From Hyphomicrobiales bacterium (GTDB taxonomy: Bacteria; Pseudomonadota; Alphaproteobacteria; Rhizobiales; MH13), in contig JAEPOK010000002.1 in NCBI GenBank assembly GCA_017642935.1, positions 372,001 through 436,000 of the forward strand: a stretch of DNA of 64,000 bases. Direction: 5' to 3'. Positions 1 through 64,000 of the stretch are shown in pieces. The first letter of the stretch is position 1. The number at the start of each line of letters is the position of its first letter. The notes under the pieces are model-generated. The model was given only the letters and a program-made list of their open reading frames with translations. It was not told where the DNA came from and searched no databases. The position numbers were made by a program, and so were the translations under genes.

Positions 1-27
1 AGCGCCCCAGAGCCTTTGACCTTCACG

Positions 28-60
28 ACAAAAGCCCGCTGAACCTGAAGCACAGCGGGC
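28..60 (-). terminator. Rho-independent terminator of the vWA pilus gene
   Basis: An 8-bp perfect stem (GCCCGCTG at 34-41 paired with CAGCGGGC at 53-60) with an 11-nt loop. Read on the minus strand it is followed by a T-rich tail (TTTTGT, 33-28). It lies 24 bp past the stop codon of the upstream minus-strand gene, where an intrinsic terminator is expected. Confidence 0.8.
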
Positions 61-84
61 ATTGTTAGGCATGATGATCGCGCT

Positions 85-2157
85 CTACTGCGTCAGGCGG
101 AGCCTGCGAATGTCCGCCGCGATATCGTTGAACGCCGAGACCAGGTCAGCTGAGTCCGAAGCCTGGAAGAACATGTCGGCCTCGGTCGCGCAGTCCCGGT
201 AGAGATTGCGCAAGCTCGGCGGCAATCCGCCCTGCGGGTCGAACATCACGGTGTAGACCATGATCTCGCGACCGGTGCGTTGCACTTCGTTGCAGACTTC
301 GCGCAGTTTCCGGTCAAGACGAGCCTGCGCCTGGTTGCGATTGTTGCCGAGCCTGCCACGGCGCAGATAGCCATAAGCGCCATAGTCTGCCCTGTTATAG
401 CCGTTGCGTTGCTCGGTCACATCGTTGATGCCATCGGTCATCAAGATGATGATTTTACGCGTGTTATCAGGGTCATAGGGTAGCCCCTGGGTGAAGGGTG
501 CGCCTGGCGAGAGAACCCGCCAACCCCAAACCATGCCAAAGGCAGAGTTGGTGCCTGAGGCGCCCACCGAGCGCAGATTGTCGATGGCCGTGTCCAGTTC
601 ATTACGCGAGCCAGTCAGGGGCACAATCGGCTCCGGACAAGCGGCATTGGGGCCCTGCTCGATAAAGCTTGTGTAGTCGGAATCCGGGGCATTGCCCGTA
701 TCGTCCTCATTGTATTTCCACACGAAGAACTGACGATCCCAATGGCCCCAGCTACGTAACCAACCGGGCCGCAAATTGTTGGTACGAAGATAGTCGTTGC
801 GTGAATGCGCCCCTGGGTTGGAACCGTTCACGCCATCACGTTCGTCTGGCCACAGGTAGGGTACCCAGCGGGAGTCTGGGTTGCCACCTGGTGGCGTATC
901 AGCTGTGTCAAAGGGCTCCGGTCGAGCTTCAACGCAACCCGCCCAAGGCTCTTCCATGGCGTCGAACAGATGAAAATGGTTCACTTCCGCCGGGCCACGA
1001 TGTGCGCATCCATCGGCCTCATCGGCGACCGGATACGAGTTATCGGGCAAGTCGCCATAGGCCCATGGACCAGCCCCATAGCCGAAATTGCCGCTGGCCT
1101 CAGCCTCACGCACACCAATCAGTTCGTCCGCAACGTTGGCAACGACCACGCCGGCACGATCAATGAATGCGAAGCTGCGATCGACAACCATGTCGAGCAT
1201 GACCGCATCCGCGCCGGCATCTTGCAGGTCGGTGGAGGCATATGCGTAGTCAAGCACCTCGCCATCAACGGCACCCCAGTCTGAGCCCCCAGCCGGCGGG
1301 GGCGGAGGAGGTGGAGGAGGTGGCGGTGGCGGTGGCGGCCCCGGAGGCGGGGGCGGCGGAGGTGGAGAGGGCGGCCCCGGGGGCGGGGGCGGAGACGGCG
1401 AACGCGGAGGCGGGGGTGGCGGTGAACAGCGACGATCGCGCATGCGCCGATTTTCGAAGTTCACGCCATGAAACCGAGCGTCGCCTGCCACATCCATCCA
1501 ACCAAGCTGTGTCGGGCCATTGCCGATGTTCACGGTGTAGCGATAGGGCACGAGCGCGATGCGCGCCTCGTTGGTGGTGGCCTGTCCGTCAAAGATGATG
1601 TCGACAAAATCGCTGGCCGCCGTGCGTAGCGCCGGCATGTGTGAGCGCATGGACCCGGTGACGTCGAGAACGAGAGCGATCTCGGTGAAGATGGAGTTGT
1701 TGACCGCCTCGGAGGTGACCGCCCAATCCACATGTTGAATGCCGACAACCTCCAGCAGAGTTGTGTCGGTGCGACCGGTCACGTCAACGCGAATGCCGGT
1801 GCGCTCGGGGTTGACGACATAGGTGAAGGGAATGCCGACAAGGTGAGACGGCAGGTTGGCATCCAGATAATCGCGAATGGTTTGTTCGACCTGCGCGTCG
1901 CTGCCGCGCAAGGCGCGCACGCCGGCGAGGGCGGCGCTGTCTGCGGCGGCAAGCGTGTGCGTTCGATCCTGCGAGGCTCGCGAATAGTCCAGCGAGGCGC
2001 CAGCGATCCCGATGACCGGAATCATGACCAGGCCGAAAATAATCGCCACGGCACCAGAATTGTCGGAGCGGAAGGTTTTCAGCTGGCTTGTGCCACGAAG
2101 CCAGGCGGCCTGCGTAAAAGCGGTCGTGGTTTTCAGAATCGAGCGAAGAGCGGTCAT
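85..2157 (-). CDS. TadG-like pilus assembly protein with vWA domain and polyproline insert
   Basis: A 690-residue protein. Residues about 33-60 are the hydrophobic segment typical of TadE/TadG proteins of Tad (Flp) pilus systems: Gly-Ala-Val-Ala-Ile-Ile-Phe, a membrane helix, then an Asp-Tyr-Ser-Arg boundary and an Ala-rich stretch. A von Willebrand A domain follows, with the metal-site motif Asp-x-Thr-Gly-Ser at D165-S169 and a later Ile-Leu-Met-Thr-Asp-Gly strand that would supply another MIDAS Asp. Residues 246-288 are almost all proline, broken by Arg, Ser and Gly, and fall between these two motifs inside the domain. The protein is probably anchored in the inner membrane and exposed to the periplasm. 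No other tad genes are in view, so it is an orphan copy here. Its adhesion or pilus role is inferred from the family. Confidence 0.8.
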   Translation of the reverse strand: MTALRSILKTTTAFTQAAWLRGTSQLKTFRSDNSGAVAIIFGLVMIPVIGIAGASLDYSRASQDRTHTLAAADSAALAGVRALRGSDAQVEQTIRDYLDANLPSHLVGIPFTYVVNPERTGIRVDVTGRTDTTLLEVVGIQHVDWAVTSEAVNNSIFTEIALVLDVTGSMRSHMPALRTAASDFVDIIFDGQATTNEARIALVPYRYTVNIGNGPTQLGWMDVAGDARFHGVNFENRRMRDRRCSPPPPPPRSPSPPPPPGPPSPPPPPPPPGPPPPPPPPPPPPPPPAGGSDWGAVDGEVLDYAYASTDLQDAGADAVMLDMVVDRSFAFIDRAGVVVANVADELIGVREAEASGNFGYGAGPWAYGDLPDNSYPVADEADGCAHRGPAEVNHFHLFDAMEEPWAGCVEARPEPFDTADTPPGGNPDSRWVPYLWPDERDGVNGSNPGAHSRNDYLRTNNLRPGWLRSWGHWDRQFFVWKYNEDDTGNAPDSDYTSFIEQGPNAACPEPIVPLTGSRNELDTAIDNLRSVGASGTNSAFGMVWGWRVLSPGAPFTQGLPYDPDNTRKIIILMTDGINDVTEQRNGYNRADYGAYGYLRRGRLGNNRNQAQARLDRKLREVCNEVQRTGREIMVYTVMFDPQGGLPPSLRNLYRDCATEADMFFQASDSADLVSAFNDIAADIRRLRLTQ
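1288..1423 (-). repeat. Low-complexity polyproline-coding tract
   Basis: About 136 bp of GGC/GGT/GGA/GGG-type triplets on the plus strand (CCN codons on the coding strand). They encode residues 244-290 of the vWA protein, including an uninterrupted run of 15 prolines. The synonymous third positions are mixed, so the tract is not one pure triplet microsatellite. It is a likely site of length change and of ribosome pausing. Confidence 0.9.
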
Positions 2158-2351
2158 GGTTTTTGAAGCCTCAAAGTGCCTTGTGACGGCACGTTTTTCT
2201 GGCTTCAGTGAACCAAAAGACTTCTAAAATCTTACCAATAGCGCCAACGGCTTGGTGATTGCGTTAGCGGACCGTTACCGCATTCAACCACCAAACCGAA
2301 TTGCTGTGACCCATGCAACGCTTGGCGGGCGAGCCGCTTTGATGCGGCACA

Positions 2352-2384
2352 AGAAAATGCCGCGCGGAACAGATCCCGCGCGGC
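2352..2384 (-). terminator. Terminator downstream of trxA
   Basis: A perfect 9-bp stem, GCCGCGCGG (2359-2367) with CCGCGCGGC (2376-2384), and an 8-nt loop. On the minus strand it is followed by ATTTTC. It lies 34 bp past the trxA stop. The plus-strand side is followed by a short A run, so it could work in both directions. Confidence 0.8.
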
Positions 2385-2417
2385 GAAAAAGGATGTCTCG
2401 ACGGTCAGTTGCGAGTG

Positions 2418-2738
2418 CTAGACCGCGCTGGCGATCCAGTTCGAAAGATCGGTTTTGGAACCAGCACCGACCTTTTGCGCAACGGGCTGTCCGTCCTTGA
2501 AGGCGACCAGCGTCGGCATCGACATGATGCGCAGCGCCTGGGCGGTTTGCTGGTTGTTGTCGACATCGACCTTGGCGATTTTCACCTTGCCGTCCATCTC
2601 CTGCGAGATGGCATCAAGGTGCGGTGCGATCATCTTACAGGGACCGCACCATTCGGCCCAAAAGTCGACGATGACAGGGATATCGGACTGCAAAACTTCG
2701 CTTTCGAAGGTTGCATCGGTAACAGTTACGGTGGCCAT
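2418..2738 (-). CDS. trxA: Thioredoxin
   Basis: Cytoplasmic dithiol oxidoreductase that reduces protein disulfides and is recharged by thioredoxin reductase. The active site Trp-Cys-Gly-Pro-Cys is at residues 30-34, followed by Lys-Met, and a Met-Pro-Thr cis-proline loop lies about 40 residues later. At 106 residues it is the normal single-domain length. The ATG at 2738 is chosen over an in-frame GTG two codons upstream, because the GGAG Shine-Dalgarno sequence is 9 nt from the ATG but only 3 nt from the GTG. It follows addA by about 130 bp and has its own terminator. Linkage to addA is common in alphaproteobacteria. Confidence 0.96.
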   Translation of the reverse strand: MATVTVTDATFESEVLQSDIPVIVDFWAEWCGPCKMIAPHLDAISQEMDGKVKIAKVDVDNNQQTAQALRIMSMPTLVAFKDGQPVAQKVGAGSKTDLSNWIASAV

Positions 2739-2869
2739 AGGCACATACTCCGGTTGGACCCGCGCCCGGTTTGGCGGCGCGGAATCAGATAGGGTTCATG
2801 GAGCGAAGGTAGGAATGCCGCTGTTGGGCGTCAACAGCGCGCGCCATCACGGTTTGCTGAAGTCGCCGG

Positions 2870-5800
2870 TCAGCGATCGCGATTGATACCAAGACGTTGC
2901 GCGGTTGCGTTGATGGTCTCCGGCGCGATCCAGTCAAGGCGCGGCTCCCCTGTCCACAGCAAACCACAGCGCACCAGACGGGCGGGAAACAGTCGCGACA
3001 AAAGACCAGAATAGAGCGCGATTTGGGCCAGATAGTCCGGAACAACTTCATTTAGTCGCGACAAAGGCGGTGTGGTCGCATTGGTCTTAAAGTCGACCGC
3101 CCAGACCTCGTCTTCGTTTACCACAAGCCGGTCGATCGTGCCGGTAATTTGGCGCATGTCGCCGCTGGTGTCGCGCAACGATCCGCGCAGCGGCACTTCA
3201 GCGCGTGATGTCGGACCGAACAGCGTGGGCGCCTCGGCCATGGCATGAACGGCAGCGGCTTGGTCGCGGGCCTTTGTCACAAATTGCGGATCGTTCGCCG
3301 AGTCGAGCGCGCGAGCCATCGCCTCGGCCTCATCTTGTGTCGGCAGGCGCGGGCTTTCCAACAGGCGGTGGACAAGCGTGCCGAAGAGAAGCGCCTCGGC
3401 CTGACCATCCTCCTTAAGGCTTTCAACGGTCCTCAAATGGCGGTCGGCGGCGGCTAACTCCGACCAGTCGGTTGCCGATGAGGCCAGATCCTTTCGCGCC
3501 TGCGATGGTCGCAGTGGCGCAACGGGCACGGGCGGCGGGGTCGGCTCCGCCAAAAGACGATTCAGCGCAGTTGTATCGGGCGCCTGTTTGCTGCCTGAAC
3601 CTCCGGTTTGATCGAGTTCTTCACCGCCATCCGGCCAAGGATCGGCCCGCCAGACGCGCACAGGCGCGCCCTCGGGCAAGCCCTCCAGATCGCCGACTTC
3701 ACGCGCCTCCGGGCCAAGGGCTTGGTCGATCAAATCGTACCAACAGCCGGTTGGCGGATCGGTCTCGCTGGTCATGTGACCTGTGACAATAAGCTGGTCA
3801 CGGGCGCGGGTCATGGCGACATAAAGCAGGCGGCGATACTCCTCCAACTGGCGCTGTTTGCCAGTTTCTTGAATGGCCGCATAGGCGCTCGCACGCGTGT
3901 CACCGGCCAGCAGAACCAACGGCGGTTTGGCCTGGTTGGTGGACCCTTCCTCTTCCACCGTTTCCACCACGCCCGACGGCGCGCGCGGCAGGCGGCAGGT
4001 GTCGACCAGAAAGACCGTGCCGGCCTCCAACCCCTTGGCGCCGTGCACGGTCATGATCCGCACCTTGTCGGCGCGCGCTTCCATGTCGCGTTTGATATCG
4101 AGTTTCAGCCGCCGCAGCGTGTCAAGGAAGGCTTCCAGATTGGCGAGACCGGAACCCGGCCGGGTTTCTTCGGACCGTGCCAGACGTAGCAGTTCATCCA
4201 ACGGATCGCGAGCATCCTCGCCAAGACGGGCAAGCATCTTCTTGCGACCGCCATCGCGGCCAAGCACAGTGGAAAGGAAGCTGAAAGGCGAAGCAAAATC
4301 GGCCATGGCCCGCCACCCGGCAACATCCAGCGCGGCCTGGCGAATGGCCGGATCATCGGTCGGTGCATAGAGTGCATCGATCAGAAGGCCCTGCCGATTG
4401 GCGCACAAAGCCTCAAGCCTTTCATCGGACAGACCGACAAGCGGCGAGGTCAGCAGGCAGGCGAGCGAGAGATCGTCTTCGGGCAACAGCACCGTCTGCA
4501 TCAGCGCCATCATGTCTTCGACCGCGATGTGCTCGGTGAGCAGCAAACGATCGGTGCCGGCAACGGCGATGGCGCGCTGTTTCAACGCGCGGTTGATCGC
4601 GTCGGCCATCGCGCCGCGTGTGCGCAGCAAGATCAAAACGTCGCCGGGGTTCTGCCCGCCATCAACCAGGCTGCGCACGCGTTCGCCGATGGCTTCGGCC
4701 AGTTGCAGATGCGGCGCGGGCAGCGCATCGATCGGCGCGGTCCAATCCTCTGGTTCGGGTTCCTTCTTACCCTTGATCACCGGCCAAAGCTCGACCCGGC
4801 CTCGGGCCTGGCGAAAATGCTGGTGGTCGAGGCCGATATCCTGCGTCACGCCCTGCAACGCCTCGGCGCGCGCAAACACCGTATCAACGGCGGACAAGAC
4901 ATCACGGGTGGAGCGGAAGGAAAGCAGCAGAGACAGCCGCCCTTCAAAGCTGCTGCCGCCCTGCAACGCCTTGGTTTCCAACGCCCGGCGCGTGCCATCG
5001 AACTGGCGCGGATCGGCGCCCTGGAAGGAATAGATCGACTGTTTGTCGTCGCCGACGGCAAAAAAGGTCGGCGTCACACCATCCTCCCGCCGGCCCTCAC
5101 CATCGAAGAAATCATCGGTCAACGCGCGAATGATCGCCCATTGCTGGGCGGAGGTATCCTGCGCCTCATCCACCAGCACATGGTCAATACGCTGATCGAT
5201 CTTGAACCGCACCCAGGCTTGCGCCTGCGACCGCGTGAGCAGGGCGGCGGTGCGGGCGATCAGATCGCCGAAATCCAGCGTTCCGCGCGCGGTTTTCAGC
5301 GCTTCGAAACGGTCAAGCACGGCAAGCGCCACGCGCATGAGATCAGCGAAATCGACATGGGCCTTGAGGGCCAAAACGCGATCTTGCTCGGTCTTCAGCC
5401 AAAGCCCGACATCGGGAAACTGGTCTCGGACCTTGCCAGCAAAGTAGCTGCCCTCGACTTTGCGCGGCTTGCCGTCGCCGGTCAGAAACGCCTCGCGCCA
5501 GAGCGCCTGACCTTCTTGCGCGTCGGCGGTCGACCAGGCCCGCAGCAAGGCTTCGGCCCGTATGGCATCGCGCGCGGTTCCAACATCACGGGCCGTCTGC
5601 ACCAAGGCCTCAACGCGCGCCTTGGTCAGGCTGGCAGACGATTTGATCGGATCGCCCAGCATCTGACGCGCCGGTTCAACGCGACCATTCTCCAGGCCAA
5701 GCATGGCCGCATGCAGGTCGATGAGGTGAGCCAGGCGGGCCTCGAACCCTTCTTTCCCGGCTGCATCGAAGGCGCGGATCAGCGCGTGGCGCGCCCGCAG

Positions 5801-6403
5801 CACCGCGTCCAGATGGTCGCTCACCGTGCTATCGGCAAAGCGCGCGGCCATGCCTTCAAACGCCTCGGTCAACGCCGGATCGCGGCCTCGTGCGGCCTTG
5901 GCGATAACATCGGCCCGGGCGGCCTGCATCAGCGCGTCAGCGTCGCGATCATCCAGCACGGTGAAGGATGCGGCGACACCGGCTTCGAGCGGAAACTGAT
6001 GCAGCAGCGACTCGCAGAACGCGTGGATGGTCTGAATTTTCAGGCCGCCAGGCGTTTCCAGGGCACGGGCGAAAAGCCCCCGTGCGCGCTGCAAGTCGCG
6101 CGTGGTCGCTTGGCCCTGAAGGTCTTGCAAGACGTCGCCCAAGTCCTGGTCGGGCAGACGGGTCCAGCGCGCGAGTTCGCTGAACACCCGGCTCGCCATT
6201 TCCGCGGCGGCGGCCTTGGTGAAGGTCAGGCAAAGCAGGCTTGCCGGGTCCTGCCCGTCCAGCAGGAGGCGTAAGACCCGGCGGGTCAGCACAAAGGTTT
6301 TTCCGGCGCCGGCGTTAGCGCTCACCCAGGCCGACCCTTGCGGATTGGACGCCTTGGTTTGAGCCAGGCGCGTTGCTTCGGGCACCGTCGGAGTGAGGCT
6401 CAT
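2870..6403 (-). CDS. addA: AddA, helicase-nuclease subunit of double-strand break repair
   Basis: A 1177-residue UvrD-family helicase with a C-terminal RecB-like nuclease. With AddB it forms the alphaproteobacterial counterpart of RecBCD, which resects double-strand ends for RecA loading. The Walker A motif Ala-Asn-Ala-Gly-Ala-Gly-Lys-Thr is at residues 29-36. A Walker B/motif II Val-Asp-Glu-Ala-Gln-Asp-Thr-Ser, a motif Asp-Asp-Lys-Gln-Ser-Ile-Tyr, and a later helicase motif Val-His-Gly-Ala-Lys-Gly-Leu-Glu are present. Near the C terminus are Thr-Ile-Asp-Arg-Leu and Val-Asp-Phe-Lys-Thr, the nuclease metal and catalytic residues. The start codon overlaps the addB stop (ATGA), which indicates translational coupling. 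Confidence 0.96.
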   Translation of the reverse strand: MSLTPTVPEATRLAQTKASNPQGSAWVSANAGAGKTFVLTRRVLRLLLDGQDPASLLCLTFTKAAAAEMASRVFSELARWTRLPDQDLGDVLQDLQGQATTRDLQRARGLFARALETPGGLKIQTIHAFCESLLHQFPLEAGVAASFTVLDDRDADALMQAARADVIAKAARGRDPALTEAFEGMAARFADSTVSDHLDAVLRARHALIRAFDAAGKEGFEARLAHLIDLHAAMLGLENGRVEPARQMLGDPIKSSASLTKARVEALVQTARDVGTARDAIRAEALLRAWSTADAQEGQALWREAFLTGDGKPRKVEGSYFAGKVRDQFPDVGLWLKTEQDRVLALKAHVDFADLMRVALAVLDRFEALKTARGTLDFGDLIARTAALLTRSQAQAWVRFKIDQRIDHVLVDEAQDTSAQQWAIIRALTDDFFDGEGRREDGVTPTFFAVGDDKQSIYSFQGADPRQFDGTRRALETKALQGGSSFEGRLSLLLSFRSTRDVLSAVDTVFARAEALQGVTQDIGLDHQHFRQARGRVELWPVIKGKKEPEPEDWTAPIDALPAPHLQLAEAIGERVRSLVDGGQNPGDVLILLRTRGAMADAINRALKQRAIAVAGTDRLLLTEHIAVEDMMALMQTVLLPEDDLSLACLLTSPLVGLSDERLEALCANRQGLLIDALYAPTDDPAIRQAALDVAGWRAMADFASPFSFLSTVLGRDGGRKKMLARLGEDARDPLDELLRLARSEETRPGSGLANLEAFLDTLRRLKLDIKRDMEARADKVRIMTVHGAKGLEAGTVFLVDTCRLPRAPSGVVETVEEEGSTNQAKPPLVLLAGDTRASAYAAIQETGKQRQLEEYRRLLYVAMTRARDQLIVTGHMTSETDPPTGCWYDLIDQALGPEAREVGDLEGLPEGAPVRVWRADPWPDGGEELDQTGGSGSKQAPDTTALNRLLAEPTPPPVPVAPLRPSQARKDLASSATDWSELAAADRHLRTVESLKEDGQAEALLFGTLVHRLLESPRLPTQDEAEAMARALDSANDPQFVTKARDQAAAVHAMAEAPTLFGPTSRAEVPLRGSLRDTSGDMRQITGTIDRLVVNEDEVWAVDFKTNATTPPLSRLNEVVPDYLAQIALYSGLLSRLFPARLVRCGLLWTGEPRLDWIAPETINATAQRLGINRDR

Positions 6404-9400
6404 GGACCGTCGCCTGCGGATTCATCGGCGGCGCGCCATTCCTTCACGCGCGCCAACTGATGGTAGGGGGCCTGGTCGCGGGCGCGCTCCGGTCGAAGGA
6501 GCGGCGTAAACGGTGCACCGAGAAGAAAGGTCGCCCATAGGGCTTCCAGCTTGGCCATCGCTTCGGCGGCCAGCTCACGAAGTTCTTCAGCATCGTCGAG
6601 GGACGTCACCTTGAACGGGTCGCGGTTGCCGCCGGTTTGGACGTAGCGGGCAGCGCGCGCCGGGTGCGGCGAAACGTCCCTGAAGCCGCCTGCGCCAAGC
6701 ATCGCGACGCTCAAAGGCAGTTGCGGAGCAAAGGTTTTGACCTGGGCAAGGCTTGGCGGATTGCCGGTTTTGAAATCCAAGATGGTGGCCGTGCCGTCGG
6801 CGTAAAGGTCGATCCGGTCGGCGCGACCCGTTAGGCGGCACACCTGCCCGGTGATCTCAAGATCGAGAGCACCGGAACGCTCCGGGATGCGCCTTTCTAG
6901 GCCGGCCGACCAGTCACGCTCAGCCTTAAGGTAGGGCGGCAGGACCCGCGCAATGCGCTGGGCCCAGAGCGCTTGGATGTCCGGAAACGGCTCAAGCGCT
7001 TGCAACTGACGCTCCGCCTCGGCCTGCATGGCGGCAGGCCAAGCCTCTGGTGGCGTTTCGTTGAGGGTCGGTGCCAGCGCCTCGAACAGGGCATGGAACA
7101 GCGTGCCGCGCTCTGCCGGGCCAGGCGGAAGGCCTAATCCCGGTGCCTCCTCCAGCTTCAGCACACGGCGCGCATAGACGGTGTAGGGGTCGCGGATGAG
7201 GGTTTCTACCTCGGTGATCGACAATCTGGTTGGCGGCACCTTGGGTTTGGGTTCGGGTCGCGGTCGGGGTGACATGCGGGCTGGGGCATCCCAGGCGCTC
7301 GCGGCTGCCAGCAGCGGAGCGGCGCGAGCCCGCATTTGTTGGCCGGTTTCTTCGGGAAGAAACGCGAGCAGACGCTGCAGCCAACGCGACGGCACGGTCG
7401 GCGTGCCATCGACCTTCAGCGCGCGGGTGAGCGTGACCTTGGGCTGGCCGAGCGCCTGTTCCACATCGTGCGCGGATAGGCCGATACGGCGCTCGGGGAT
7501 CGCCAAATCCATGCCGGCCATCATGGCGCGCGATAGGAAGGGGCTGGCGGTCGGCAGGTTCGGCCAGACCTTCTCGTTGAGGCCGCCAAGAATGGCGTGA
7601 TCGACGGCCTGCAAGCGCGCTTCCAGCGGTCCCCAGATGTGCAAGCGCGGATCGGCCGGTCGTTCCGGACGCACCACGGCTTCCGTCAGCAAAGCCTCCA
7701 ACAATGTGGGCGCCTCATGGCTTGCCGTCGACAGCCCGACGGTTTCGGCGTCGCGCAAACCAAGGCGCAGCGCGGCCAGCGCTTCTCCCGCCGGCCCCGA
7801 GTAGAGCGGACTGGGCGCGGTCTGATCATCGGTGGTCGTGAGCGTTTCGCAAGCGGCAAAGAGGGCTTCGGTGTAAGCGGCGAACGGCGTTTCGGCCGCG
7901 TCCAGAAAGGCCAATGCGGCGAAGGCTGTTTCCAAACGGTCGATGAGCGCCAGGGCGCGGGCGTCGTCGTCCGGTCCCAACTGACCTCGGATGGCGGGCA
8001 CACGGATGGTTTCGTCATCGCGTTCAGCGGCGCGTTGCCGGATTACATCGCGCAGCGGATCGAGACCAGGCGCCAGTGCCAATCCGCGCAGCGCCAACCT
8101 CTCCAAAAGACGAGCTTCGGTTCTGGTGGAGGCGGGACTCTGTCCAAGAGTGCAGAGCGGATGCTTCAGGAGCGCGAGGAGCGGGATTGCTGCAAAGCCG
8201 GATTTCCAGGCATCGGCAGCCAACATCATCAGTCGGGCCGGTGGAGTTTCACGCAATGGCGTGCCGGCGCTATCGTCACTTGAAAGGCCGAACCGCTCCA
8301 GTTCCAACTGCACCCGGCGGGCGATATTACGATCAGGCGTTACCAAGGCGACGGTTTCTTGCTCGGCCAGCGAGGCTTTCATCGCCATCGCGATGGCAAG
8401 ACTCTCGTCGCCTTCGCTTGCCGCTTCAAGGACGGTGATTGGGTCAAAAGCGCTTGTCGCGTCAGGACGCAGCGTTGGCCAGGCGGATGTGCTTGTGGCG
8501 GGCAGGAAAACGGCCGAGACCAGCGTCTGCCGTTCCGGCGATCTGCCCGCCAGTTCGGTTACATCGGTCCGAGTGGCCTGTATGGTGGCGAGCAAGTTGT
8601 AGAGGCCGTGCTGCGGATGGCTGGCGCTTTCAGGCGTTTCTTCGCCAAGGCTGTCGAACGCGGCATCAGGCATTGTCTGGTCGAGACCTGGCAGCACGAC
8701 CGCGCCATTGGAGGCCCGAGCAATGGCCGTGAGCAATCGCGCGGTGGCGGGGATCGAACCGGTCGAACCGGCAGCGATAACAGGCCCAGCATGGTCGCCA
8801 GCAAGAATGCGGGCGGTGCGCGCATCAAGGAGCAGACGGCGGCGCGTGGCAGTATCAACCATGCCTTCCTCGGCCAGGATGGATGGCCAATTCTGTGTCA
8901 CCAGGGTGAGCAGAGTGAGCGTCAGTTGCCAATAGGCGGCGTGATCGTCGGGCACCAGATCGAACAGCGCCTGCCAGTCGCTCTCTTCGGTCGCGACCTG
9001 ATCGATCAGATCGGCCAACGCTTTGGCCAGGTGCGCACTTTCGGCCACGGACTGGGGAAAGATCGGTTGTTGCGCGACGTTCGTGTCGGTCATCGCGCGG
9101 CGCATAGCTTCGCCGGCCGTGCCGATGAGGCGGGTTAGGATCAGGCGACGTTTGAGCGTGGGCATGGTGGCAAGGTTGGGCGGCTCCAAGGCCTCGCGGT
9201 CAATTGCGATCTGGTCCGGATCGCTGCCCTGCGGGATCAGAAACTCATCCTCGTCGGCGTCAGCCAGCGTTCGGATGGTTGGCAGAAGCGCGGTGCCGCC
9301 CAGTTCGTCGGTCAGAACCTCGGCGAAAGCACGGGCGGCGCGGCGCGTTGGCAAGTAGAAGGTGGTGTCGATGCGCGCCAGCGGATCATCGACAGGACCG

Positions 9401-9501
9401 ACGTTCAGCGCGCCGCCAAGCCAGCCTTGCGCGAGCTGGGTCAGAAAGGGCCTGTGCGATCCAATGGTGTAGAGATTGAGTCTCGCGGACATGTCGCCCA
9501 T
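6400..9501 (-). CDS. addB: AddB, nuclease subunit of double-strand break repair
   Basis: A 1033-residue partner of AddA. The N-terminal half has the layout of an inactive UvrD-like helicase: where Firmicute AddB has a Walker A motif, this protein reads Ile-Gly-Ser-His-Arg-Pro-Phe, with no GKT/GKS. The C-terminal part has the nuclease motifs Gly-Arg-Ala-Asp-Arg-Ile-Asp and Leu-Asp-Phe-Lys-Thr-Gly. Only one cysteine is visible in the last 300 residues, so the four-cysteine iron-sulfur site known from Bacillus AddB is absent. It begins 14 bp after murU and overlaps addA by 4 bp. A start three codons downstream (9492) is also possible, and neither start has a strong ribosome site. Confidence 0.93.
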   Translation of the reverse strand: MGDMSARLNLYTIGSHRPFLTQLAQGWLGGALNVGPVDDPLARIDTTFYLPTRRAARAFAEVLTDELGGTALLPTIRTLADADEDEFLIPQGSDPDQIAIDREALEPPNLATMPTLKRRLILTRLIGTAGEAMRRAMTDTNVAQQPIFPQSVAESAHLAKALADLIDQVATEESDWQALFDLVPDDHAAYWQLTLTLLTLVTQNWPSILAEEGMVDTATRRRLLLDARTARILAGDHAGPVIAAGSTGSIPATARLLTAIARASNGAVVLPGLDQTMPDAAFDSLGEETPESASHPQHGLYNLLATIQATRTDVTELAGRSPERQTLVSAVFLPATSTSAWPTLRPDATSAFDPITVLEAASEGDESLAIAMAMKASLAEQETVALVTPDRNIARRVQLELERFGLSSDDSAGTPLRETPPARLMMLAADAWKSGFAAIPLLALLKHPLCTLGQSPASTRTEARLLERLALRGLALAPGLDPLRDVIRQRAAERDDETIRVPAIRGQLGPDDDARALALIDRLETAFAALAFLDAAETPFAAYTEALFAACETLTTTDDQTAPSPLYSGPAGEALAALRLGLRDAETVGLSTASHEAPTLLEALLTEAVVRPERPADPRLHIWGPLEARLQAVDHAILGGLNEKVWPNLPTASPFLSRAMMAGMDLAIPERRIGLSAHDVEQALGQPKVTLTRALKVDGTPTVPSRWLQRLLAFLPEETGQQMRARAAPLLAAASAWDAPARMSPRPRPEPKPKVPPTRLSITEVETLIRDPYTVYARRVLKLEEAPGLGLPPGPAERGTLFHALFEALAPTLNETPPEAWPAAMQAEAERQLQALEPFPDIQALWAQRIARVLPPYLKAERDWSAGLERRIPERSGALDLEITGQVCRLTGRADRIDLYADGTATILDFKTGNPPSLAQVKTFAPQLPLSVAMLGAGGFRDVSPHPARAARYVQTGGNRDPFKVTSLDDAEELRELAAEAMAKLEALWATFLLGAPFTPLLRPERARDQAPYHQLARVKEWRAADESAGDGP

Positions 9502-9515
9502 CTGGCGCGAGGCGC

Positions 9516-10226
9516 CTAGAGCTGTCCAGCCTGTTTCAAGGCTGTTTCAGCGGTCGCGATAGCATCCGGTGTGCCGACCGTGAGCCAGAGACCGTCCAGC
9601 ACGTGGCCGTAAAGGCGGCCGGAGGCGATGGCGCGGTCGAAAAGCAGGTTCAGCGAGAAGGGGCCATTCGGCAGATCGGTGAAGATCGCAGCGCTCATGA
9701 TCGCGGTGCCGGTGTAGGTGTAAGGCACCGGCTCCGCGCCGCGGCGGATCAGCTGGCCGGAGGCGTCCCGGGCGAAATCGCCCGGATGGGCTTCAAGGCC
9801 GACACTCCGCTCGCGCCGCACCAACAGCAGAAGCATGTCCATCTGCTCCGGGTCGAACCGGGTTGCCATGTTGGTGAGCGCTTGATCATCGCCGATCCAG
9901 AAACTGTCGGCATTGGTGGCAAAGAAGGTTGGTCCGAGCAGCCGCAGGGCGCGGGCGATACCACCGCCCGTCTCCAGAAGCTGATCGGTCTCAGGGGACA
10001 GGGTGATGGCCGGAACGCCTTCTCGCGCCGCGCAATGGGCTTCAATCTGGTCGGCCAAATGGTGGGTGTTGACGACGGCCTGGGTGACGCCAGCGGCAGC
10101 AAAGGTGTCGAGCACGCGGTCAAGCATGGTCGCGCCGCCGACATTGACGAGCGGCTTGGGCAAGGTCTCCGTAATCGGACGCATGCGGGTGCCGAGCCCT
10201 GCGGCGAGCACCATGACCGGATGCAT
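9516..10226 (-). CDS. murU: N-acetylmuramate-1-phosphate uridylyltransferase (MurU-type nucleotidyltransferase)
   Basis: A 236-residue sugar-phosphate nucleotidyltransferase. The N-terminal Leu-Ala-Ala-Gly-Leu-Gly-Thr-Arg-Met-Arg-Pro signature (residues 7-17) binds the nucleotide, and a Lys-Pro-Leu-Val pair follows. Downstream are Glu-Thr-Gly-Gly-Gly and a metal-binding Asn-Ala-Asp-Ser. The preceding gene encodes an AmgK-like kinase, so the most likely product is MurU, which makes UDP-MurNAc from MurNAc-1-phosphate in the peptidoglycan recycling route that bypasses MurA. The ATG at 10226 is chosen because it overlaps the upstream stop (TGATG). An in-frame start 23 codons earlier would lie inside the previous gene. 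A generic glucose- or mannose-1-phosphate transferase is the alternative. Confidence 0.87.
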   Translation of the reverse strand: MHPVMVLAAGLGTRMRPITETLPKPLVNVGGATMLDRVLDTFAAAGVTQAVVNTHHLADQIEAHCAAREGVPAITLSPETDQLLETGGGIARALRLLGPTFFATNADSFWIGDDQALTNMATRFDPEQMDMLLLLVRRERSVGLEAHPGDFARDASGQLIRRGAEPVPYTYTGTAIMSAAIFTDLPNGPFSLNLLFDRAIASGRLYGHVLDGLWLTVGTPDAIATAETALKQAGQL

Positions 10227-11725
10227 CACGCTTCCTCCGGCAGAAGCTGGTCGTAGAACGGTTTGAGCGTCGCCAGCGCAGGGTGTTTCAGGCATTGGCG
10301 CATATAAGCTTCGACGCGCGGCAAATGCTTCAAATAGCCGGGCTTGCCATCGCGGGCATTAAGGCGGGCGAAGATGCCCAAAATCTTGGAGTTACGCTGG
10401 GCACCCATCAACGCGACGCGGGCCCGCAACCAGTCTTCATCAGCACCGGACTTGGCCAAATAGACGTCGATGAGTTGATCCTGCAGGTCAGTCGGGACCG
10501 TGACCCGGGCATCGAAAACCAGCGAGGCGATGTCATAGGCCGGTGGTCCGAGCAGCGCGTCCTGAAAATCGATGAGGCCGATGCGATCGTTGCCCGATGC
10601 CTCCGGCTGCCAAATAATGTTCGGCGAGTGATAGTCGCGGATGGTGAGCGTGCGCGGTTCCTCGTCGAGCGGCGCCAAGAGGTTCTGCCAAGCAGCGAAA
10701 AAGCCAGCCCGGTCGAAGTCGTCGGCTTCAACACCGCGATGCGGTACATACCAATCGGGGCAAAGCGAGATCTCGGTAAGAAAAACCGGCAAATCGTAAC
10801 GATGAAGCCTGTGTACGCCATCGCCAGGAACCAGCAGTCTCTCTGACCATGACGATCCATGGACGGCGGCCAGCAATTCCACCGCTGCTTGGTAGCGAAC
10901 ACGGATTGGGTTGCCCCCCGCATCAACAACCGTAGCGTCGCCAAGATCGTCGAGCAGCACGAGGCCTGCGTCGAGGTCAGCAGCATGGATCGAGGGGGCG
11001 GCAAAACCGTTGTCCCGAAGTGCCGATCCGACCGCCACAAAAGCGTGGACACTTTCGGCCAGATGGACCAGTTGGCTGTAGGGCTTCGCAGCCTGTTTCA
11101 CCTCGCCTGTGTCAGGCTGCACGGCCGGGCCATCGGGCTGCCGGGCGGCATCCATCACGATCAGCGGCTCATTCGCCAAGCGCTCATACCGGCGGGTGGA
11201 GGCATCGCCCAACAAGCGTTGCCGCGTTGCCTCTGTCCGGTTTGCGGTGCCCAGAAATGCCCGGATGGCAAGGCTGCGGTCGATCCGCTTCAATAAGGCG
11301 TCAGGGCCTTTGAAACGCAGGCCCCGCGCCCGCTCGCCCTCCATCGCGAAATAGAGCGTTATGGCATCGGCAAAAGTTCCAGCGCCGGCTTGACCTGGCC
11401 ATTCGACCAGGCGGATGGCCGGATCATCCTCGTCATCCAGGCCAAGCTCGACGATCTCAGACGGGTCAGAGAGACGATAAAGGTCGGCATGCAGGACCGG
11501 CGGGTCGGCCTCATCGTACCGCTGCACCAAGGTATAGGTGGGCGAGGGCACCTCAAGGGCGGGGTCCTTGGCAAGTGCGCGAATGAAGGCGCGGGCGAAG
11601 GTGGTTTTGCCGGCGCCCAGATCACCATCGAGACGGATCACCCAGCCGGGCGCCGCGACCATGGCGATGTCCTCGGCCAGCTGCTCGGTCGCGGCATCGC
11701 CAACAAGCTTTAAAGGGTCGCTCAT
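10226..11725 (-). CDS. TsaE-AmgK fusion: tRNA t6A ATPase domain plus amino-sugar kinase domain
   Basis: A 499-residue two-domain protein. Residues about 1-150 match TsaE (YjeE), the ATPase of the tRNA t6A37 threonylcarbamoyl complex. They carry Walker A Gly-Asp-Leu-Gly-Ala-Gly-Lys-Thr at 34-41, Ser-Pro-Thr-Tyr-Thr, a His-x-Asp-Leu-Tyr-Arg element and Val-Glu-Trp-Pro. Residues about 160-499 form an aminoglycoside-phosphotransferase fold kinase with a catalytic loop Arg-Asp-Tyr-His-Ser-Pro-Asn (363-369) and metal motif Ile-Asp-Phe-Gln (385-388), as in AmgK, which phosphorylates MurNAc and GlcNAc at the anomeric position. The adjacent murU supports AmgK. The fusion is, as far as I recall, common in Rhizobiales. 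It starts 6 bp after divL and shares one base with murU. Confidence 0.9.
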   Translation of the reverse strand: MSDPLKLVGDAATEQLAEDIAMVAAPGWVIRLDGDLGAGKTTFARAFIRALAKDPALEVPSPTYTLVQRYDEADPPVLHADLYRLSDPSEIVELGLDDEDDPAIRLVEWPGQAGAGTFADAITLYFAMEGERARGLRFKGPDALLKRIDRSLAIRAFLGTANRTEATRQRLLGDASTRRYERLANEPLIVMDAARQPDGPAVQPDTGEVKQAAKPYSQLVHLAESVHAFVAVGSALRDNGFAAPSIHAADLDAGLVLLDDLGDATVVDAGGNPIRVRYQAAVELLAAVHGSSWSERLLVPGDGVHRLHRYDLPVFLTEISLCPDWYVPHRGVEADDFDRAGFFAAWQNLLAPLDEEPRTLTIRDYHSPNIIWQPEASGNDRIGLIDFQDALLGPPAYDIASLVFDARVTVPTDLQDQLIDVYLAKSGADEDWLRARVALMGAQRNSKILGIFARLNARDGKPGYLKHLPRVEAYMRQCLKHPALATLKPFYDQLLPEEA

Positions 11726-11731
11726 GCGGGC

Positions 11732-14269
11732 TTATTCGGCGGCCTGGTCAAGCGGCGCGGACTCTTCAGGGTTGAGCGGCAACACACAGCGCACAACCGT
11801 GCCAAGGCCCTCGCGCGACCAAAGCTGCATCGTGCCTCCATGAAGCTCGACCAGCGCGCGCGACAGGGTCAAGCCGAGCCCGGCTCCATTGCCGACCGTG
11901 TTCTGGCCGGTTTCAAAGGGCTCGAACGCCGCCTTGGCCTGCGCCGTGTTCATGCCACGGCCCTGATCAATCACGGACACCACGACGCGCCCACCGTTGG
12001 CGCCTTGTTCACGGCGGGTTTTGACCCGCACTTTTGAGCCAGGACGGGATGAGGCGACAGCATTCGATAGGAGATTATAGAGCACCTGCCGCATGCGCGT
12101 CTCATCGACGACCAGTTCGGGCACGGCCGGGTCGAGCACATGATCGATCGTGATGCCGGCGTCGAGCAAGCGATCTTTCAGGCCGAGTTCGGCATCCTCC
12201 ACCAATTTCAGCGGTGCAATCGTATCGAGTGATAGCGTCAAGATGCCGGCGTCGACGGTGGCAAGGTCAAGAATGGAGTCGACCAACGCCACCAGCGACT
12301 GGGTGGAGGAGAGGACGAAGTTCAGATAATCGCGCTGACGCTCGTTGAGCGGGCCGGTTTCTTCGTCATCCAGAAGCTGGGCGAAGCCGATGATCGAGGT
12401 GAGCGGCGATCTCAGCTCGTAGGAGACGTGCTTGATGAAGGTGGTTTTGATCCGCGCGGCTTCTTCCAGCGCGGCATTGCTCTCACGCAACGTGTCCTCA
12501 ATGCCGACAGAGGCGGTGACATCGTTGGCCGTCAGCATGGTCGCGCCACCTGGCAAAGGCGTTGCGATGAGATCGATGACGCGCTCATCGGTAAGGCTCA
12601 TGCGGCTGATGATGCCTTCACGGCGCTGGCCGAGCGAGCCGACTAAGCCCACCAACTGATCGATCACCCGGCGATCACGGGCGAGATCACGGATCGGCGC
12701 GGTGATGTCTTTAACGTGCGCGCCGATCTTCACCTCGTCAGGCGACAGCTGCCAAAGCTGGCCAAAGGCCGGGTTCACCAGCTGCAATCGCCCGTTGGAG
12801 CCGAACACCGCCACCCCTTCGCGCAAGGCATCGAGCGTCGCGGCGCGCACCTGCGTAAGAGCAGTGAAGCGGGACTTCAGCTCAACCTTTTCGGTTTCGT
12901 TTTCAAACAGCCAAATGGCACCGCCATCGGCGTTCGGCGCGGTGATCACGCGCAGGAAGCGGCCATCATGCAGTTCCCAATCATCGGTGATCGGTTCGCT
13001 GGCCGTGTAGGCAGAGGTGAACTGCTCGCGCCAGCCGCGATGGTTGCCACTTTCAGGCATCTGGCGGGTGGACTTGATGTAGGTGAGCACGGTCGATTCA
13101 TGCGGATGCTCGTCAAGCACACGACGCTGGAAGCCGAAAAGCTCCGCAAAAGCAGCATTGTAAAAGGTAACGTGGCGTTCGGCGTTGAAGACGCACACCG
13201 CCGTGTTGAGCGCGTTGAGCATGCGTCCTTGGATTGCGTGCACGTCCTGCAGAACTTGCTCGAAACGGGTCTGATCGCTGACCGGCACGGCGTAGCCGGC
13301 GGTAACAACGGTCCCGGCCTTGGTGGTCGAGCGCAGATGCACCAAGCGATCACCATCGCCACTCTGGCCGGCATCGGCCGGCTGGCTGTTGGCGATACGC
13401 CCGCCATCGGCATGGATCGCGTCGATCTCGCCCCACTGCGTCTTGTTGCCGACGACGCTGCGCGCCGAGACGATTCCATCGGCTGCTGATTTCACGCCGC
13501 GCTGTTTGAAAGCATCATTCGACCAGGAAACCAATCCGGCAGTGTCAGCCGTCCAAACCGGGAAGTCGACGGCGTTCAGAAGCTGTTTCAGATGGTCGCT
13601 TTCGGCTTCCAAATTGGCGCAAAGGTGCAGGGCGTCGGCAAAATCGCGCTGCAAACGTGACAGGTCGCGCAGGCGGATCACAAGCTTGGCGCCAATCGGA
13701 CGGCCATGGATGTTGATCAGCGTACCGCCCTTGGTGCGCACATCAAGGTCGATGCGTTTTCCGGTCTGGCGCAACTGCTCAATCGCGTGGCTCAGTTCAG
13801 CGACATCGTCGGCCTCGATCCAGCGCGCGAAATGCGGCAAGTCTTGCGGATCGTCGGGCATCGCGGCCTGTTCAGCCGGGCAATAAAGAACCGTCGGCTC
13901 GCCGGACTCAGTCAGCATCATCAGCCCGTCGCCGGACGTGTCGAGAAGACTTTGAGTGAGATCCAATTCGGCCCGCAAGCGGGTCTCACTTACCGCGCTT
14001 TTCAACGCCCGACGCTTGGCGCGGCGCAGCGCAACATAGCTCGACACAGCGAAAACACCGGTAAAAAGCGACAGGCCGATCAAAGCTGCGCTGCCCATGG
14101 CGAGCATCGGACCGCTCATCATGCCATCGAGAATATGGGTGTGGGGGGCTGCGAGGGGATCAGGCGCGGTTTGGGCTCGTGACCCGGCTGGCAGGGCAGC
14201 GAACAGAGCCGTCGTTGCAAACAGAGTTGCCGAGCGCACAGTCGCAGTGCTTGTGTAGTGACCCGCCAT
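11732..14269 (-). CDS. divL: DivL, atypical sensor kinase with Tyr replacing the H-box His
   Basis: An 845-residue membrane sensor kinase homologue. It has a signal-like N terminus (about 12-33), a transmembrane helix (about 58-84), PAS-like segments within about 100-590, a DHp domain at about 605-670 and a HATPase domain with Asn-Leu-Leu-Ser-Asn-Ala (N box), Asp-Gln-Gly-Arg-Gly-Met and Gly-Ala-Gly-Leu-Gly-Leu. The H box reads Ser-Tyr-Glu-Leu-Arg-Ser-Pro-Leu: residue 617 is Tyr (TAC at 12421-12419), not His. This substitution is the hallmark of Caulobacter DivL, which binds phosphorylated versus free DivK and tunes CckA and CtrA. It heads a tight minus-strand cluster with tsaE-amgK, murU and addBA. 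Assignment rests on the Tyr, PAS layout and context. Confidence 0.88.
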   Translation of the reverse strand: MAGHYTSTATVRSATLFATTALFAALPAGSRAQTAPDPLAAPHTHILDGMMSGPMLAMGSAALIGLSLFTGVFAVSSYVALRRAKRRALKSAVSETRLRAELDLTQSLLDTSGDGLMMLTESGEPTVLYCPAEQAAMPDDPQDLPHFARWIEADDVAELSHAIEQLRQTGKRIDLDVRTKGGTLINIHGRPIGAKLVIRLRDLSRLQRDFADALHLCANLEAESDHLKQLLNAVDFPVWTADTAGLVSWSNDAFKQRGVKSAADGIVSARSVVGNKTQWGEIDAIHADGGRIANSQPADAGQSGDGDRLVHLRSTTKAGTVVTAGYAVPVSDQTRFEQVLQDVHAIQGRMLNALNTAVCVFNAERHVTFYNAAFAELFGFQRRVLDEHPHESTVLTYIKSTRQMPESGNHRGWREQFTSAYTASEPITDDWELHDGRFLRVITAPNADGGAIWLFENETEKVELKSRFTALTQVRAATLDALREGVAVFGSNGRLQLVNPAFGQLWQLSPDEVKIGAHVKDITAPIRDLARDRRVIDQLVGLVGSLGQRREGIISRMSLTDERVIDLIATPLPGGATMLTANDVTASVGIEDTLRESNAALEEAARIKTTFIKHVSYELRSPLTSIIGFAQLLDDEETGPLNERQRDYLNFVLSSTQSLVALVDSILDLATVDAGILTLSLDTIAPLKLVEDAELGLKDRLLDAGITIDHVLDPAVPELVVDETRMRQVLYNLLSNAVASSRPGSKVRVKTRREQGANGGRVVVSVIDQGRGMNTAQAKAAFEPFETGQNTVGNGAGLGLTLSRALVELHGGTMQLWSREGLGTVVRCVLPLNPEESAPLDQAAE

Positions 14270-14410
14270 GCCTGTCCTGTCTTGCCAGCCTCTTGCCAGC
14301 CCTTTGCCAACCCAAAGGACAGACTTCAGCCCTCGCGATCCGAGCCGCGCGGTATCGAATCACTGACAAGGTATAGGCAGGTGGACTCCTCTGGGGAGTG
14401 AACAAAGCGC

Positions 14411-14449
14411 AAACATAGAAATCCGCCACCACAAAAGTGATGGCGGATT
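14411..14449 (-). terminator. Possible terminator between ahcY and divL
   Basis: An inverted repeat in which ATCCGCCA (14421-14428) pairs with TGGCGGAT (14441-14448), extended inward by CAC/GTG after one mismatch. On the minus strand it is followed by TTTCTATGTTT. It lies about 180 bp past the ahcY stop and 150 bp before divL. The T tail is interrupted, so activity is uncertain. Confidence 0.5.
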
Positions 14450-14500
14450 CATGTGCGTTGCCGAAGGTTAAGCCGGCTAACGAGCATTTTGGCTGGGACG

Positions 14501-14622
14501 CGCTCCGTTCCTCGCTGGACGCTCGGAACAACCGGCATTCCTCTGGCTCTGTTCCTCGCTGGACGCTCGGAACAACCGGCATTCCTCTGGCTCTGTTCCT
14601 CGCTAGACGCTCGGAACAACTG
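14501..14622. repeat. Tandem array of 44-bp palindromic repeat units
   Basis: Units begin at 14507, 14551 and 14595, an exact 44-bp period; the third is truncated after about 26 bp. Each unit has GTTCC and GGAAC arms separated by 13 nt, then AACCGG, CATTCCTCTG and GCTCTG leading into the next unit. Units one and two are nearly identical, and the third has an A for G in the loop. The unit shares its parts with the repeats at 23.4 kb and 34.9 kb. Confidence 0.9.
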
Positions 14623-14627
14623 CGGGT

Positions 14628-16019
14628 CTAGTACCGGTAGGCGTCGCCTTTGAATGGGCCTTCGGGCTTCACGCCGATATATTCGGCCTGCTCGTCCGAG
14701 AGTTTGGTTAGCTCGGCGTTCAGCTTGCCAAGGTGCAGCATGGCAACCTTCTCATCCAAGTGCTTGGGCAGAACATAGACTTTGTTTTCGTACTGGTCGC
14801 CGCGCGTCCAAAGCTCGATCTGGGCAAGCGTCTGGTTGGCAAACGATGCTGACATCACAAAGCTCGGGTGACCGGTGGCGTTGCCGAGGTTCACCAAACG
14901 GCCTTCGGACAGCAGGATCATGCGTTTTTGGTCGGGGAACTCGATGAGATCGACCTGCGGCTTGACGTTCTTCCATTTGAAGTTTTTCAGGCCGGCGACC
15001 TGAATCTCATTGTCGAAGTGACCGATGTTGCAGACGATGGCCATGTCTTTGAGATCACGCATGTGATCGACGGTCAGTACATCCTTATTGCCGGTCGCCG
15101 TCACGACGACGTCGGCGCGCGGGGCCGCCTCTTCCATGGTCACGACTTCAAAGCCGTCCATGGCGGCCTGCAGGGCACAGATCGGGTCGACTTCGGTGAC
15201 CAGAACACGAGCACCAGCGCCAGCCAAAGACTGGGCGGAGCCTTTGCCGACATCGCCATAGCCGCAGACGATGGCGACCTTGCCGGCGAGCATCACGTCG
15301 GTGCCGCGGCGGATGGCGTCCACCAGGCTCTCGCGGCAGCCATATTTGTTGTCGAACTTCGACTTGGTGACACTGTCGTTGACGTTGATGGCTGGGAACG
15401 GCAGCTCGCCACGCTCTTGCAACTGATAGAGGCGCATCACACCGGTCGTGGTTTCTTCGGACACGCCCTGAATGTTCGCTTTGACCTTGGAATAGAAGCC
15501 TGGCTCTTTGGCGAGGCGCTTTTTGATCTGCGCGAAGAGATACTCCTCTTCCTCGCTCTTAGGATTATCGAGCACCGACGGGTCGGTCTCGGCTTTGGAG
15601 CCCAAGAGCACCAGCATGGTGGCGTCGCCGCCATCATCGAGGATCATGTTGGCTGTTTCGCCATTGCCCCAATCGAGGATGCGGTCGGCATAGTCCCAAT
15701 ATTCTTCCAGCGTTTCGCCTTTGGTGGCGAAGACCGGGATACCGGCAGCCGCGATGGCGGCGGCGGCGTGGTCCTGGGTGGAGAAGATGTTGCAGGAGGC
15801 CCAGCGTACTTCGGCGCCGAGCGCGACCAGCGTTTCGATCAGAACCGCCGTCTGGATCGTCATGTGCAAGGAGCCAGCGATGCGGGCGCCTTTGAGCGGC
15901 TGCGCATCGGCATATTCCTCGCGGCAGGCCATCAGGCCCGGCATTTCGGTTTCGGCAATGTCGAGCTCAGTGCGGCCCCAGTCGGCAAGGGCGATGTCTT
16001 TGACGATGTAGTCGTTCAT
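14628..16019 (-). CDS. ahcY: Adenosylhomocysteinase
   Basis: A 463-residue cytosolic NAD-dependent enzyme that splits S-adenosylhomocysteine into adenosine and homocysteine, relieving product inhibition of methyltransferases. Visible features are the substrate region Gly-Ser-Leu-His-Met-Thr with Thr-Ala-Val-Leu, an [12 protein letters not shown] segment holding the catalytic Lys and Asp, a Rossmann loop Gly-Tyr-Gly-Asp-Val-Gly-Lys-Gly, and the characteristic C terminus ending Lys-Gly-Asp-Ala-Tyr-Arg-Tyr. Length is normal for the family. A strong palindromic operator lies about 92 bp upstream of the start. Adenosine kinase at 41.8-42.8 kb can consume the adenosine product. Confidence 0.98.
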
Positions 16020-16110
16020 GGAAAATCCTGCAGGTGGGAGGTGGGCATGGCCCGCATTCCGGACCGGTTGCAGGGGCGTTTATCACCAAGCCTCAATAGA
16101 TGCAATGCAG

Positions 16111-16130
16111 ATATAAAGATGTCTTTATAT
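16111..16130. promoter_or_regulatory. Palindromic operator upstream of ahcY, SahR-like
   Basis: Perfect inverted repeat: ATATAAAGA (16111-16119), two-base centre, TCTTTATAT (16122-16130). It stands out by its AT-richness and lies between the ahcY start and the cysK terminator. A TTGACT -35-like hexamer is 11 bp upstream on the minus strand (16147-16142), so a bound protein would overlap the likely promoter. ArsR-family SahR repressors are known to control ahcY in many Proteobacteria through AT-rich palindromes; assigning this site to SahR is an inference. Confidence 0.65.
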
Positions 16131-16154
16131 TGTTACGTGAGAGTCAACGTACCC

Positions 16155-16189
16155 TTAAAAAACCCGCGCTCCGTTTCCGGAGCGCGGGT
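16155..16189 (-). terminator. Terminator of cysK
   Basis: A perfect 12-bp stem, ACCCGCGCTCCG (16162-16173) with CGGAGCGCGGGT (16178-16189), and a 4-nt loop. On the minus strand a run of six T residues follows. This strong intrinsic terminator lies 45 bp past the cysK stop and insulates ahcY. Confidence 0.95.
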
Positions 16190-16234
16190 CGTGGTGTCTT
16201 GAGGTTTCAGGTCCGCCGCGAAAATCGCTGGCCG

Positions 16235-17224
16235 TTAAGCTAGGCCTTCAAACAGCGCCGTCGAGAGGTAACGCTCGGCAAAACTTGGAATGATCACCAC
16301 AATGTTCTTGCCAGCATTTTCAGGCTTCTGACCCTGGCGGATCGCCGCGACCAAAGCTGCGCCGGAGGAAATGCCGACCGGCACGCCTTCCAGGCGGGCA
16401 ACATGACGCGCGGTTTCCAGCGCCTCCTCGTTGGAGACGGTGACGACCTCATCATAAACGCTGGTGTTGAGCACGCCCGGCACGAAGCCCGCGCCAATGC
16501 CCTGGATCTTGTGCGGGCCGGGATTGCCGCCGGACAAGACCGGTGAATCTTCCGGTTCTACAGCCACCACATGCAGGTTCGGTAGGCGTGGTTTCAACAC
16601 TTCTGACACACCGGTAATGGTGCCGCCGGTACCGATGCCGGAGACCAGAATGTCGATCTCGCCCTTCGTGTCGTTCCAGATTTCCTCCGCCGTCGTGTCG
16701 CGGTGAATCTGTGGGTTGGCCGGGTTCTCAAACTGTTGTGGGATAACGGTGCCAGGAATTTCGGCAGCCAGTTCGTCGGCGCGAGCGATGGCGCCCTTCA
16801 TGCCTTTGGCCGCTTCGGTGAGTTCCAGTTCGGCGCCAAGCAAGGCCAGCATCTTGCGGCGCTCGATGGACATGCTCTCCGGCATCACCAGGATCAGCCG
16901 CACACCACGCTGAGCGGCAGCGAAGGCAAGCGCGATGCCGGTGTTGCCAGACGTCGGCTCGACCAGAACGGTGCCCTCTTTAAGCTTGCCTTGCTCGGCA
17001 AGGCTATCGAGCATGGCGACCCCGATCCGATCCTTGACCGAGGCAATGGGATTGAAGAACTCAAGCTTGGCCAGGATGTTGGCGGTGACGCCCTTGTCTT
17101 TGGCGAGCTTGTCGAGACGGACCAACGGCGTGTCGCCAATGGTGTCGGTAATGGAATTGTAGATGCGGCCACGGCCAGGCGCCGGCGCCTCGGCTTCAGT
17201 GGTTTTCAATGCTGTCACGCCCAT
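16235..17224 (-). CDS. cysK: Cysteine synthase A
   Basis: A 329-residue PLP enzyme, O-acetylserine sulfhydrylase, which makes cysteine from O-acetylserine and sulfide. The PLP lysine sits in Asn-Pro-Ile-Ala-Ser-Val-Lys-Asp-Arg. The substrate loop Pro-Thr-Ser-Gly-Asn-Thr-Gly and the phosphate-binding [10 protein letters not shown] are intact. About 20 extra residues precede the usual start of the fold (Ile-Tyr-Asn-Ser-Ile). The start at 17224 has a good AAGGAG site 8 nt upstream. A strong terminator follows. Confidence 0.96.
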
Positions 17225-17393
17225 GACGGTTCTCCTTGAATGAACTTGCCCGCAATCTAACCCCGCCAGCTGCCACTCACGAGCGATGGACGTGCAGAAA
17301 TCAGTCCTATCAAGGATATTTCATTCCTCCAAAAATCAGTTTGGAAAAATGCCATTCTGTTTTGGCGTCAAATTGTGGCGCCTCATGCGATTT

Positions 17394-17840
17394 TCATCCG
17401 GTTCCTGTTGAGCCGAAACCGCCCGTCCCGCGCGTCGTTCCGTAGAGCTCATCGACTTCACGGAAGCTGGCTTGAACCACAGGCGCAACGACCATCTGGG
17501 CAATGCGCATGCCGCGCTCGACGGTGAAAGGTTTTGCGCCCAAATTCATCAGGATGACGTGAATCTCACCGCGGTAATCAGCGTCGATCGTGCCAGGCGC
17601 GTTGACCACCGTCAGCGCATGCTTGGCGGCAAGACCTGACCGAGGGCGCACTTGCGCCTCATGCCCATCTGGCAAGGCTATCTTCAGTCCCGTTGGAATG
17701 AGGGCGTGGGTACCGGGTTCTAGAACCGTGTCCGCCTCGACCGCGGCGCGCAGGTCGGCACCGGCAGACCCCGGCGTCGCGTAGGATGGAAGGGGCAAGT
17801 CTTCAGCGTGCGGCAAACGCTGGATCAGAATGTCAGCCAT
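17394..17840 (-). CDS. dut: dUTP diphosphatase
   Basis: A 148-residue trimeric dUTPase that converts dUTP to dUMP, keeping uracil out of DNA and feeding thymidylate synthesis. The conserved motifs appear in order: Pro-Gly-Ser-Ala-Gly-Ala-Asp-Leu-Arg, Pro-Arg-Ser-Gly-Leu-Ala, [10 protein letters not shown], Arg-Ile-Ala-Gln-Met, and the C-terminal Gly-Gly-Phe-Gly-Ser-Thr-Gly arm. Its start overlaps the coaBC stop by 8 bp. The dut-coaBC pair is a common bacterial arrangement. Confidence 0.97.
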
Positions 17841-19083
17841 GCGCGCCTTTGGTCAGATCGTCGGCTAACCGTGCAATAAGTTTTTTGGCCACATCCTGCT
17901 TGCTCATTGTCGGCCAGGGTTCTGCGCCTTCGCGGGTGAGCAGTGTAACGGTGTTGGCATCACCGCCCATCACGCCACCCAGCGCCTTGCCCTCTGGCGG
18001 GGCGACGTTGTTGGCAACAATGTAGTTGGCGTTCTTACGCACCAGCTTATCCTTGCCATGCACTTCCATGTCGGCGGTTTCGGCGGCAAAGCCCATCACA
18101 AGACGCGGTCGGTTCGCACCCATAGCAATGGTTTTCAAAATATCCGGATTCTCAACCAGCTGGAGTGTCGGCGGGCCAGACCCGTCTTTCTTGATCTTAC
18201 CCGCCGCCGGGTCGGCAGCGCCCCAGTCGGCAACGGCTGCAGCGAAAATGCCAATGTCGGCCGGCAAGGCTTCCTGCGTCGCAGCCAACATCTCCTTGGC
18301 CGTCTGGACCTGGACCCGGTCTACGCCAGCGGGTGCATTGAGCTTGGTCGGGCCGGAGATCAGCGTCACGCGTGCGCCGGCGTCATAGGCGGCCTTGGCG
18401 AGCGCATAACCCTGTTTGCCGGAGGAGCGATTGGCGAGATAACGCACAGGGTCAATAGGCTCGTGGGTCGGGCCAGCGGTGATCAGTACATGTTTGCCAG
18501 CAAGCGGTCCTTGCGTCCGGTCGGGCACGAAATGGGCTTCGACAGCCATGGCAATGTCCATCGGCTCGGCCATCCGGCCAACGCCGCTTTCGCCGGTCTC
18601 GGCCATCTCGCCGGCCTCAGGGCCGATGAAGGCGATGCCGTCGCCTTGGAGTGTTTCTGCATTACGCTTGGTCGCTGGATGATCCCACATTTTCGGGTTC
18701 ATCGCCGGGGCAATCAGCACATCAGCGGTGGTCGCGAGCAGAACCGTGCTTGCCAGATCATCGGCCAAACCATGGGCCATCTTGGCCATGAAGTCTGCCG
18801 TGGCCGGTGCAACGACCACCAGGTCAGCCTCGCGTGCCAGGCGAATATGGCCGATATCCTGTTCAGCATCGCGGTCCCAAAGCTCGGTGAACACCAGCTC
18901 GCCGGAAACCGCGCCCAGCGTCATCGGGGAGATAAAGCTGGTGGCGCCTTTGGTCATCACCACGCGCACACGCGCACCACGTTCGCGCAACCGGCGCACA
19001 AGGTCCGGCGTCTTGTAGGCGGCGATACCACCGGTGATGACCAACAGAATGGTCCGGCCAGACAGAGTTTGATCGATCAACAT
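17833..19083 (-). CDS. coaBC: Bifunctional phosphopantothenoylcysteine decarboxylase/phosphopantothenate-cysteine ligase
   Basis: A 416-residue CoA-biosynthesis enzyme. The N-terminal flavodoxin-like CoaC half begins [13 protein letters not shown]. It has an Ala-Pro-Ala-Met-Asn segment and the decarboxylase active-site region. The CoaB half starts near [15 protein letters not shown] and has [12 protein letters not shown]. The ATG at 19083 is preferred, because the frame further upstream runs through a palindromic repeat and shows no CoaC similarity. An ATG at 19119 is the main alternative, and neither has a clear ribosome site. Confidence 0.95.
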
Positions 19084-19113
19084 GGGTTGAGGTGTAGCCA
19101 GATCGTTCGGTGT

Positions 19114-19156
19114 TGTCATCCCGGCCACCACGCACCGCGTGTGAGCCGGGATGACA
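19114..19156. repeat. Intergenic palindrome of the GTCATCCCGGC type
   Basis: A 12-bp perfect inverted repeat: TGTCATCCCGGC (19114-19125) with GCCGGGATGACA (19145-19156) around a 19-nt loop, between ubiB and coaBC. Similar GTCATCCCGG palindromes are widespread between genes in alphaproteobacteria. A shorter relative with the CCCGGC core is at 47339-47361. Confidence 0.75.
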
Positions 19157-19169
19157 GGGACGATTTGGA

Positions 19170-20717
19170 TCAGTCCAGTATCGCGACCAATGCAAAGGCG
19201 ATGATGCCGAGGCCGAACAGAATGGGCCACACGTCGAACTTGGTTTTGGCGTTTGTCGCGACCGTTGTTGGATCGGCGGGGTCCAGCGCCTTCAGGACCC
19301 TTTCGAACCGATGCAAGACATCCGGTGCGTCGGTGGCAAGGCGGGCCAGCGTCGAGACGGCTTTGGCCGCGTTTTCCGCCTGGCGAACCGGAGACAAATT
19401 GCTGCGAATCCAGCCGGACACAACGGGATCGGCAGTTTTCCAGATGTCGAGATTGGGGTCGAGCGTGCGCGCGACGCCTTCCACCACAACCATGGTCTTT
19501 TGCAGTAGGATAAGCTGCGGCTGGGTGCGCATGTCGAACAGGTCAGTGACTTCAAAGAGCTGTGTCAGCAGCCGGCCCATAGATATTTGCGAAGCGTTGC
19601 GGCCATGGATCGGTTCACCAATCGCCCGCAGCGCCTGGGCAAAACTGTCAACATCATGGTGCGGCGGCACATAACCCGCTTCAAAATGAACCTCCGCCGT
19701 GCGGCGATAATTTCGGGTGATGAAGCCAAACAGGATTTCCGCCAGGAATCGGCGCTCAGCCTGACCGAGACGCCCAGTAATGCCAAGATCCACGGCGACC
19801 AGCGTGCCGTCTGGCTCGATGAACAGATTACCTGGATGCATATCAGCGTGGAAAAACCCATCGCGCATGGCATGGCGGAGGAACGACTGCATCACCAGTG
19901 CGCCGAGCTTTTCCAGATTATGACCGTCAGCGCGGATGCCTTCCACATCGGACAGTTTGCGGCCTTCGATCCACTCGATCGTCATCACCTGTGAACTGGA
20001 ATGATCCCAATCGACGGAGGGCACACGAAAACCTTCGTCCTCGGCGGTGTTCTCGGCCATCTCGGCGAGCGCCGCAGCCTCCATGCGTAAATCCATCTCA
20101 AGGCGAACGGATTCGGCCAGCGTATCGACCACGGCGACCGGGCGCAGACGGCGCAAGGCCGGCGTGGTGCGCTCCAGAAGGCGGGCGGCGATGTAGAACG
20201 TGGAAAGATCACGGGCGAACCGAACCGCCACGCCAGGGCGCAGGACCTTTACAGCGACAGGCTTCACAATGCCGGTTTCAGAATCGCGCAGCGTTGCCTT
20301 GTGCACCTGGGCGATGGAAGCGGCGGCGAGCGCCGGTTCGATGGTCTCAAACACCGTGTCAGCCGACCGGCCAAGCGCGTCGGTGATCCGTGCTTTGGCC
20401 TCTTCAAGCGGGATGGAGGGCAGGCGATCCTGCAGCGTTTCCAGATCGCGGGCCACCGCCATGCCGACCAGATCGGGCCGGGTGGCCAGAAACTGACCAA
20501 GCTTGATGTAAGACGGGCCAAGGCGTGCCAGCGCGGTGGAAATGCGATCAGCACGGGTGGCGGCCTTGTTGCGCCGGGCGAGCATGTTGGCAATGCGAAG
20601 CGGCACATGCGCCGGAGGCGGCGTGAGCTCGATCTCCATGCCAGAGAACACACCTTCGCGCGCCATGACGAAACCGGCGCGGGCAAGGCGAAATAGGGCG
20701 GCAACGGTGGTGAACAT
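19170..20717 (-). CDS. ubiB: UbiB, ABC1/ADCK-family kinase-like protein of ubiquinone synthesis
   Basis: A 515-residue member of the atypical UbiB protein-kinase-like family needed for ubiquinone biosynthesis. The family KxGQ motif is present as Tyr-Ile-Lys-Leu-Gly-Gln. An Ala-Ala-Ser-Ile-Ala-Gln-Val-His (Ala-rich nucleotide loop), His-Ala-Asp-Met-His-Pro-Gly-Asn catalytic loop and Val-Asp-Leu-Gly metal motif follow. The C terminus ends in a hydrophobic helix (Ile-Leu-Phe-Gly-Leu-Gly-Ile-Ile), expected to anchor it at the inner membrane. It follows ubiE after 17 bp, so both are probably co-transcribed. Confidence 0.95.
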   Translation of the reverse strand: MFTTVAALFRLARAGFVMAREGVFSGMEIELTPPPAHVPLRIANMLARRNKAATRADRISTALARLGPSYIKLGQFLATRPDLVGMAVARDLETLQDRLPSIPLEEAKARITDALGRSADTVFETIEPALAAASIAQVHKATLRDSETGIVKPVAVKVLRPGVAVRFARDLSTFYIAARLLERTTPALRRLRPVAVVDTLAESVRLEMDLRMEAAALAEMAENTAEDEGFRVPSVDWDHSSSQVMTIEWIEGRKLSDVEGIRADGHNLEKLGALVMQSFLRHAMRDGFFHADMHPGNLFIEPDGTLVAVDLGITGRLGQAERRFLAEILFGFITRNYRRTAEVHFEAGYVPPHHDVDSFAQALRAIGEPIHGRNASQISMGRLLTQLFEVTDLFDMRTQPQLILLQKTMVVVEGVARTLDPNLDIWKTADPVVSGWIRSNLSPVRQAENAAKAVSTLARLATDAPDVLHRFERVLKALDPADPTTVATNAKTKFDVWPILFGLGIIAFALVAILD

Positions 20718-20734
20718 ACCTTCGTGACCGGACC

Positions 20735-21490
20735 TTACAGTTTCACGCCCGTGTGCAGCACGGCGATGCCGCCAGAATAGGGTGTCGCTTCAACACGGTC
20801 GAAGCCTGCATCCTTGATCATGCGGGCGAAGCGAACCTTGTTGGGGAACTTGCGGATCGATTCCACCAGATATTGATAGCTTTCTTCATCGCCTCCGACG
20901 AGGCCGCCGAGTTTGGGGATCACGTTGAAGGAATAGGCATCGTAGACCGCATCGAGACCAGGCACATCGACGTGACTGAATTCCAGGCAGGCGAACTTCC
21001 CGCCAGGCTTGAGCACTCGGTAGGCTTCGGCCAAGGCCTTATCGATGCGCGGTACGTTGCGAATGCCAAACGCGATCGTATAAGCGTCGTAAACGCCGGT
21101 CTCTTGCGCTAGGTCTTCGGCATTGCCCTCGATAAAGGTCACGTTGCCAGCCAGGCCGCGTTTTAGCGCGCGCTCGCGCCCAACCTCAAGCATGGAGGCA
21201 TTGATATCGACCACATCCACATGGGCATGGTTGTGCGAGGCCTTGACCAAGCGAAAGGCGATGTCGCCCGTACCGCCGGCAACATCGATGCTGCGCCAGG
21301 CCCGACCTGATTTTCGCGGGCGCATGCGGGCGACCATGGCGTCTTTCCAAGCGCGGTGAAGAAAGCCCGACATCAAGTCGTTCATCAGGTCGTAGCGGCC
21401 AGCGACCTTGTGGAACACCTCATCGACCAACGGCTGTTTTTCGTCCACGTCGATGTGGCGGTGACCGAAGCTTGAGCCTATATCGCTCAT
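20735..21490 (-). CDS. ubiE: Ubiquinone/menaquinone biosynthesis C-methyltransferase
   Basis: A 251-residue SAM-dependent methyltransferase that C-methylates the benzoquinol ring in ubiquinone biosynthesis. It shows the UbiE N-terminal signature [14 protein letters not shown], SAM motif I [11 protein letters not shown], and Phe-Gly-Ile-Arg-Asn-Val with Leu-Lys-Pro-Gly-Gly. It is the first gene of the ubiE-ubiB pair and is divergent from mutM, an arrangement conserved in Rhizobiales. Confidence 0.97.
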
Positions 21491-21607
21491 CTGTTGTGTC
21501 CTGCCTGTGTGCGTTGTGCGAGCTATAGCGAAGGCGGGCGCGGCAGGCTATGGCGATGACAGGCTCAATTGCCGCATGATGAATCTGCCCTTGTGAAGCG
21601 GTGATGG

Positions 21608-22546
21608 ATGCCCGAACTGCCCGAAGTCGAAACGGTGCGCCGTGGTCTGGCCCCCGCCTTGGAGGGCGCGAGGATCATCCGCGCTGATGTCCGCCGGCCG
21701 GATCTTCGCTTCCCGTTTCCCGATGGACTGCAAACCCTCCTTGAAGGCGCCCGGATTACCGCGCTGACGCGGCGGGCGAAATATCTACTGATTGAGCTCG
21801 ACAAGGGCACGACGCTGATCGCGCATTTGGGGATGTCAGGTAGCTACCGGGTGGAGACACACTCAGATCACACGCTCCGTTCCCAAGAGGAACGACCGCT
21901 AAGTGATCAACAACCTTTCACCCCAGGCCAGTTCCATTTTTCCCGCTCGGCGCTTGGGGCGCATGACCATCTGGTGCTTGACGTTGAGGGCGGCGCGGCT
22001 GGTCCAGCGCAGGTGATCTACAATGATCCGCGGCGCTTTGGTTTTGTGCTCGCGGCCCTGACGGCACAGCTGCACGAACACCCTTTTCTGGCCGATCTCG
22101 GGCCGGAACCGCTGGGCAATGCGCTCACCCCAGAGCATCTGGCGGCGCGATTTGCCGGTAAGCGGGCGCCGTTAAAGGCAGCGCTGCTCGACCAGAAGAA
22201 CATTGCTGGGCTTGGCAACATCTATGTTTGCGAGGCGCTGTCGCGCGCGCGGCTCTCGCCAAAGAGGCTTGCCGGAACTTTGGTCACCAAAAAGGGTTTA
22301 CCGACGCAAAGGCTGGTCACGCTGACGGGTGTTATCCGTGATGTCATCGGCGAAGCGATCGAGGCGGGAGGGTCGAGTTTGCGCGATCACAAACAAACCG
22401 ACGGCTCTTTGGGCTATTTCCAACACCGGTTCTCGGTTTATGACCGCGAGCACGCCGCCTGCCCGACCGAAGGCTGCCGCGGCACCGTCAAACGCATTGT
22501 TCAATCCGGGCGCTCCACTTTCTACTGTCCCACCTGCCAACGCTGA
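21608..22546 (+). CDS. mutM: Formamidopyrimidine-DNA glycosylase with an apparent in-frame palindromic insert
   Basis: A 312-residue base-excision repair enzyme that removes 8-oxoguanine and formamidopyrimidines and nicks the abasic site. The catalytic N terminus Met-Pro-Glu-Leu-Pro-Glu-Val-Glu is intact. Also present are a Lys-Tyr-Leu-Leu segment, His-Leu-Gly-Met-Ser-Gly-Ser, Tyr-Asn-Asp-Pro-Arg-Arg-Phe-Gly, Asn-Ile-Tyr-Val-Cys-Glu-Ala-Leu and a C-terminal zinc finger of the Cys-x4-Cys...Cys-x2-Cys type. The protein is roughly 15-20 residues longer than usual. The extra length falls after Gly-Ser-Tyr-Arg-Val-Glu, at residues about 84-104, exactly where the DNA carries a palindrome (21866-21908). 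Activity is probably kept, because all catalytic motifs remain. Confidence 0.96.
21866..21908. repeat. Palindromic element inside mutM
   Basis: Nested inverted repeats: outer arms GATCAC (21866-21871) and GTGATC (21903-21908); inner arms GTTCC (21879-21883) and GGAAC (21889-21893) around CAAGA. The inner part, CGCTCCGTTCC followed by GGAACGACCGCT, matches the flanks of the intergenic repeat units at 14.5 kb and 23.4 kb. It encodes mutM residues 87-101 in frame. Confidence 0.7.
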
Positions 22547-22581
22547 AAATCGTCTCTTCCTTATCACGCAAGGACCCATCC

Positions 22582-23355
22582 ATGGCCTATGACACGATCC
22601 TCGTCGACAAACGCGACCATGTGCTCCTGATCACGCTGAATCGCACCTCGGCACTCAATGCCCTGAACGCGCAAATGATGAGTGAGATTGCCGCAGCGCT
22701 TGGCGAGGCCGACCAGGACCCGCGCATCGGAGCGAGCGTGATCACGGGGACCGAGCGGGCCTTTGCCGCCGGCGCAGACATCAAGGAGATGGCTGAGCTT
22801 ACATTTCCGCAGAGCTTCGTGGATGACTATGCGGCAAGTTATGAGGCGATTGCCCGGACCCGCAAGCCGATCATCGCCGCGGTGGCAGGCTACGCGCTGG
22901 GCGGTGGCTGCGAACTTGCTATGATGTGTGACATCATCATTGCCGCTGACACAGCCAAGTTCGGCCAACCGGAAATCACACTCGGCATCATTCCAGGCAT
23001 TGGCGGCACGCAGCGGCTGGTGCATGCGGTCGGCAAAGCCAAGGCGATGGATTTGGTACTGACCGGGCGAATGATGGAAGCTGAAGAAGCTGAAAGCGCC
23101 GGCCTGGTGGCGCGCGTCGTGCCGGTTGACGATCTGCTCGACACGACACTTGAAGCTGCCGATAAGATCGGCGAGATGTCGCACGCCGCCACCATGATGG
23201 CAAAGGAAGCGGTGAACCGGGCCTTCGAAGTGCCGCTGGCTGAGGGCCTGCGCTTTGAGCGCCGCGCCTTCCAGAGCCTTTTTGCGACCGACGACCAAAA
23301 AGAAGGCATGCAGGCCTTCATCGAAAAGCGTTCAGCGCAGTTTAAGCAAAGCTAG
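22582..23355 (+). CDS. Enoyl-CoA hydratase
   Basis: A 257-residue crotonase-family protein that hydrates trans-2-enoyl-CoA in fatty-acid or related acyl-CoA degradation. The oxyanion-hole segment Ala-Ala-Gly-Ala-Asp-Ile-Lys-Glu-Met and Gly-Gly-Gly-Cys-Glu-Leu-Ala are present. The first catalytic Glu lies in Gly-Gly-Gly-Cys-Glu and the second in Phe-Gly-Gln-Pro-Glu-Ile, followed by [12 protein letters not shown]. Both Glu residues mark a true hydratase rather than another crotonase. It sits between mutM and rpsT, a conserved order in this group. The exact acyl chain cannot be read from the sequence. Confidence 0.93.
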
Positions 23356-23390
23356 GCGCTAGCCACACACACTCAGCGCCGCCCCCCATG

Positions 23391-23467
23391 CGGTTGGGCC
23401 GCAGGCCCAGAACACCCATGAGCGGAACGACCGGTTTTCTTTGGCTCTGTTCCTGCGGAACGACCGC
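23391..23467. repeat. Palindromic repeat cluster between enoyl-CoA hydratase and rpsT
   Basis: Two complete repeat cores in opposite orientation. The first, reversed, has GGGCC-GCA-GGCCC at 23396-23408 flanked by CGGTT and AGAAC. The second, forward, has GCTCT then GTTCC-TGC-GGAAC at 23449-23461 followed by GACCGCT. A half unit, GGAACGACCGG with TTTTCTTTG, lies between them (23423-23443). The two cores have different stem bases but the same trinucleotide loop. Confidence 0.85.
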
Positions 23468-23632
23468 TGTTGTCTTGACTTCGGCGCGCCAAGGCCGTAC
23501 GTGCCCGCATCCCCTGGCAGACCCGCCACGGGGTCGCTGGATGCGCGCCCATCGAGGCCCGCGTCCCCCGCAATGGACAGCAAGAGCCAGCCGGGATTTT
23601 CAGCGCAACACCGTGCCAAACACGAGGACAGT

Positions 23633-23908
23633 ATGGCCAACACCGTTTCCGCCAAAAAGGCGGTGCGCAAGATCGCGCGCAAAACTGCGATCAATCGAGA
23701 CCGTAAAGGCGCCATGCGCACCCAGATCCGCCGCGTTGACGAAGCCGTCGCCGCCGGAGATCAGGCTGCCGCCGAAGAAGCTTTGAAGGCTGCCCAGCCG
23801 CTGATCATGCGCGCGGCCAATCGCGGCATCGTGCACAGAAATGCTGCATCGCGCAAAGTTTCGCGCCTTGCCAGCAAAGTAAAAGCGATGGGTGCTGCAG
23901 AGGCTTAA
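23633..23908 (+). CDS. rpsT: 30S ribosomal protein S20
   Basis: A 91-residue basic, alanine-rich ribosomal protein that binds 16S rRNA in the 30S subunit. The start Met-Ala-Asn-Thr-Val-Ser-Ala-Lys-Lys and the family pattern Arg-Lys-Ile-Ala-Arg-Lys, Arg...Ala-Met-Arg-Thr and the closing [12 protein letters not shown] are clear. The ATG at 23633 is preceded by a GAGGA ribosome site. The longer upstream frame is the repeat-bearing spacer. A terminator follows. Confidence 0.97.
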
Positions 23909-23965
23909 TTGGCCCCACAACGGAAAGGCGAAACGCTTTTTCGTCGCACTTTTAACGCGAATTAG

Positions 23966-23993
23966 AGGCCGCTAACCGATAGCGGCCTTTTTT
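23966..23993 (+). terminator. Terminator of rpsT
   Basis: A perfect 9-bp stem, AGGCCGCTA (23966-23974) with TAGCGGCCT (23980-23988), a 5-nt loop and a run of five further T residues. It lies 57 bp after the rpsT stop. Confidence 0.95.
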
Positions 23994-24169
23994 GTTGCGA
24001 GATTGCAACACGCTAGACATGTAATGCTATTCTAATGTTACGCACGGGCAATGGGGGCAAACCGGTTCGATGGGCCTGGTTTTGATTATTCGGCTTAATA
24101 AGCGCTTGTTCATATAAGGGATGTTTGAAGATCAAACTTTCTTGTTTTTTGTATAAAATTCAATGATTT

Positions 24170-24388
24170 GAGTCATAGACCCTTTCATAACACTTCCATG
24201 AAACCTTCGATATCCGACTGATTCGACGCCAAAAAAGCAAAAAATCGGGCGTCTGACTTTCGCTCGCGCCACGGTCGTTCAGGCCGGGTTTGGGAAAAAA
24301 GAACGTAGAGTCAAAGCGATTCCAAAAAGCGGGGTTTCCGGCATCGGCCTGGAACGCTGGCAAGGCGATGAGTCAAGTGAAAAGAGTC
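24170..24388. promoter_or_regulatory. Cluster of six GANTC (CcrM-type) sites upstream of dnaA
   Basis: GANTC occurs at 24170, 24220, 24308, 24318, 24370 and 24384. In random sequence less than one would be expected in 219 bp. CcrM in alphaproteobacteria methylates GANTC, and the methylation state is known to affect dnaA transcription in Caulobacter. Here the cluster sits well upstream of the dnaA start. Confidence 0.6.
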
Positions 24389-25080
24389 TGAAAAAGCGCC
24401 TTTACGGGGCCATTGGCCGGGGCTAAAAAAGCCCCATCGACGGCGCTCGCCGAAGACCATCCGCAGATCGAAGCAATCGAATGCTACGTTCGACCAGTAT
24501 AAGTCGGCGAAGTTACCCGTTTGCCTGCGGAAATACTGACTAACCTGCGCGAAAGCGCTGTGATATTTGGGCTGTAATCTTTGCTTGTTACGCTGGTGCG
24601 GACCGAAAGGCCTGCGCTGCGAGACCAAGACAAAAACCACAGGTCAGTTCATGGCCGAGCGCGGCACCTGCTGCGAGCCGATACCGCCGCTGGGCGTGAT
24701 CGGTGCCAAATGGCCGACCGCCATTTGCGTGCAAGTCGGCCGGTGCCAAAGGGCACTGTCAGAAGTGGTTGTTGAGGCGTTCACCGTCGGTTCGGTCCGT
24801 TGCTCTTCGTAGGGGCACGAGTGCGACAGGAAGTCGAACCGGTAGGGTCTGGGGCTACAAGCGGTGCGGTCCGCGATGCTTTGCAGACAATGGGTGCGGC
24901 TTTGACCGGGAGGAGCTGGCTTGGCCTTGAGGCTGCCGGTCGGTGTGTGCGTGAGGTTGGGTACGCGGCTTTTTGGCCAGTACGCTTTCAGGCGTTCCAT
25001 TGATGGCAGTGCAAGGCCAGCCGTGAAGACAACGGCGATGGCGGCCGATGGGCCGTGGCGGCTGATGGAGGGACTTTGAG

Positions 25081-25308
25081 ATGGCGTGCTTCGCTTTGGA
25101 CATGTTCACGCTGAACATGGGTATGCAACGGATGTGGTCAAAGAGCGGGAACGCTGACCAGATTTATGCCAGTGGCGGCCAAGGCAGTTATCGTGGTCTT
25201 ACGTCTCTGGGCAGCGCAGCGCTTTCTATAAACTCGGCGCCAGGTATTCCTCCAAGTTTCAGTCCAGTGGCAGGGTCCTGCCACCCGCGGGCAAGGTTGG
25301 CGCTCTAA
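25081..25308 (+). CDS. Doubtful small open frame upstream of dnaA
   Basis: A 75-codon frame with a GGAGGG ribosome site about 8 nt before the ATG. The product has no recognisable domain and an unremarkable composition. A perfect inverted repeat (25101-25119) overlaps codons 7-13. It may be a leader peptide or chance. It is listed only because of the good start signal. Confidence 0.2.
   Translation: MACFALDMFTLNMGMQRMWSKSGNADQIYASGGQGSYRGLTSLGSAALSINSAPGIPPSFSPVAGSCHPRARLAL
25101..25119. promoter_or_regulatory. Perfect 8-bp inverted repeat upstream of dnaA
   Basis: CATGTTCA (25101-25108), CGC, TGAACATG (25112-25119). Symmetry of this length with a 3-bp centre is typical of a dimeric repressor site or a small hairpin. 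It is about 525 bp upstream of dnaA. No partner regulator can be named. Confidence 0.35.
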
Positions 25309-25643
25309 CCGCCTGCCCAAGGCTTGTGCGGTCGCCTTTTTCCGCACGCTCTTTCACTTCTTTTTCGACTGTTGCGAGCGCGGCTCTTGCCGTTCGCTGC
25401 GACCTGTTCATGACCCCTTTTTGCGCTGGACCCCTCTTCTCAATGACCTTGCCATCCTCACGCCTTGCGTCACCGCCTGACGCGCCTCTTTCCAAGCCAC
25501 ATGCCCAGTCTGCTGCCGCCTCAGGCGCTACGTCCGCTGCGGCCAAATCTGCCACGACCGGAATGACTGGCCGTGGCACAAACGGTGATCCTGCCCTTCC
25601 CGCCTCGTCCCCCCGACCACTAGAGACAAAGGAACCCAACTCA

Positions 25644-27215
25644 ATGGCCTCTTCGCCTGACTCCTCGAACGACCGTGACCGGACAGAACGTGGCAAGCGG
25701 AGTTGGCAACGTGTTCAGGCGCGCCTTCGGGCCGAGTTGGGCGAGGACGTTTATTCCTCCTGGTTTTCCAGCGCCATGTTTGAAACCAGCCGGGACGGCC
25801 ATGTGGAACTGTCGGTCGCAACTCGGTTCCTGAAGCATTGGATCGAGCACAATTTTGGCCCGCGCCTTTTGGAGCTTTGGACGATCGAAGACGAAGCGGT
25901 TGAGCGCTACACCATTCATGTGCGCACAAACGGCGCGCGGCGGATTGCCAAGTTTGGATCGACTGCCGAGACCCAGGCGGCGCGCGGCAACCCTGCCAAC
26001 ACGAACCATTCCGGCGATGGATTGAACGCCTCATCCCATGGCGCGCTGACCAGCAAGAGCGTCCAATCTGATGGAGGCTCGGCCGGCAGAGCGAGCTTGC
26101 GCTCCTCCAGACCCGCACCGACGCGCAGTGTGAGTGGTGGCGACTCTGGCGAGGCAACCGGTGAAGAAAGCTCGATCGGCACTCCGCTCGACCCACGTTA
26201 CACTTTCAACGCTTTTGCGGTTGGCGAAAGCAACCAGTTTGCTTTTCGTGCCGCCCGTGAATTGGCCCGTGAAGGCTCGGTGCTTGGCTGCAAAGTTCTG
26301 TTCGTGCGTGGCGGGGTTGGCCTCGGCAAAACCCACCTTTGCCAGGCGGCAGCCGCTGAATTGCATCAGGCCGGCAAGCGAACGCTCTATCTGACGGCCG
26401 AGCAGTTCATGCGCGATTTCGTGATCTCGCTGAAGTCGCGTTCTGCCGTCGATTACAAAGAGGCTTTGGCGGCCATCGATGTTCTGGCCGTTGACGATAT
26501 CCAGTTTCTGTCCGGGCCAGTGATCCAAGGCGAGTTCTGCCATGTGATCAACACGCTGATCGATGCCGGCAAAACCCTTGTGGTGGCCGCCGACCGTGCG
26601 CCAGCGGCGCTCGACAGCATTGATGTACGCATGCAGTCGCGGCTTTCCTCCGGGCTGGTCGTTGAGATCGCGTCCATGGACCGGACCGTGCGCCGGGCGC
26701 TGCTGGACCGACGACGCACCGCCTATCAGGCCGAGGGTGGTCAGGCCGACGTCACCGATGCGGTGCTCGACAAAGTCGCCGATCTCATCACAACCAATGG
26801 CCGCGATCTGGAAGGCGCGTTCAACCGGATCATCGCTGAAATTGGGCTCAACAATGCGCCGGTGACCGAGCAAAGCGTGGCCTCCTGCATCGGCTTTCTT
26901 CTTTCCAACGCCGAAACCCCGCGAGTGAAGATCGAAGACATTCAGCGCGCCACCGCACTTCAGTTCGGTCTGACCAAGACTGACCTTCTCTCCCACCGCC
27001 GCACCAAGCAGATCGTCGGGCCGCGCCAAATCGCGATGTATCTTGCCAAGGTGATGACCGTGCGCTCACTTCCCGACATCGGGCGCCGGTTTGGCGGGCG
27101 CGACCACACAACTGTGTTGCATGCGGTGCGCAAGATCGAAAAAGAGCTGCAAACCGATGCCAGCCTACAGAAGGTGGTTGAGGCTCTAAAAAGTGCGATC
27201 CTGTCGCAAAGCTAG
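25644..27215 (+). CDS. dnaA: Chromosomal replication initiator DnaA
   Basis: A 523-residue AAA+ initiator that binds DnaA boxes and opens the origin. Domain I includes Trp-Gln-Arg-Val...Leu-Gly-Glu-Asp-Val-Tyr-Ser-Ser-Trp-Phe. A long low-complexity domain II spans about 100-185. Walker A Gly-Gly-Val-Gly-Leu-Gly-Lys-Thr is at 223-230, Walker B Val-Asp-Asp-Ile-Gln-Phe near 283-288, and the DNA-binding signature Gly-Arg-Asp-His-Thr-Thr-Val-Leu-His-Ala at 485-494. The ATG at 25644 is chosen for its AAGGA site about 10 nt upstream. The frame stays open for another 106 codons upstream, but that part is low-complexity and not DnaA-like. Confidence 0.97.
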   Translation: MASSPDSSNDRDRTERGKRSWQRVQARLRAELGEDVYSSWFSSAMFETSRDGHVELSVATRFLKHWIEHNFGPRLLELWTIEDEAVERYTIHVRTNGARRIAKFGSTAETQAARGNPANTNHSGDGLNASSHGALTSKSVQSDGGSAGRASLRSSRPAPTRSVSGGDSGEATGEESSIGTPLDPRYTFNAFAVGESNQFAFRAARELAREGSVLGCKVLFVRGGVGLGKTHLCQAAAAELHQAGKRTLYLTAEQFMRDFVISLKSRSAVDYKEALAAIDVLAVDDIQFLSGPVIQGEFCHVINTLIDAGKTLVVAADRAPAALDSIDVRMQSRLSSGLVVEIASMDRTVRRALLDRRRTAYQAEGGQADVTDAVLDKVADLITTNGRDLEGAFNRIIAEIGLNNAPVTEQSVASCIGFLLSNAETPRVKIEDIQRATALQFGLTKTDLLSHRRTKQIVGPRQIAMYLAKVMTVRSLPDIGRRFGGRDHTTVLHAVRKIEKELQTDASLQKVVEALKSAILSQS

Positions 27216-27521
27216 GCGGCGGCGATTGCGCGCGGGTTAGAAGGCCCTGCGACTGGTGCGCACTGTGTGCGCTTGGATTGCCCTAAGACCTGCCAGCATC
27301 TGTGCAAGACTGCACCGGGCCGGGCGCCACGCGCTCGGTTCGGCTTGCAAAGTGCCGTCAAGCCCTCCCATATAGATGCCAAAGGCCCTTCGCATGATTT
27401 GGGACGGATATGGTTTGTATCCTCTCGGGCACGCGAGGGCTTTGGTGTCTGGTAGACAGAGCATTTGATGCTCGCGCCGGACACGCTTTGTTTGCTTTTG
27501 TTGGTATGATGGGTCCGGGCT
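27216..27521. other. Spacer between dnaA and dnaN
   Basis: A 306-bp spacer with no gene. Short inverted repeats include GCGCAC/GTGCGC around 27258-27272, a CCTCTCG...CGCGAGG stem-loop near 27421-27438, and GAGCAT-TTG-ATGCTC near 27459-27473. One may end dnaA transcripts, but none has a clear T run. TATGAT (27506-27511) lies only 11 bp before the dnaN ATG and has no good -35 partner. Confidence 0.5.
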
Positions 27522-28637
27522 ATGAAATTCTCACTTGATCGCACGCCTTTTCTACGCGCCTTGGCGCGCGTCCACCGGGTGGTGGAACGCCGCAACACGA
27601 TCCCCATCCTTGCCAATGTTCTTCTTGATGCCGCCGACGGTGCGCTGCGCCTGAAAGCCACCGACCTCGATCTGGAGGCCTCGGAAAGCCTGCCGGCCAT
27701 GGTGAGCCAGGCCGGTGCGACGACGGTTCCGGCGCACATGCTCTACGATATTGTGCGCAAACTGCCCGATGGAGCTGAAGTCGAAGTCGATATGCGCGGG
27801 GAAACCACGCTGTTGGTCCAGGCCGGGCGCGCGCGCTTTGAGCTTCAGGCGCTGCCGAAATCCGATTTTCCCGATCTCACCGCCGGTCAGTTCACCCATG
27901 TGTTCCAGATCGCCTCAGGTGATCTGCGCCGCCTGATTGAGCGCACGCAGTTTGCGATCTCCACCGAAGAAACTCGGTATTATCTCAATGGCATATTCCT
28001 CCACACGATGGATGTGGATGGCGCGATGAAGCTGCGCGCGGTAGCCACCGATGGTCACCGGTTGGCCAAGACCGAGACCCAGGCGCCATCGGGTTCTGAA
28101 GGCATGCCGGGCATCATCGTGCCGCGCAAAACGGTTGGCGAGCTGTTGAAGCTGCTGGAAGGTCATGATGGCGAAGCTTCGGTTGAGCTATCGGACACCA
28201 AAATTCGAGTGACGATCGATGCGGTCGTGCTGACCTCCAAGCTCATCGACGGGACCTTCCCTGATTATGCCCGTGTCATCCCGCAGGCCAATGACAAGGC
28301 GCTCGACGTCGATCGTCCGGCCTTTTCAGCGGCGGTGGATCGCGTCTCGACCGTGGCATCCGAACGTGGTCGCGCAGTCAAACTTGCCATGGGTGATGGC
28401 AAGCTGACCCTCACCGTGACCAACCCAGATTCCGGCTCGGCAACCGAAGAGCTGATGGTCGACTATGCCGGTGATCCTTTGGAGATCGGTTTCAACGCGC
28501 GATATCTGATGGATATTGCCGGCCAGCTTGAAACCGACAATGCCCGCTTCATGCTCGCCGATGCCGGGGCACCGACCTTGGTGCAGGACGCTGACGGCTC
28601 AGACACGCTTTACGTTCTGATGCCCATGCGGGTCTAA
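27522..28637 (+). CDS. dnaN: DNA polymerase III beta subunit (sliding clamp)
   Basis: A 371-residue clamp that forms a ring dimer on DNA and tethers polymerase III. The N terminus Met-Lys-Phe-Ser-Leu-Asp-Arg with His-Arg-Val-Val-Glu-Arg-Arg-Asn-Thr-Ile-Pro-Ile-Leu-Ala-Asn-Val is characteristic. The C terminus ends Tyr-Val-Leu-Met-Pro-Met-Arg-Val, the clamp-binding pocket region. Three repeated subdomains fit the length. recF begins immediately after its stop codon with no spacer, so the two are likely translationally coupled. Confidence 0.98.
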   Translation: MKFSLDRTPFLRALARVHRVVERRNTIPILANVLLDAADGALRLKATDLDLEASESLPAMVSQAGATTVPAHMLYDIVRKLPDGAEVEVDMRGETTLLVQAGRARFELQALPKSDFPDLTAGQFTHVFQIASGDLRRLIERTQFAISTEETRYYLNGIFLHTMDVDGAMKLRAVATDGHRLAKTETQAPSGSEGMPGIIVPRKTVGELLKLLEGHDGEASVELSDTKIRVTIDAVVLTSKLIDGTFPDYARVIPQANDKALDVDRPAFSAAVDRVSTVASERGRAVKLAMGDGKLTLTVTNPDSGSATEELMVDYAGDPLEIGFNARYLMDIAGQLETDNARFMLADAGAPTLVQDADGSDTLYVLMPMRV

Positions 28638-29765
28638 GTGAGCATTGCCGGGCCGCGCCTGACGCGGCTCTCGCTGACTGGCTTTCGCAATCACGCCCAG
28701 ACCGATCTGCGTTTTGACGGCCAGTTGATCGCCTTCGCCGGACCCAATGGCGCCGGCAAAACCAACATTCTTGAAGCGATCAGCCTACTCTCACCAGGGC
28801 GGGGCCTTCGACGCGCGACCTACTCAGACATGGCCGGTGCGAGCGGCGATGGGGGCTTTGCGGTCTCCGCGCAGATTACGTCCATGGACCATGAGCCCGG
28901 CGACGATCCGATCACTATTGGAACTGGCCTTTCTGGTCCGTTGGCGACGAGCCGTGACGTGCGCATCGACAAGGTGTCGGTGAAATCGGCGGATGCGCTG
29001 TTGGAGCATGTGTCACTGCTCTGGCTGACACCCGCCATGGACGGGCTTTTTCTCGGTGGAGCGAGCGACCGGCGGCGGTTCTACGACCGGATGGTGATGG
29101 CGCTGCATCCAACCCATGGCCGCACGGCCAAGCGGTTCGAACAGGCGATGCGTGCGCGCAACAAGATGTTCGATGAGGGCGTCACTGATCTGGTCTGGTT
29201 TGAGGGCGTGGAAGCGCAGATGGCCGAAGCCGGTGCCACGCTTCAATCGACGCGGCTTGCAACCTTGGCGCTTCTGAAAACCGCGATTGAGGACGCTCGC
29301 GACGCGGTCTCAGCCTTTCCCCACGCTCTGTTGGACTTGGCCGGTTTTGAGGGCGTCACTACAGAGGCGGATTATCGCGCCCTGCTCGCAGAAGGGCGCG
29401 CGCGCGACCGCGCCGCCGGACGCGCGCTCCAAGGCCCACACCGGGTGGATCTTCTGGTGCGCCATGGCCCAAAGGATGTGGAGGCCAAACTCGCTTCCAC
29501 CGGCGAGCAGAAGGCGCTGCTGATCGGGCTGATCCTGGCCCAGGCGCGGCTGGTGAGTCAGGAAACAGGGCGGGCCGCCATTTTGCTCCTTGATGAGATT
29601 GCAGCGCATCTCGACGAGCGCCGACGGGCCGCCCTCTACGATCTCTGCACGGACCTTGGCGGGCAGACCTTTATGACGGGCACCGACCGCTCCCTGTTCG
29701 ATGCTTTACCGGACGGTTCGAACCATTTTGCCGTTGACGAGGGCAAGGTCGAGCCGACAGGGTAG
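28638..29765 (+). CDS. recF: DNA replication/repair protein RecF
   Basis: A 375-residue SMC-like ATPase that helps load RecA at gaps. The Walker A region Phe-Ala-Gly-Pro-Asn-Gly-Ala-Gly-Lys-Thr-Asn, the signature Ser-Thr-Gly-Glu-Gln-Lys-Ala-Leu-Leu and the Walker B Leu-Leu-Leu-Asp-Glu-Ile-Ala-Ala-His-Leu-Asp are intact. The start is GTG at 28638, directly abutting the dnaN TAA. This is the last replication-linked gene before an accessory block, since gyrB does not follow directly. Confidence 0.96.
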   Translation: MSIAGPRLTRLSLTGFRNHAQTDLRFDGQLIAFAGPNGAGKTNILEAISLLSPGRGLRRATYSDMAGASGDGGFAVSAQITSMDHEPGDDPITIGTGLSGPLATSRDVRIDKVSVKSADALLEHVSLLWLTPAMDGLFLGGASDRRRFYDRMVMALHPTHGRTAKRFEQAMRARNKMFDEGVTDLVWFEGVEAQMAEAGATLQSTRLATLALLKTAIEDARDAVSAFPHALLDLAGFEGVTTEADYRALLAEGRARDRAAGRALQGPHRVDLLVRHGPKDVEAKLASTGEQKALLIGLILAQARLVSQETGRAAILLLDEIAAHLDERRRAALYDLCTDLGGQTFMTGTDRSLFDALPDGSNHFAVDEGKVEPTG

Positions 29766-29795
29766 GACTATCCCCCTTCTCAAAGGCAGATAACG

Positions 29796-30410
29796 ATGAC
29801 TTTGACCGCACTAGCTCTGTTCGCTGGTATCTATCTGGCGGCCGTGGCCTCGCCTGGCCCGGCTGTTCTGGCGCTGACCGCTCGTGTTTTGGCACGCGGC
29901 AAACAAGGCATTGCCGGTTTCATCGCCGGATGCGCCATCGGCGATCTCATTTGGTTTATGCTTGCCGCTGCCGGCCTCGCTGTCATCGCGCAAACGATGC
30001 ATGAGGTGTTTCTGGTCATCAAATATGCCGGCGTCGCCTACCTGCTCTACCTTGCCTACAAACTATGGACCGCTCCTGCCGATCCCAGCGCCAAGGCGCC
30101 GAAATTGACCGCAGACACCAATATGTCGATGCTCTTTGCCGGGCTGGCACTGACGCTCTCAAACCCAAAGACCATGGTGTTCTTCCTCGCTATCCTGCCG
30201 ACGGTGGTGGATCTGGCAACGCTGAACACCCTAGGCTTTGTGGAGATCGGCCTCGTCATTGCCGTCTGCCTGCCGGCGGTGATGATGGTCTATGCGCTGG
30301 TGTTTGATCGCGCACGTGGCGCGCTGCTCGGGCGTTTTGGTATGGCGCGGATCAACAAGGCTTGCGCGGTTGGCCTTGCAGGTGCTGCCGGTCTGGTTGC
30401 CACGCGATGA
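29796..30410 (+). CDS. LysE family translocator
   Basis: A 204-residue inner-membrane protein with about six hydrophobic segments and the LysE/RhtB family N-terminal feature Ala-Ser-Pro-Gly-Pro-Ala. Members export amino acids or related small molecules driven by the proton gradient. An Asn-Pro-Lys motif lies in the middle (Leu-Ser-Asn-Pro-Lys-Thr-Met). It overlaps the following GFA gene by 4 bp (ATGA). The substrate is unknown. A second LysE-type gene lies at 40.6-41.2 kb. Confidence 0.87.
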   Translation: MTLTALALFAGIYLAAVASPGPAVLALTARVLARGKQGIAGFIAGCAIGDLIWFMLAAAGLAVIAQTMHEVFLVIKYAGVAYLLYLAYKLWTAPADPSAKAPKLTADTNMSMLFAGLALTLSNPKTMVFFLAILPTVVDLATLNTLGFVEIGLVIAVCLPAVMMVYALVFDRARGALLGRFGMARINKACAVGLAGAAGLVATR

Positions 30411-30790
30411 GCCAACTCTTGAAGGGCCGGTGTCTCTGCGGATCGGTGACCTACACAGTCACAGGAGCGCCTGAAAAAGCCTCGGCCTGCCATTGCAGCC
30501 AATGCCGTCGCCAGTCCGGCCATATCTGGGCTTCAGCGCAAGTCGACGATGCCGCCATCGCCATCGCCGGCGATACGCTTGTCTGGTACCGTTCGTCTGA
30601 CACAGCAAAGCGCGGCTTTTGCTCCGCTTGTGGCTCCTACCTTTTTTGGATCCTCGACGGCGCAGGCAAAACGTCGTTTTCGCTTGGTTCGCTCGACCAG
30701 CCGACCAGATTGTCGCTGGAGAAACATATCTTTGTCGCAGACAAGGGCGATTACTACGCCATCACCGATGATCTACCGCAGAAGGACTGA
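30407..30790 (+). CDS. GFA family zinc-binding protein
   Basis: A 127-residue protein of the GFA (glutathione-dependent formaldehyde-activating) family, with a CENP-V-like fold. The seven family cysteines are at 9, 11, 28, 30, 33, 72 and 75 (Cys-Leu-Cys-Gly, Cys-His-Cys-Ser-Gln-Cys, Cys-Ser-Ala-Cys-Gly) and would bind two zinc ions. Family members are mostly of unknown substrate; the original formaldehyde role is disputed. The ATG at 30407 is inside the stop of the LysE gene, which indicates coupling. Confidence 0.88.
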   Translation: MSQLLKGRCLCGSVTYTVTGAPEKASACHCSQCRRQSGHIWASAQVDDAAIAIAGDTLVWYRSSDTAKRGFCSACGSYLFWILDGAGKTSFSLGSLDQPTRLSLEKHIFVADKGDYYAITDDLPQKD

Positions 30791-30793
30791 GCG

Positions 30794-31714
30794 ATGAGCG
30801 CCGACGACCTTTATCCGCCGCTGCCGTATGGCGATTGGGTTGAGACCCGTGACACGCTGCACCTGTTTCTGCAAATCATCGGCAAAGTGCGGATGAAGGC
30901 CCATCCGAAGCTGAATCATTGGTGGCACGTTACGCTCTACCCGGACACGCGCGGACTGACGACGGGGCGCATTCCCTACAAGAGGCGTAGCTTTCAGATC
31001 AACTATGACATGGTCGATCATGTGGTGCAGGTCACCACCAATGACGGCGGCAACAAGGGCTTTGCCGTGCCCGGCAAGACCGTGGCGCAGTTCTATGCAG
31101 CCTTGTTCGATGCGCTGACGACACTTGGGATCGACGTGACAATCATCGCCAAGCCCTATGACAACAAGTCAAAAACGCCCTTTCCCGACGATCATGCCGA
31201 ACGGACCTATGACGGCAAGGCGGTCACTCAGTTCTGGCGGGCGCTCTGTTCCATCGCGTCGGCGTTCGAGGCCTTTCGCGCACGTTTTGTCGGCAAGCAG
31301 ACACCGGTTCAGCTTTATTGGCATTCGTTCGACTTAGTGACGACGCGCTTTTCCGGCAAAGCCGCGCCGCTGGAAAGTGGCACCCAATCGGACCGGGAAG
31401 CCTACTCCCATGAGGTGATTTCGGTTGGTTTTTGGCCGGGCGACGACACGTTTCCGCACGCGGCCTTCTACGGGTATGCCTATCCGGAACCTGACGGATT
31501 GAACACGGTGGCCCTTCAGCCAACATCTGCGCAGTGGGTCGACCGCAACGGCGCGCTCGCCGTCCTTACCTATGACGCGATGCGCGAGGCGGCCGCGGCT
31601 GCCGAAGATTCACAAGAGCCAATTCTGACCTTCCTGCAAAGCGTCTATGACGCAGCCGCAGAAAAAGCAGGTTGGGACAAGCACGCTTTCGCCCACCACT
31701 TTCTAACTGACTAA
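30794..31714 (+). CDS. DUF5996 family protein
   Basis: A 306-residue soluble protein that I recognise as DUF5996, a family without an established function. It has conserved aromatic and acidic stretches, such as Leu-Pro-Tyr-Gly-Asp-Trp near the N terminus, Leu-Asn-His-Trp-Trp-His, and Phe-Trp-Pro-Gly-Asp-Asp with Tyr-Gly-Tyr-Ala-Tyr-Pro-Glu-Pro later. No signal peptide or membrane segment is visible. It is 3 bp after the GFA gene and 8 bp before an SDR gene, so it belongs to the same transcription unit. Confidence 0.8.
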   Translation: MSADDLYPPLPYGDWVETRDTLHLFLQIIGKVRMKAHPKLNHWWHVTLYPDTRGLTTGRIPYKRRSFQINYDMVDHVVQVTTNDGGNKGFAVPGKTVAQFYAALFDALTTLGIDVTIIAKPYDNKSKTPFPDDHAERTYDGKAVTQFWRALCSIASAFEAFRARFVGKQTPVQLYWHSFDLVTTRFSGKAAPLESGTQSDREAYSHEVISVGFWPGDDTFPHAAFYGYAYPEPDGLNTVALQPTSAQWVDRNGALAVLTYDAMREAAAAAEDSQEPILTFLQSVYDAAAEKAGWDKHAFAHHFLTD

Positions 31715-31722
31715 GGATTCCC

Positions 31723-32508
31723 ATGAACCGACTGGCCGACAAAACCTGCATCGTCACTGGCGCCGCCAAAGGCATCGGCGCGGCTATTGCCCGCGCTTAT
31801 GCGGCTGAAAATGGCACGGTGGTCGTCACCGACGTCAACGATGAGGTGGGCAAGGCTTTCGCCAGTGAAATTGGGGCCGACTATTTCCACCTTGATGTCG
31901 CGGACGAGGAAGACTGGCGGGCTCTGGAAGAGCGCTATCCCGCCATTGATGTTCTGGTGAACAATGCCGGCATCACCGGCCATGAGCGCGGCGATGAAAG
32001 ACACGATCCCGAGCACACTCATCTGGTCGATTGGCGACGGGTCCACGCTGTGAACCTTGATGGCACATTCCTCGGTTGCCGGTATGCGATCCGGGCCATG
32101 CGCGCCAATGGCGGCAAGGGTTCGATCATCAACATGTCCTCGCGCTCAGGCATTGTCGGTGTCCCTGGCGCTGCTGCCTATGCCTCTTCCAAGGCCGCGA
32201 TCCGCAATCACACCAAGACGGTGGCGCTGCATTGCGCGCAGGAAGGCCTGCAGATCCGCTGTAATTCGGTGCACCCGGCAGCAGTCTGGACGGATATTTG
32301 GGACACGATGATCGGCAATGGCGAGGAAGCCGAAGAGAAGAAAAAGAAGGTGGCGCAAGGCACACCTTTGCACCGCTTTGGGCGGCCGGAAGAAGTAGCG
32401 GCGCTCTGCGTCCTGCTCGCCTCTGATGAAGCGACCTTCATGACCGGCACCGAACTCACGATTGATGGCGGGATCCTTGCCGGGTCTTCAGCCTCGCCGG
32501 GGCAGTAA
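31723..32508 (+). CDS. Short-chain dehydrogenase/reductase
   Basis: A 261-residue classical SDR oxidoreductase. The NAD(P) loop Thr-Gly-Ala-Ala-Lys-Gly-Ile-Gly is at about 13-20, Asn-Asn-Ala-Gly in the middle, and the catalytic Ser and Tyr-x-x-x-Lys occur as Asn-Met-Ser-Ser-Arg-Ser and Ala-Tyr-Ala-Ser-Ser-Lys. An Asp after the second strand (Val-Thr-Asp-Val-Asn) suggests NAD preference. The ATG has an AAGGA site 6 nt upstream. The substrate is not readable; families of this type act on sugars, steroids or 3-oxoacyl groups. Confidence 0.9.
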   Translation: MNRLADKTCIVTGAAKGIGAAIARAYAAENGTVVVTDVNDEVGKAFASEIGADYFHLDVADEEDWRALEERYPAIDVLVNNAGITGHERGDERHDPEHTHLVDWRRVHAVNLDGTFLGCRYAIRAMRANGGKGSIINMSSRSGIVGVPGAAAYASSKAAIRNHTKTVALHCAQEGLQIRCNSVHPAAVWTDIWDTMIGNGEEAEEKKKKVAQGTPLHRFGRPEEVAALCVLLASDEATFMTGTELTIDGGILAGSSASPGQ

Positions 32509-32533
32509 AGGACGCAAGAAGAAGGCACGAAGC

Positions 32534-32866
32534 ATGGGCGTTTCGGAGACCGCCAAAGCACTTTTCGACAAGCTTGTTCATCAGCAAGGCGACAAACTTG
32601 GCGTGGATGTCGGCAAGATGCTGCATGCCGATGCCCTGCGCGTTGCCGGAAAAGGCTTTGCGTTCGCCACCGGCGACAGGATCGTGATGAAACTGCCGAA
32701 GGAGCGTATTGATGAGCTGGAAGGCGAAGGGGTCGGCGAACGCATGACGATGGGCTCAGGGCTGAAACAGCGCACCATGCGTGAGTGGATCGCCATCCCG
32801 TGCGATGAAGATGAGGCCTGCCTTGAGCTTGCAGACGAGGCGCGCCGTTTCGTGCAGAGCCTTTAG
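32534..32866 (+). CDS. Small TfoX/YjbR-like protein
   Basis: A 110-residue soluble protein. The central part, Gly-Lys-Gly-Phe-Ala-Phe...Ile-Val-Met-Lys-Leu-Pro-Lys-Glu-Arg, followed by Met-Arg-Glu-Trp-Ile-Ala-Ile-Pro and a C-terminal helix, resembles the TfoX N-terminal/MmcQ-YjbR fold. No enzymatic motif is visible, and its function is unknown. The ATG at 32534 follows a purine-rich GAAGAAGG site; the in-frame ATG pair at 32462 lies inside the SDR gene and is unlikely. Confidence 0.65.
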   Translation: MGVSETAKALFDKLVHQQGDKLGVDVGKMLHADALRVAGKGFAFATGDRIVMKLPKERIDELEGEGVGERMTMGSGLKQRTMREWIAIPCDEDEACLELADEARRFVQSL

Positions 32867-32961
32867 GCCGCGGCCTTTCTTTCGTCGCGTTTTCCCGTGC
32901 AAAGGCGACGTTTCGCCCGGACCCATTCGATGGTCCAGCTCCACCCAGACGACATAGACAG

Positions 32962-33597
32962 ATGCATCCCAACCGCTCCTTTCGTAAGCCTGATGCGGCG
33001 CGCAACATTGCGTTCGCACGCTCACGGGCGTTCGGCACGCTTGCCGTCAGCGCTGACAATGGGTCGCAGCCTGGCCCCTTGGTGAGCCATATTCCGTTTC
33101 TTCTCAGCGACGATGGTTCGTCCATTGAGCTGCATCTGGTGCGCTCCAACCCGATCGTGCGGGCTCTGCAGGATGACTTGCCCGCGGTCATCGCGGTGAC
33201 CGGCGGTGATGCTTACGTCTCTCCGGATTGGTACGAGGTCGAGGATCAGGTCCCGACATGGAACTATGTGGCGGTTCATCTGCGCGGGACGCTGATGCGC
33301 CTCGCCGATGATCAACTGCACGGCATCCTGCAACGGCTGTCGGCGCATCAGGAAGAGCAGTTGCGACCGAAAAGGCCTTGGACGAGCGACAAGATGGACC
33401 AAACCGTCTACACCAAGATGCAGCGTCAGATCGTGCCGATCCGCATGGCCGTCAGCGACATTCAGGGCACGTGGAAACTGTCGCAGAACAAGCCTGATGA
33501 TGTGCGTCTACGGGCTGCCAATGGCGTTGAACAGGCGCGATTGGGCCTCGCGACCGAGACCATACACCCGCTGATGCGCGATCCCGATGGCGACTGA
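32962..33597 (+). CDS. PaiB-like FMN-binding protein
   Basis: A 211-residue protein of the PaiB/FMN-binding split-barrel family. Recognisable elements are Met-His-Pro-Asn near the start, Gly-Pro-Leu-Val-Ser-His-Ile-Pro-Phe, a Tyr-Val-Ser-Pro-Asp-Trp-Tyr segment, Val-Pro-Thr-Trp-Asn-Tyr-Val-Ala-Val-His and a C-terminal Lys-Leu-Ser-Gln-Asn-Lys. In Bacillus, PaiB is described as a negative transcriptional regulator, but the family fold is that of flavin-binding oxidoreductases, so the true role here is open. It overlaps the next gene by 11 bp. Confidence 0.88.
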   Translation: MHPNRSFRKPDAARNIAFARSRAFGTLAVSADNGSQPGPLVSHIPFLLSDDGSSIELHLVRSNPIVRALQDDLPAVIAVTGGDAYVSPDWYEVEDQVPTWNYVAVHLRGTLMRLADDQLHGILQRLSAHQEEQLRPKRPWTSDKMDQTVYTKMQRQIVPIRMAVSDIQGTWKLSQNKPDDVRLRAANGVEQARLGLATETIHPLMRDPDGD

Positions 33598-34834
33598 TCG
33601 GAAGACCGTTGCCGTTATTGGCTCCGGCCCGGCGGGCCTCATGGCGGCGGACGTTCTGTCTGACGCTAACGTTAAGGTCATTATTTGCGAAGCCAAGCCG
33701 TCGGTTGGGCGCAAGTTCCTGATGGCCGGAAAATCCGGTCTCAACCTCACCAAAGACGAACCGGACGCAGCCTTTTTGCGCGGTTTCTACGAGGCCGCGC
33801 CGCAAATGACGCCGATGCTGGCCGGCATGGGTCCGGGCGCCGTGAAACGGTTTGCCGAGGGCTTGGGGGAGGAGGTGTTCACCGGGTCCTCCGGACGCGT
33901 GTTCCCCAAGGCGATGAAAGCCTCGCCTATGCTGCGCGCTTGGCTTGGCCGACTGGCTGACAAGGACGTTGAGGTCCGCACCCGCTGGCGATGGACGGGT
34001 TTCGAGCCAAGTGGTCGCGCTGAGAAGCACAGAACGGGCGAGCACCAACACGATCTGCGATTTGAAACACCCGATGGCCCGCAGACGATTGCGCCCGATG
34101 CCACGATCCTGGCCCTTGGTGGGGCCAGCTGGTCGCGGCTTGGCTCAGATGGCGCGTGGACCGACCTGATGGATGAAAAGGGTGTTGCTGTCAGGCCTTT
34201 CAAGCCTGCCAATATGGGCCTGTCGGTCGCCTGGTCGGCGCTAATGGCCGCGCATTTTGGTGCGCCAGTGAAGGGCGTGCGCCTCAAGGCTGGCGAGGAC
34301 TCCCATCTTGGCGAGTTCGTCATTTCCAGCTACGGCCTGGAAGGCAGCGGGATTTACGCTGTCTCAAGGGCGGTGCGCGAGGGCGCAGCGCTGGTGATCG
34401 ATCTTTTGCCATCTCTTTCTCTGTTTCAAGCGACCGAAAGGCTCAGCAAACCGCGTGGCAAGGACTCAATGGCCAACCATTTGCGCAAGGCGCTCAAACT
34501 CAGCCCGGTTAAGCGCGCCCTGCTGATGGAGTTTGGGCGCCCTCTACCAGCCGATCCAGGCGATATAGCCCGCCTTATCAAGGGCTTGCCTGTCACCCAT
34601 CAGGGACCGCGCCCCTTGGATGAGGCGATCTCCGTGGCGGGCGGCGTTGCGTGGGATGCCGTGGATGAGGGCCTCATGTTGCGCGATCTGCCGGGCGTAT
34701 TCTGCGCAGGGGAAATGCTTGACTGGGAAGCGCCCACGGGCGGCTATCTGATCACTGGGTGCCTCGCCACCGGCAAGTGGGCGGGCGAACACACGCTGAA
34801 GCAGTTGTCGCTCGCGACAGAGCGCAGCGCTTAA
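33587..34834 (+). CDS. HI0933/TIGR03862-type flavoprotein
   Basis: A 415-residue FAD-dependent oxidoreductase. The dinucleotide loop Val-Ile-Gly-Ser-Gly-Pro-Ala-Gly-Leu (residues about 9-17), the Gly-Arg-Lys-Phe-Leu-Met-Ala-Gly-Lys-Ser-Gly-Leu-Asn-Leu-Thr stretch and the C-terminal Gly-Gly-Tyr-Leu-Ile-Thr-Gly-Cys-Leu-Ala-Thr-Gly are diagnostic of this BaiN-like family. The physiological reaction is not established. It is the last gene of the seven-gene block before gyrB; the palindromic repeat array follows 37 bp later. Confidence 0.88.
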   Translation: MATDRKTVAVIGSGPAGLMAADVLSDANVKVIICEAKPSVGRKFLMAGKSGLNLTKDEPDAAFLRGFYEAAPQMTPMLAGMGPGAVKRFAEGLGEEVFTGSSGRVFPKAMKASPMLRAWLGRLADKDVEVRTRWRWTGFEPSGRAEKHRTGEHQHDLRFETPDGPQTIAPDATILALGGASWSRLGSDGAWTDLMDEKGVAVRPFKPANMGLSVAWSALMAAHFGAPVKGVRLKAGEDSHLGEFVISSYGLEGSGIYAVSRAVREGAALVIDLLPSLSLFQATERLSKPRGKDSMANHLRKALKLSPVKRALLMEFGRPLPADPGDIARLIKGLPVTHQGPRPLDEAISVAGGVAWDAVDEGLMLRDLPGVFCAGEMLDWEAPTGGYLITGCLATGKWAGEHTLKQLSLATERSA

Positions 34835-34871
34835 AAACGACCAGGCTGAAGCGGTTGTCCGCATAGCGGTT

Positions 34872-34990
34872 GCTCTGGGCCGGAGCCTCCAGCTCTGGGC
34901 CTGCCGCCCAACCAGCATTCACTCTTGCTCTGGGCCTGCTGACAACCCAACACCTATTCTTGCTCTGGGCCTGCGGCCCAACCGCAGGGA
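34872..34990. repeat. Tandem array of 35-bp palindromic repeat units
   Basis: GCTCTGGGC starts at 34872, 34892, 34927 and 34962; the last three are exactly 35 bp apart and the first is a partial unit. The best copy has GGGCC-TGC-GGCCC at 34967-34979, extended by T/A, then AACC. The other copies are degraded: one has a mismatch in the second arm, one has lost it. The tail AACCAGCATTCACTCTT matches the tail of the 14.5-kb units. Confidence 0.88.
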
Positions 34991-35033
34991 ACTGGATTTC
35001 TGCCCGATTATCCCCATATGAAGCTGTGCATGA

Positions 35034-38455
<3,422 letters not shown>

Positions 38456-38468
38456 GGGTGCTCCTTAT

Positions 38469-38486
38469 CTTTTCAAAATTGAAAAG
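38469..38486. promoter_or_regulatory. Palindromic operator in the LysR/aldo-keto reductase spacer
   Basis: CTTTTCAA (38469-38476), AA, TTGAAAAG (38479-38486): a perfect 8-bp-arm dyad containing T-N11-A, the LysR-type half-site pattern. It starts 14 bp upstream of the LysR start codon and so is well placed for autoregulation and divergent control. Confidence 0.6.
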
Positions 38487-38573
38487 GCTATCTCATTCTT
38501 CTGACTATATTTTCTTCAACTTGATCTGGATACTCCGCTGTATCGAAAGAGCAAGAGGGGCGAGTCATAGGCC

Positions 38574-39578
38574 ATGCAGCACAGACAGCTGGGGCGATCG
38601 GGCCTCAAAATCACGCCGGTTACGCTCGGGACAATGGAAGTTGGCGGCAAAGTCGATGAGAGCACTGCTGCCGATCTGGTTGCCATGGCGGTGGAGCGCG
38701 GGATCAACCTTGTCGATACGGCCAATGTATATGCTGGAGGGCGCAGCGAAGAGATCCTTGGTCGGCTCATCAAACCGCATCGTGGCAAGCTGCTGGTCTC
38801 AACCAAGTTTTCCGTACCGCTGTCTGATGATCCCAAAAGCGGTGGAACCAGCCGCCATGCGGTGATCGCAAACTGTGAGGCGAGCCTGAAACGGCTCGGC
38901 ACAGACCATATTGATCTCTACTTCATCCACCGGCCATTTCCGCAAACGCCGATTGAGGAAACGTTGCGGGCACTGGAAGATCTAATGCGCGCCGGCAAGG
39001 TGCGGGCAATCGGATCTTCAAGCTTCGCCAGCTGGCAGGTCCTGGAAGCGCTATGGTGCGCCGATGTGCGTCATCTGGTTCGGCTCACCGCCGAGCAGAC
39101 GCCTTACCACCTGCTAGACCGGCGTGTGGAACGGGAGTTGGTCCCGGCCGCGCGTAGCCATGGCCTGGGCTTGATGATCTGGTCGCCGCTCGCTGGGGGC
39201 TTGTTGACGGGCAAATATGTGGGACGGGACGCGGAGAACGCTCGGCTGCAAAAAGCTGATACGGCCTGGGGCGCGAAGCACTTTGCCATTGGCGTCACCG
39301 AAACGGTCAGCAAGTTGAAATCCATTGCCGAAGAGGCCGGTCAGAGCCTGACGGCGATGTCGCTTGCCTGGACGTTGGCGCAACCGGGCGTCACGTCACT
39401 TGTGCTCGGCCCGCGCGATCGCCAGCAATTTGGCGAACAGTTGGACGCGCTTGAGGTGAACCTCAGCACCGATCAGTTGCATGCAATCGACAAGGTCGTG
39501 CCCTTCGGTGGTGTGACCGTGCCTTATTATCTGGACGATGCATTCGCCGATTTCAGCCCCAATCGACACAGCTGGTAG
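38574..39578 (+). CDS. Aldo/keto reductase (first of a pair)
   Basis: A 334-residue NADPH-dependent TIM-barrel reductase. The catalytic tetrad is visible as Asp in Leu-Val-Asp-Thr-Ala, Tyr in Asn-Val-Tyr-Ala-Gly-Gly, Lys in Val-Ser-Thr-Lys-Phe and His in Phe-Ile-His-Arg-Pro. The C-terminal cofactor-binding part has Leu-Val-Leu-Gly-Pro-Arg. It resembles YajO/YhdN-type reductases acting on aldehydes, but the substrate cannot be read. It is divergent from the LysR gene, with a second reductase 55 bp downstream. Confidence 0.9.
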   Translation: MQHRQLGRSGLKITPVTLGTMEVGGKVDESTAADLVAMAVERGINLVDTANVYAGGRSEEILGRLIKPHRGKLLVSTKFSVPLSDDPKSGGTSRHAVIANCEASLKRLGTDHIDLYFIHRPFPQTPIEETLRALEDLMRAGKVRAIGSSSFASWQVLEALWCADVRHLVRLTAEQTPYHLLDRRVERELVPAARSHGLGLMIWSPLAGGLLTGKYVGRDAENARLQKADTAWGAKHFAIGVTETVSKLKSIAEEAGQSLTAMSLAWTLAQPGVTSLVLGPRDRQQFGEQLDALEVNLSTDQLHAIDKVVPFGGVTVPYYLDDAFADFSPNRHSW

Positions 39579-39633
39579 TGTCGGCCAATCGATCGTTCTG
39601 TTGGAACGGAGCCAGCGAAAAGGAACTGGAAAG

Positions 39634-40614
39634 ATGCAAATCTCCCCATCTTCTCGGCTTGGCATGGGATGCTGGGCGATTGGCGGACCGTTTTATGCTG
39701 GCGACGATCCGCTGGGCTACGCCAATGCTGATGACGCTCAGTCATTGGCCGCCATCGAAGCGAGTTATGAGACCGGCATTCGGCTGTTTGACACCGCCGA
39801 TGTCTATGGCGCCGGGCATTCGGAACGCCTTTTGGGACGGGCGCTGAAGGGTCGCGACGAGGTACTGATCTCAACGAAGTTCGGACTGGGCTTTGATGAA
39901 GTAAGCAAGCAGGTGACCGGCGAACGGGCTGACACCGCTTATGTGCGTCAGGCGCTCGACGCCTCGCGCAAGCGGCTCGATCGCGATGTCCTCGACATCG
40001 TCTTCCTGCACCTCAACAGCCTGCCACCGCACCAGGCCGCGCCACTTTTTGACGCTCTGGAGACCGCTCGTTCGGACGGCGTCATCAATGCCTATGGCTG
40101 GTCAACGGATTTTCCAGCAAGCGCGGAAGCCATGGCAGACCGTGAGCGGTTCGTCGCCGTTCAACACGCGATGAACGTCTTCTTCGATGCGCCGTCGATG
40201 ATGGCTGTTGTCGATCAACACAGCCTTTTGAGCTTCAATCGCTCGCCGCTTGCTATGGGGCTCTTGACCGGCAAGTTCGTCGCTGGCCAGGCGATGGCGA
40301 GCGATGATATCCGGCAAAACAGTTTTGAATGGATGGACTATTTCAAAGATGGACGGGTCGCGCCCGAATTCATCGCGATGTTGGATACCGTGCGCGAGCT
40401 TTTGACGGTTGGCGGCCGGTCGCTGGCCCAAGGAGCGCTTGGTTGGCTGCTGGCGAAGTCACCGAACACCGTTCCCATTCCCGGCGCCCGAACGGCCGAA
40501 CAGGCGACACATAATGCGCAGGCGCTGGCGTTGGGCCCGCTGCCTGGGCCTGTGATGGACGAGATTGAACAGGTGCTGACACGTCCACCGGAAGGTCCGC
40601 CGCGTGAGCGCTAG
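39634..40614 (+). CDS. Aldo/keto reductase (second of a pair)
   Basis: A 326-residue aldo/keto reductase that is clearly different from its neighbour. The tetrad residues occur in Leu-Phe-Asp-Thr-Ala-Asp-Val-Tyr-Gly-Ala-Gly, Ile-Ser-Thr-Lys-Phe and Val-Phe-Leu-His-Leu. The C-terminal Val-Pro-Ile-Pro-Gly-Ala-Arg is the cofactor phosphate loop. The ATG at 39634, preceded by an AAGGA site, is chosen; the frame extends further upstream without similarity. Its stop overlaps that of the convergent LysE-type gene. Confidence 0.9.
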   Translation: MQISPSSRLGMGCWAIGGPFYAGDDPLGYANADDAQSLAAIEASYETGIRLFDTADVYGAGHSERLLGRALKGRDEVLISTKFGLGFDEVSKQVTGERADTAYVRQALDASRKRLDRDVLDIVFLHLNSLPPHQAAPLFDALETARSDGVINAYGWSTDFPASAEAMADRERFVAVQHAMNVFFDAPSMMAVVDQHSLLSFNRSPLAMGLLTGKFVAGQAMASDDIRQNSFEWMDYFKDGRVAPEFIAMLDTVRELLTVGGRSLAQGALGWLLAKSPNTVPIPGARTAEQATHNAQALALGPLPGPVMDEIEQVLTRPPEGPPRER

Positions 40615-41231
40615 AGAAGGTTCGGCCAAAACACCGGAATGAGCGTGGCCAAAAGGAGGGTCGCAGCAACCGTGTTGAACACCCTCAGACGCACCGGGTC
40701 GGCAAAGAACAGCCGCAGGCGATCGCCGAGCGCGGTCCAGCTGGTAGCGGTGAACGTCCCGGCGAAGGCAAAGACAGCAGCAACCGCAAAGGCGTTGGCC
40801 GTATTCGAGAGCGGCAGCGCATAGACGGTGAGCGCGGTGGTGGCCATCACCCAAGCTTTCGGGTTCACCCACTGAAAGGCAGCGGCCTGTGTGAAGGTCA
40901 ACGGCCGACCGGAGACGGTCATTGCCCCATCTTCGGTGATCTTGGGACGCGCGGTGGCGATTTTGTAGGCCAGGTACACCAGATAGGCAGCGCAGACATA
41001 TTTCAGCGCGATTTCAAGCGTCGGGACCAAGGCAAAGAGTTGCGTCAACCCGAGACCAACCGCGACAATCATCAGAGGAAAGCCATAAGCGACACCGGTG
41101 ATGTGGCCGAGCGAACGGCGAAAGCCATAGTTCATGCCCGAGGTCATGAGCATGAGGTTGTTGGGGCCGGGCGTGCCTGCCGACAGGAACGCGAAGGCGA
41201 CAAGTGTGAGGATCAAATCGGTCATAGCCAC
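40611..41231 (-). CDS. LysE family translocator (amino-acid exporter type)
   Basis: A 206-residue inner-membrane protein with about six hydrophobic helices and the family motif Ser-Ala-Gly-Thr-Pro-Gly-Pro-Asn-Asn near the N terminus, plus Asn-Pro-Lys-Ala-Trp in the middle. It is divergent from an Lrp/AsnC regulator across 75 bp. That layout is typical for an amino-acid exporter switched on by its substrate through the regulator. The substrate is not known. Confidence 0.88.
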   Translation of the reverse strand: MAMTDLILTLVAFAFLSAGTPGPNNLMLMTSGMNYGFRRSLGHITGVAYGFPLMIVAVGLGLTQLFALVPTLEIALKYVCAAYLVYLAYKIATARPKITEDGAMTVSGRPLTFTQAAAFQWVNPKAWVMATTALTVYALPLSNTANAFAVAAVFAFAGTFTATSWTALGDRLRLFFADPVRLRVFNTVAATLLLATLIPVFWPNLL

Positions 41232-41306
41232 ACAAGGCTATTGACTTATGGTCGCAAGAAGTTTGCTTTTGTTGTGCATTGGTTCACGAATGAGCAAGGT
41301 TCTTCG

Positions 41307-41753
41307 ATGTTGGACGAAATGGATCAGACAATCTTGCGCGCACTTGAGCTGGACGGCCGGCTCTCCAACACCGCGCTGGCAGACAAGGTTGGGCTGTCGC
41401 AATCGGCCTGTCTTCGCCGTGTGCAGGCGCTGGAAGAAGCAGGTGTGATCAAAGGCTATCGCGCTGTGCTTGATCGCAGCAAGCTGGGTCGCGGCTTGAA
41501 AGTCTATGTCGCCGTCGGTTTGTCGCGTCACCTAAAAGCCGATCAGGAAGCCTTTGAACGGGCGATGAAGGCCGCCCGCGAGGTGCGCGAGTGCCACAAT
41601 GTGTCGGGCACCATCGAATATCTCTTGCATGTCGAGGTGGCCGACCTTGCCGCCTACAAATTTTTTCATACCGAGGTGCTCGGCACGGTGGAACAGGTGG
41701 CGTCCATCACCAGCTATTTCGTGATGGGTAGTCCTAAGGACGAGCGCGGCTAG
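41307..41753 (+). CDS. Lrp/AsnC family transcriptional regulator
   Basis: A 148-residue feast/famine regulator. The N-terminal helix-turn-helix reads Asp-Gln-Thr-Ile-Leu-Arg-Ala-Leu...Asn-Thr-Ala-Leu-Ala-Asp-Lys-Val-Gly-Leu-Ser-Gln-Ser-Ala-Cys-Leu-Arg-Arg-Val. A RAM domain follows, with Val-Ser-Gly...Tyr-Leu-Leu-His-Val. The ATG at 41307 has a purine-rich site (GAGCAAGG) about 8 nt upstream and gives the standard length. It probably controls the divergent LysE-type exporter. Confidence 0.92.
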   Translation: MLDEMDQTILRALELDGRLSNTALADKVGLSQSACLRRVQALEEAGVIKGYRAVLDRSKLGRGLKVYVAVGLSRHLKADQEAFERAMKAAREVRECHNVSGTIEYLLHVEVADLAAYKFFHTEVLGTVEQVASITSYFVMGSPKDERG

Positions 41754-41773
41754 GTGGTTGCTCGCGAGGTTCG

Positions 41774-42802
41774 CTACCCCTCGACCAAAATCCCTGCATC
41801 AAAAGCCAATTGCTTAAGCGACGTCTGCGGACGCGGACCCATCTGCTCGATCACGTGCGACGCAGCCAGGTGGCCAAGTTCAGCGCAAGTCCTCAACGGC
41901 ATATCGTTGGCCAAACCGAACAGATAGCCGCCGGCAAACACGTCACCGGCACCGGTCAGATCGACAATGTCATCCACCTTGGGCGTGCCCACAGCGATGC
42001 GTTCGTCGCCGGTGACCGTGATCGAACCTTTTTCGCCGAGCGTGACGACGCCGAGCTGCGCGTCCTTGGCCAAGGCATCGAGCGCGGTGTTGAGATCGGC
42101 CGTTTCATAGAGCGAGCGCAGCTCATGGTCGTTGGCGAACAGCGTATCGACCTGGCCTGTGCGCACCAGATCGAGGAACTCGCTGCGATAGCGGTCAACG
42201 CAAAAGGCATCCGACAGGGTGAGCGATACCTTGCGGCCTGCCTCTTTGGCGACCTGCGCTGCCAAGCGAAAGGCTTCCTTGGCTTTGGCCGGATCCCATA
42301 AATAGCCTTCCATATAGGTGATGGCGGAGTCGCGAATGAGGTCGACGTCGATATCGTCCTTGGTCAGCTCCTGGCAGGCGGCGAGAGAGGTATTCATCGT
42401 GCGCTCGCCATCGGGGGTGACCAAGATGATCGACGTGGCGGTGCGGATGTCCTGCGATTTGGGCAGCGGCGCCACATCGAAGAAGACTCCAATGCCACGC
42501 ATGTCATGGGCATAGGCGCGGCCGTTGTCATCATCGGAGACCTTGCCGACATAGGCGGCCTTGCCGCCAAAGGATGCAACGGCGGCTGCCGTGTTGCCAG
42601 CGGATCCACCCGACATGCGCGTTGCCTGCCCGATGCGGTTGTAAAGGCGCGCCGACTCGGTGATGTCCACCAGCCGCATCGACCCCTTGGCGAGCTTCTC
42701 GCGGACCAGGAAGTCATCTTCGACATGGGCAAGAATGTCGAAAATCGCGTTGCCGATGGCAACGACGTCATAACGCGGCGAAGTGGAGGGTGTGTCAGTC
42801 AT
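41774..42802 (-). CDS. Adenosine kinase (PfkB family)
   Basis: A 342-residue ribokinase-family sugar kinase. The first signature is Ser-Gly-Gly-Ser-Ala-Gly-Asn-Thr-Ala and the second Asp-Leu-Thr-Gly-Ala-Gly-Asp-Val-Phe-Ala-Gly-Gly, whose Asp is the catalytic base. The overall sequence matches the alphaproteobacterial adenosine kinases, which convert adenosine to AMP. It would consume adenosine released by AhcY. It is convergent with the Lrp gene and divergent from the membrane protein at 42972. Confidence 0.88.
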   Translation of the reverse strand: MTDTPSTSPRYDVVAIGNAIFDILAHVEDDFLVREKLAKGSMRLVDITESARLYNRIGQATRMSGGSAGNTAAAVASFGGKAAYVGKVSDDDNGRAYAHDMRGIGVFFDVAPLPKSQDIRTATSIILVTPDGERTMNTSLAACQELTKDDIDVDLIRDSAITYMEGYLWDPAKAKEAFRLAAQVAKEAGRKVSLTLSDAFCVDRYRSEFLDLVRTGQVDTLFANDHELRSLYETADLNTALDALAKDAQLGVVTLGEKGSITVTGDERIAVGTPKVDDIVDLTGAGDVFAGGYLFGLANDMPLRTCAELGHLAASHVIEQMGPRPQTSLKQLAFDAGILVEG

Positions 42803-42971
42803 GGAGAGCTTTCAAGACAGGCGGTGCCAGGAGCCAGGGATGAGGAGCCAAGTATGGCGGCAGGAACATAGGCATAGATGGCGTGAAACCCTCTTGGACC
42901 ATTGTGATGAGCCCATCAACTGCCTATCTGACCGATGTTCCTGACAATTTTTGACCGGAAAACCCCTGCTT

Positions 42972-43649
42972 ATGTTTGCCCTTGTGCGCCAAGCTGCCCG
43001 CGATGTCCTTTCTCCGCCGTTCCGCGGGGTGCTGTTCAAATCGCTCGGCCTGACCATTTTGGCACTGATCGCGGCCTGGTTTGGCCTTGGCTGGCTGATC
43101 GACACGTTTGTTGCGCTGGAACGCGGTTGGCTCGACAATCTGGTGCAGGTGATCTCCGGGTTGGCGCTGCTTGTCGGCGCCGTGTTCCTGGTGGTTCCGG
43201 TCACCGCGCTGGTCGCCAGCCTCTTCCTGGACGACATCGCGGAGGTCGTTGAAGCGACCCACTATCCCGGCGAACCGACGGGCCAGCCATTGCCGACGCT
43301 GATGGCGTTGAAGGAGGCGATCGGCTTTACGCTGGTGGTCATCGTGGTGAACCTTGGCGCGCTGATGCTGTTGCTGGTGCCTGGCATCAACGCCATCATC
43401 TTCCTTCTCGCCAACGGATACTTGCTGGGCCGGGAATATTTTGAGCTTGCCGCCCTGCGATTCCGGCCCAAGTCGGAGGTGAAGGCCCTGCGCCGCGCCC
43501 ATGGCGGTAAGGTGTTTTTGGCTGGTTTGGTGATCGCAGGGCTGGTCGCGATCCCCATTGTCAACCTGCTAACGCCGCTTTTCGCGACAGCGCTGATGGT
43601 GCACTTGCATAAAAGCCTGTCACGCGGCGAAAGTTTAGCCCATGCTTGA
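42972..43649 (+). CDS. EI24/CysZ-like membrane protein
   Basis: A 225-residue inner-membrane protein with about four to six hydrophobic segments and the EI24-family opening Phe...Leu-Ser-Pro-Pro-Phe-Arg-Gly-Val-Leu. The centre Leu-Val-Pro-Gly-Ile-Asn and Asn-Gly-Tyr-Leu-Leu-Gly-Arg-Glu-Tyr-Phe match EI24 and CysZ, a sulfate transporter of this superfamily. Assigning sulfate transport would be speculative. The ATG at 42972 is preferred to a TTG at 42951 because homologues start near here; neither has a strong ribosome site. Confidence 0.8.
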   Translation: MFALVRQAARDVLSPPFRGVLFKSLGLTILALIAAWFGLGWLIDTFVALERGWLDNLVQVISGLALLVGAVFLVVPVTALVASLFLDDIAEVVEATHYPGEPTGQPLPTLMALKEAIGFTLVVIVVNLGALMLLLVPGINAIIFLLANGYLLGREYFELAALRFRPKSEVKALRRAHGGKVFLAGLVIAGLVAIPIVNLLTPLFATALMVHLHKSLSRGESLAHA

Positions 43650-43703
43650 CGCTGGTTGGTTCGCCAAAGGACTTTGACGGCGCCGCTTCGGAGGAAAAGG
43701 AAA

Positions 43704-44057
43704 ATGTTGCGAGTTTTCAGTGTGATGGTGGGTGCGTCCTTGTTGGTGAGCACAGCGCTTGCTCATTCCTCAAAAGAAGGAACGATGCCGGAAGACGGCG
43801 CCGTGCTTGAGGTGGCGCCGGCCGAAATCTCGATCCTCTTTGATGAGGCCGCGACGCTTACCCGCGTCGCGCTCACCCACAGCCATGGCGATGTAAGCGA
43901 TGAAACCCGCCTGGATGCGCCGCGCGATGCCACCGACGCCGCGACCCTTGAGGCGCCGGACCTTGGGCCTGGGACCTACACTGTGGATTGGCGAGCGCTC
44001 AGCTCCGACGGGCACCCGGTCAATGGCAGTTTTTCCTACACCGTCACCGGCGACTAG
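43704..44057 (+). CDS. copC: CopC-type periplasmic copper-binding protein
   Basis: A 117-residue exported beta-barrel protein. A signal peptide (about 1-20) ends Ser-Thr-Ala-Leu-Ala, and the mature protein would start with His21, the ligand that CopC uses with its free amino group to bind Cu(II). A second ligand, His in Ser-Asp-Gly-His-Pro-Val-Asn-Gly, is present, as are the family segments Pro...Gly-Ala-Val-Leu and Phe-Asp-Glu. The ATG at 43704 follows a strong GAGGAAAAGGA site. copD is 6 bp downstream. Confidence 0.9.
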   Translation: MLRVFSVMVGASLLVSTALAHSSKEGTMPEDGAVLEVAPAEISILFDEAATLTRVALTHSHGDVSDETRLDAPRDATDAATLEAPDLGPGTYTVDWRALSSDGHPVNGSFSYTVTGD

Positions 44058-44063
44058 CCACCA

Positions 44064-44939
44064 ATGGATTTCGGCGTCTGGGGCCTTCTCGCCATATGTG
44101 CGAAAGCTGTGGCTTATGGCGGCAGTTTGGCCGCTGCGGGATCAGCGCTGTTTTTGGTGGCCCTGAAGCCTGGCCCTGTTATTACCGCGACAACCCACCG
44201 GTTTGGTATTTGGGCCTCCCTTCTCGGCGCGCTCGCCACGGCGTTCTTCGTCTTAGTCCAGGCCGGCTATCTGCTTGATGATGGTCTGGTGGGAATGGTC
44301 GATACCTTCATGCTCGGCCTGGTTTTGGATGGACCGCTTGGCCTAGCCGCCCTTTCCCGCATCGCCGGCTTGGCGCTTATCGCCCTGGCCTTGTTCATCC
44401 CGGCGCTTCTGGTCATCGGTGGAGGGTTTGGCGCATTGTTGGTTGCGGCATCCTTTGCGTTGGCTGGTCACGCGACCGCCGAGCCGCGCTTGGTTCTCTC
44501 GATCCTCATCATGACCCATGTGCTTGGCCTTAGTTGCTGGATCGGCGCGCTCTGGCCGCTCTCCCGCGCGGTCGATCACCTATCCAATGACGAAGCCGCG
44601 AACGTCGCCCACCGATTTGGCAATCAAGCGATAATCGTCGTGCCACTGCTAATCGCGGCCGGCGCGCTCTTCACCTTCTTGCGGGTCGATCCGTTGTCCG
44701 CGCTTGCGGTAAGCACTTACGGCTGGACATTGGCGGGAAAGCTGATCCTTGTGGGTGGTCTATTGGCGTTGGCGCTGAAAAACCGTCGCTCTCTCGTCCC
44801 CGCGATGCAGGCTGGCGATCAGGAAGCCGGCGCAGCCTTGAAACGTTCCATTCGATGGGAAGCGGTCGCGTTTGCGGTCATCCTGATGACGACAGCCGTT
44901 CTGACCACGATCACGCCCATTCCTGGGACGATGCACTAA
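44064..44939 (+). CDS. copD: CopD family copper-resistance membrane protein
   Basis: A 291-residue inner-membrane protein with about eight hydrophobic helices and several conserved His residues, such as in Phe-Ala-Leu-Ala-Gly-His-Ala-Thr and Met-Thr-His-Val-Leu-Gly. This matches the CopD domain, thought to move copper across the inner membrane with CopC. It ends 4 bp from the stop of the convergent nth gene, leaving no room for a separate terminator. Confidence 0.88.
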   Translation: MDFGVWGLLAICAKAVAYGGSLAAAGSALFLVALKPGPVITATTHRFGIWASLLGALATAFFVLVQAGYLLDDGLVGMVDTFMLGLVLDGPLGLAALSRIAGLALIALALFIPALLVIGGGFGALLVAASFALAGHATAEPRLVLSILIMTHVLGLSCWIGALWPLSRAVDHLSNDEAANVAHRFGNQAIIVVPLLIAAGALFTFLRVDPLSALAVSTYGWTLAGKLILVGGLLALALKNRRSLVPAMQAGDQEAGAALKRSIRWEAVAFAVILMTTAVLTTITPIPGTMH

Positions 44940-44943
44940 CTGG

Positions 44944-45714
44944 CTAGGATGCTTTGTTCGCCCGCGATTTTTTCGGCGCATCGGCAGGGTTGGGCACTTT
45001 GTCCTTGAACTTACAGATGTCGATGACCGGACACCGCCAACACTCAGGCGTGCGAGCCTTGCAGAGGTAACGCCCGTGCAGGATCAGCCAGTGATGCGCA
45101 TGCAGGCCATAAGGTTCAGGCACCACACGATCCAAGATCGCTTCCACCGCTTCAACGGTCTTGCCTGGCGCAAGGCCGGTGCGGTTGGAAACCCGGAAAA
45201 CATGCGTGTCCACGGCATTGGTGTGATGGCCGAACGCCATGTTCATCACGACATTGGCCGTCTTGCGCCCAACGCCGGGCAGGCTTTCCAGATAGTCGCG
45301 ATCCTCCGGCACATGACCGGGCGCAACGTCCGGATGTTCCTCCAACAAACGCTGAGACAGGGCCATCACATTCTTGGCCTTGCCTTTATAAAGCCCGATC
45401 GTCTTCACATGCTCACGGACTGTGTCTTCGCCAAGCGCCAACATTTTGTCCGGCGTGTCGGCGATAGCGAACAGTCCCCGTGTAGCCTTGTTGACGCCGG
45501 CATCGGTGGCTTGCGCTGACAGTACGACGGCGACCAGCAGCGTGTAGGCGTTGACATGCTCCAACTCGCCCTTCGGCTCCGGCTCGATGGCTTGAAGGGC
45601 GGCGAAGAGCCGGTCTATTTCTTCGCGTTTCAAGCGCGAACGGCCGACACGCTTCTTCGTGGCGGGCTTATTAACGGCAGGTTTGGTGGACGTGCGGGAC
45701 GGTTTTTGGGGCAT
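44944..45714 (-). CDS. nth: Endonuclease III
   Basis: A 256-residue DNA glycosylase/AP lyase that removes oxidised pyrimidines. The helix-hairpin-helix Leu-Pro-Gly-Val-Gly-Arg-Lys-Thr-Ala-Asn carries the catalytic Lys region, and Val-Asp-Thr-His-Val-Phe-Arg carries the catalytic Asp. A four-cysteine iron-sulfur loop, Cys-x6-Cys-x2-Cys-x5-Cys, ends the core. About 25 basic residues precede the usual N terminus and about 15 follow the cluster. It is divergent from the DUF2244 gene, a neighbourhood common in this order. Confidence 0.96.
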   Translation of the reverse strand: MPQKPSRTSTKPAVNKPATKKRVGRSRLKREEIDRLFAALQAIEPEPKGELEHVNAYTLLVAVVLSAQATDAGVNKATRGLFAIADTPDKMLALGEDTVREHVKTIGLYKGKAKNVMALSQRLLEEHPDVAPGHVPEDRDYLESLPGVGRKTANVVMNMAFGHHTNAVDTHVFRVSNRTGLAPGKTVEAVEAILDRVVPEPYGLHAHHWLILHGRYLCKARTPECWRCPVIDICKFKDKVPNPADAPKKSRANKAS

Positions 45715-45801
45715 GAAAACTCAAATGCAGCGGTGCTTTGTCACATTCAATTGGCGCCAAAACCGGTCATCCAATTGCCGGTTTCAGTCCTATAGAGAGC
45801 C

Positions 45802-46314
45802 ATGAGCGACAACAACCCGATCCCGGACCCGATGGCAGAGCGGCCGCTGTTTGCCGCGCGGCTCACGCCGCATCGCTCGCTGCCAAAGAACGGTTTCGTC
45901 CTTCTGATGCTGCTTATCGGCGGGTTGGCGCTGTCGTCCGGCATCATGTTCTTGGCCATCGGCGCCTGGCCGATCCTCGCTTTTCTGGTGCTTGATGTGG
46001 TGATCGTGTTTTTGGCCTTTTATTTCTCCTATCGCTCCGGCCGCGCCTATGAAGAGGTGACCGTGACGCCCGATCTACTCACGATAAAGCGGGTCAGTGC
46101 CTGGGGCCGCGAGTCGATTGACCAGTTGCACCCGGTTTGGACGCAGTTGAAGACGGCCTATGATGAGGAAGAGGAGCGGGTTCTGGCGATCAAGCTGGAA
46201 AGCAAGGGACAACAAGTGCCGGTGGGCGCCTTCATGAACCCCGACGACAAGGAAAGCTTTGCCAATGCACTTGGCGACGTGCTCTCCCGCTTGAAACGCG
46301 GAGCGCCTGCTTAG
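45802..46314 (+). CDS. DUF2244 membrane protein
   Basis: A 170-residue protein with two close hydrophobic helices (about 34-78), framed by Leu-Thr-Pro-His-Arg-Ser-Leu near the N terminus and Tyr-Arg-Ser-Gly-Arg-Ala-Tyr-Glu after the second helix. This is the DUF2244 pattern. The C-terminal domain is soluble and probably cytosolic. Function is unknown. It is divergent from nth. Confidence 0.85.
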   Translation: MSDNNPIPDPMAERPLFAARLTPHRSLPKNGFVLLMLLIGGLALSSGIMFLAIGAWPILAFLVLDVVIVFLAFYFSYRSGRAYEEVTVTPDLLTIKRVSAWGRESIDQLHPVWTQLKTAYDEEEERVLAIKLESKGQQVPVGAFMNPDDKESFANALGDVLSRLKRGAPA

Positions 46315-46383
46315 CGGCAAAGCGCCTGCCTCCAGTCCGGTTTCGGGTGTCGCCGGTTCCCGGTTTGCGGCAGAGTGGCTCCC

Positions 46384-47319
46384 ATGATGAACCAGACAGC
46401 TCTTCTCAACCCAACCGCAACGACTGTTTCGCCGATCCCCTATCAGGAACGGTGCGATGCCTACGACAGCGTGCGTGCAGCGATTGCCTACATTTCCGAA
46501 CGCTATCTCGAGCAGCCGGATATCGACACGATTGCCCGTGCGGTCGGCGAACATCCGGCGATTTTGACGCGCAAATTTCGGGCCTTTGCCGGGCTGACAC
46601 CCAAAGCCTTCTTGCAGGCGGTCACGCTCGATAAAGCGAAGATGCTTTTGGAGGAGGGCGAGCCGGTTTTGGACGCCGCTTTGGACACGGGATTGTCTGG
46701 ACCGGGCCGTTTGCACGACCTTTTCGTCACCCATCACGCCATGCCACCGGGGGCCTATCGCGCCAAAGGGGCGGGCCTTCAGATCGATTATGGGTTCCAT
46801 CCGTCGCCCTTTGGTACGGCTTTGGTGATGGAAACAGAGCATGGATTGGTGGGTCTAGCCTTTGCTGACCCTGGCCAAGAGACTGAAACCTTTGAAGATA
46901 TGGCCGGCCGCTGGCCGAATGCTTATTATGTGGACGCGCCTGAAAAAACGGCATTGACCGCGCGGCGCATCTTCGACCCGGCGCACTGGCAGGCAGATAC
47001 CCCGCTGCGTATTACGCTGATCGGGACAGACTTCGAGGTACAGGTGTGGGAGACACTTTTGTCGATCCCGCTGGGTGGCATCACCACCTATGGAAAGCTC
47101 GCTGATTCGATCGGGCGCCGCAAGGCCTCACGGGCCGTCGGGGCGGCTGTCGGCAAAAATCCGATCTCGTTCGTTGTGCCCTGTCATCGCGCGGTGGGCT
47201 CGACCGGCGCCCTAACCGGCTATCATTGGGGGCTGACCCGCAAACGCGCCATGCTTGGCTGGGAAGCCGCCAGTACTGGCAAGGTCAAGCCGGATGTACA
47301 GGCTGAGCTTTTCGGCTAG
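46384..47319 (+). CDS. Ada-like methylated-DNA-protein cysteine methyltransferase with AraC domain
   Basis: A 311-residue two-domain protein. Residues about 20-125 resemble the AraC-type DNA-binding domain of Ada. The C-terminal part is an O6-alkylguanine transferase with the acceptor motif Val-Pro-Cys-His-Arg and Pro-Leu-Gly-Gly-Ile-Thr-Thr-Tyr upstream. The Ada N-terminal zinc/phosphotriester domain is missing, so it likely repairs O6-methylguanine and may regulate, but cannot sense phosphotriesters as E. coli Ada does. The start could be the ATG at 46384 or 46387, or a GTG at 46375; none has a strong ribosome site. Confidence 0.92.
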   Translation: MMNQTALLNPTATTVSPIPYQERCDAYDSVRAAIAYISERYLEQPDIDTIARAVGEHPAILTRKFRAFAGLTPKAFLQAVTLDKAKMLLEEGEPVLDAALDTGLSGPGRLHDLFVTHHAMPPGAYRAKGAGLQIDYGFHPSPFGTALVMETEHGLVGLAFADPGQETETFEDMAGRWPNAYYVDAPEKTALTARRIFDPAHWQADTPLRITLIGTDFEVQVWETLLSIPLGGITTYGKLADSIGRRKASRAVGAAVGKNPISFVVPCHRAVGSTGALTGYHWGLTRKRAMLGWEAASTGKVKPDVQAELFG

Positions 47320-47338
47320 GGCGGTTGCTCACACGTGT

Positions 47339-47361
47339 GATCCCGGCCTTGAGCCGGGATC
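47339..47361. terminator. Palindrome between the Ada-like gene and gpmA, possible bidirectional terminator
   Basis: GATCCCGGC (47339-47347), CTTGA, GCCGGGATC (47353-47361): a perfect 9-bp stem between convergent genes. A separate 10-bp palindrome CACACGTGTG (47330-47339) abuts it. No T run follows on either strand, so it may be a repeat element of the ATCCCGG type rather than a true intrinsic terminator. Confidence 0.5.
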
Positions 47362-47438
47362 TGGTCATTCACTGTGCTCGGTGTGTTCGGCAGATGCCGG
47401 ATCGGCCATGCCGTCCGGGATGATAAACCCGTCCGGCG

Positions 47439-48056
47439 TTACTCCGCCAAATCGATTTTTTCGGCGATACCGCCCTCTTCGTCGAGGCGGTAGATGATCG
47501 GCGTGCCGGTGCCGAGTTCGCGCTTGAGGATTTCTTCCGGCGTCAGGCTTTCCAGCTGCATGATCAGCGCGCGCAGTGAGTTGCCGTGGGCCGAAACCAA
47601 GATGCGCTTGCCAGCCAAAACGCGTGGCAGGATTTCTTTGTCGAAGTAAGGAAGTACACGTTCTGCCGTCATTTTCAGGCTCTCACCACCAGGAGGCGGC
47701 ACATCGTAGGACCGGCGCCAGATGTGCACCTGTTCCTCGCCAAACTGCTTGCGGGCCTCATCCTTGTTCATGCCGGTGATGTCGCCGTAATCACGCTCAT
47801 TGAGTGCCTGATCGCGCGTGATCGGCAGATCGGTGCCCATTTCTTCCTGCATCAGGTCGAGTGTGCGCTGCGCGCGCAAAAGATCGGAGGTGAACGCCTC
47901 ATCAAACTCAAGTTTCATCTCTTTAAGCGTCTGACCGGCAGTGCGGGCTTCTTTGATGCCCTGTTCGGTCAGGTCCGGGTTCTTCCAGCCGGTGAAGAGG
48001 TTCTTCAAATTCCATTCACTTTGCCCGTGGCGGACGAGGACGAGAAGGCGTTCCAT
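47439..48056 (-). CDS. gpmA: 2,3-bisphosphoglycerate-dependent phosphoglycerate mutase
   Basis: A 205-residue glycolytic mutase interconverting 3- and 2-phosphoglycerate. The phospho-accepting His is in [10 protein letters not shown], and the second catalytic His in Ser-Ala-His-Gly-Asn-Ser-Leu-Arg. Glu-Arg-Asp-Tyr-Gly-Asp is also present. It is shorter than the E. coli enzyme (about 250) as usual in alphaproteobacteria. It follows dapB by 23 bp. Confidence 0.95.
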
Positions 48057-48079
48057 ATGGCGTTTCCTTTGCCGGGTAA

Positions 48080-48898
48080 TTAGATCGATTCTGATAGGCC
48101 GAGCACATCACGCATGGTGTAGCGGCCGGGTTTCTTGCTGTAGGCCCAAAGCGCCGCTTTGACGGCACCACGGGCGAAAAGGCTGCGGTCTTCGGCGTGA
48201 TGCGACAGGGTGATGCGTTCGGCAGGTCCAGCGAAAACAACCGAGTGATCACCAACCACCGAACCGCCACGAAGAGTGGCAAACCCGATCGCACCTTCCG
48301 GGCGCGGACCCGTGATACCTTGCCGGGTAAACACACCAACGTCCTCAAGGTTCAACCCACGACCTTCTGCCGCTGCCTCGCCGAGCAGGAGCGCCGTACC
48401 CGATGGCGCGTCGACCTTGGATTTATGATGCATTTCAACGACTTCGACATCAAAATCGGCGCTGAGCGCCTTGGCGGCCTGCTCCACCAACACGGCGAGC
48501 AGATTGACCCCCAGGCTCATATTGCCTGATTTCACGATCCGCGCATGTCGGGCGGCAGCGTCGAGCTTGGTTTCGTCCTCGGCGCTCATGCCTGTGGTGC
48601 CGATGACATGAACGATCCGGGCCTGAGCAGCGAGCTCCGCATAGTGCAACGTGGCGGCCGGCGCGGTGAAATCGAGCACGGCATCGCTCGCGGCAAAAAC
48701 CGGCAAAGGATCGGCGGTCACGTCGATCCCGGAATCGGCCATGCCGACCAGGGCGCCCGCGTCCGCCCCAAGCGTGTCAGCGCCCTGGCGTTCAACCGCA
48801 CCGGCCAGCGCCGCGCCATCAGTTTCCAATATCGCCGCGATGAGGGCCCTGCCCATCCGGCCGGATGCTCCGACCACCGCGATCCGCACGTCTGTCAC
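48080..48898 (-). CDS. dapB: 4-Hydroxy-tetrahydrodipicolinate reductase
   Basis: A 272-residue enzyme of the lysine and meso-diaminopimelate pathway, needed for peptidoglycan. The nucleotide loop Val-Gly-Ala-Ser-Gly-Arg-Met-Gly is at residues about 8-15. The catalytic His-His-Lys-Ser-Lys with Asp-Ala-Pro-Ser-Gly-Thr-Ala and the Phe-Thr-Arg-Gln-Gly segment are intact. It lies between a small uncertain gene and gpmA on the minus strand. Confidence 0.97.
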
Positions 48899-48967
48899 CT
48901 GATTGCCTCCCGAGTGTTGCAGGCATCTAGCCCAGCGCTGCTTGCCCGTGCAACAGCGTGAACCGGC

Positions 48968-49387
48968 TTAGAGCCTGCGCATCAGAACTTTCCGACCATT
49001 GGCGGCCGCATGAAGGCCGGACGTCAGGCGGTCCGGGTCGATGCCGACGAAACCCCGGGCCAACAAGGTGTCGGCATTTGCTGGCGCACACAGAGTGAGC
49101 GCCGGCGCGTAGCTCCAGCGAGCGTAAGCAAGCGCATGATCAATGAGCTGGAGTTGGGCAGGCTCACTGCCAAGCAGTCGATCAAGAAATACCGTGCCAT
49201 CGGTGAGATAAGCCGTGGCGGCGCCGAAAATCTCATCGCCATTGCCCAACACCCAGCCCATGTCCTGCGCTTGGGCACGCATGGCAATTGTTTGGTCGAG
49301 ACCCATCGCAGCAAGCGGTCCAAAATCCGCAGCGGTGATCGCGCGGATGCTAGCCTCTGGCGGCAAGCCCAGCCTCGATCTCCTCAA
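48968..49387 (-). CDS. Small hypothetical protein, possibly GNAT-like
   Basis: An open frame of 139 codons whose 5' end overlaps pyrF by 38 bp. The product has alternating strands and helices and a Trp-Val-Leu-Gly-Asn-Gly-Asp-Glu-Ile-Phe-Gly-Ala-Ala-Thr-Ala-Tyr segment that vaguely recalls an acetyltransferase fold. No acetyl-CoA loop (Arg/Gln-x-x-Gly-x-Gly/Ala) is evident. A start at 49306 would avoid the overlap. It is in the same orientation as, and between, pyrF and dapB, which supports a real gene, but its identity is uncertain. Confidence 0.5.
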   Translation of the reverse strand: MRRSRLGLPPEASIRAITAADFGPLAAMGLDQTIAMRAQAQDMGWVLGNGDEIFGAATAYLTDGTVFLDRLLGSEPAQLQLIDHALAYARWSYAPALTLCAPANADTLLARGFVGIDPDRLTSGLHAAANGRKVLMRRL

Positions 49388-50066
49388 CGGCGCGCCGCGC
49401 GGCGGCCTTCGGATCGTCCGCCGCCGTGATCGGGCGGCCGATGACCAAGATGTCGGCGCCGTCGGCGATCGCCTTTTCCGGCGTCACAACCCGTTTTTGG
49501 TCGCCAGCATCGCCACCAGCAAAGCGAATACCGGGCGTCACCAGAAGCATTTTATGGCCAAGCGCGGATCGCAGGGATTCTGCCTCGAGCGCCGAACAGA
49601 TAAGGCCCGGCATACCCGCCTGCTGCGCTTGCCGTGCGCGCGCCATCACCAGTTGGTCGGCCGGGACGGCGTAGCCTGCCTCTTGCAAGTCTTCATCATC
49701 CATCGACGTCAGGACCGTCACACCCAGCAGTTTTAAGGACGCATCGGGCCCAAGTGCTTCGACACCGGCGCGCATGGCCTTCGGATAAGCATGCACCGTC
49801 AGATAGGCCGCGCCAGTGGCGGCGACACTGCGCACGCCTTCGGCAACGGTCTGATCGATGTCGAGCAATTTGAGGTCGGCAAACACAGGCTTTCCAGCGC
49901 GCGACAGCTCCTCGATGAGGCCGAAACCGCCGGAATAGGCCAAGCGATGACCGATTTTGACGATGCCGACCTCATCGATGATTTCATCGAGCATACGGCG
50001 CGCGGCATCTGGGCCCGTGACATCCAGCGCGACGGCAAGGCGGTCTTTTGGCGAGAGCATCGACAT
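49350..50066 (-). CDS. pyrF: Orotidine 5'-phosphate decarboxylase
   Basis: A 238-residue TIM-barrel enzyme making UMP from OMP. Leu-Ala-Val-Ala-Leu-Asp-Val near the start, Val-Lys-Ile-Gly-His, the catalytic Asp-Leu-Lys-Leu-Leu-Asp-Ile-Asp (Asp-x-Lys-x-x-Asp), and the phosphate loop Val-Thr-Pro-Gly-Ile-Arg with Ile-Gly-Arg-Pro-Ile are present. Its ATG shares one base with the stop of the preceding reductase gene (TAATG). Confidence 0.96.
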   Translation of the reverse strand: MSMLSPKDRLAVALDVTGPDAARRMLDEIIDEVGIVKIGHRLAYSGGFGLIEELSRAGKPVFADLKLLDIDQTVAEGVRSVAATGAAYLTVHAYPKAMRAGVEALGPDASLKLLGVTVLTSMDDEDLQEAGYAVPADQLVMARARQAQQAGMPGLICSALEAESLRSALGHKMLLVTPGIRFAGGDAGDQKRVVTPEKAIADGADILVIGRPITAADDPKAAARRAVEEIEAGLAARG

Positions 50067-50629
50067 TAGGAGCGCAGCTTTCCGGCGACATCGATTAGTC
50101 GCTCCAATTGTGCGGTGGCTAAACTCACCGTGCGCTCATTGGCGAAACTGCCATCCTCGTTGAAGGCTGAGGCGGCGCCACCAACGGTCAATTGTTCAGG
50201 CATCACGATGGCACTGAGTCCGACCAGCGTCGTGCGCAACGAAAAAAGGCCGCGAATGCCACCGAGCATGCCCGGCGAAGCGCCCCCAAGCGAAAAGACC
50301 GTCTCTTTGATCGGATGCGGCTTCAAACGACTCAGCCAATCGATGGTGTTCTTCAACAGAGGTGTGACCCCGGAATTGTATTCTGGTGAGGCGATAAAGG
50401 CAGCGTCGGATTCGGTCATCAGCGCGCCAAGATCGGCAACCGTTTGCGGCACGCCGTTTGCTCGCTCCCAATCCTGATGGAAAAGCGGCGCTTCATAGTC
50501 CGCCAAGGAGATCTGTTGGACGTCGGCGCCAAGATTACCGGCCATCGTCGCGACGGCGGTCGCGAGCTTGGTATTGTGCGAGCCCTGGCGCGTAGAGCCG
50601 GACAAAACGAGCAATTTCACAGCTGACAT
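50066..50629 (-). CDS. NADPH-dependent FMN reductase
   Basis: A 187-residue flavodoxin-like reductase. The phosphate-binding loop Leu-Ser-Gly-Ser-Thr-Arg-Gln-Gly-Ser-His-Asn (residues about 9-19) binds FMN, and Ser-Pro-Glu-Tyr-Asn-Ser-Gly in the middle is typical of the family (ArsH/YwqN/chromate-reductase relatives). It may reduce quinones or metals as well as flavin. It is the first gene of the minus-strand unit that includes pyrF. Confidence 0.9.
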   Translation of the reverse strand: MSAVKLLVLSGSTRQGSHNTKLATAVATMAGNLGADVQQISLADYEAPLFHQDWERANGVPQTVADLGALMTESDAAFIASPEYNSGVTPLLKNTIDWLSRLKPHPIKETVFSLGGASPGMLGGIRGLFSLRTTLVGLSAIVMPEQLTVGGAASAFNEDGSFANERTVSLATAQLERLIDVAGKLRS

Positions 50630-50671
50630 GGGAAACCTTGTTGGATGAGGGGATGCGGCGCGCCGCTAGGC

Positions 50672-51358
50672 TTAGGTCTTTGCGGCCTCGCGCTTGCGAT
50701 ACACCCAAACGCGCGCCGGCGGCATGTTGTTCCAGATCCAGCCGCTCTTGCTAAGCGAGAAAAGCGCGCGCTCCTCGCGCACTGGGGGGACGAATGCGTA
50801 GGAAAACTGGATAAACGGCGCCCCAGGGGCGAGCCTCTCCAGGGCGCTCAGGATCAGCGCGCGGCGGGCTTGGCTGGGCCGCGAAAACAGCGGAAGGCTC
50901 GACACGATGCCGGCCAGCGGCGGATGCTCGCCTAGACTGCCAGCGAGATCATAGGCATCGCCCTGGACGATGGTAACTTCGGGAAACCGGCTTCGGAGCA
51001 GTTTTGCGAAGTCGCCGCAATATTCGATGGACGTCAATTTGCTCGGCGCGATGCCGCGCTCAAGGATTGCCTGGGTGACAACACCCGTTCCTGGACCAAG
51101 TTCTACCACCGGCCCTGACCGCAACGGATCAAGGTAGCGCGCCATGGTTCGCGCAAGCTCGGGGCCAGAGGGCGTGATGGCGCCAACCGACAGCGGATTT
51201 CCGGCCCATTGGCGTAGGAACCGGCCTTCATCCATCACCTTGGAAAAAAGGGACTGCGGCGTGCGACGCGTCGCGTTGAGGTTTCGGCGAAAATGGGGGG
51301 AAGGCGTCAAGAAACTGGCATCCTCTGCTGGCTCGGCAAGCATCGTGGTGGATGCCAT
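50672..51358 (-). CDS. pmtA: PmtA-type phospholipid N-methyltransferase
   Basis: A 228-residue SAM-dependent enzyme of the rhizobial PmtA family, which methylates phosphatidylethanolamine to phosphatidylcholine at the membrane. SAM motif I reads Val-Val-Glu-Leu-Gly-Pro-Gly-Thr-Gly-Val-Val-Thr. Ala-Gly-Asn-Pro...Gly-Ala-Ile-Thr-Pro-Ser-Gly and Val-Ser-Ser-Leu-Pro-Leu are family hallmarks. The ATG at 51358, with TAGGGA about 8 nt upstream, is chosen; the frame is open further upstream but unconserved. It releases S-adenosylhomocysteine, the substrate of AhcY. Confidence 0.88.
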   Translation of the reverse strand: MASTTMLAEPAEDASFLTPSPHFRRNLNATRRTPQSLFSKVMDEGRFLRQWAGNPLSVGAITPSGPELARTMARYLDPLRSGPVVELGPGTGVVTQAILERGIAPSKLTSIEYCGDFAKLLRSRFPEVTIVQGDAYDLAGSLGEHPPLAGIVSSLPLFSRPSQARRALILSALERLAPGAPFIQFSYAFVPPVREERALFSLSKSGWIWNNMPPARVWVYRKREAAKT

Positions 51359-51485
51359 GCGCAATTCCCTACGTTTCAGCGTGACAGGGAGATGACAGCA
51401 AAGAGCCGTTGCGGCAACGCGGTGCGTGCGCTTTTTGCTTAAGGACAATGTCAGAACTGGTTTCAGATGCAGCAGGAGCGGGCAA

Positions 51486-52751
51486 TCAAGGGCGCGTCGC
51501 CGTGACGTCGAAGGCAATATCGACCTGGTAGAGCAGCCAAGCCTCATTAGCCGCGCCGACGGCGCCGATGCCGAAATCCAACCGATTGACGCTTGTGCTG
51601 CCCACGACCGTCGCAACGCCATCGGTCTCCTCGAAGGTGAAGCCGAGAGGGACATCAAGGCTCACGCCGCGCAGAGTGAGCGTCCCATCAGCCTGGTAAC
51701 TACCATCGTCGGCGCGCGTGAACTGGTTGGCCTGGTAGGTCGCCGTGGCATGATTGGCCAAATCAAACCCATCGCCACCCGAAGCCTGAGCCTGCAAGGT
51801 CGCATCGCCGAGCGACACGCTGGTCATGTCGATGGTGATGGTTGCCCGGGCATTCTCTAGGTCATTCGGATCGAACAGAATGTCGCCGGTCCAGTTGCCA
51901 ATCGTGCCAGCGACGTCGTTGCCAGTGTAGGTGATCGTGAAACCTAGCGAGGAGGCAGCGTGGTCGATGACCCAAGCATTCGGCGCTGAACCCGTGTCGT
52001 CTTGGCCTGCGCCGTTTGCAACGGTGGCGGACTGATAGGTCATGGATTGCCCAATGCCCCAGGCAATGCCGCCGACCAGGAACATCAGTGCTGCCGCCGC
52101 CGCGATGCCGCCGACGCTGGCCTTGGCGACGGAATTGGGCGCCGATCGCGCCGATATGATCATGCGGGCGATCAAGTTGTCCTTGGCGATGAACTGATGC
52201 TTCAGCGCAGCCGCGATGTGCAACACGATCAGCAGGCCCATGGTGAGCGCCAGATAGTAGTGGACGCTTTTCAGGAACGCTTCGGCGGTGTGGCGTTCGG
52301 TCAGCCCAGCATCACCAAGCAAGGGCAGGTGCGCGAAGGGCAGGCTGTCCAAAAGCAGGAAGAAGGTGGGCACGCCGGTCGGCGAGACCGACGCCATCGC
52401 CCAACCGGAAAGCGGCACGGCGATGAGAAAAGCATAGAACCCGAGATGCGTGATGCTAGCGGCGAAACGCTCAAAACGGCTCATGCCGTGAGGCAGTGCG
52501 GGCGCCGGATTGGCAAGCCGCCATATGATACGCGCCAAGGTCAGCGCCAGGATTGTCAGGCCGACGGTCTTGTGAATCTGAAAAACCGTGAAAACAGAAC
52601 CGGTTGCAGCTGCTCCGGCGGACACCATCCACTTGCCTCCGACAAGCTGGAACAGGATCGCCGCAGCGATCGTCCAATGGAGGACGATCGCCACAGTGGT
52701 GTAACGCCGGGCCGAAGACGTATCGAGGCTATCGACAGGGAGGGTCGTCAT
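51486..52751 (-). CDS. Cytochrome b561-YceI fusion protein
   Basis: A 421-residue protein. Residues about 15-190 form a cytochrome b561 with four membrane helices and candidate haem ligands His25, His60, His164 and His178. A further helix at about 213-233 leads into a periplasmic YceI-like lipocalin domain (about 245-421) that may bind an isoprenoid quinone. The layout suggests quinol-linked electron transfer in the inner membrane. A separate YceI gene lies 27 bp upstream on the same strand, so the two are likely one operon. Confidence 0.9.
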   Translation of the reverse strand: MTTLPVDSLDTSSARRYTTVAIVLHWTIAAAILFQLVGGKWMVSAGAAATGSVFTVFQIHKTVGLTILALTLARIIWRLANPAPALPHGMSRFERFAASITHLGFYAFLIAVPLSGWAMASVSPTGVPTFFLLLDSLPFAHLPLLGDAGLTERHTAEAFLKSVHYYLALTMGLLIVLHIAAALKHQFIAKDNLIARMIISARSAPNSVAKASVGGIAAAAALMFLVGGIAWGIGQSMTYQSATVANGAGQDDTGSAPNAWVIDHAASSLGFTITYTGNDVAGTIGNWTGDILFDPNDLENARATITIDMTSVSLGDATLQAQASGGDGFDLANHATATYQANQFTRADDGSYQADGTLTLRGVSLDVPLGFTFEETDGVATVVGSTSVNRLDFGIGAVGAANEAWLLYQVDIAFDVTATRP

Positions 52752-52778
52752 GGTTCGTGGCCCGGCGCGAGGGAGTGG

Positions 52779-53411
52779 TTAGGACGGGTTGGCGGTGGAT
52801 GCGTCGCCGATGAATTCAGCGTTGATCTCGATCGTCACGTCGGCCCCAACGTTGGGCGCAAAGGTCGAGAAGCCGAATTCTGTCCGGTCGAACGTACCAA
52901 CGGCTTGGATGCCGAAGGCGGCGCCGTCAGCGAACGGGTGCTTGCCCATGGTGCCGATCAGCGTCGTGTCGAGGGTGACGGGCAGCGTCACGCCGAGGAA
53001 TGTCAACTCGCCTTCGATCTCGGCGGTGTTGTCGCCGGTCTGGGTGATCGCTGTCGATACAAAGGTCGCCTGCGGGAAGGCGTCGGTGTTCAGCCAGTTT
53101 TCACCGCGCAGTTCGGCATTGAAATCATGCGCGTCCGGATTGGGGAAATCGGTGTCGACGCTCGCCATATCGATGGTGGCGGTCATCGAGGACTGGGTGA
53201 TATCGTCGGCATCAAGTTCGATTGTGGCATCGAAGCTGTTGATGCGGGCGGTGTACTCGGACAGACCGAAATGGTTCACCGACCAGAACAACGAGCCGTG
53301 CGTCGGGTCCAGCTGGTAGGTGCCTGAACCGATGTTGAGGTCGGCAGCCGAGGCCGAACCGATGAGGGCGGTCGATAGGGCAAGGCCTGCAAGAACTTTG
53401 GTGATGGTCAT
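52779..53411 (-). CDS. YceI family periplasmic protein
   Basis: A 210-residue exported lipocalin-like protein. The signal peptide (about 1-22) ends Ser-Ala-Ser-Ala before Ala-Asp-Leu. The YceI domain starts Tyr-Gln-Leu-Asp-Pro-Thr-His-Gly and includes Val-Asn-His-Phe-Gly-Leu-Ser and Leu-Thr-Phe-Leu-Gly-Val-Thr. Family members bind long isoprenoids. The ATG at 53411 has a GGAGA site 6 nt upstream; a longer open frame upstream is not conserved. It precedes the cytochrome b561-YceI fusion. Confidence 0.92.
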   Translation of the reverse strand: MTITKVLAGLALSTALIGSASAADLNIGSGTYQLDPTHGSLFWSVNHFGLSEYTARINSFDATIELDADDITQSSMTATIDMASVDTDFPNPDAHDFNAELRGENWLNTDAFPQATFVSTAITQTGDNTAEIEGELTFLGVTLPVTLDTTLIGTMGKHPFADGAAFGIQAVGTFDRTEFGFSTFAPNVGADVTIEINAEFIGDASTANPS

Positions 53412-53544
53412 GGCTTTTCTCCGGGGGAAGATGTGGTGCGTTGAAAGGGTGTCCGAAGAGATAGGCAAGTTGACGGTGGTTGAGAGGCCCTTTTGTGCCA
53501 AACATATCGTTCGACAATTGTGATCAATAATTTGATGAGTGTGC

Positions 53545-54180
53545 ATGATTGACCGTTCTGCGTTGAACGCGGTGCCAACACGCCAAGAAGGCGCGCTGCT
53601 TTTCCCCCAGGTGCTGAATGCGGACGCACAACAGGATCTGGTTGTTGCACTGCGTGCGGTGTTGGCAGCAGCGCCGCTGTTCCAGCCGGTGATGCCCCGG
53701 ACCGGCAAACCCCTGTCGGTGCGCATGTCCAATTGCGGCAAGCTCGGTTGGGTGGCGGACCGATCCGGCTATCGCTATCAAGCCGAACACCCTGTGACGG
53801 GTGAACCCTGGCCGCCGATCCCTGCCCTCTTGATGGATCTTTGGAGTGCTGTCGCTCCCGATGCAGCCGAGCCACAGGCCTGCCTCATCAACTGGTATCA
53901 GCCGGACGCCAAAATGGGTCTGCATCAGGATCGCGACGAGCAGACGTTCGATGCGCCCGTGGTCTCCGTGTCGCTGGGCGATGATGCACTGTTTCGCCTA
54001 GGCGGCACGGAGCGCGGCGGGAAAACTGAGGGCATTCGCCTCAAATCCGGCGATGTCTTTGTGCTCGGTGGCCCGGCGCGGCTCGCTTTTCACGGCGTCT
54101 CGCGGGTTTATTCCGGCACTTCCACACTCTTGGAGGCGCCGGGGCGCATCAATCTCACCTTGCGACGGGTACATCCATGA
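53545..54180 (+). CDS. alkB: AlkB-like Fe(II)/2-oxoglutarate dioxygenase
   Basis: A 211-residue oxidative demethylase expected to repair 1-methyladenine and 3-methylcytosine in DNA. The iron ligands are His127-x-Asp129 (Leu-His-Gln-Asp-Arg-Asp-Glu) and His183 (Phe-His-Gly-Val). Arg201 in Arg-Ile-Asn-Leu-Thr-Leu-Arg-Arg would bind 2-oxoglutarate. Asn-Trp-Tyr precedes the iron site as in E. coli AlkB. A GTG two codons upstream is an alternative start. It overlaps fosX by 4 bp (ATGA). Confidence 0.92.
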   Translation: MIDRSALNAVPTRQEGALLFPQVLNADAQQDLVVALRAVLAAAPLFQPVMPRTGKPLSVRMSNCGKLGWVADRSGYRYQAEHPVTGEPWPPIPALLMDLWSAVAPDAAEPQACLINWYQPDAKMGLHQDRDEQTFDAPVVSVSLGDDALFRLGGTERGGKTEGIRLKSGDVFVLGGPARLAFHGVSRVYSGTSTLLEAPGRINLTLRRVHP

Positions 54181-54599
54181 TCACAGGCCTCAGCCACATG
54201 ACTTTCATCGTCTCCGATCTGGATGCGATGGAGGCAATCCTCACCGAGGTGCTCGGCGCGAAGCGGATTTACGACAGCGGCGAAGAAACGTTTTCGCTGT
54301 CACGCGAAAGGTTTTTCGATGTGGCTGGCCTTTGGATCGCAACGATGGAAGGCAAACCACTGCCAAGCAGGACCTACAACCACATCGCGTTCAAGATCGA
54401 CGAAAGCGCCTATGATGCCTGCCTGTCACGCATCAGGGCGCTAGGGCTCGACGTGCGCGAAAGCCGCCCGCGCGTCGAGGGCGAAGGCCGCTCGATCTAT
54501 TTCCACGACCACGATAATCATCTGTTCGAGTTGCACACCGGCACGCTACAAGAGCGCCTGGCGCGGTATGGGCGCGCTCAGGCGGCCATTGGCTCGTAA
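54177..54599 (+). CDS. fosX: FosX-type fosfomycin resistance hydrolase
   Basis: A 140-residue VOC-fold metalloenzyme. Metal ligands His7, His69 and Glu118 and the general base Glu44 fall at the same residue numbers as I recall for Listeria FosX. The surrounding Leu-Ser-His-Met-Thr-Phe-Ile-Val, Ser-Leu-Ser-Arg-Glu-Arg-Phe-Phe, Tyr-Asn-His-Ile-Ala-Phe-Lys-Ile and Phe-Glu-Leu-His-Thr-Gly-Thr-Leu are highly similar. FosX opens the epoxide of fosfomycin with water under Mn(II). The presence of Glu44 favours FosX over the thiol-transferases FosA/FosB. It is coupled to alkB and overlaps the next, convergent gene by 22 bp. Confidence 0.9.
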   Translation: MITGLSHMTFIVSDLDAMEAILTEVLGAKRIYDSGEETFSLSRERFFDVAGLWIATMEGKPLPSRTYNHIAFKIDESAYDACLSRIRALGLDVRESRPRVEGEGRSIYFHDHDNHLFELHTGTLQERLARYGRAQAAIGS

Positions 54600-54973
54600 G
54601 AGGGTGTCATCCAGCCGACCATTGCGCCGTCGGGTTGCTGCACCATGGCGATGCGACCGACACCTTGAACGTCAAACGGTTCACCCATGACGATTGCGCC
54701 TGCAGCTTTGGCTTTCTCCAGTGCCGCATCGACATCATCGATCGCGACATAGGACATCCATTGCGTGGGCATGCCCTCAAAACTGTCGCTTTTGGAAATG
54801 TCGAACATGCCGCCGACCGGCTCGCCGCCCGCGTTGCAGACAATGTAGATCGTGCCGTCCGGCATCGGCATTTCTTCAAAGGTCCAACCGACCGAGTCGG
54901 CATAGAGTTTCTTGGCGGCTGCAAGATCGCGTGTTTGCAGCTCGTTCCAGTGAAAATGGCCGTGTGGTGTCAT
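54578..54973 (-). CDS. VOC family (glyoxalase-like) protein
   Basis: A 131-residue single VOC domain protein with the N-terminal His-Gly-His-Phe-His-Trp-Asn-Glu-Leu and Ala-Ala-Lys-Lys-Leu-Tyr. It resembles the CFP32/27-kDa antigen group rather than true glyoxalase I. No substrate can be named. Its last 22 bp overlap the end of the convergent fosX. Confidence 0.85.
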   Translation of the reverse strand: MTPHGHFHWNELQTRDLAAAKKLYADSVGWTFEEMPMPDGTIYIVCNAGGEPVGGMFDISKSDSFEGMPTQWMSYVAIDDVDAALEKAKAAGAIVMGEPFDVQGVGRIAMVQQPDGAMVGWMTPSYEPMAA

Positions 54974-55061
54974 GATCTTTCTCCCGATACCGCGTTTCCC
55001 CCGACACGCGTAGCGGCAAGATCATGCCCTTGACCGAAAATTCTGTCCAGATGAACCGGCC

Positions 55062-55838
55062 CTAAGCCGACTTATCGACGCTTTCACCCGGCTCGCCGGT
55101 GCCGGGCTGGCTGGCTGCGGTATCATTGGCCGGTGTTGGTTCTTCGGCCTTAGACTCCGTCGATGCAGTTGGCTTCGGACCACCTTTGGTCACGCCGACC
55201 ATCGCCGGGCGCAGAACGCGCTCGCCGATCATGAAACCCGGCGCAACGACCTGCGTCACCAGGCCAGACGGCTGGCTCGGGTCGGGCACTTCGAACATTG
55301 CCTGATGCTGGTTGGGATCGAATCGCTCGCCTTCCGGGTTGATCTTCTTCACGCCGTTTTTGTCGAAAACCGACAGAAGCTCCCGCTCGGTCATCTCAAC
55401 GCCTTCCAGCAGGTTTTTCCAAACCTCGCCGGCGGCGGCCTTTTCCTCATCCGCCACCACGGTCAGCGCGCGAGTCAGATTGTCGGACACCGAAAGCAGG
55501 TCGCGGGCAAACGACGAAACAGCGAATTTCTTCGCATCCGCCACTTCGCGCGCCGTGCGACGGCGCAGATTTTCCATTTCGGCCGCGGCGCGAATGCGCT
55601 GGTCGCGGGCCTGTTCCAGTTCGTCCTGAAGGGCGCCGATCACCGCCTCGTAATTGGGTTCATCGCCACCTTCAGGCGGATTTTCCCAAGCACTGGAGGC
55701 CTCGCCGTCCGCGTCGGAACCGGAATCCACGCCAGCTTCGGCAGCCTCGGCTTCCTCTTCAGCGCGCATCTCACGTTCCATGGCTGCCGCTGCATCTTCT
55801 GCGGCCATTTCTTCAGCACTCTTGCCAGCACCGGACAT
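55062..55838 (-). CDS. grpE: Nucleotide exchange factor GrpE
   Basis: A 258-residue cochaperone that releases ADP from DnaK. An acidic, Ala/Glu-rich N terminus (about 1-60) precedes a long coiled coil including Arg-Ala-Ala-Ala-Glu-Met-Glu-Asn-Leu-Arg-Arg-Arg-Thr. The beta domain has Pro-Glu-Gly-Glu-Arg-Phe-Asp-Pro-Asn-Gln-His-Gln-Ala and ends near Arg-Pro-Ala-Met-Val-Gly-Val. An unusual 35-residue low-complexity tail follows. It lies 97 bp downstream of hrcA. Confidence 0.96.
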   Translation of the reverse strand: MSGAGKSAEEMAAEDAAAAMEREMRAEEEAEAAEAGVDSGSDADGEASSAWENPPEGGDEPNYEAVIGALQDELEQARDQRIRAAAEMENLRRRTAREVADAKKFAVSSFARDLLSVSDNLTRALTVVADEEKAAAGEVWKNLLEGVEMTERELLSVFDKNGVKKINPEGERFDPNQHQAMFEVPDPSQPSGLVTQVVAPGFMIGERVLRPAMVGVTKGGPKPTASTESKAEEPTPANDTAASQPGTGEPGESVDKSA

Positions 55839-55935
55839 GGGTCAAACCTCTTGGGAATATGGGGGGACAGTATCGTGGAGCGCATATCAGGGCGTTCGTG
55901 CAAAAAATCAAGACTGGCGGGTGCAAGGGTGGGCG

Positions 55936-57027
55936 CTAGGACCGACCCGGTGAGACGAGCTTGCTGACCAGGCTGGCGGTGTAATCGACGACCGGCACGA
56001 TGCGCTGATAGTTAAGCCGCGTTGGACCGATCACACCGACCGCGCCGACAATCGTCCCAGCCTCATCGTGATAGGGCGCGACGATCATCGACGAACCGGA
56101 CAAGGAAAAGAGCTTGTTTTCCGAGCCGATAAAGATGCGCACACCATCGGCAGTCTCGGCGGCTGAAAGGAGGCGGGCCAGCTCTTTTTTGGAGTCCAGA
56201 TCCTCAAAGAGCAGTCGGATTCGCTCCAAATCCTCCACCGCTGAGACATCTTCAAGCAGATTGGCGCGGCCGCGGATGATCAATTGGCGCGGTTTACCTT
56301 CCTCGGCACCGGCCCAACTGGCGATACCGGCATCGACCACCTGGCGTGTCAGCTTGTCGAGTTCGGCGGCAACGGCGCGTTCGCGTTCAGCCAGCGCGCG
56401 CTGCGCTTCGCCCAGCGTTTTGCCGCGCAGATGGGCGTTGAGGAAGTTGGCCGCCTCGGTGAGCGCGGAAGCCGGAAGGCCTTCGGGCAGATCGATCAAC
56501 CGGTTTTCAATGTTTCCGTCTTCGCCGACCAGAACCACCAGGCCCTTGGTTGGCTCAAGCCGGATGAATTCAATATGTTTCAGACGGGTGTCGCTCTTGG
56601 ATGCCAGCACAAGGCCCGCGCCGGCTGTCAGGCCGGAAAGCAGGGACGACGTCTCCGTCAGCGCGTCTTCGACCGAGCCCTTCGGCCTTCCCGTGCCGAT
56701 ATTGTCGTCCAGCGCGGCACGCGCCTCGGGCGGGATCGCACCGACTTCCATGAAAGCATCGACGAAAAACCGCAGGCCAAGCTCGGTTGGCAACCGCCCG
56801 GCGGAGACGTGCGGAGCAAACACCAGGCCAAGCGCTTCCAAATCGCTCATGACGTTGCGGATCGTTGCCGGCGACAATGTTGGCATCGCGTTGGATTTGG
56901 TGAGATCGCGCGACAGCGTGCGTGAGCCCAGCGGCTCGCCCAGCGTCAGGTAATGATCGACGACACGGCGAAAGATGTCGCGCGAGCGCTCGTCCAGATC
57001 ATCAAGGCGTGGTGCTGGGCCGGTCAT
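55936..57027 (-). CDS. hrcA: Heat-inducible transcription repressor HrcA
   Basis: A 363-residue repressor that binds the CIRCE element upstream of groESL-type operons and depends on GroEL for folding. The N-terminal winged helix includes Val-Asp-His-Tyr-Leu-Thr-Leu-Gly-Glu-Pro-Leu-Gly-Ser-Arg-Thr-Leu-Ser and Ser-Pro-Ala-Thr-Ile-Arg-Asn-Val-Met-Ser-Asp-Leu-Glu. The C-terminal domain has Gly-Ala-Val-Gly-Val-Ile-Gly-Pro-Thr-Arg. It is divergent from rph, a conserved arrangement. No CIRCE repeat was found in this window. Confidence 0.97.
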   Translation of the reverse strand: MTGPAPRLDDLDERSRDIFRRVVDHYLTLGEPLGSRTLSRDLTKSNAMPTLSPATIRNVMSDLEALGLVFAPHVSAGRLPTELGLRFFVDAFMEVGAIPPEARAALDDNIGTGRPKGSVEDALTETSSLLSGLTAGAGLVLASKSDTRLKHIEFIRLEPTKGLVVLVGEDGNIENRLIDLPEGLPASALTEAANFLNAHLRGKTLGEAQRALAERERAVAAELDKLTRQVVDAGIASWAGAEEGKPRQLIIRGRANLLEDVSAVEDLERIRLLFEDLDSKKELARLLSAAETADGVRIFIGSENKLFSLSGSSMIVAPYHDEAGTIVGAVGVIGPTRLNYQRIVPVVDYTASLVSKLVSPGRS

Positions 57028-57187
57028 GCGGGCTATCTAAAATCAGTTGCCAGTAGATTCCAGCCCCATCGGCGTTGATGGTCTCGGCGACTGGGTCCAT
57101 CCACGCGCCAAAGAGCGGCTCTTGCATGCCGGCAGGCGCCAGCGTAACCAGAGCCAAAATTTCTCTTGTTAGGAAAGCTTAGCCCTT

Positions 57188-57904
57188 ATGCGCCCATCCA
57201 ATCGCGCCAATGATCAACTGCGTCCCGTCACCCTGGAACGGGGTTTTGCACGCCACGCTGAAGGCTCCTGCCTGGTTTCCTTCGGCAACACCAAAGTGCT
57301 GTGCGCGGCCAGTGTCGAGGACCGTGTGCCGGGCTGGATGCGCGGTAAGGGTTCGGGCTGGGTGACGGCGGAATATGCCATGCTGCCGCGCTCGACCCAT
57401 GAACGCATGCGCCGGGAGGTCACACAGGGCAAGCAGTCCGGCCGGACACTGGAGATCCAACGGCTGATCGCCCGTTCGCTGCGCGCTGTGGTGGATCTAA
57501 AAGCCATCGGCGAGGTAATGATCACCGTCGATTGCGATGTCATCCAGGCCGATGGTGGCACCCGCACCGCCTCCATCACCGGCGCCTGGGTGGCGCTTTA
57601 CGACGCGCTGAAATGGATGGAAGGCCGATCGATGCTGAAGGGCTCAGCCTTGAAAGACCAGGTCGCGGCCGTTTCCTGCGGCATCTACAAAGGCGAGCCT
57701 GTGCTTGATCTGGACTATTTAGAAGACTCAGCGGCAGAAACCGATGCCAATTTCGTGCTGACCGGCGCTGGCGGCATGGTAGAAATCCAGGGCACGGCGG
57801 AAGGCGCACCGTTCAGCGAAGCCGAACTGGCCTCGATGATGTCCCTTGCCAAAAAGGGCATTGGCGAACTTCTGGCGCTGCAGGACCAAACGGTGGGCGC
57901 CTGA
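57188..57904 (+). CDS. rph: Ribonuclease PH
   Basis: A 238-residue phosphorolytic exoribonuclease that trims tRNA 3' ends. It starts Met-Arg-Pro-Ser-Asn-Arg and contains Val-Leu-Cys-Ala-Ala-Ser-Val-Glu-Asp, [14 protein letters not shown] and [13 protein letters not shown], the phosphate and active-site regions. It is 2 bp from rdgB. Confidence 0.97.
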
Positions 57905-57906
57905 TT

Positions 57907-58554
57907 ATGCAGCTGAAAGGCTTTGGCGAACGGCTGCTGATCGCAAGCCACAATCGCGGCAAGATCGACGAATTGCGGGCCCTGCTGGAGCCGATCGGCC
58001 TACCGGTTACGTCCTCGGCGGACCTTGAGCTCACCGACCCGGAAGAAACGGGAACGACGTTCGAGGAGAACGCGCTGCTTAAGGCGCGTGCCGGGCATGA
58101 AGCGACCGGTCTTGCCAGCCTGTCGGATGATTCCGGCCTTTGCATCGACGCGCTGGGCGGTGACCCTGGTATCTACACCGCGCGGTGGGCCGGGCCGGAG
58201 AAAGACTTCTCCATGGCCATGCGCACGGTCGAGGAAAAGCTCCAAGCCGCCGGCGCGACCTCTTCTGATCAGAGACGGGCAAAGTTCGTTGCCGTGCTTG
58301 GCCTCATCCGCACCGATAGCTCCGAAGAAACATTTCGTGGCGAGGTAGAGGGCACGCTGGTCTGGCCGCCAAGAGGCGACCAGGGCTTTGGCTATGACCC
58401 GATTTTTCAGCCGGATGGTTTCGACATCACGTTTGGTGAGATGGACGCCGATACCAAGCACGGCTGGGTTCCCGGGGAGCAATCCGGGCTGTCGCACCGA
58501 GCGCGGGCGTTTGAGAAACTGTTCAATGCCATCGTCAGCGCGGGTCCGGCGTGA
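57907..58554 (+). CDS. rdgB: XTP/dITP pyrophosphatase
   Basis: A 215-residue house-cleaning NTP pyrophosphatase that removes dITP and XTP. The N-terminal Ile-Ala-Ser-His-Asn-Arg-Gly-Lys, the metal region [11 protein letters not shown] and Ser-Asp-Asp-Ser-Gly-Leu, and the C-terminal Gly-Phe-Gly-Tyr-Asp-Pro-Ile-Phe are intact. Ser-His-Arg-Ala closes the core. Its stop overlaps the hemW GTG start (GTGA). Confidence 0.97.
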
Positions 58555-59759
58555 CAGCCGATCTTCGCGACCACGACTTTTCGCCTGCCGCGAGTGATGC
58601 GGATGCCGGATTCGGCATATACGTCCATTGGCCGTTCTGCGCCTCGAAGTGCCCCTATTGCGACTTCAACTCTCATGTGCGCAAGGCAGCCATCGATCAA
58701 CCGCGCTTTGTGAAGGCCTTTCAAGCCGAACTTGTAACCATGGCGGCGCGTACGCCGGGGCGGACGGTTTCCAGTATCTTTTTTGGCGGCGGCACGCCCA
58801 GCCTGATGGAACCAGCGACGGTTAGCGCGATACTGGCCTCAATCCGCGATCTTTGGCAGGTTGCGCCGGACGCGGAGATCACGCTGGAGGCCAATCCAAC
58901 CAGCGTGGAAGCGGATCGCTTCCAAGGTTTTCGCAAAGCCGGGATTAATAGGGTGTCGCTTGGTGTGCAGGCGATGAACGACGATGATCTTCAGGCACTC
59001 GGGCGAACGCACTCTTTCGCCGATGCCCTACGCGCGGTGGACATTGCGCGTGATGCTTTTGAGCGCATTTCCTTCGACCTAATCTATGCCCGTCCCGGCC
59101 AGAGCGTCTCGGCCTGGCAGGATGAGCTCGGCCAAGCGCTTGATTTCGCCGCTGATCATCTTTCGCTCTATCAACTGACCATCGAGCCGGGCACTCAGTT
59201 TGAAATCCTGCACAAGGCCGGGCGTTTGCAGGTTCCCGATCCGGAAATCGCCTCGGACATGTTTCTTACCACCCAAGCTATGACGACCGAGCGTGGATTA
59301 TCGGCCTACGAGATTTCCAATCACGCCGCGCAGGACGCGGTCTGCCAACACAATTTGGTTTACTGGCGCTATGGCGAATATGTCGGGATTGGGCCAGGCG
59401 CCCATGGCCGTTTGATCGACCAAGCGAGCCGCTACGCCCAGCGTGTCGCGACCTCGACCGAGCGGTATCCGGAAAAGTGGCTGGAGCGTGTGGAAGCCAA
59501 TGGACATGGGCTGGTCGCCGATGATCCACTGACCTTGGAAGAAATGGGTGATGAATATCTGGTGATGGGCTTGCGGCTGCGCGAAGGTATTTCCCGCGCT
59601 CGCTATGAGGCCCTGTCGGGACGCAGCTTTGCTGACAAGCAGATCGACCTGATGGTGGATCAGGGGTTCATTGAGACGGGTGATGACAGGGCAAGCCTGC
59701 GCGCGACACGCGAAGGTTCGTTTTTGCTCGATGCAGTCGTCGCCGATCTGGCGGCGTGA
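58551..59759 (+). CDS. hemW: Radical SAM haem chaperone HemW
   Basis: A 402-residue radical SAM protein. The iron-sulfur cysteines are Cys30-x3-Cys34-x2-Cys37, in the form His-Trp-Pro-Phe-Cys...Cys-Asp-Phe-Asn-Ser-His. That is the HemW pattern rather than that of coproporphyrinogen dehydrogenase HemN. Phe-Phe-Gly-Gly-Gly-Thr-Pro-Ser and Glu-Ala-Asn-Pro-Thr-Ser complete the SAM site. HemW inserts haem into respiratory proteins. The start is GTG at 58551, coupled to rdgB. Confidence 0.94.
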
Positions 59760-59841
59760 TTTATTCCCAGGTCAAGGTTCCGGGCGGAAAACCGGTTCCC
59801 ACCCCCGATCGAGCCGAGGGCATGCTTTTCCAGAACCTTGC

Positions 59842-61104
59842 CTAGAAAATGCCCTGGAACGAACGTGGTGCCGCGGACGCCACTTCAGTGCCTGAACCGG
59901 TGACGCGGTAGACGGCAAGGCCGCGCTGCGAGACGCCGTTCGACAAGAAGCGGAAAATCCCATCGATGCCGGAGAAGCCGGACGAAGCGGCCAGCATTTG
60001 CGGATCGATGCGACCGCTGCCGGCACGCGCCAAGGCTGCTGCCAGCGTGACAGCGTCGTAGCCGAGCGAGGAAATGCGCACCGGCTCGCCGCCATAACGG
60101 GCTCGGTAGCGGCTGACATAATCCTGGTACTGCGCCCGTGGTGGTGCCGGATAAACCGAGTCACGCAGCTCAGGCGCATTTTGCACGCGCGCATCTTCCC
60201 ACTGACCGGAGCCGAGGAAGAGCGTGTTTTGTGGGGTCAGACCACCAGCAGCCAAGCCCTGTGCAATGGACACCATCACATCACCGGCTTCGGGCACGAA
60301 GAGCGCGTTGAACTGCGCCCGCTGCGTTGCCAGTTGGCTGGCCGCTTCTTGGATCGCGATGGTTGTTAGGTCATAACGCTGGACCGTGGCGACCTGCAGA
60401 CCGGATGTCGCGGCTGCCTGGCGCATCTCCGCTTCCATGATCTGGCCATAGGCATTGTTGGGTAGCAACGCGCCGAGCGTCGTGCGGTTTTGCTGGCCAG
60501 CATAGCTGATGATCCGGCGGGCATCCGAAGATGGCAGGAAGGACAGCAGATAAACACCACCGCCGCCAACGCTGGCATCGGATGAAAACGCGATGACCGG
60601 CACACCGACCGAACGCGTCACGGCGGCCACCGAGCGCACCTCAGCGGCAAAGATCGGGCCCAGGATCATCTGCGCGCCTTCGGCAAGTGCCTGGCTCGCG
60701 GCAGCAGCAGCGCCTTCGGGCGTGCCGCGCGTATCCTTGATGATGACCGTGATGTCGGATCCGCCAAGGGCAGCGACGGCCAAATCAGCCGCGTTGCGAA
60801 AGCTCGGTCCGGCTTGACCAGCATTGCCGGTGGCCGTCAACGGCAACAACATCGCCACGCGGGCCGAGCCAGTGCCAAGCACCTCGCCCTGAGGCTGAAC
60901 GCTCGGTGTATTGACCGTCAGCGATGGGCCGCCAAGCGTTGAAAAGCCTTGCGGGCCACAGGCCGATAGGCCCAAAAGCCCGGTCAGACCCAGGCCTTGA
61001 ACAACCTTGCGGCGTCCGAATTCTTTTGAGGTCGAAGGCGTGTTGCTCGTCTGAGATTCCAGCTTGGAGCCCACCTTGGATTCTGTCCCCGTGATCGCTT
61101 TCAT
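59842..61104 (-). CDS. LppC-type penicillin-binding protein activator lipoprotein
   Basis: A 420-residue predicted lipoprotein. A 30-residue polar N terminus leads to Arg-Arg-Lys, a hydrophobic stretch and the lipobox Leu-Ser-Ala-Cys (Cys49). The rest is a periplasmic binding protein-like fold, as in the LpoA/LppC family that activates penicillin-binding proteins, with Ala-Met-Leu-Leu-Pro-Leu-Thr near the start of the domain and Gly-Pro-Ile-Phe in the first half. The Arg-Arg pair recalls a Tat signal but lacks the full motif. It is divergent from rsmI, the usual arrangement in alphaproteobacteria. Confidence 0.88.
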   Translation of the reverse strand: MKAITGTESKVGSKLESQTSNTPSTSKEFGRRKVVQGLGLTGLLGLSACGPQGFSTLGGPSLTVNTPSVQPQGEVLGTGSARVAMLLPLTATGNAGQAGPSFRNAADLAVAALGGSDITVIIKDTRGTPEGAAAAASQALAEGAQMILGPIFAAEVRSVAAVTRSVGVPVIAFSSDASVGGGGVYLLSFLPSSDARRIISYAGQQNRTTLGALLPNNAYGQIMEAEMRQAAATSGLQVATVQRYDLTTIAIQEAASQLATQRAQFNALFVPEAGDVMVSIAQGLAAGGLTPQNTLFLGSGQWEDARVQNAPELRDSVYPAPPRAQYQDYVSRYRARYGGEPVRISSLGYDAVTLAAALARAGSGRIDPQMLAASSGFSGIDGIFRFLSNGVSQRGLAVYRVTGSGTEVASAAPRSFQGIF

Positions 61105-61259
61105 AACCGGCGATCCTCCTCACTTACGCGTCCGCACATATGCTGTTTGCCCATCCCATCTGGTCTTTAGCGGGAAACGCGGCAAAAAAACAGTCAGGCC
61201 GTGGGCATCGCCCATAAAACATCGTTAAGTCGTCATGATGAGGGGCGAGGGCTAAAAAC

Positions 61260-62171
61260 ATGGTTAACAAAAGCTTGCCTAACCCGATTTCAGACAAAGA
61301 CTTTGCGATCGACGGTCAAAACTTCGCCGCGCCACCCTTGGCGCCCGGTCTTTACGTCGTGGCAACGCCGATCGGGAATCTCGCCGATATCACGCTGCGC
61401 GCCTTGCAAACGCTTGCTGCGGCGGACGTGATCGCCTGCGAAGACACGCGAAACTCCCGCGTTTTGCTCGATCGCTACGGTATCACGACCCGCCTTATGG
61501 CCTATCATGATCATAACGGCCCGCAGGCGCGTCCAATCATCCTGGAACAATTGGCCGGTGGTGGCACGGTGGCGTTGATTTCGGACGCTGGCACGCCGCT
61601 GATCGCCGATCCAGGCTACAAGCTGGTCGTGGCGGCGCGGGAGGCTGGCCATGACGTTGTCAGTATTCCTGGCCCAAGCGCGGTCATCGCCGCGCTCTCG
61701 ATTGCCGGCCACCCCACTGATCAATTCACCTTTGCCGGTTTCTTGCCCAACAAGGCCAAAGCCCGTGACGCGGCAATTTCTGAGCTTGGCCGATTGCCAG
61801 GCACGGTTTGCCTTTACGAAGCACCATCGCGGCTAGCGAGCACCTTGGAAGCGCTGGCTGCTGGACTTGGCGGTGACCGCGCGGCGAGCGTTTGCCGCGA
61901 GCTCACCAAGCGGTTCGAAACCGTTCAACCGGGTTCGCTGGTGGAACTGGTGGAGCACTATCGCGCTACCGAAGCGCCGCGTGGCGAGATCGTTATCGTG
62001 TTGGCACCGGCGCAAGCGGAAGAAACGACCCAGGCGAGCGTCGATGACGCCCTTCGTGCTGCGCTGAAGACCGAACGTGTGAAAGATGCCGCGGGTTTGG
62101 TCGCCGAGGCCTATGGCTTGCCGCGCCGCGAACTGTACCAACGCGCGCTTGAGCTTTCCAAAGATGGCTGA
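61260..62171 (+). CDS. rsmI: 16S rRNA (cytidine-1402-2'-O)-methyltransferase
   Basis: A 303-residue enzyme that methylates C1402 in the ribosomal P site. Gly-Leu-Tyr-Val-Val-Ala-Thr-Pro-Ile-Gly-Asn-Leu-Ala-Asp-Ile-Thr, Cys-Glu-Asp-Thr-Arg and Ser-Asp-Ala-Gly-Thr-Pro-Leu-Ile-Ala-Asp-Pro-Gly mark the tetrapyrrole-methylase fold. The N terminus carries about 30 extra residues. It overlaps yraN by 8 bp. Confidence 0.96.
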   Translation: MVNKSLPNPISDKDFAIDGQNFAAPPLAPGLYVVATPIGNLADITLRALQTLAAADVIACEDTRNSRVLLDRYGITTRLMAYHDHNGPQARPIILEQLAGGGTVALISDAGTPLIADPGYKLVVAAREAGHDVVSIPGPSAVIAALSIAGHPTDQFTFAGFLPNKAKARDAAISELGRLPGTVCLYEAPSRLASTLEALAAGLGGDRAASVCRELTKRFETVQPGSLVELVEHYRATEAPRGEIVIVLAPAQAEETTQASVDDALRAALKTERVKDAAGLVAEAYGLPRRELYQRALELSKDG

Positions 62172-62550
62172 TCGCCAAAAAGCCTACCGAACCGGTCTTC
62201 AGGCTGAGGAGATCGCCGCACGTTTCCTGCGATCGCTTGGGTTGGAGGAGATCGATCGGCGCGCGCGGATGGCTGGCGGTGAGATCGATCTCGTCGTTGA
62301 GGATGCTGAAACGCTTGTCTTTGTCGAAGTGAAAGCGCGCGCACGCCTTTCCGACGGGGTCGAGGCGGTCAGCGCCCGCCAGCAGAGCCGCATCCGCGCG
62401 GGGTTACGTGCTTGGCTCGCGGCACACGATGAAGACGGCGCACGAATGGCCAGCCAAAACGTGCGCTGCGATGTGGTCGTGGTTGCGCCTGGACACGATC
62501 CGCTCCATATCCCAAACGCCTTTTCCGCCGCCGAGGATGGCGGCTTCTAG
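62164..62550 (+). CDS. yraN: YraN/UPF0102 family endonuclease-like protein
   Basis: A 128-residue protein of the UPF0102 family, with a PD-(D/E)xK nuclease-like core: Gly-Leu-Gln-Ala-Glu-Glu-Ile-Ala-Ala-Arg-Phe, Gly-Gly-Glu-Ile-Asp-Leu-Val, and Phe-Val-Glu-Val-Lys-Ala-Arg. The last two supply the Asp and Glu-x-Lys residues. Its biological role is unproven. It starts inside the end of rsmI. Confidence 0.93.
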   Translation: MADRQKAYRTGLQAEEIAARFLRSLGLEEIDRRARMAGGEIDLVVEDAETLVFVEVKARARLSDGVEAVSARQQSRIRAGLRAWLAAHDEDGARMASQNVRCDVVVVAPGHDPLHIPNAFSAAEDGGF

Positions 62551-62565
62551 CTTCGGAAGACCCCA

Positions 62566-63519
62566 ATGACGTTCAGCGCCAAACCCTTGCGCGTCGCAGT
62601 CCAAATGGACCCAATTCAGTCGATCAACATCAAGGGCGATTCCACCTTTGCCATGATGCTGGAAGCGCAGGCGCGCAGCATGGCGCTGTTCGTCTACACG
62701 CCGCAAACCATGGCGTTGGAAAGCGGACACGTCACGGCGCTGGTGCAAAACGCGTCGGTCCGTGACGTCGAAGGCGATCATGTGACGCTCGGCGACTTAT
62801 CCCGCCAGGACCTTGGCACGTTCGATGTCATCCTGCTGCGCCAAGACCCGCCATTTGACATGGCTTACATCACCTCGACCCACATGTTGGAGCAGATCGA
62901 AGGGCCTTTGGTCGTCAATGATCCCAGGGGCGTGCGCGATGCGCCCGAAAAGCTGCTGGTTATGCGGTTTCCGGAATTGATGGCGCCAACGCTGATCAGC
63001 CAGGACCGAGATGCGATCGCCGCGTTCCGCGATGAGCACAAGGACATTGTCCTGAAGCCGCTTTACGGCAATGGCGGCAAGGGCGTGATGCGGTTGCGGG
63101 AGGATGATCAGAACTTCGGCTCTTTGATCGGGCTTTTCCGCGATCTTTTCCCCGAGCCTTGGGTGGCGCAGGCTTTTCTGCCTGACATCGAAAAGGGCGA
63201 TAAGCGCATCTTGCTCATCGAAGGCGAGCCTTTTGGCGTGATCAACCGGGTCCCGTCCGAAGGGGATTTGCGCTCTAACATGGTTGTTGGCGGACGGGCC
63301 GAGGCCATCGCGCTTTCGGACCGGGATCGCGAGATCTGTGCCGCCATCGGACCGACACTGCGCGAAATGGGCCTATTGTTCGCCGGAATCGACGTCATTG
63401 GGCCCTACATCACCGAAATCAACGTCACCTCACCCACCGGAATTCGAGCCCTTGAGCGGCTCGGCGGCGGCAACGCAGCAGCGGCGATGTGGGACGCAAT
63501 TGAGACCAAGTTGAGCTAA
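62566..63519 (+). CDS. gshB: Glutathione synthetase
   Basis: A 317-residue ATP-grasp enzyme that joins gamma-glutamylcysteine to glycine. The N terminus Val-Ala-Val-Gln-Met-Asp-Pro-Ile with Ile-Lys-Gly-Asp-Ser-Thr-Phe, the Asp-Pro-Pro-Phe-Asp-Met-Ala-Tyr segment, the Leu-Lys-Pro-Leu-Tyr-Gly-Asn-Gly-Gly ATP loop and Glu-Ile-Asn-Val-Thr-Ser-Pro-Thr-Gly are diagnostic. It is 15 bp after yraN, probably in one operon from rsmI. Confidence 0.97.
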
Positions 63520-63537
63520 CCACGTGCAGGCAAGTGG

Positions 63538-63894
63538 ATGACCACGCCACCGGATCTCCCTCAGCATTCAACGCCGAAGCCGAAGGCCAAGCGGTCCCTA
63601 GGACTCGTTGTGCTTGGTTGGCTTCTGCTTCCCTTCCGCCTCATCGGCTACCTTGCTCTTTTGATCGTGGTCGTTGGATTCACAGCGACGTTCGGATTGC
63701 CGGCGCTTGACCTCTGCCAATCGAACGGGCCGGGCATCGCCTGCGAGAGCGAACGCCTTCAACCCATCGCCGATTTCGGTCTGAGCGTCGTCTATGTGAG
63801 TGTCTTTACCGGAATCCCATTGATCATCGCTTTTGTTGGCTTGATATTCTTGGGACTGGACGTCGGACGCTGGTTACATAGACGGCTTAACTAA
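63538..63894 (+). CDS. Small two-helix membrane protein of unknown function
   Basis: A 118-residue protein with a Pro/Lys-rich cytosolic N terminus and two hydrophobic segments (about 21-55 and 80-108), separated by a short loop holding two Cys (Leu-Cys-Gln...Ile-Ala-Cys) that could form a disulfide. I do not recognise a family. It is 18 bp after gshB in the same direction, so it is likely co-transcribed. Confidence 0.75.
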   Translation: MTTPPDLPQHSTPKPKAKRSLGLVVLGWLLLPFRLIGYLALLIVVVGFTATFGLPALDLCQSNGPGIACESERLQPIADFGLSVVYVSVFTGIPLIIAFVGLIFLGLDVGRWLHRRLN

Positions 63895-63966
63895 ATGTTC
63901 TTTTTTTGTTCTAGCATTTAATCTGAAAATATGCTTGCCTCTCCTTGACGGAAGAGAGGGCGTAGC

Positions 63967-64000
63967 ATGGTTTCGCGTGTCACGACGGTGGCCTTTCAAG
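63967..64000 (+). CDS. yifB: YifB/ComM-type ATPase, 5' end only
   Basis: The window ends 34 bp into this gene. The first 11 codons read Met-Val-Ser-Arg-Val-Thr-Thr-Val-Ala-Phe-Gln, matching the very conserved start of YifB (Mg-chelatase-like AAA+ protein). A purine-rich site (GAAGAGAGGG) precedes the ATG. The position after gshB is also typical of Rhizobiales. Confidence 0.8.
   Translation, partial: MVSRVTTVAFQ

Follow-up and report, generated by a model that had tools for sequence, protein, structure and literature searches.

A short palindrome that recurs upstream of gyrB in a Hyphomicrobiales bacterium, and at many other places in its genome, is probably a non-autonomous, REP-like mobile element. 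Its consensus is GCTC-[YGnnCC-TNC-GGnnCR]-ACCGC, with constant feet and with inner stem pairs that change in step; on the lower strand the feet read GCGGT and GAGC. Together with a linker of ~10 nt, often pyrimidine-rich, the hairpin makes a unit of ~35 nt. The copies are dispersed and their stems change in step, a row of them is present at gyrB in one genome and absent there in its congeners, some copies lie in frame within genes, unit-sized copies are nested within other hairpins, and units follow one another head to tail in rows. In the broad sense the element is a REP, a short palindrome in many copies (43 and 57 in two genomes) that lie mostly between genes.

Genomes and models

The stretch analyzed, 64 kb in length and called the window below, belongs to the genome of the Hyphomicrobiales bacterium (G000; 3.74 Mb, 98.8% complete). 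We compared it with three congeners, namely G001 (Devosiaceae bacterium MH13), G002 (a Cohaesibacteraceae MAG, 78% complete) and G003, which are distant (in the gyrB region their longer matched pieces share ~64-82% DNA identity), and with G004 from the same family. More remote carriers include G446 (Omnitrophica UBA2337), G443 (a Bacillales MAG), G445 (an alphaproteobacterial MAG) and G448 (a Candidatus Symbiobacter MAG); by their coordinates, G445 and G448 are the genomes G367 and G398 of the class-wide set. Two covariance models were used, R1 built on 11 short-loop copies and R2 on 38 copies from six lineages. Counts obtained with R2 include the copies used in building it, and its E-values are rough. 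The counts may be too low, since no more than 150 candidates were scored per genome and the model misses copies whose inner stem is very different.

Copies in the window

The motif GCTCTGGGCC starts at 34872, 34892, 34927 and 34962 ahead of gyrB. The copies and the genes beside them are as follows.

34962..34985 (+): perfect palindromic copy, GCTC-TGGGCC-tgc-GGCCCA-ACCGC, scoring 48.4 bits with R1
34927..34948 (+): degenerate copy, right arm lost
34892..34915 (+): copy with one stem pair broken
34872..34881 (+): left half only of a copy (GCTCTGGGCC), 20 nt before the next start
34801..34823 (-): copy with another stem, GCTC-TGTCGC-ga-GCGACA-ACTGC, where the upstream flavoprotein gene ends, within its final codons
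33587..34834 (+): flavoprotein gene of the TIGR03862 family; at its 3' end it departs from the congeners where the extra stretch starts
35055..37610 (+): gyrB open reading frame
23444..23467 (+): copy with a GTTCC/GGAAC stem, upstream of rpsT (S20), sixth pair T-G
23390..23413 (-): inverted partner copy, GGGCC-TGC-GGCCC (GGGCC/GGCCC stem)
21874..21899 (+): in-frame copy in mutM, GCTC-CGTTCC-caaga-GGAACG-ACCGC
14502..14535 (+): first copy of the row at 14.5 kb, with a 13-nt loop; it follows the 3' end of ahcY
14546..14579 (+): second copy of that row, 13-nt loop
14590..14623 (+): third copy of that row, 13-nt loop

An earlier, sequence-only reading had described tandem 35-bp units at the four gyrB starts. 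All four starts are real, but the 35-nt spacing holds for the last three, and the unit at 34872 is a half unit offset by 20 nt. The core GGGCC-TGC-GGCCC that it singled out is perfect at 34962, and GTTCC-TGC-GGAAC at 23.4 kb is as described, to which we add the inverted partner at 23390-23413. The copies that it placed at 14.5 kb are there also, but they number three and have 13-nt loops. Its list missed those at 34801-34823 and in mutM. At 34801-34823 the alignment of the three congeners is gapped. The true start of gyrB is possibly an in-frame TTG at 35151.

If a site may have no more than one tag mismatch and must have five pairs or more, the window holds seven, whereas 20 Markov-1 simulations averaged 0.55 and never exceeded 2. 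The site at 34927-34985 is compound, its right arm being also that of the copy at 34962, so that six are separate; the count omits 23444 (T-G pair), 14502 (which has a C-A pair) and the degenerate copies.

Two further features of the window deserve mention. A possible decayed copy, GCTC-CGTTC-caaca-GAACG-ATCGA, lies at 39589-39612 (-) just behind the open reading frame 38574-39578; at its level of mismatch ~5 chance sites are expected in the window. The gyrB leader contains an inverted repeat at 35064-35086, CTTTGGT-GGTATAAAA-ACCAAAG, which in G002 reads CTTTGAT...ATCAAAG with both arms changed to match, and which is partial in G001 and G003. As a site of gyrB regulation this inverted repeat is a more plausible candidate than the row.

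Constant feet and a variable stem

What stays constant is the two feet, GCTC and ACCGC, together with the first pairs of the stem; the rest is nearly always palindromic and otherwise free. The stem starts with TG or CG and usually has 6 bp, and the inner stems found are GG/CC, TT/AA, TG/CA, GT/AC, CG/CG, AG/CT and GA/TC. With partner columns left free at the selection of copies, pairs 5-19, 7-17 and 8-16 are Watson-Crick in 32, 27 and 33 of the 34 copies of G000 (one of them a probable chance match within a gene, at 58239), where the maxima of 1000 shuffles were 27, 20 and 27. The corresponding numbers for 65 copies of the congeners are 62, 58 and 57, with shuffle maxima of 46, 44 and 41. Since the copies in a row are related, these counts, and those of loops and wobble pairs given below, are not independent. 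The dispersed family with stem changes matched on both arms, as the sequence-only reading had it, is borne out by 43 matches in the genome and by three pairs far above shuffles. The A or G of (A/G)ACC, which had been taken for part of a constant flank, turns out to belong to the stem, as the partner of the final base of GCTC[T/C]. This foot-of-stem pair is T-A or C-G in 32/34 copies of G000 and 62/65 of the three congeners; the copy at 23444, with T opposite G, is an exception.

The loop usually has 3 nt and is TNC in 82 of the 99 copies of G000 and its congeners, corresponding to GNA on the lower strand; the inverted form GNA was found in 0/99. GNA triloops are unusually stable in single-stranded DNA. 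Longer loops and stems exist. The apical part ranges from 3 to 19 nt in G445, where by eye it is often itself palindromic, and reaches 26 nt in G448; extended stems like these occur in G003 also. The inner stem is still more variable among 21 matches of the Omnitrophica genome, aligned by fitting to the model, and their outermost foot pair is G-C in 12 and C-G in 9. Where a stem change is one-sided, it is wobble-compatible on the lower strand in 20 cases and on the upper in 7, Omnitrophica included.

It had been suggested that such covariation is the mark of selection for a hairpin. We cannot follow this, for the changes are seen among copies at different sites, and covariation of that kind is alone no proof of selection. 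Three pairs of copies are orthologous. The stem is the same in two of them (the right rpsT copy of G000 and G002, and the uvrB copy of G000 and G003), and in the third, the left rpsT copy, G002 has two unmatched changes. Template switching is described as creating and repairing stems, and thereby fixing them without selection (PMC8794818). Moreover, most GTAG families are reported to have stem variants with alternative complementary residues (PMC3733652), so the covariation is not special to the GCTC/ACCGC element.

Distribution across genomes

Model R1 gives 23 matches in G000 at E<=0.01 and 55 at E<=10. Applied to 61 relatives under stricter filters, it matches 4, which are G000 and its three congeners. 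R2 at E<=0.05 finds 43 copies in G000, 1 in G001, 12 in G002, 57 in G003 and 0 in G004, and further afield 58 in G446, 32 in G445, 5 in G448, 3 each in G447 and G443, and 0 in G449; a single match in G451 lies, by eye, within a coding stretch. A covariance-model search of the genome and its relatives, which had been proposed from the sequence alone, therefore finds copies beyond the sites first noted, and their stems co-vary. Class-wide, 3/385 genomes match (G000, G367 and G398), the same three whether a plain pattern or R2 at E<=1e-3 is used. The family is rare beyond the genus, occurring in 2/384 other alphaproteobacteria, and it is frequent in one Omnitrophica genome.

The plain pattern matches 20 stretches among 84,980 species, several of which look like chance matches inside genes. 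Against a control with the pattern reversed it scores 16 vs 0 in G446 and 53 vs 0 in G003. Both the plain-pattern and the model searches required the feet, and the constancy of the feet between genomes is therefore partly a selection effect.

We also looked for a phage or plasmid vehicle. Two IMG/VR contigs hold one copy each, with the same local sequence, and IMG/VR contains no exact tandem pair. A row of 13 units in G003 has nothing similar among plasmids or phages in a BLAST search with the low-complexity filter on. On these results we rejected such a vehicle.

Some local arrangements may be recorded here. In the Bacillales MAG a different hairpin (GCTAAGTT...AACTTAGAC) comes closely behind the copies, two of which, one poorer, are 35 nt apart. 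A phage-like region of G003 (C1:78000-92000; DNA methylase and repressor by eye) has 12 listed copies, 7 of them inside called genes; a sliding-clamp match there is weak and below cut-off.

Rows, filled and empty sites, and nesting

Neighboring copies are mostly arranged head to tail at a regular distance. At the loci compared, the six same-strand spacings below 70 nt between 3-nt-loop copies of G000, a set that omits the 14.5-kb row with its longer loops, are 35, 35, 35, 36, 39 and 39 nt, and in G001-G003 37 of the 44 same-strand spacings below 70 nt fall in the range 32-37. In all, these loci have 50 same-strand neighbors within 70 nt vs 9 opposite-strand neighbors within 100 nt. The longest row, in G003, comprises 13 near-identical units of 37 nt. 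Its linkers too are near-identical, not unlike one another as spacers are, and a CRISPR array was rejected on this ground.

At gyrB the stretch between matched flanks is ~130-180 nt longer in G000 than in G001-G003. The row is absent at the orthologous site in all three, where the model finds no copy, and sequence comparison would have it a gain in G000. A regulatory hairpin specific to gyrB was rejected because the row is missing in the three congeners and copies are dispersed. The mutM of G000 has a 15-residue insertion relative to G001 and G002 that contains the in-frame copy; G003 differs in the same stretch. An ImuB-like protein (Pfam IMS, Y-family polymerase) has 136 residues between conserved anchors in G003 and 47 in G001, the greater length being due to seven units, each exactly 36 nt long. 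G000 and G002 have in common the pair upstream of rpsT, which was not seen in G001 or G003.

Copies are also found within other hairpins. Three are nested in the loop of another copy with an intact stem (G000 C2:708640, and contigs C1 and C13 of G003). In G000 a 35-nt unit lies in the loop of a CGTC REP 62 nt behind uvrB, while G001 has an uninterrupted CGTC REP 68 nt behind uvrB; the difference, 35 nt, is the common period. Filled and empty orthologous sites are thus found at gyrB, in the CGTC-REP loop at uvrB, in mutM and in the ImuB-like gene. For these sites and for the nested copies gain is the simpler reading, although with congeners so distant losses are possible. Among the points against mobility are the single copy in G001, the fact that slippage is enough to make rows, and the lack of any recent clean insertion in these comparisons.

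An alternative is a passive hairpin, an old insert that multiplied through replication slippage and whose arms were kept matched by template switching, no mobilizing enzyme and no selection for function being involved. In its favor are rows of near-identical units such as the 13 x 37 nt of G003, the reported ability of template switching to create and repair stems (PMC8794818), and the left rpsT copy of G002, which has decayed on one arm. Against it speak unit-sized copies lodged in the loops of other hairpins, and copies at positions where congeners have none. The feet recur in far separated genomes above the reversed control (16 vs 0 in G446), although these genomes were found by their feet, and the TNC loop is never inverted to GNA, as switching across the loop would do. 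We consider such a passive origin quite unlikely.

Behind uvrB, G000 (C1:256000-270000) has a SIR2/nSTAND Avs5-like gene, with copies of the element between accessory genes, and G003 (C2:42000-55000) has SnoaL, HD-domain and DarG-like genes separated by copies. This hints, and no more, that rows of the element border gene cassettes which can be swapped at uvrB.

Gene context and predicted folding

The sequence-only reading had proposed a modular intergenic element similar in concept to REPs. Modular and REP-like it is, but not strictly intergenic, since copies occur in mutM, in the end of the flavoprotein gene and in the Y-family polymerase gene. Using a home-made gene caller, 31 of 33 copies of G000 were placed between genes, of which 11 are converging, 15 co-directional and 5 diverging, and copies adjoin genes in both orientations. 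Further copies lie at uvrB and next to dnaE2. The uvrB stop codon is directly abutted by a hairpin in G000 and G003, and the element is absent there in G001 and G002.

For the folding of 36-nt pieces, we counted the consensus stem when at least 5/6 of its pairs were present in the minimum-energy fold. As DNA, it is the minimum for 17/34 copies of G000 on either strand, 39/65 (upper) and 46/65 (lower) of the congeners, and 11/14 and 12/14 in Omnitrophica. As RNA, the numbers are 23 and 26 of 34 in G000, 44 and 49 of 65 in the congeners, and 12/14 and 11/14 in Omnitrophica. The copies at 34962 and 23444 are predicted as DNA to form a competing hairpin, TGCGG...CCGCA, and as RNA the copy at 34962 is predicted to fold into a two-helix form. 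Folding z-scores of intact units range from -0.9 to -2.3. Energy calculations appear to support the hairpin only in part, and these results have lowered our confidence in a mobile palindrome.

We asked also about a helix outside the hairpin. The number of outer pairs at positions 3-8 is not above shuffles in G000, G001-G003 or Omnitrophica. The run length of an outer helix, with G-U allowed, was reached by 1/500 shuffles in Omnitrophica, 7/500 in G000 and 135/500 in G001-G003. It is above shuffles in Omnitrophica, weakly so in G000 and not in G001-G003; an outer helix beyond the feet was rejected.

Two kinds of known RNA signal were sought. The scan of 34700-35250 found no hairpin with a T-run within the gyrB row; the sole terminator-like site, 35081-35097 (-), is outside it, and an intrinsic terminator at gyrB was rejected. 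In the window Rfam gives 0 matches at gathering score. At E<=10 there are five matches in 34780-35060, all below gathering score, and at eight other loci nine matches, of which only a tRNA beside one copy is above it, and a known RNA family was rejected.

Might the element nevertheless be a functional RNA hairpin, transcribed at gene ends, whose stem and internal loop (UC/ACC, read from the opposite strand as GGU/GA) are kept by selection as a signal for protein binding or stability, the mobile look being secondary? The hairpin directly after the uvrB stop codon in two genomes would fit this. So would the two-helix RNA form at 34962, a consensus stem that in G000-G003 is the minimum-energy fold of more copies as RNA than as DNA, the run length reached by only 1/500 Omnitrophica shuffles, and the in-step change of the outer foot pair in the same genome (G-C 12, C-G 9; n=21, in the alignment fitted to the model). 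The excess of wobble-compatible changes on the lower strand (20 vs 7) makes this the more likely strand for any RNA. However, past the two foot pairs none of the three groups has more outer pairs than the shuffles give, copies stand beside genes in both orientations and are present in coding sequence, and the gyrB row has neither a terminator-like site nor an Rfam match at gathering score. Nor are copies kept at the orthologous gyrB sites, or at uvrB in G001 and G002. We therefore think an RNA function of this kind unlikely, and continue with the mobile palindrome.

Relation to known REPs

Most REPs are sorted into two superfamilies, GTAG and CGTC, in a published classification (PMC3733652). 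GTAG REPs resemble our element in having a tag and a hairpin, stem sub-families with alternative complementary residues and frequent clusters, as described for them (PMC3733652, PMC8266576). They differ in the tag itself, GTAG or GTGG, and in TnpA-REP/RAYT. The sequence-only reading had suggested looking for a linked RAYT-type transposase; a search limited to PF01797 (RAYT/Y1 transposase) found it in 0/9 carrier genomes (G000, G001-G003, G443 and G445-G448), where the control was positive in 5/14 known genomes. Alphaproteobacteria are reported to carry none or few RAYT-type genes (PMC6006769).

The CGTC REPs, which include RPE-4 and RPE-6 of Rickettsia conorii, are closer. According to their description (PMC3733652) they share a tag, a short palindrome with many stem variants, a mainly alphaproteobacterial occurrence with patchy representation of other phyla, copies in replication and repair genes, and the lack of a dedicated transposase. 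Our element could then be a distant branch of that superfamily and not a new tag class, the more so as GCTC and CGTC end in the same two letters and ACC resembles the CCA tail. The details given in the same source (PMC3733652) are nevertheless different throughout. The CGTC tag (TGTC, CCTC) and CCA tail stand against GCTC and ACC(GC); a stem of 8-9 bp starting AT and a loop of 4-5 nt against a stem usually of 6 bp starting YG and a loop usually of 3; and predominant HH dimers, with HT negligible, against head-to-tail rows. In addition, CGTC REPs with CCA were found separately in the same genomes as the GCTC/ACCGC element. Membership in the CGTC superfamily is in our view quite unlikely.

Rickettsia palindromic elements and intragenic REPs also insert in genes, as the element does in mutM and the ImuB-like gene; they are of other sequence, and the ImuB-like insert is a row of seven 36-nt units. 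IS1397 is an IS element that targets REPs, whereas here the inserted piece is a ~35-nt palindrome without a gene. REP hairpins have been reported as insertion targets for IS elements (PMC1525189), and some GTAG and CGTC dimers are said to lie inside other palindromes (PMC3733652).

The element fails the tested defining features of both superfamilies, and a third tag class is the best reading. The titles and beginnings of abstracts searched gave no earlier description of it, though an earlier mention, for example in a published figure of consensus sequences, is possible.

A possible mechanism and its significance

On a folded single strand, TnpA-REP is described as reading both the tag and an unpaired feature (PMC8266576), and this strand-specific recognition in GTAG REPs is our model. 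By analogy with TnpA-REP and its tag and bulge, a protein might recognize the feet and the folded single strand of the present element. A putative enzyme would join unit-sized single strands beside an existing hairpin, or into its loop, most likely where replication leaves a strand exposed. Rows could then grow or shrink by slippage or recombination, and the gyrB row would be one landing site and not a dedicated gyrB switch. In its fullest form, which we put forward as tentative, the proposal is of a third superfamily of tagged palindromes (GCTC/ACCGC), moved as a folded single strand of ~35 nt by a non-Y1 enzyme. Such an enzyme would prefer hairpin loops, with the result that units nest and build head-to-tail rows, and the elements would pass between phyla (Hyphomicrobiales, another alphaproteobacterium, Omnitrophica and a Bacillales MAG).

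REP insertions have been reported in genes such as uvrB and dnaE2 (PMC3733652). The copies in mutM, in the ImuB-like gene, next to dnaE2 and at uvrB repeat this published and unexplained tendency of REPs toward replication and repair genes. The rule that the feet are constant and the stem is free but nearly always palindromic is testable. A third tag class without Y1 transposases, together with nested unit-sized insertions, would provide a handle on what moves those REPs that lack RAYT.
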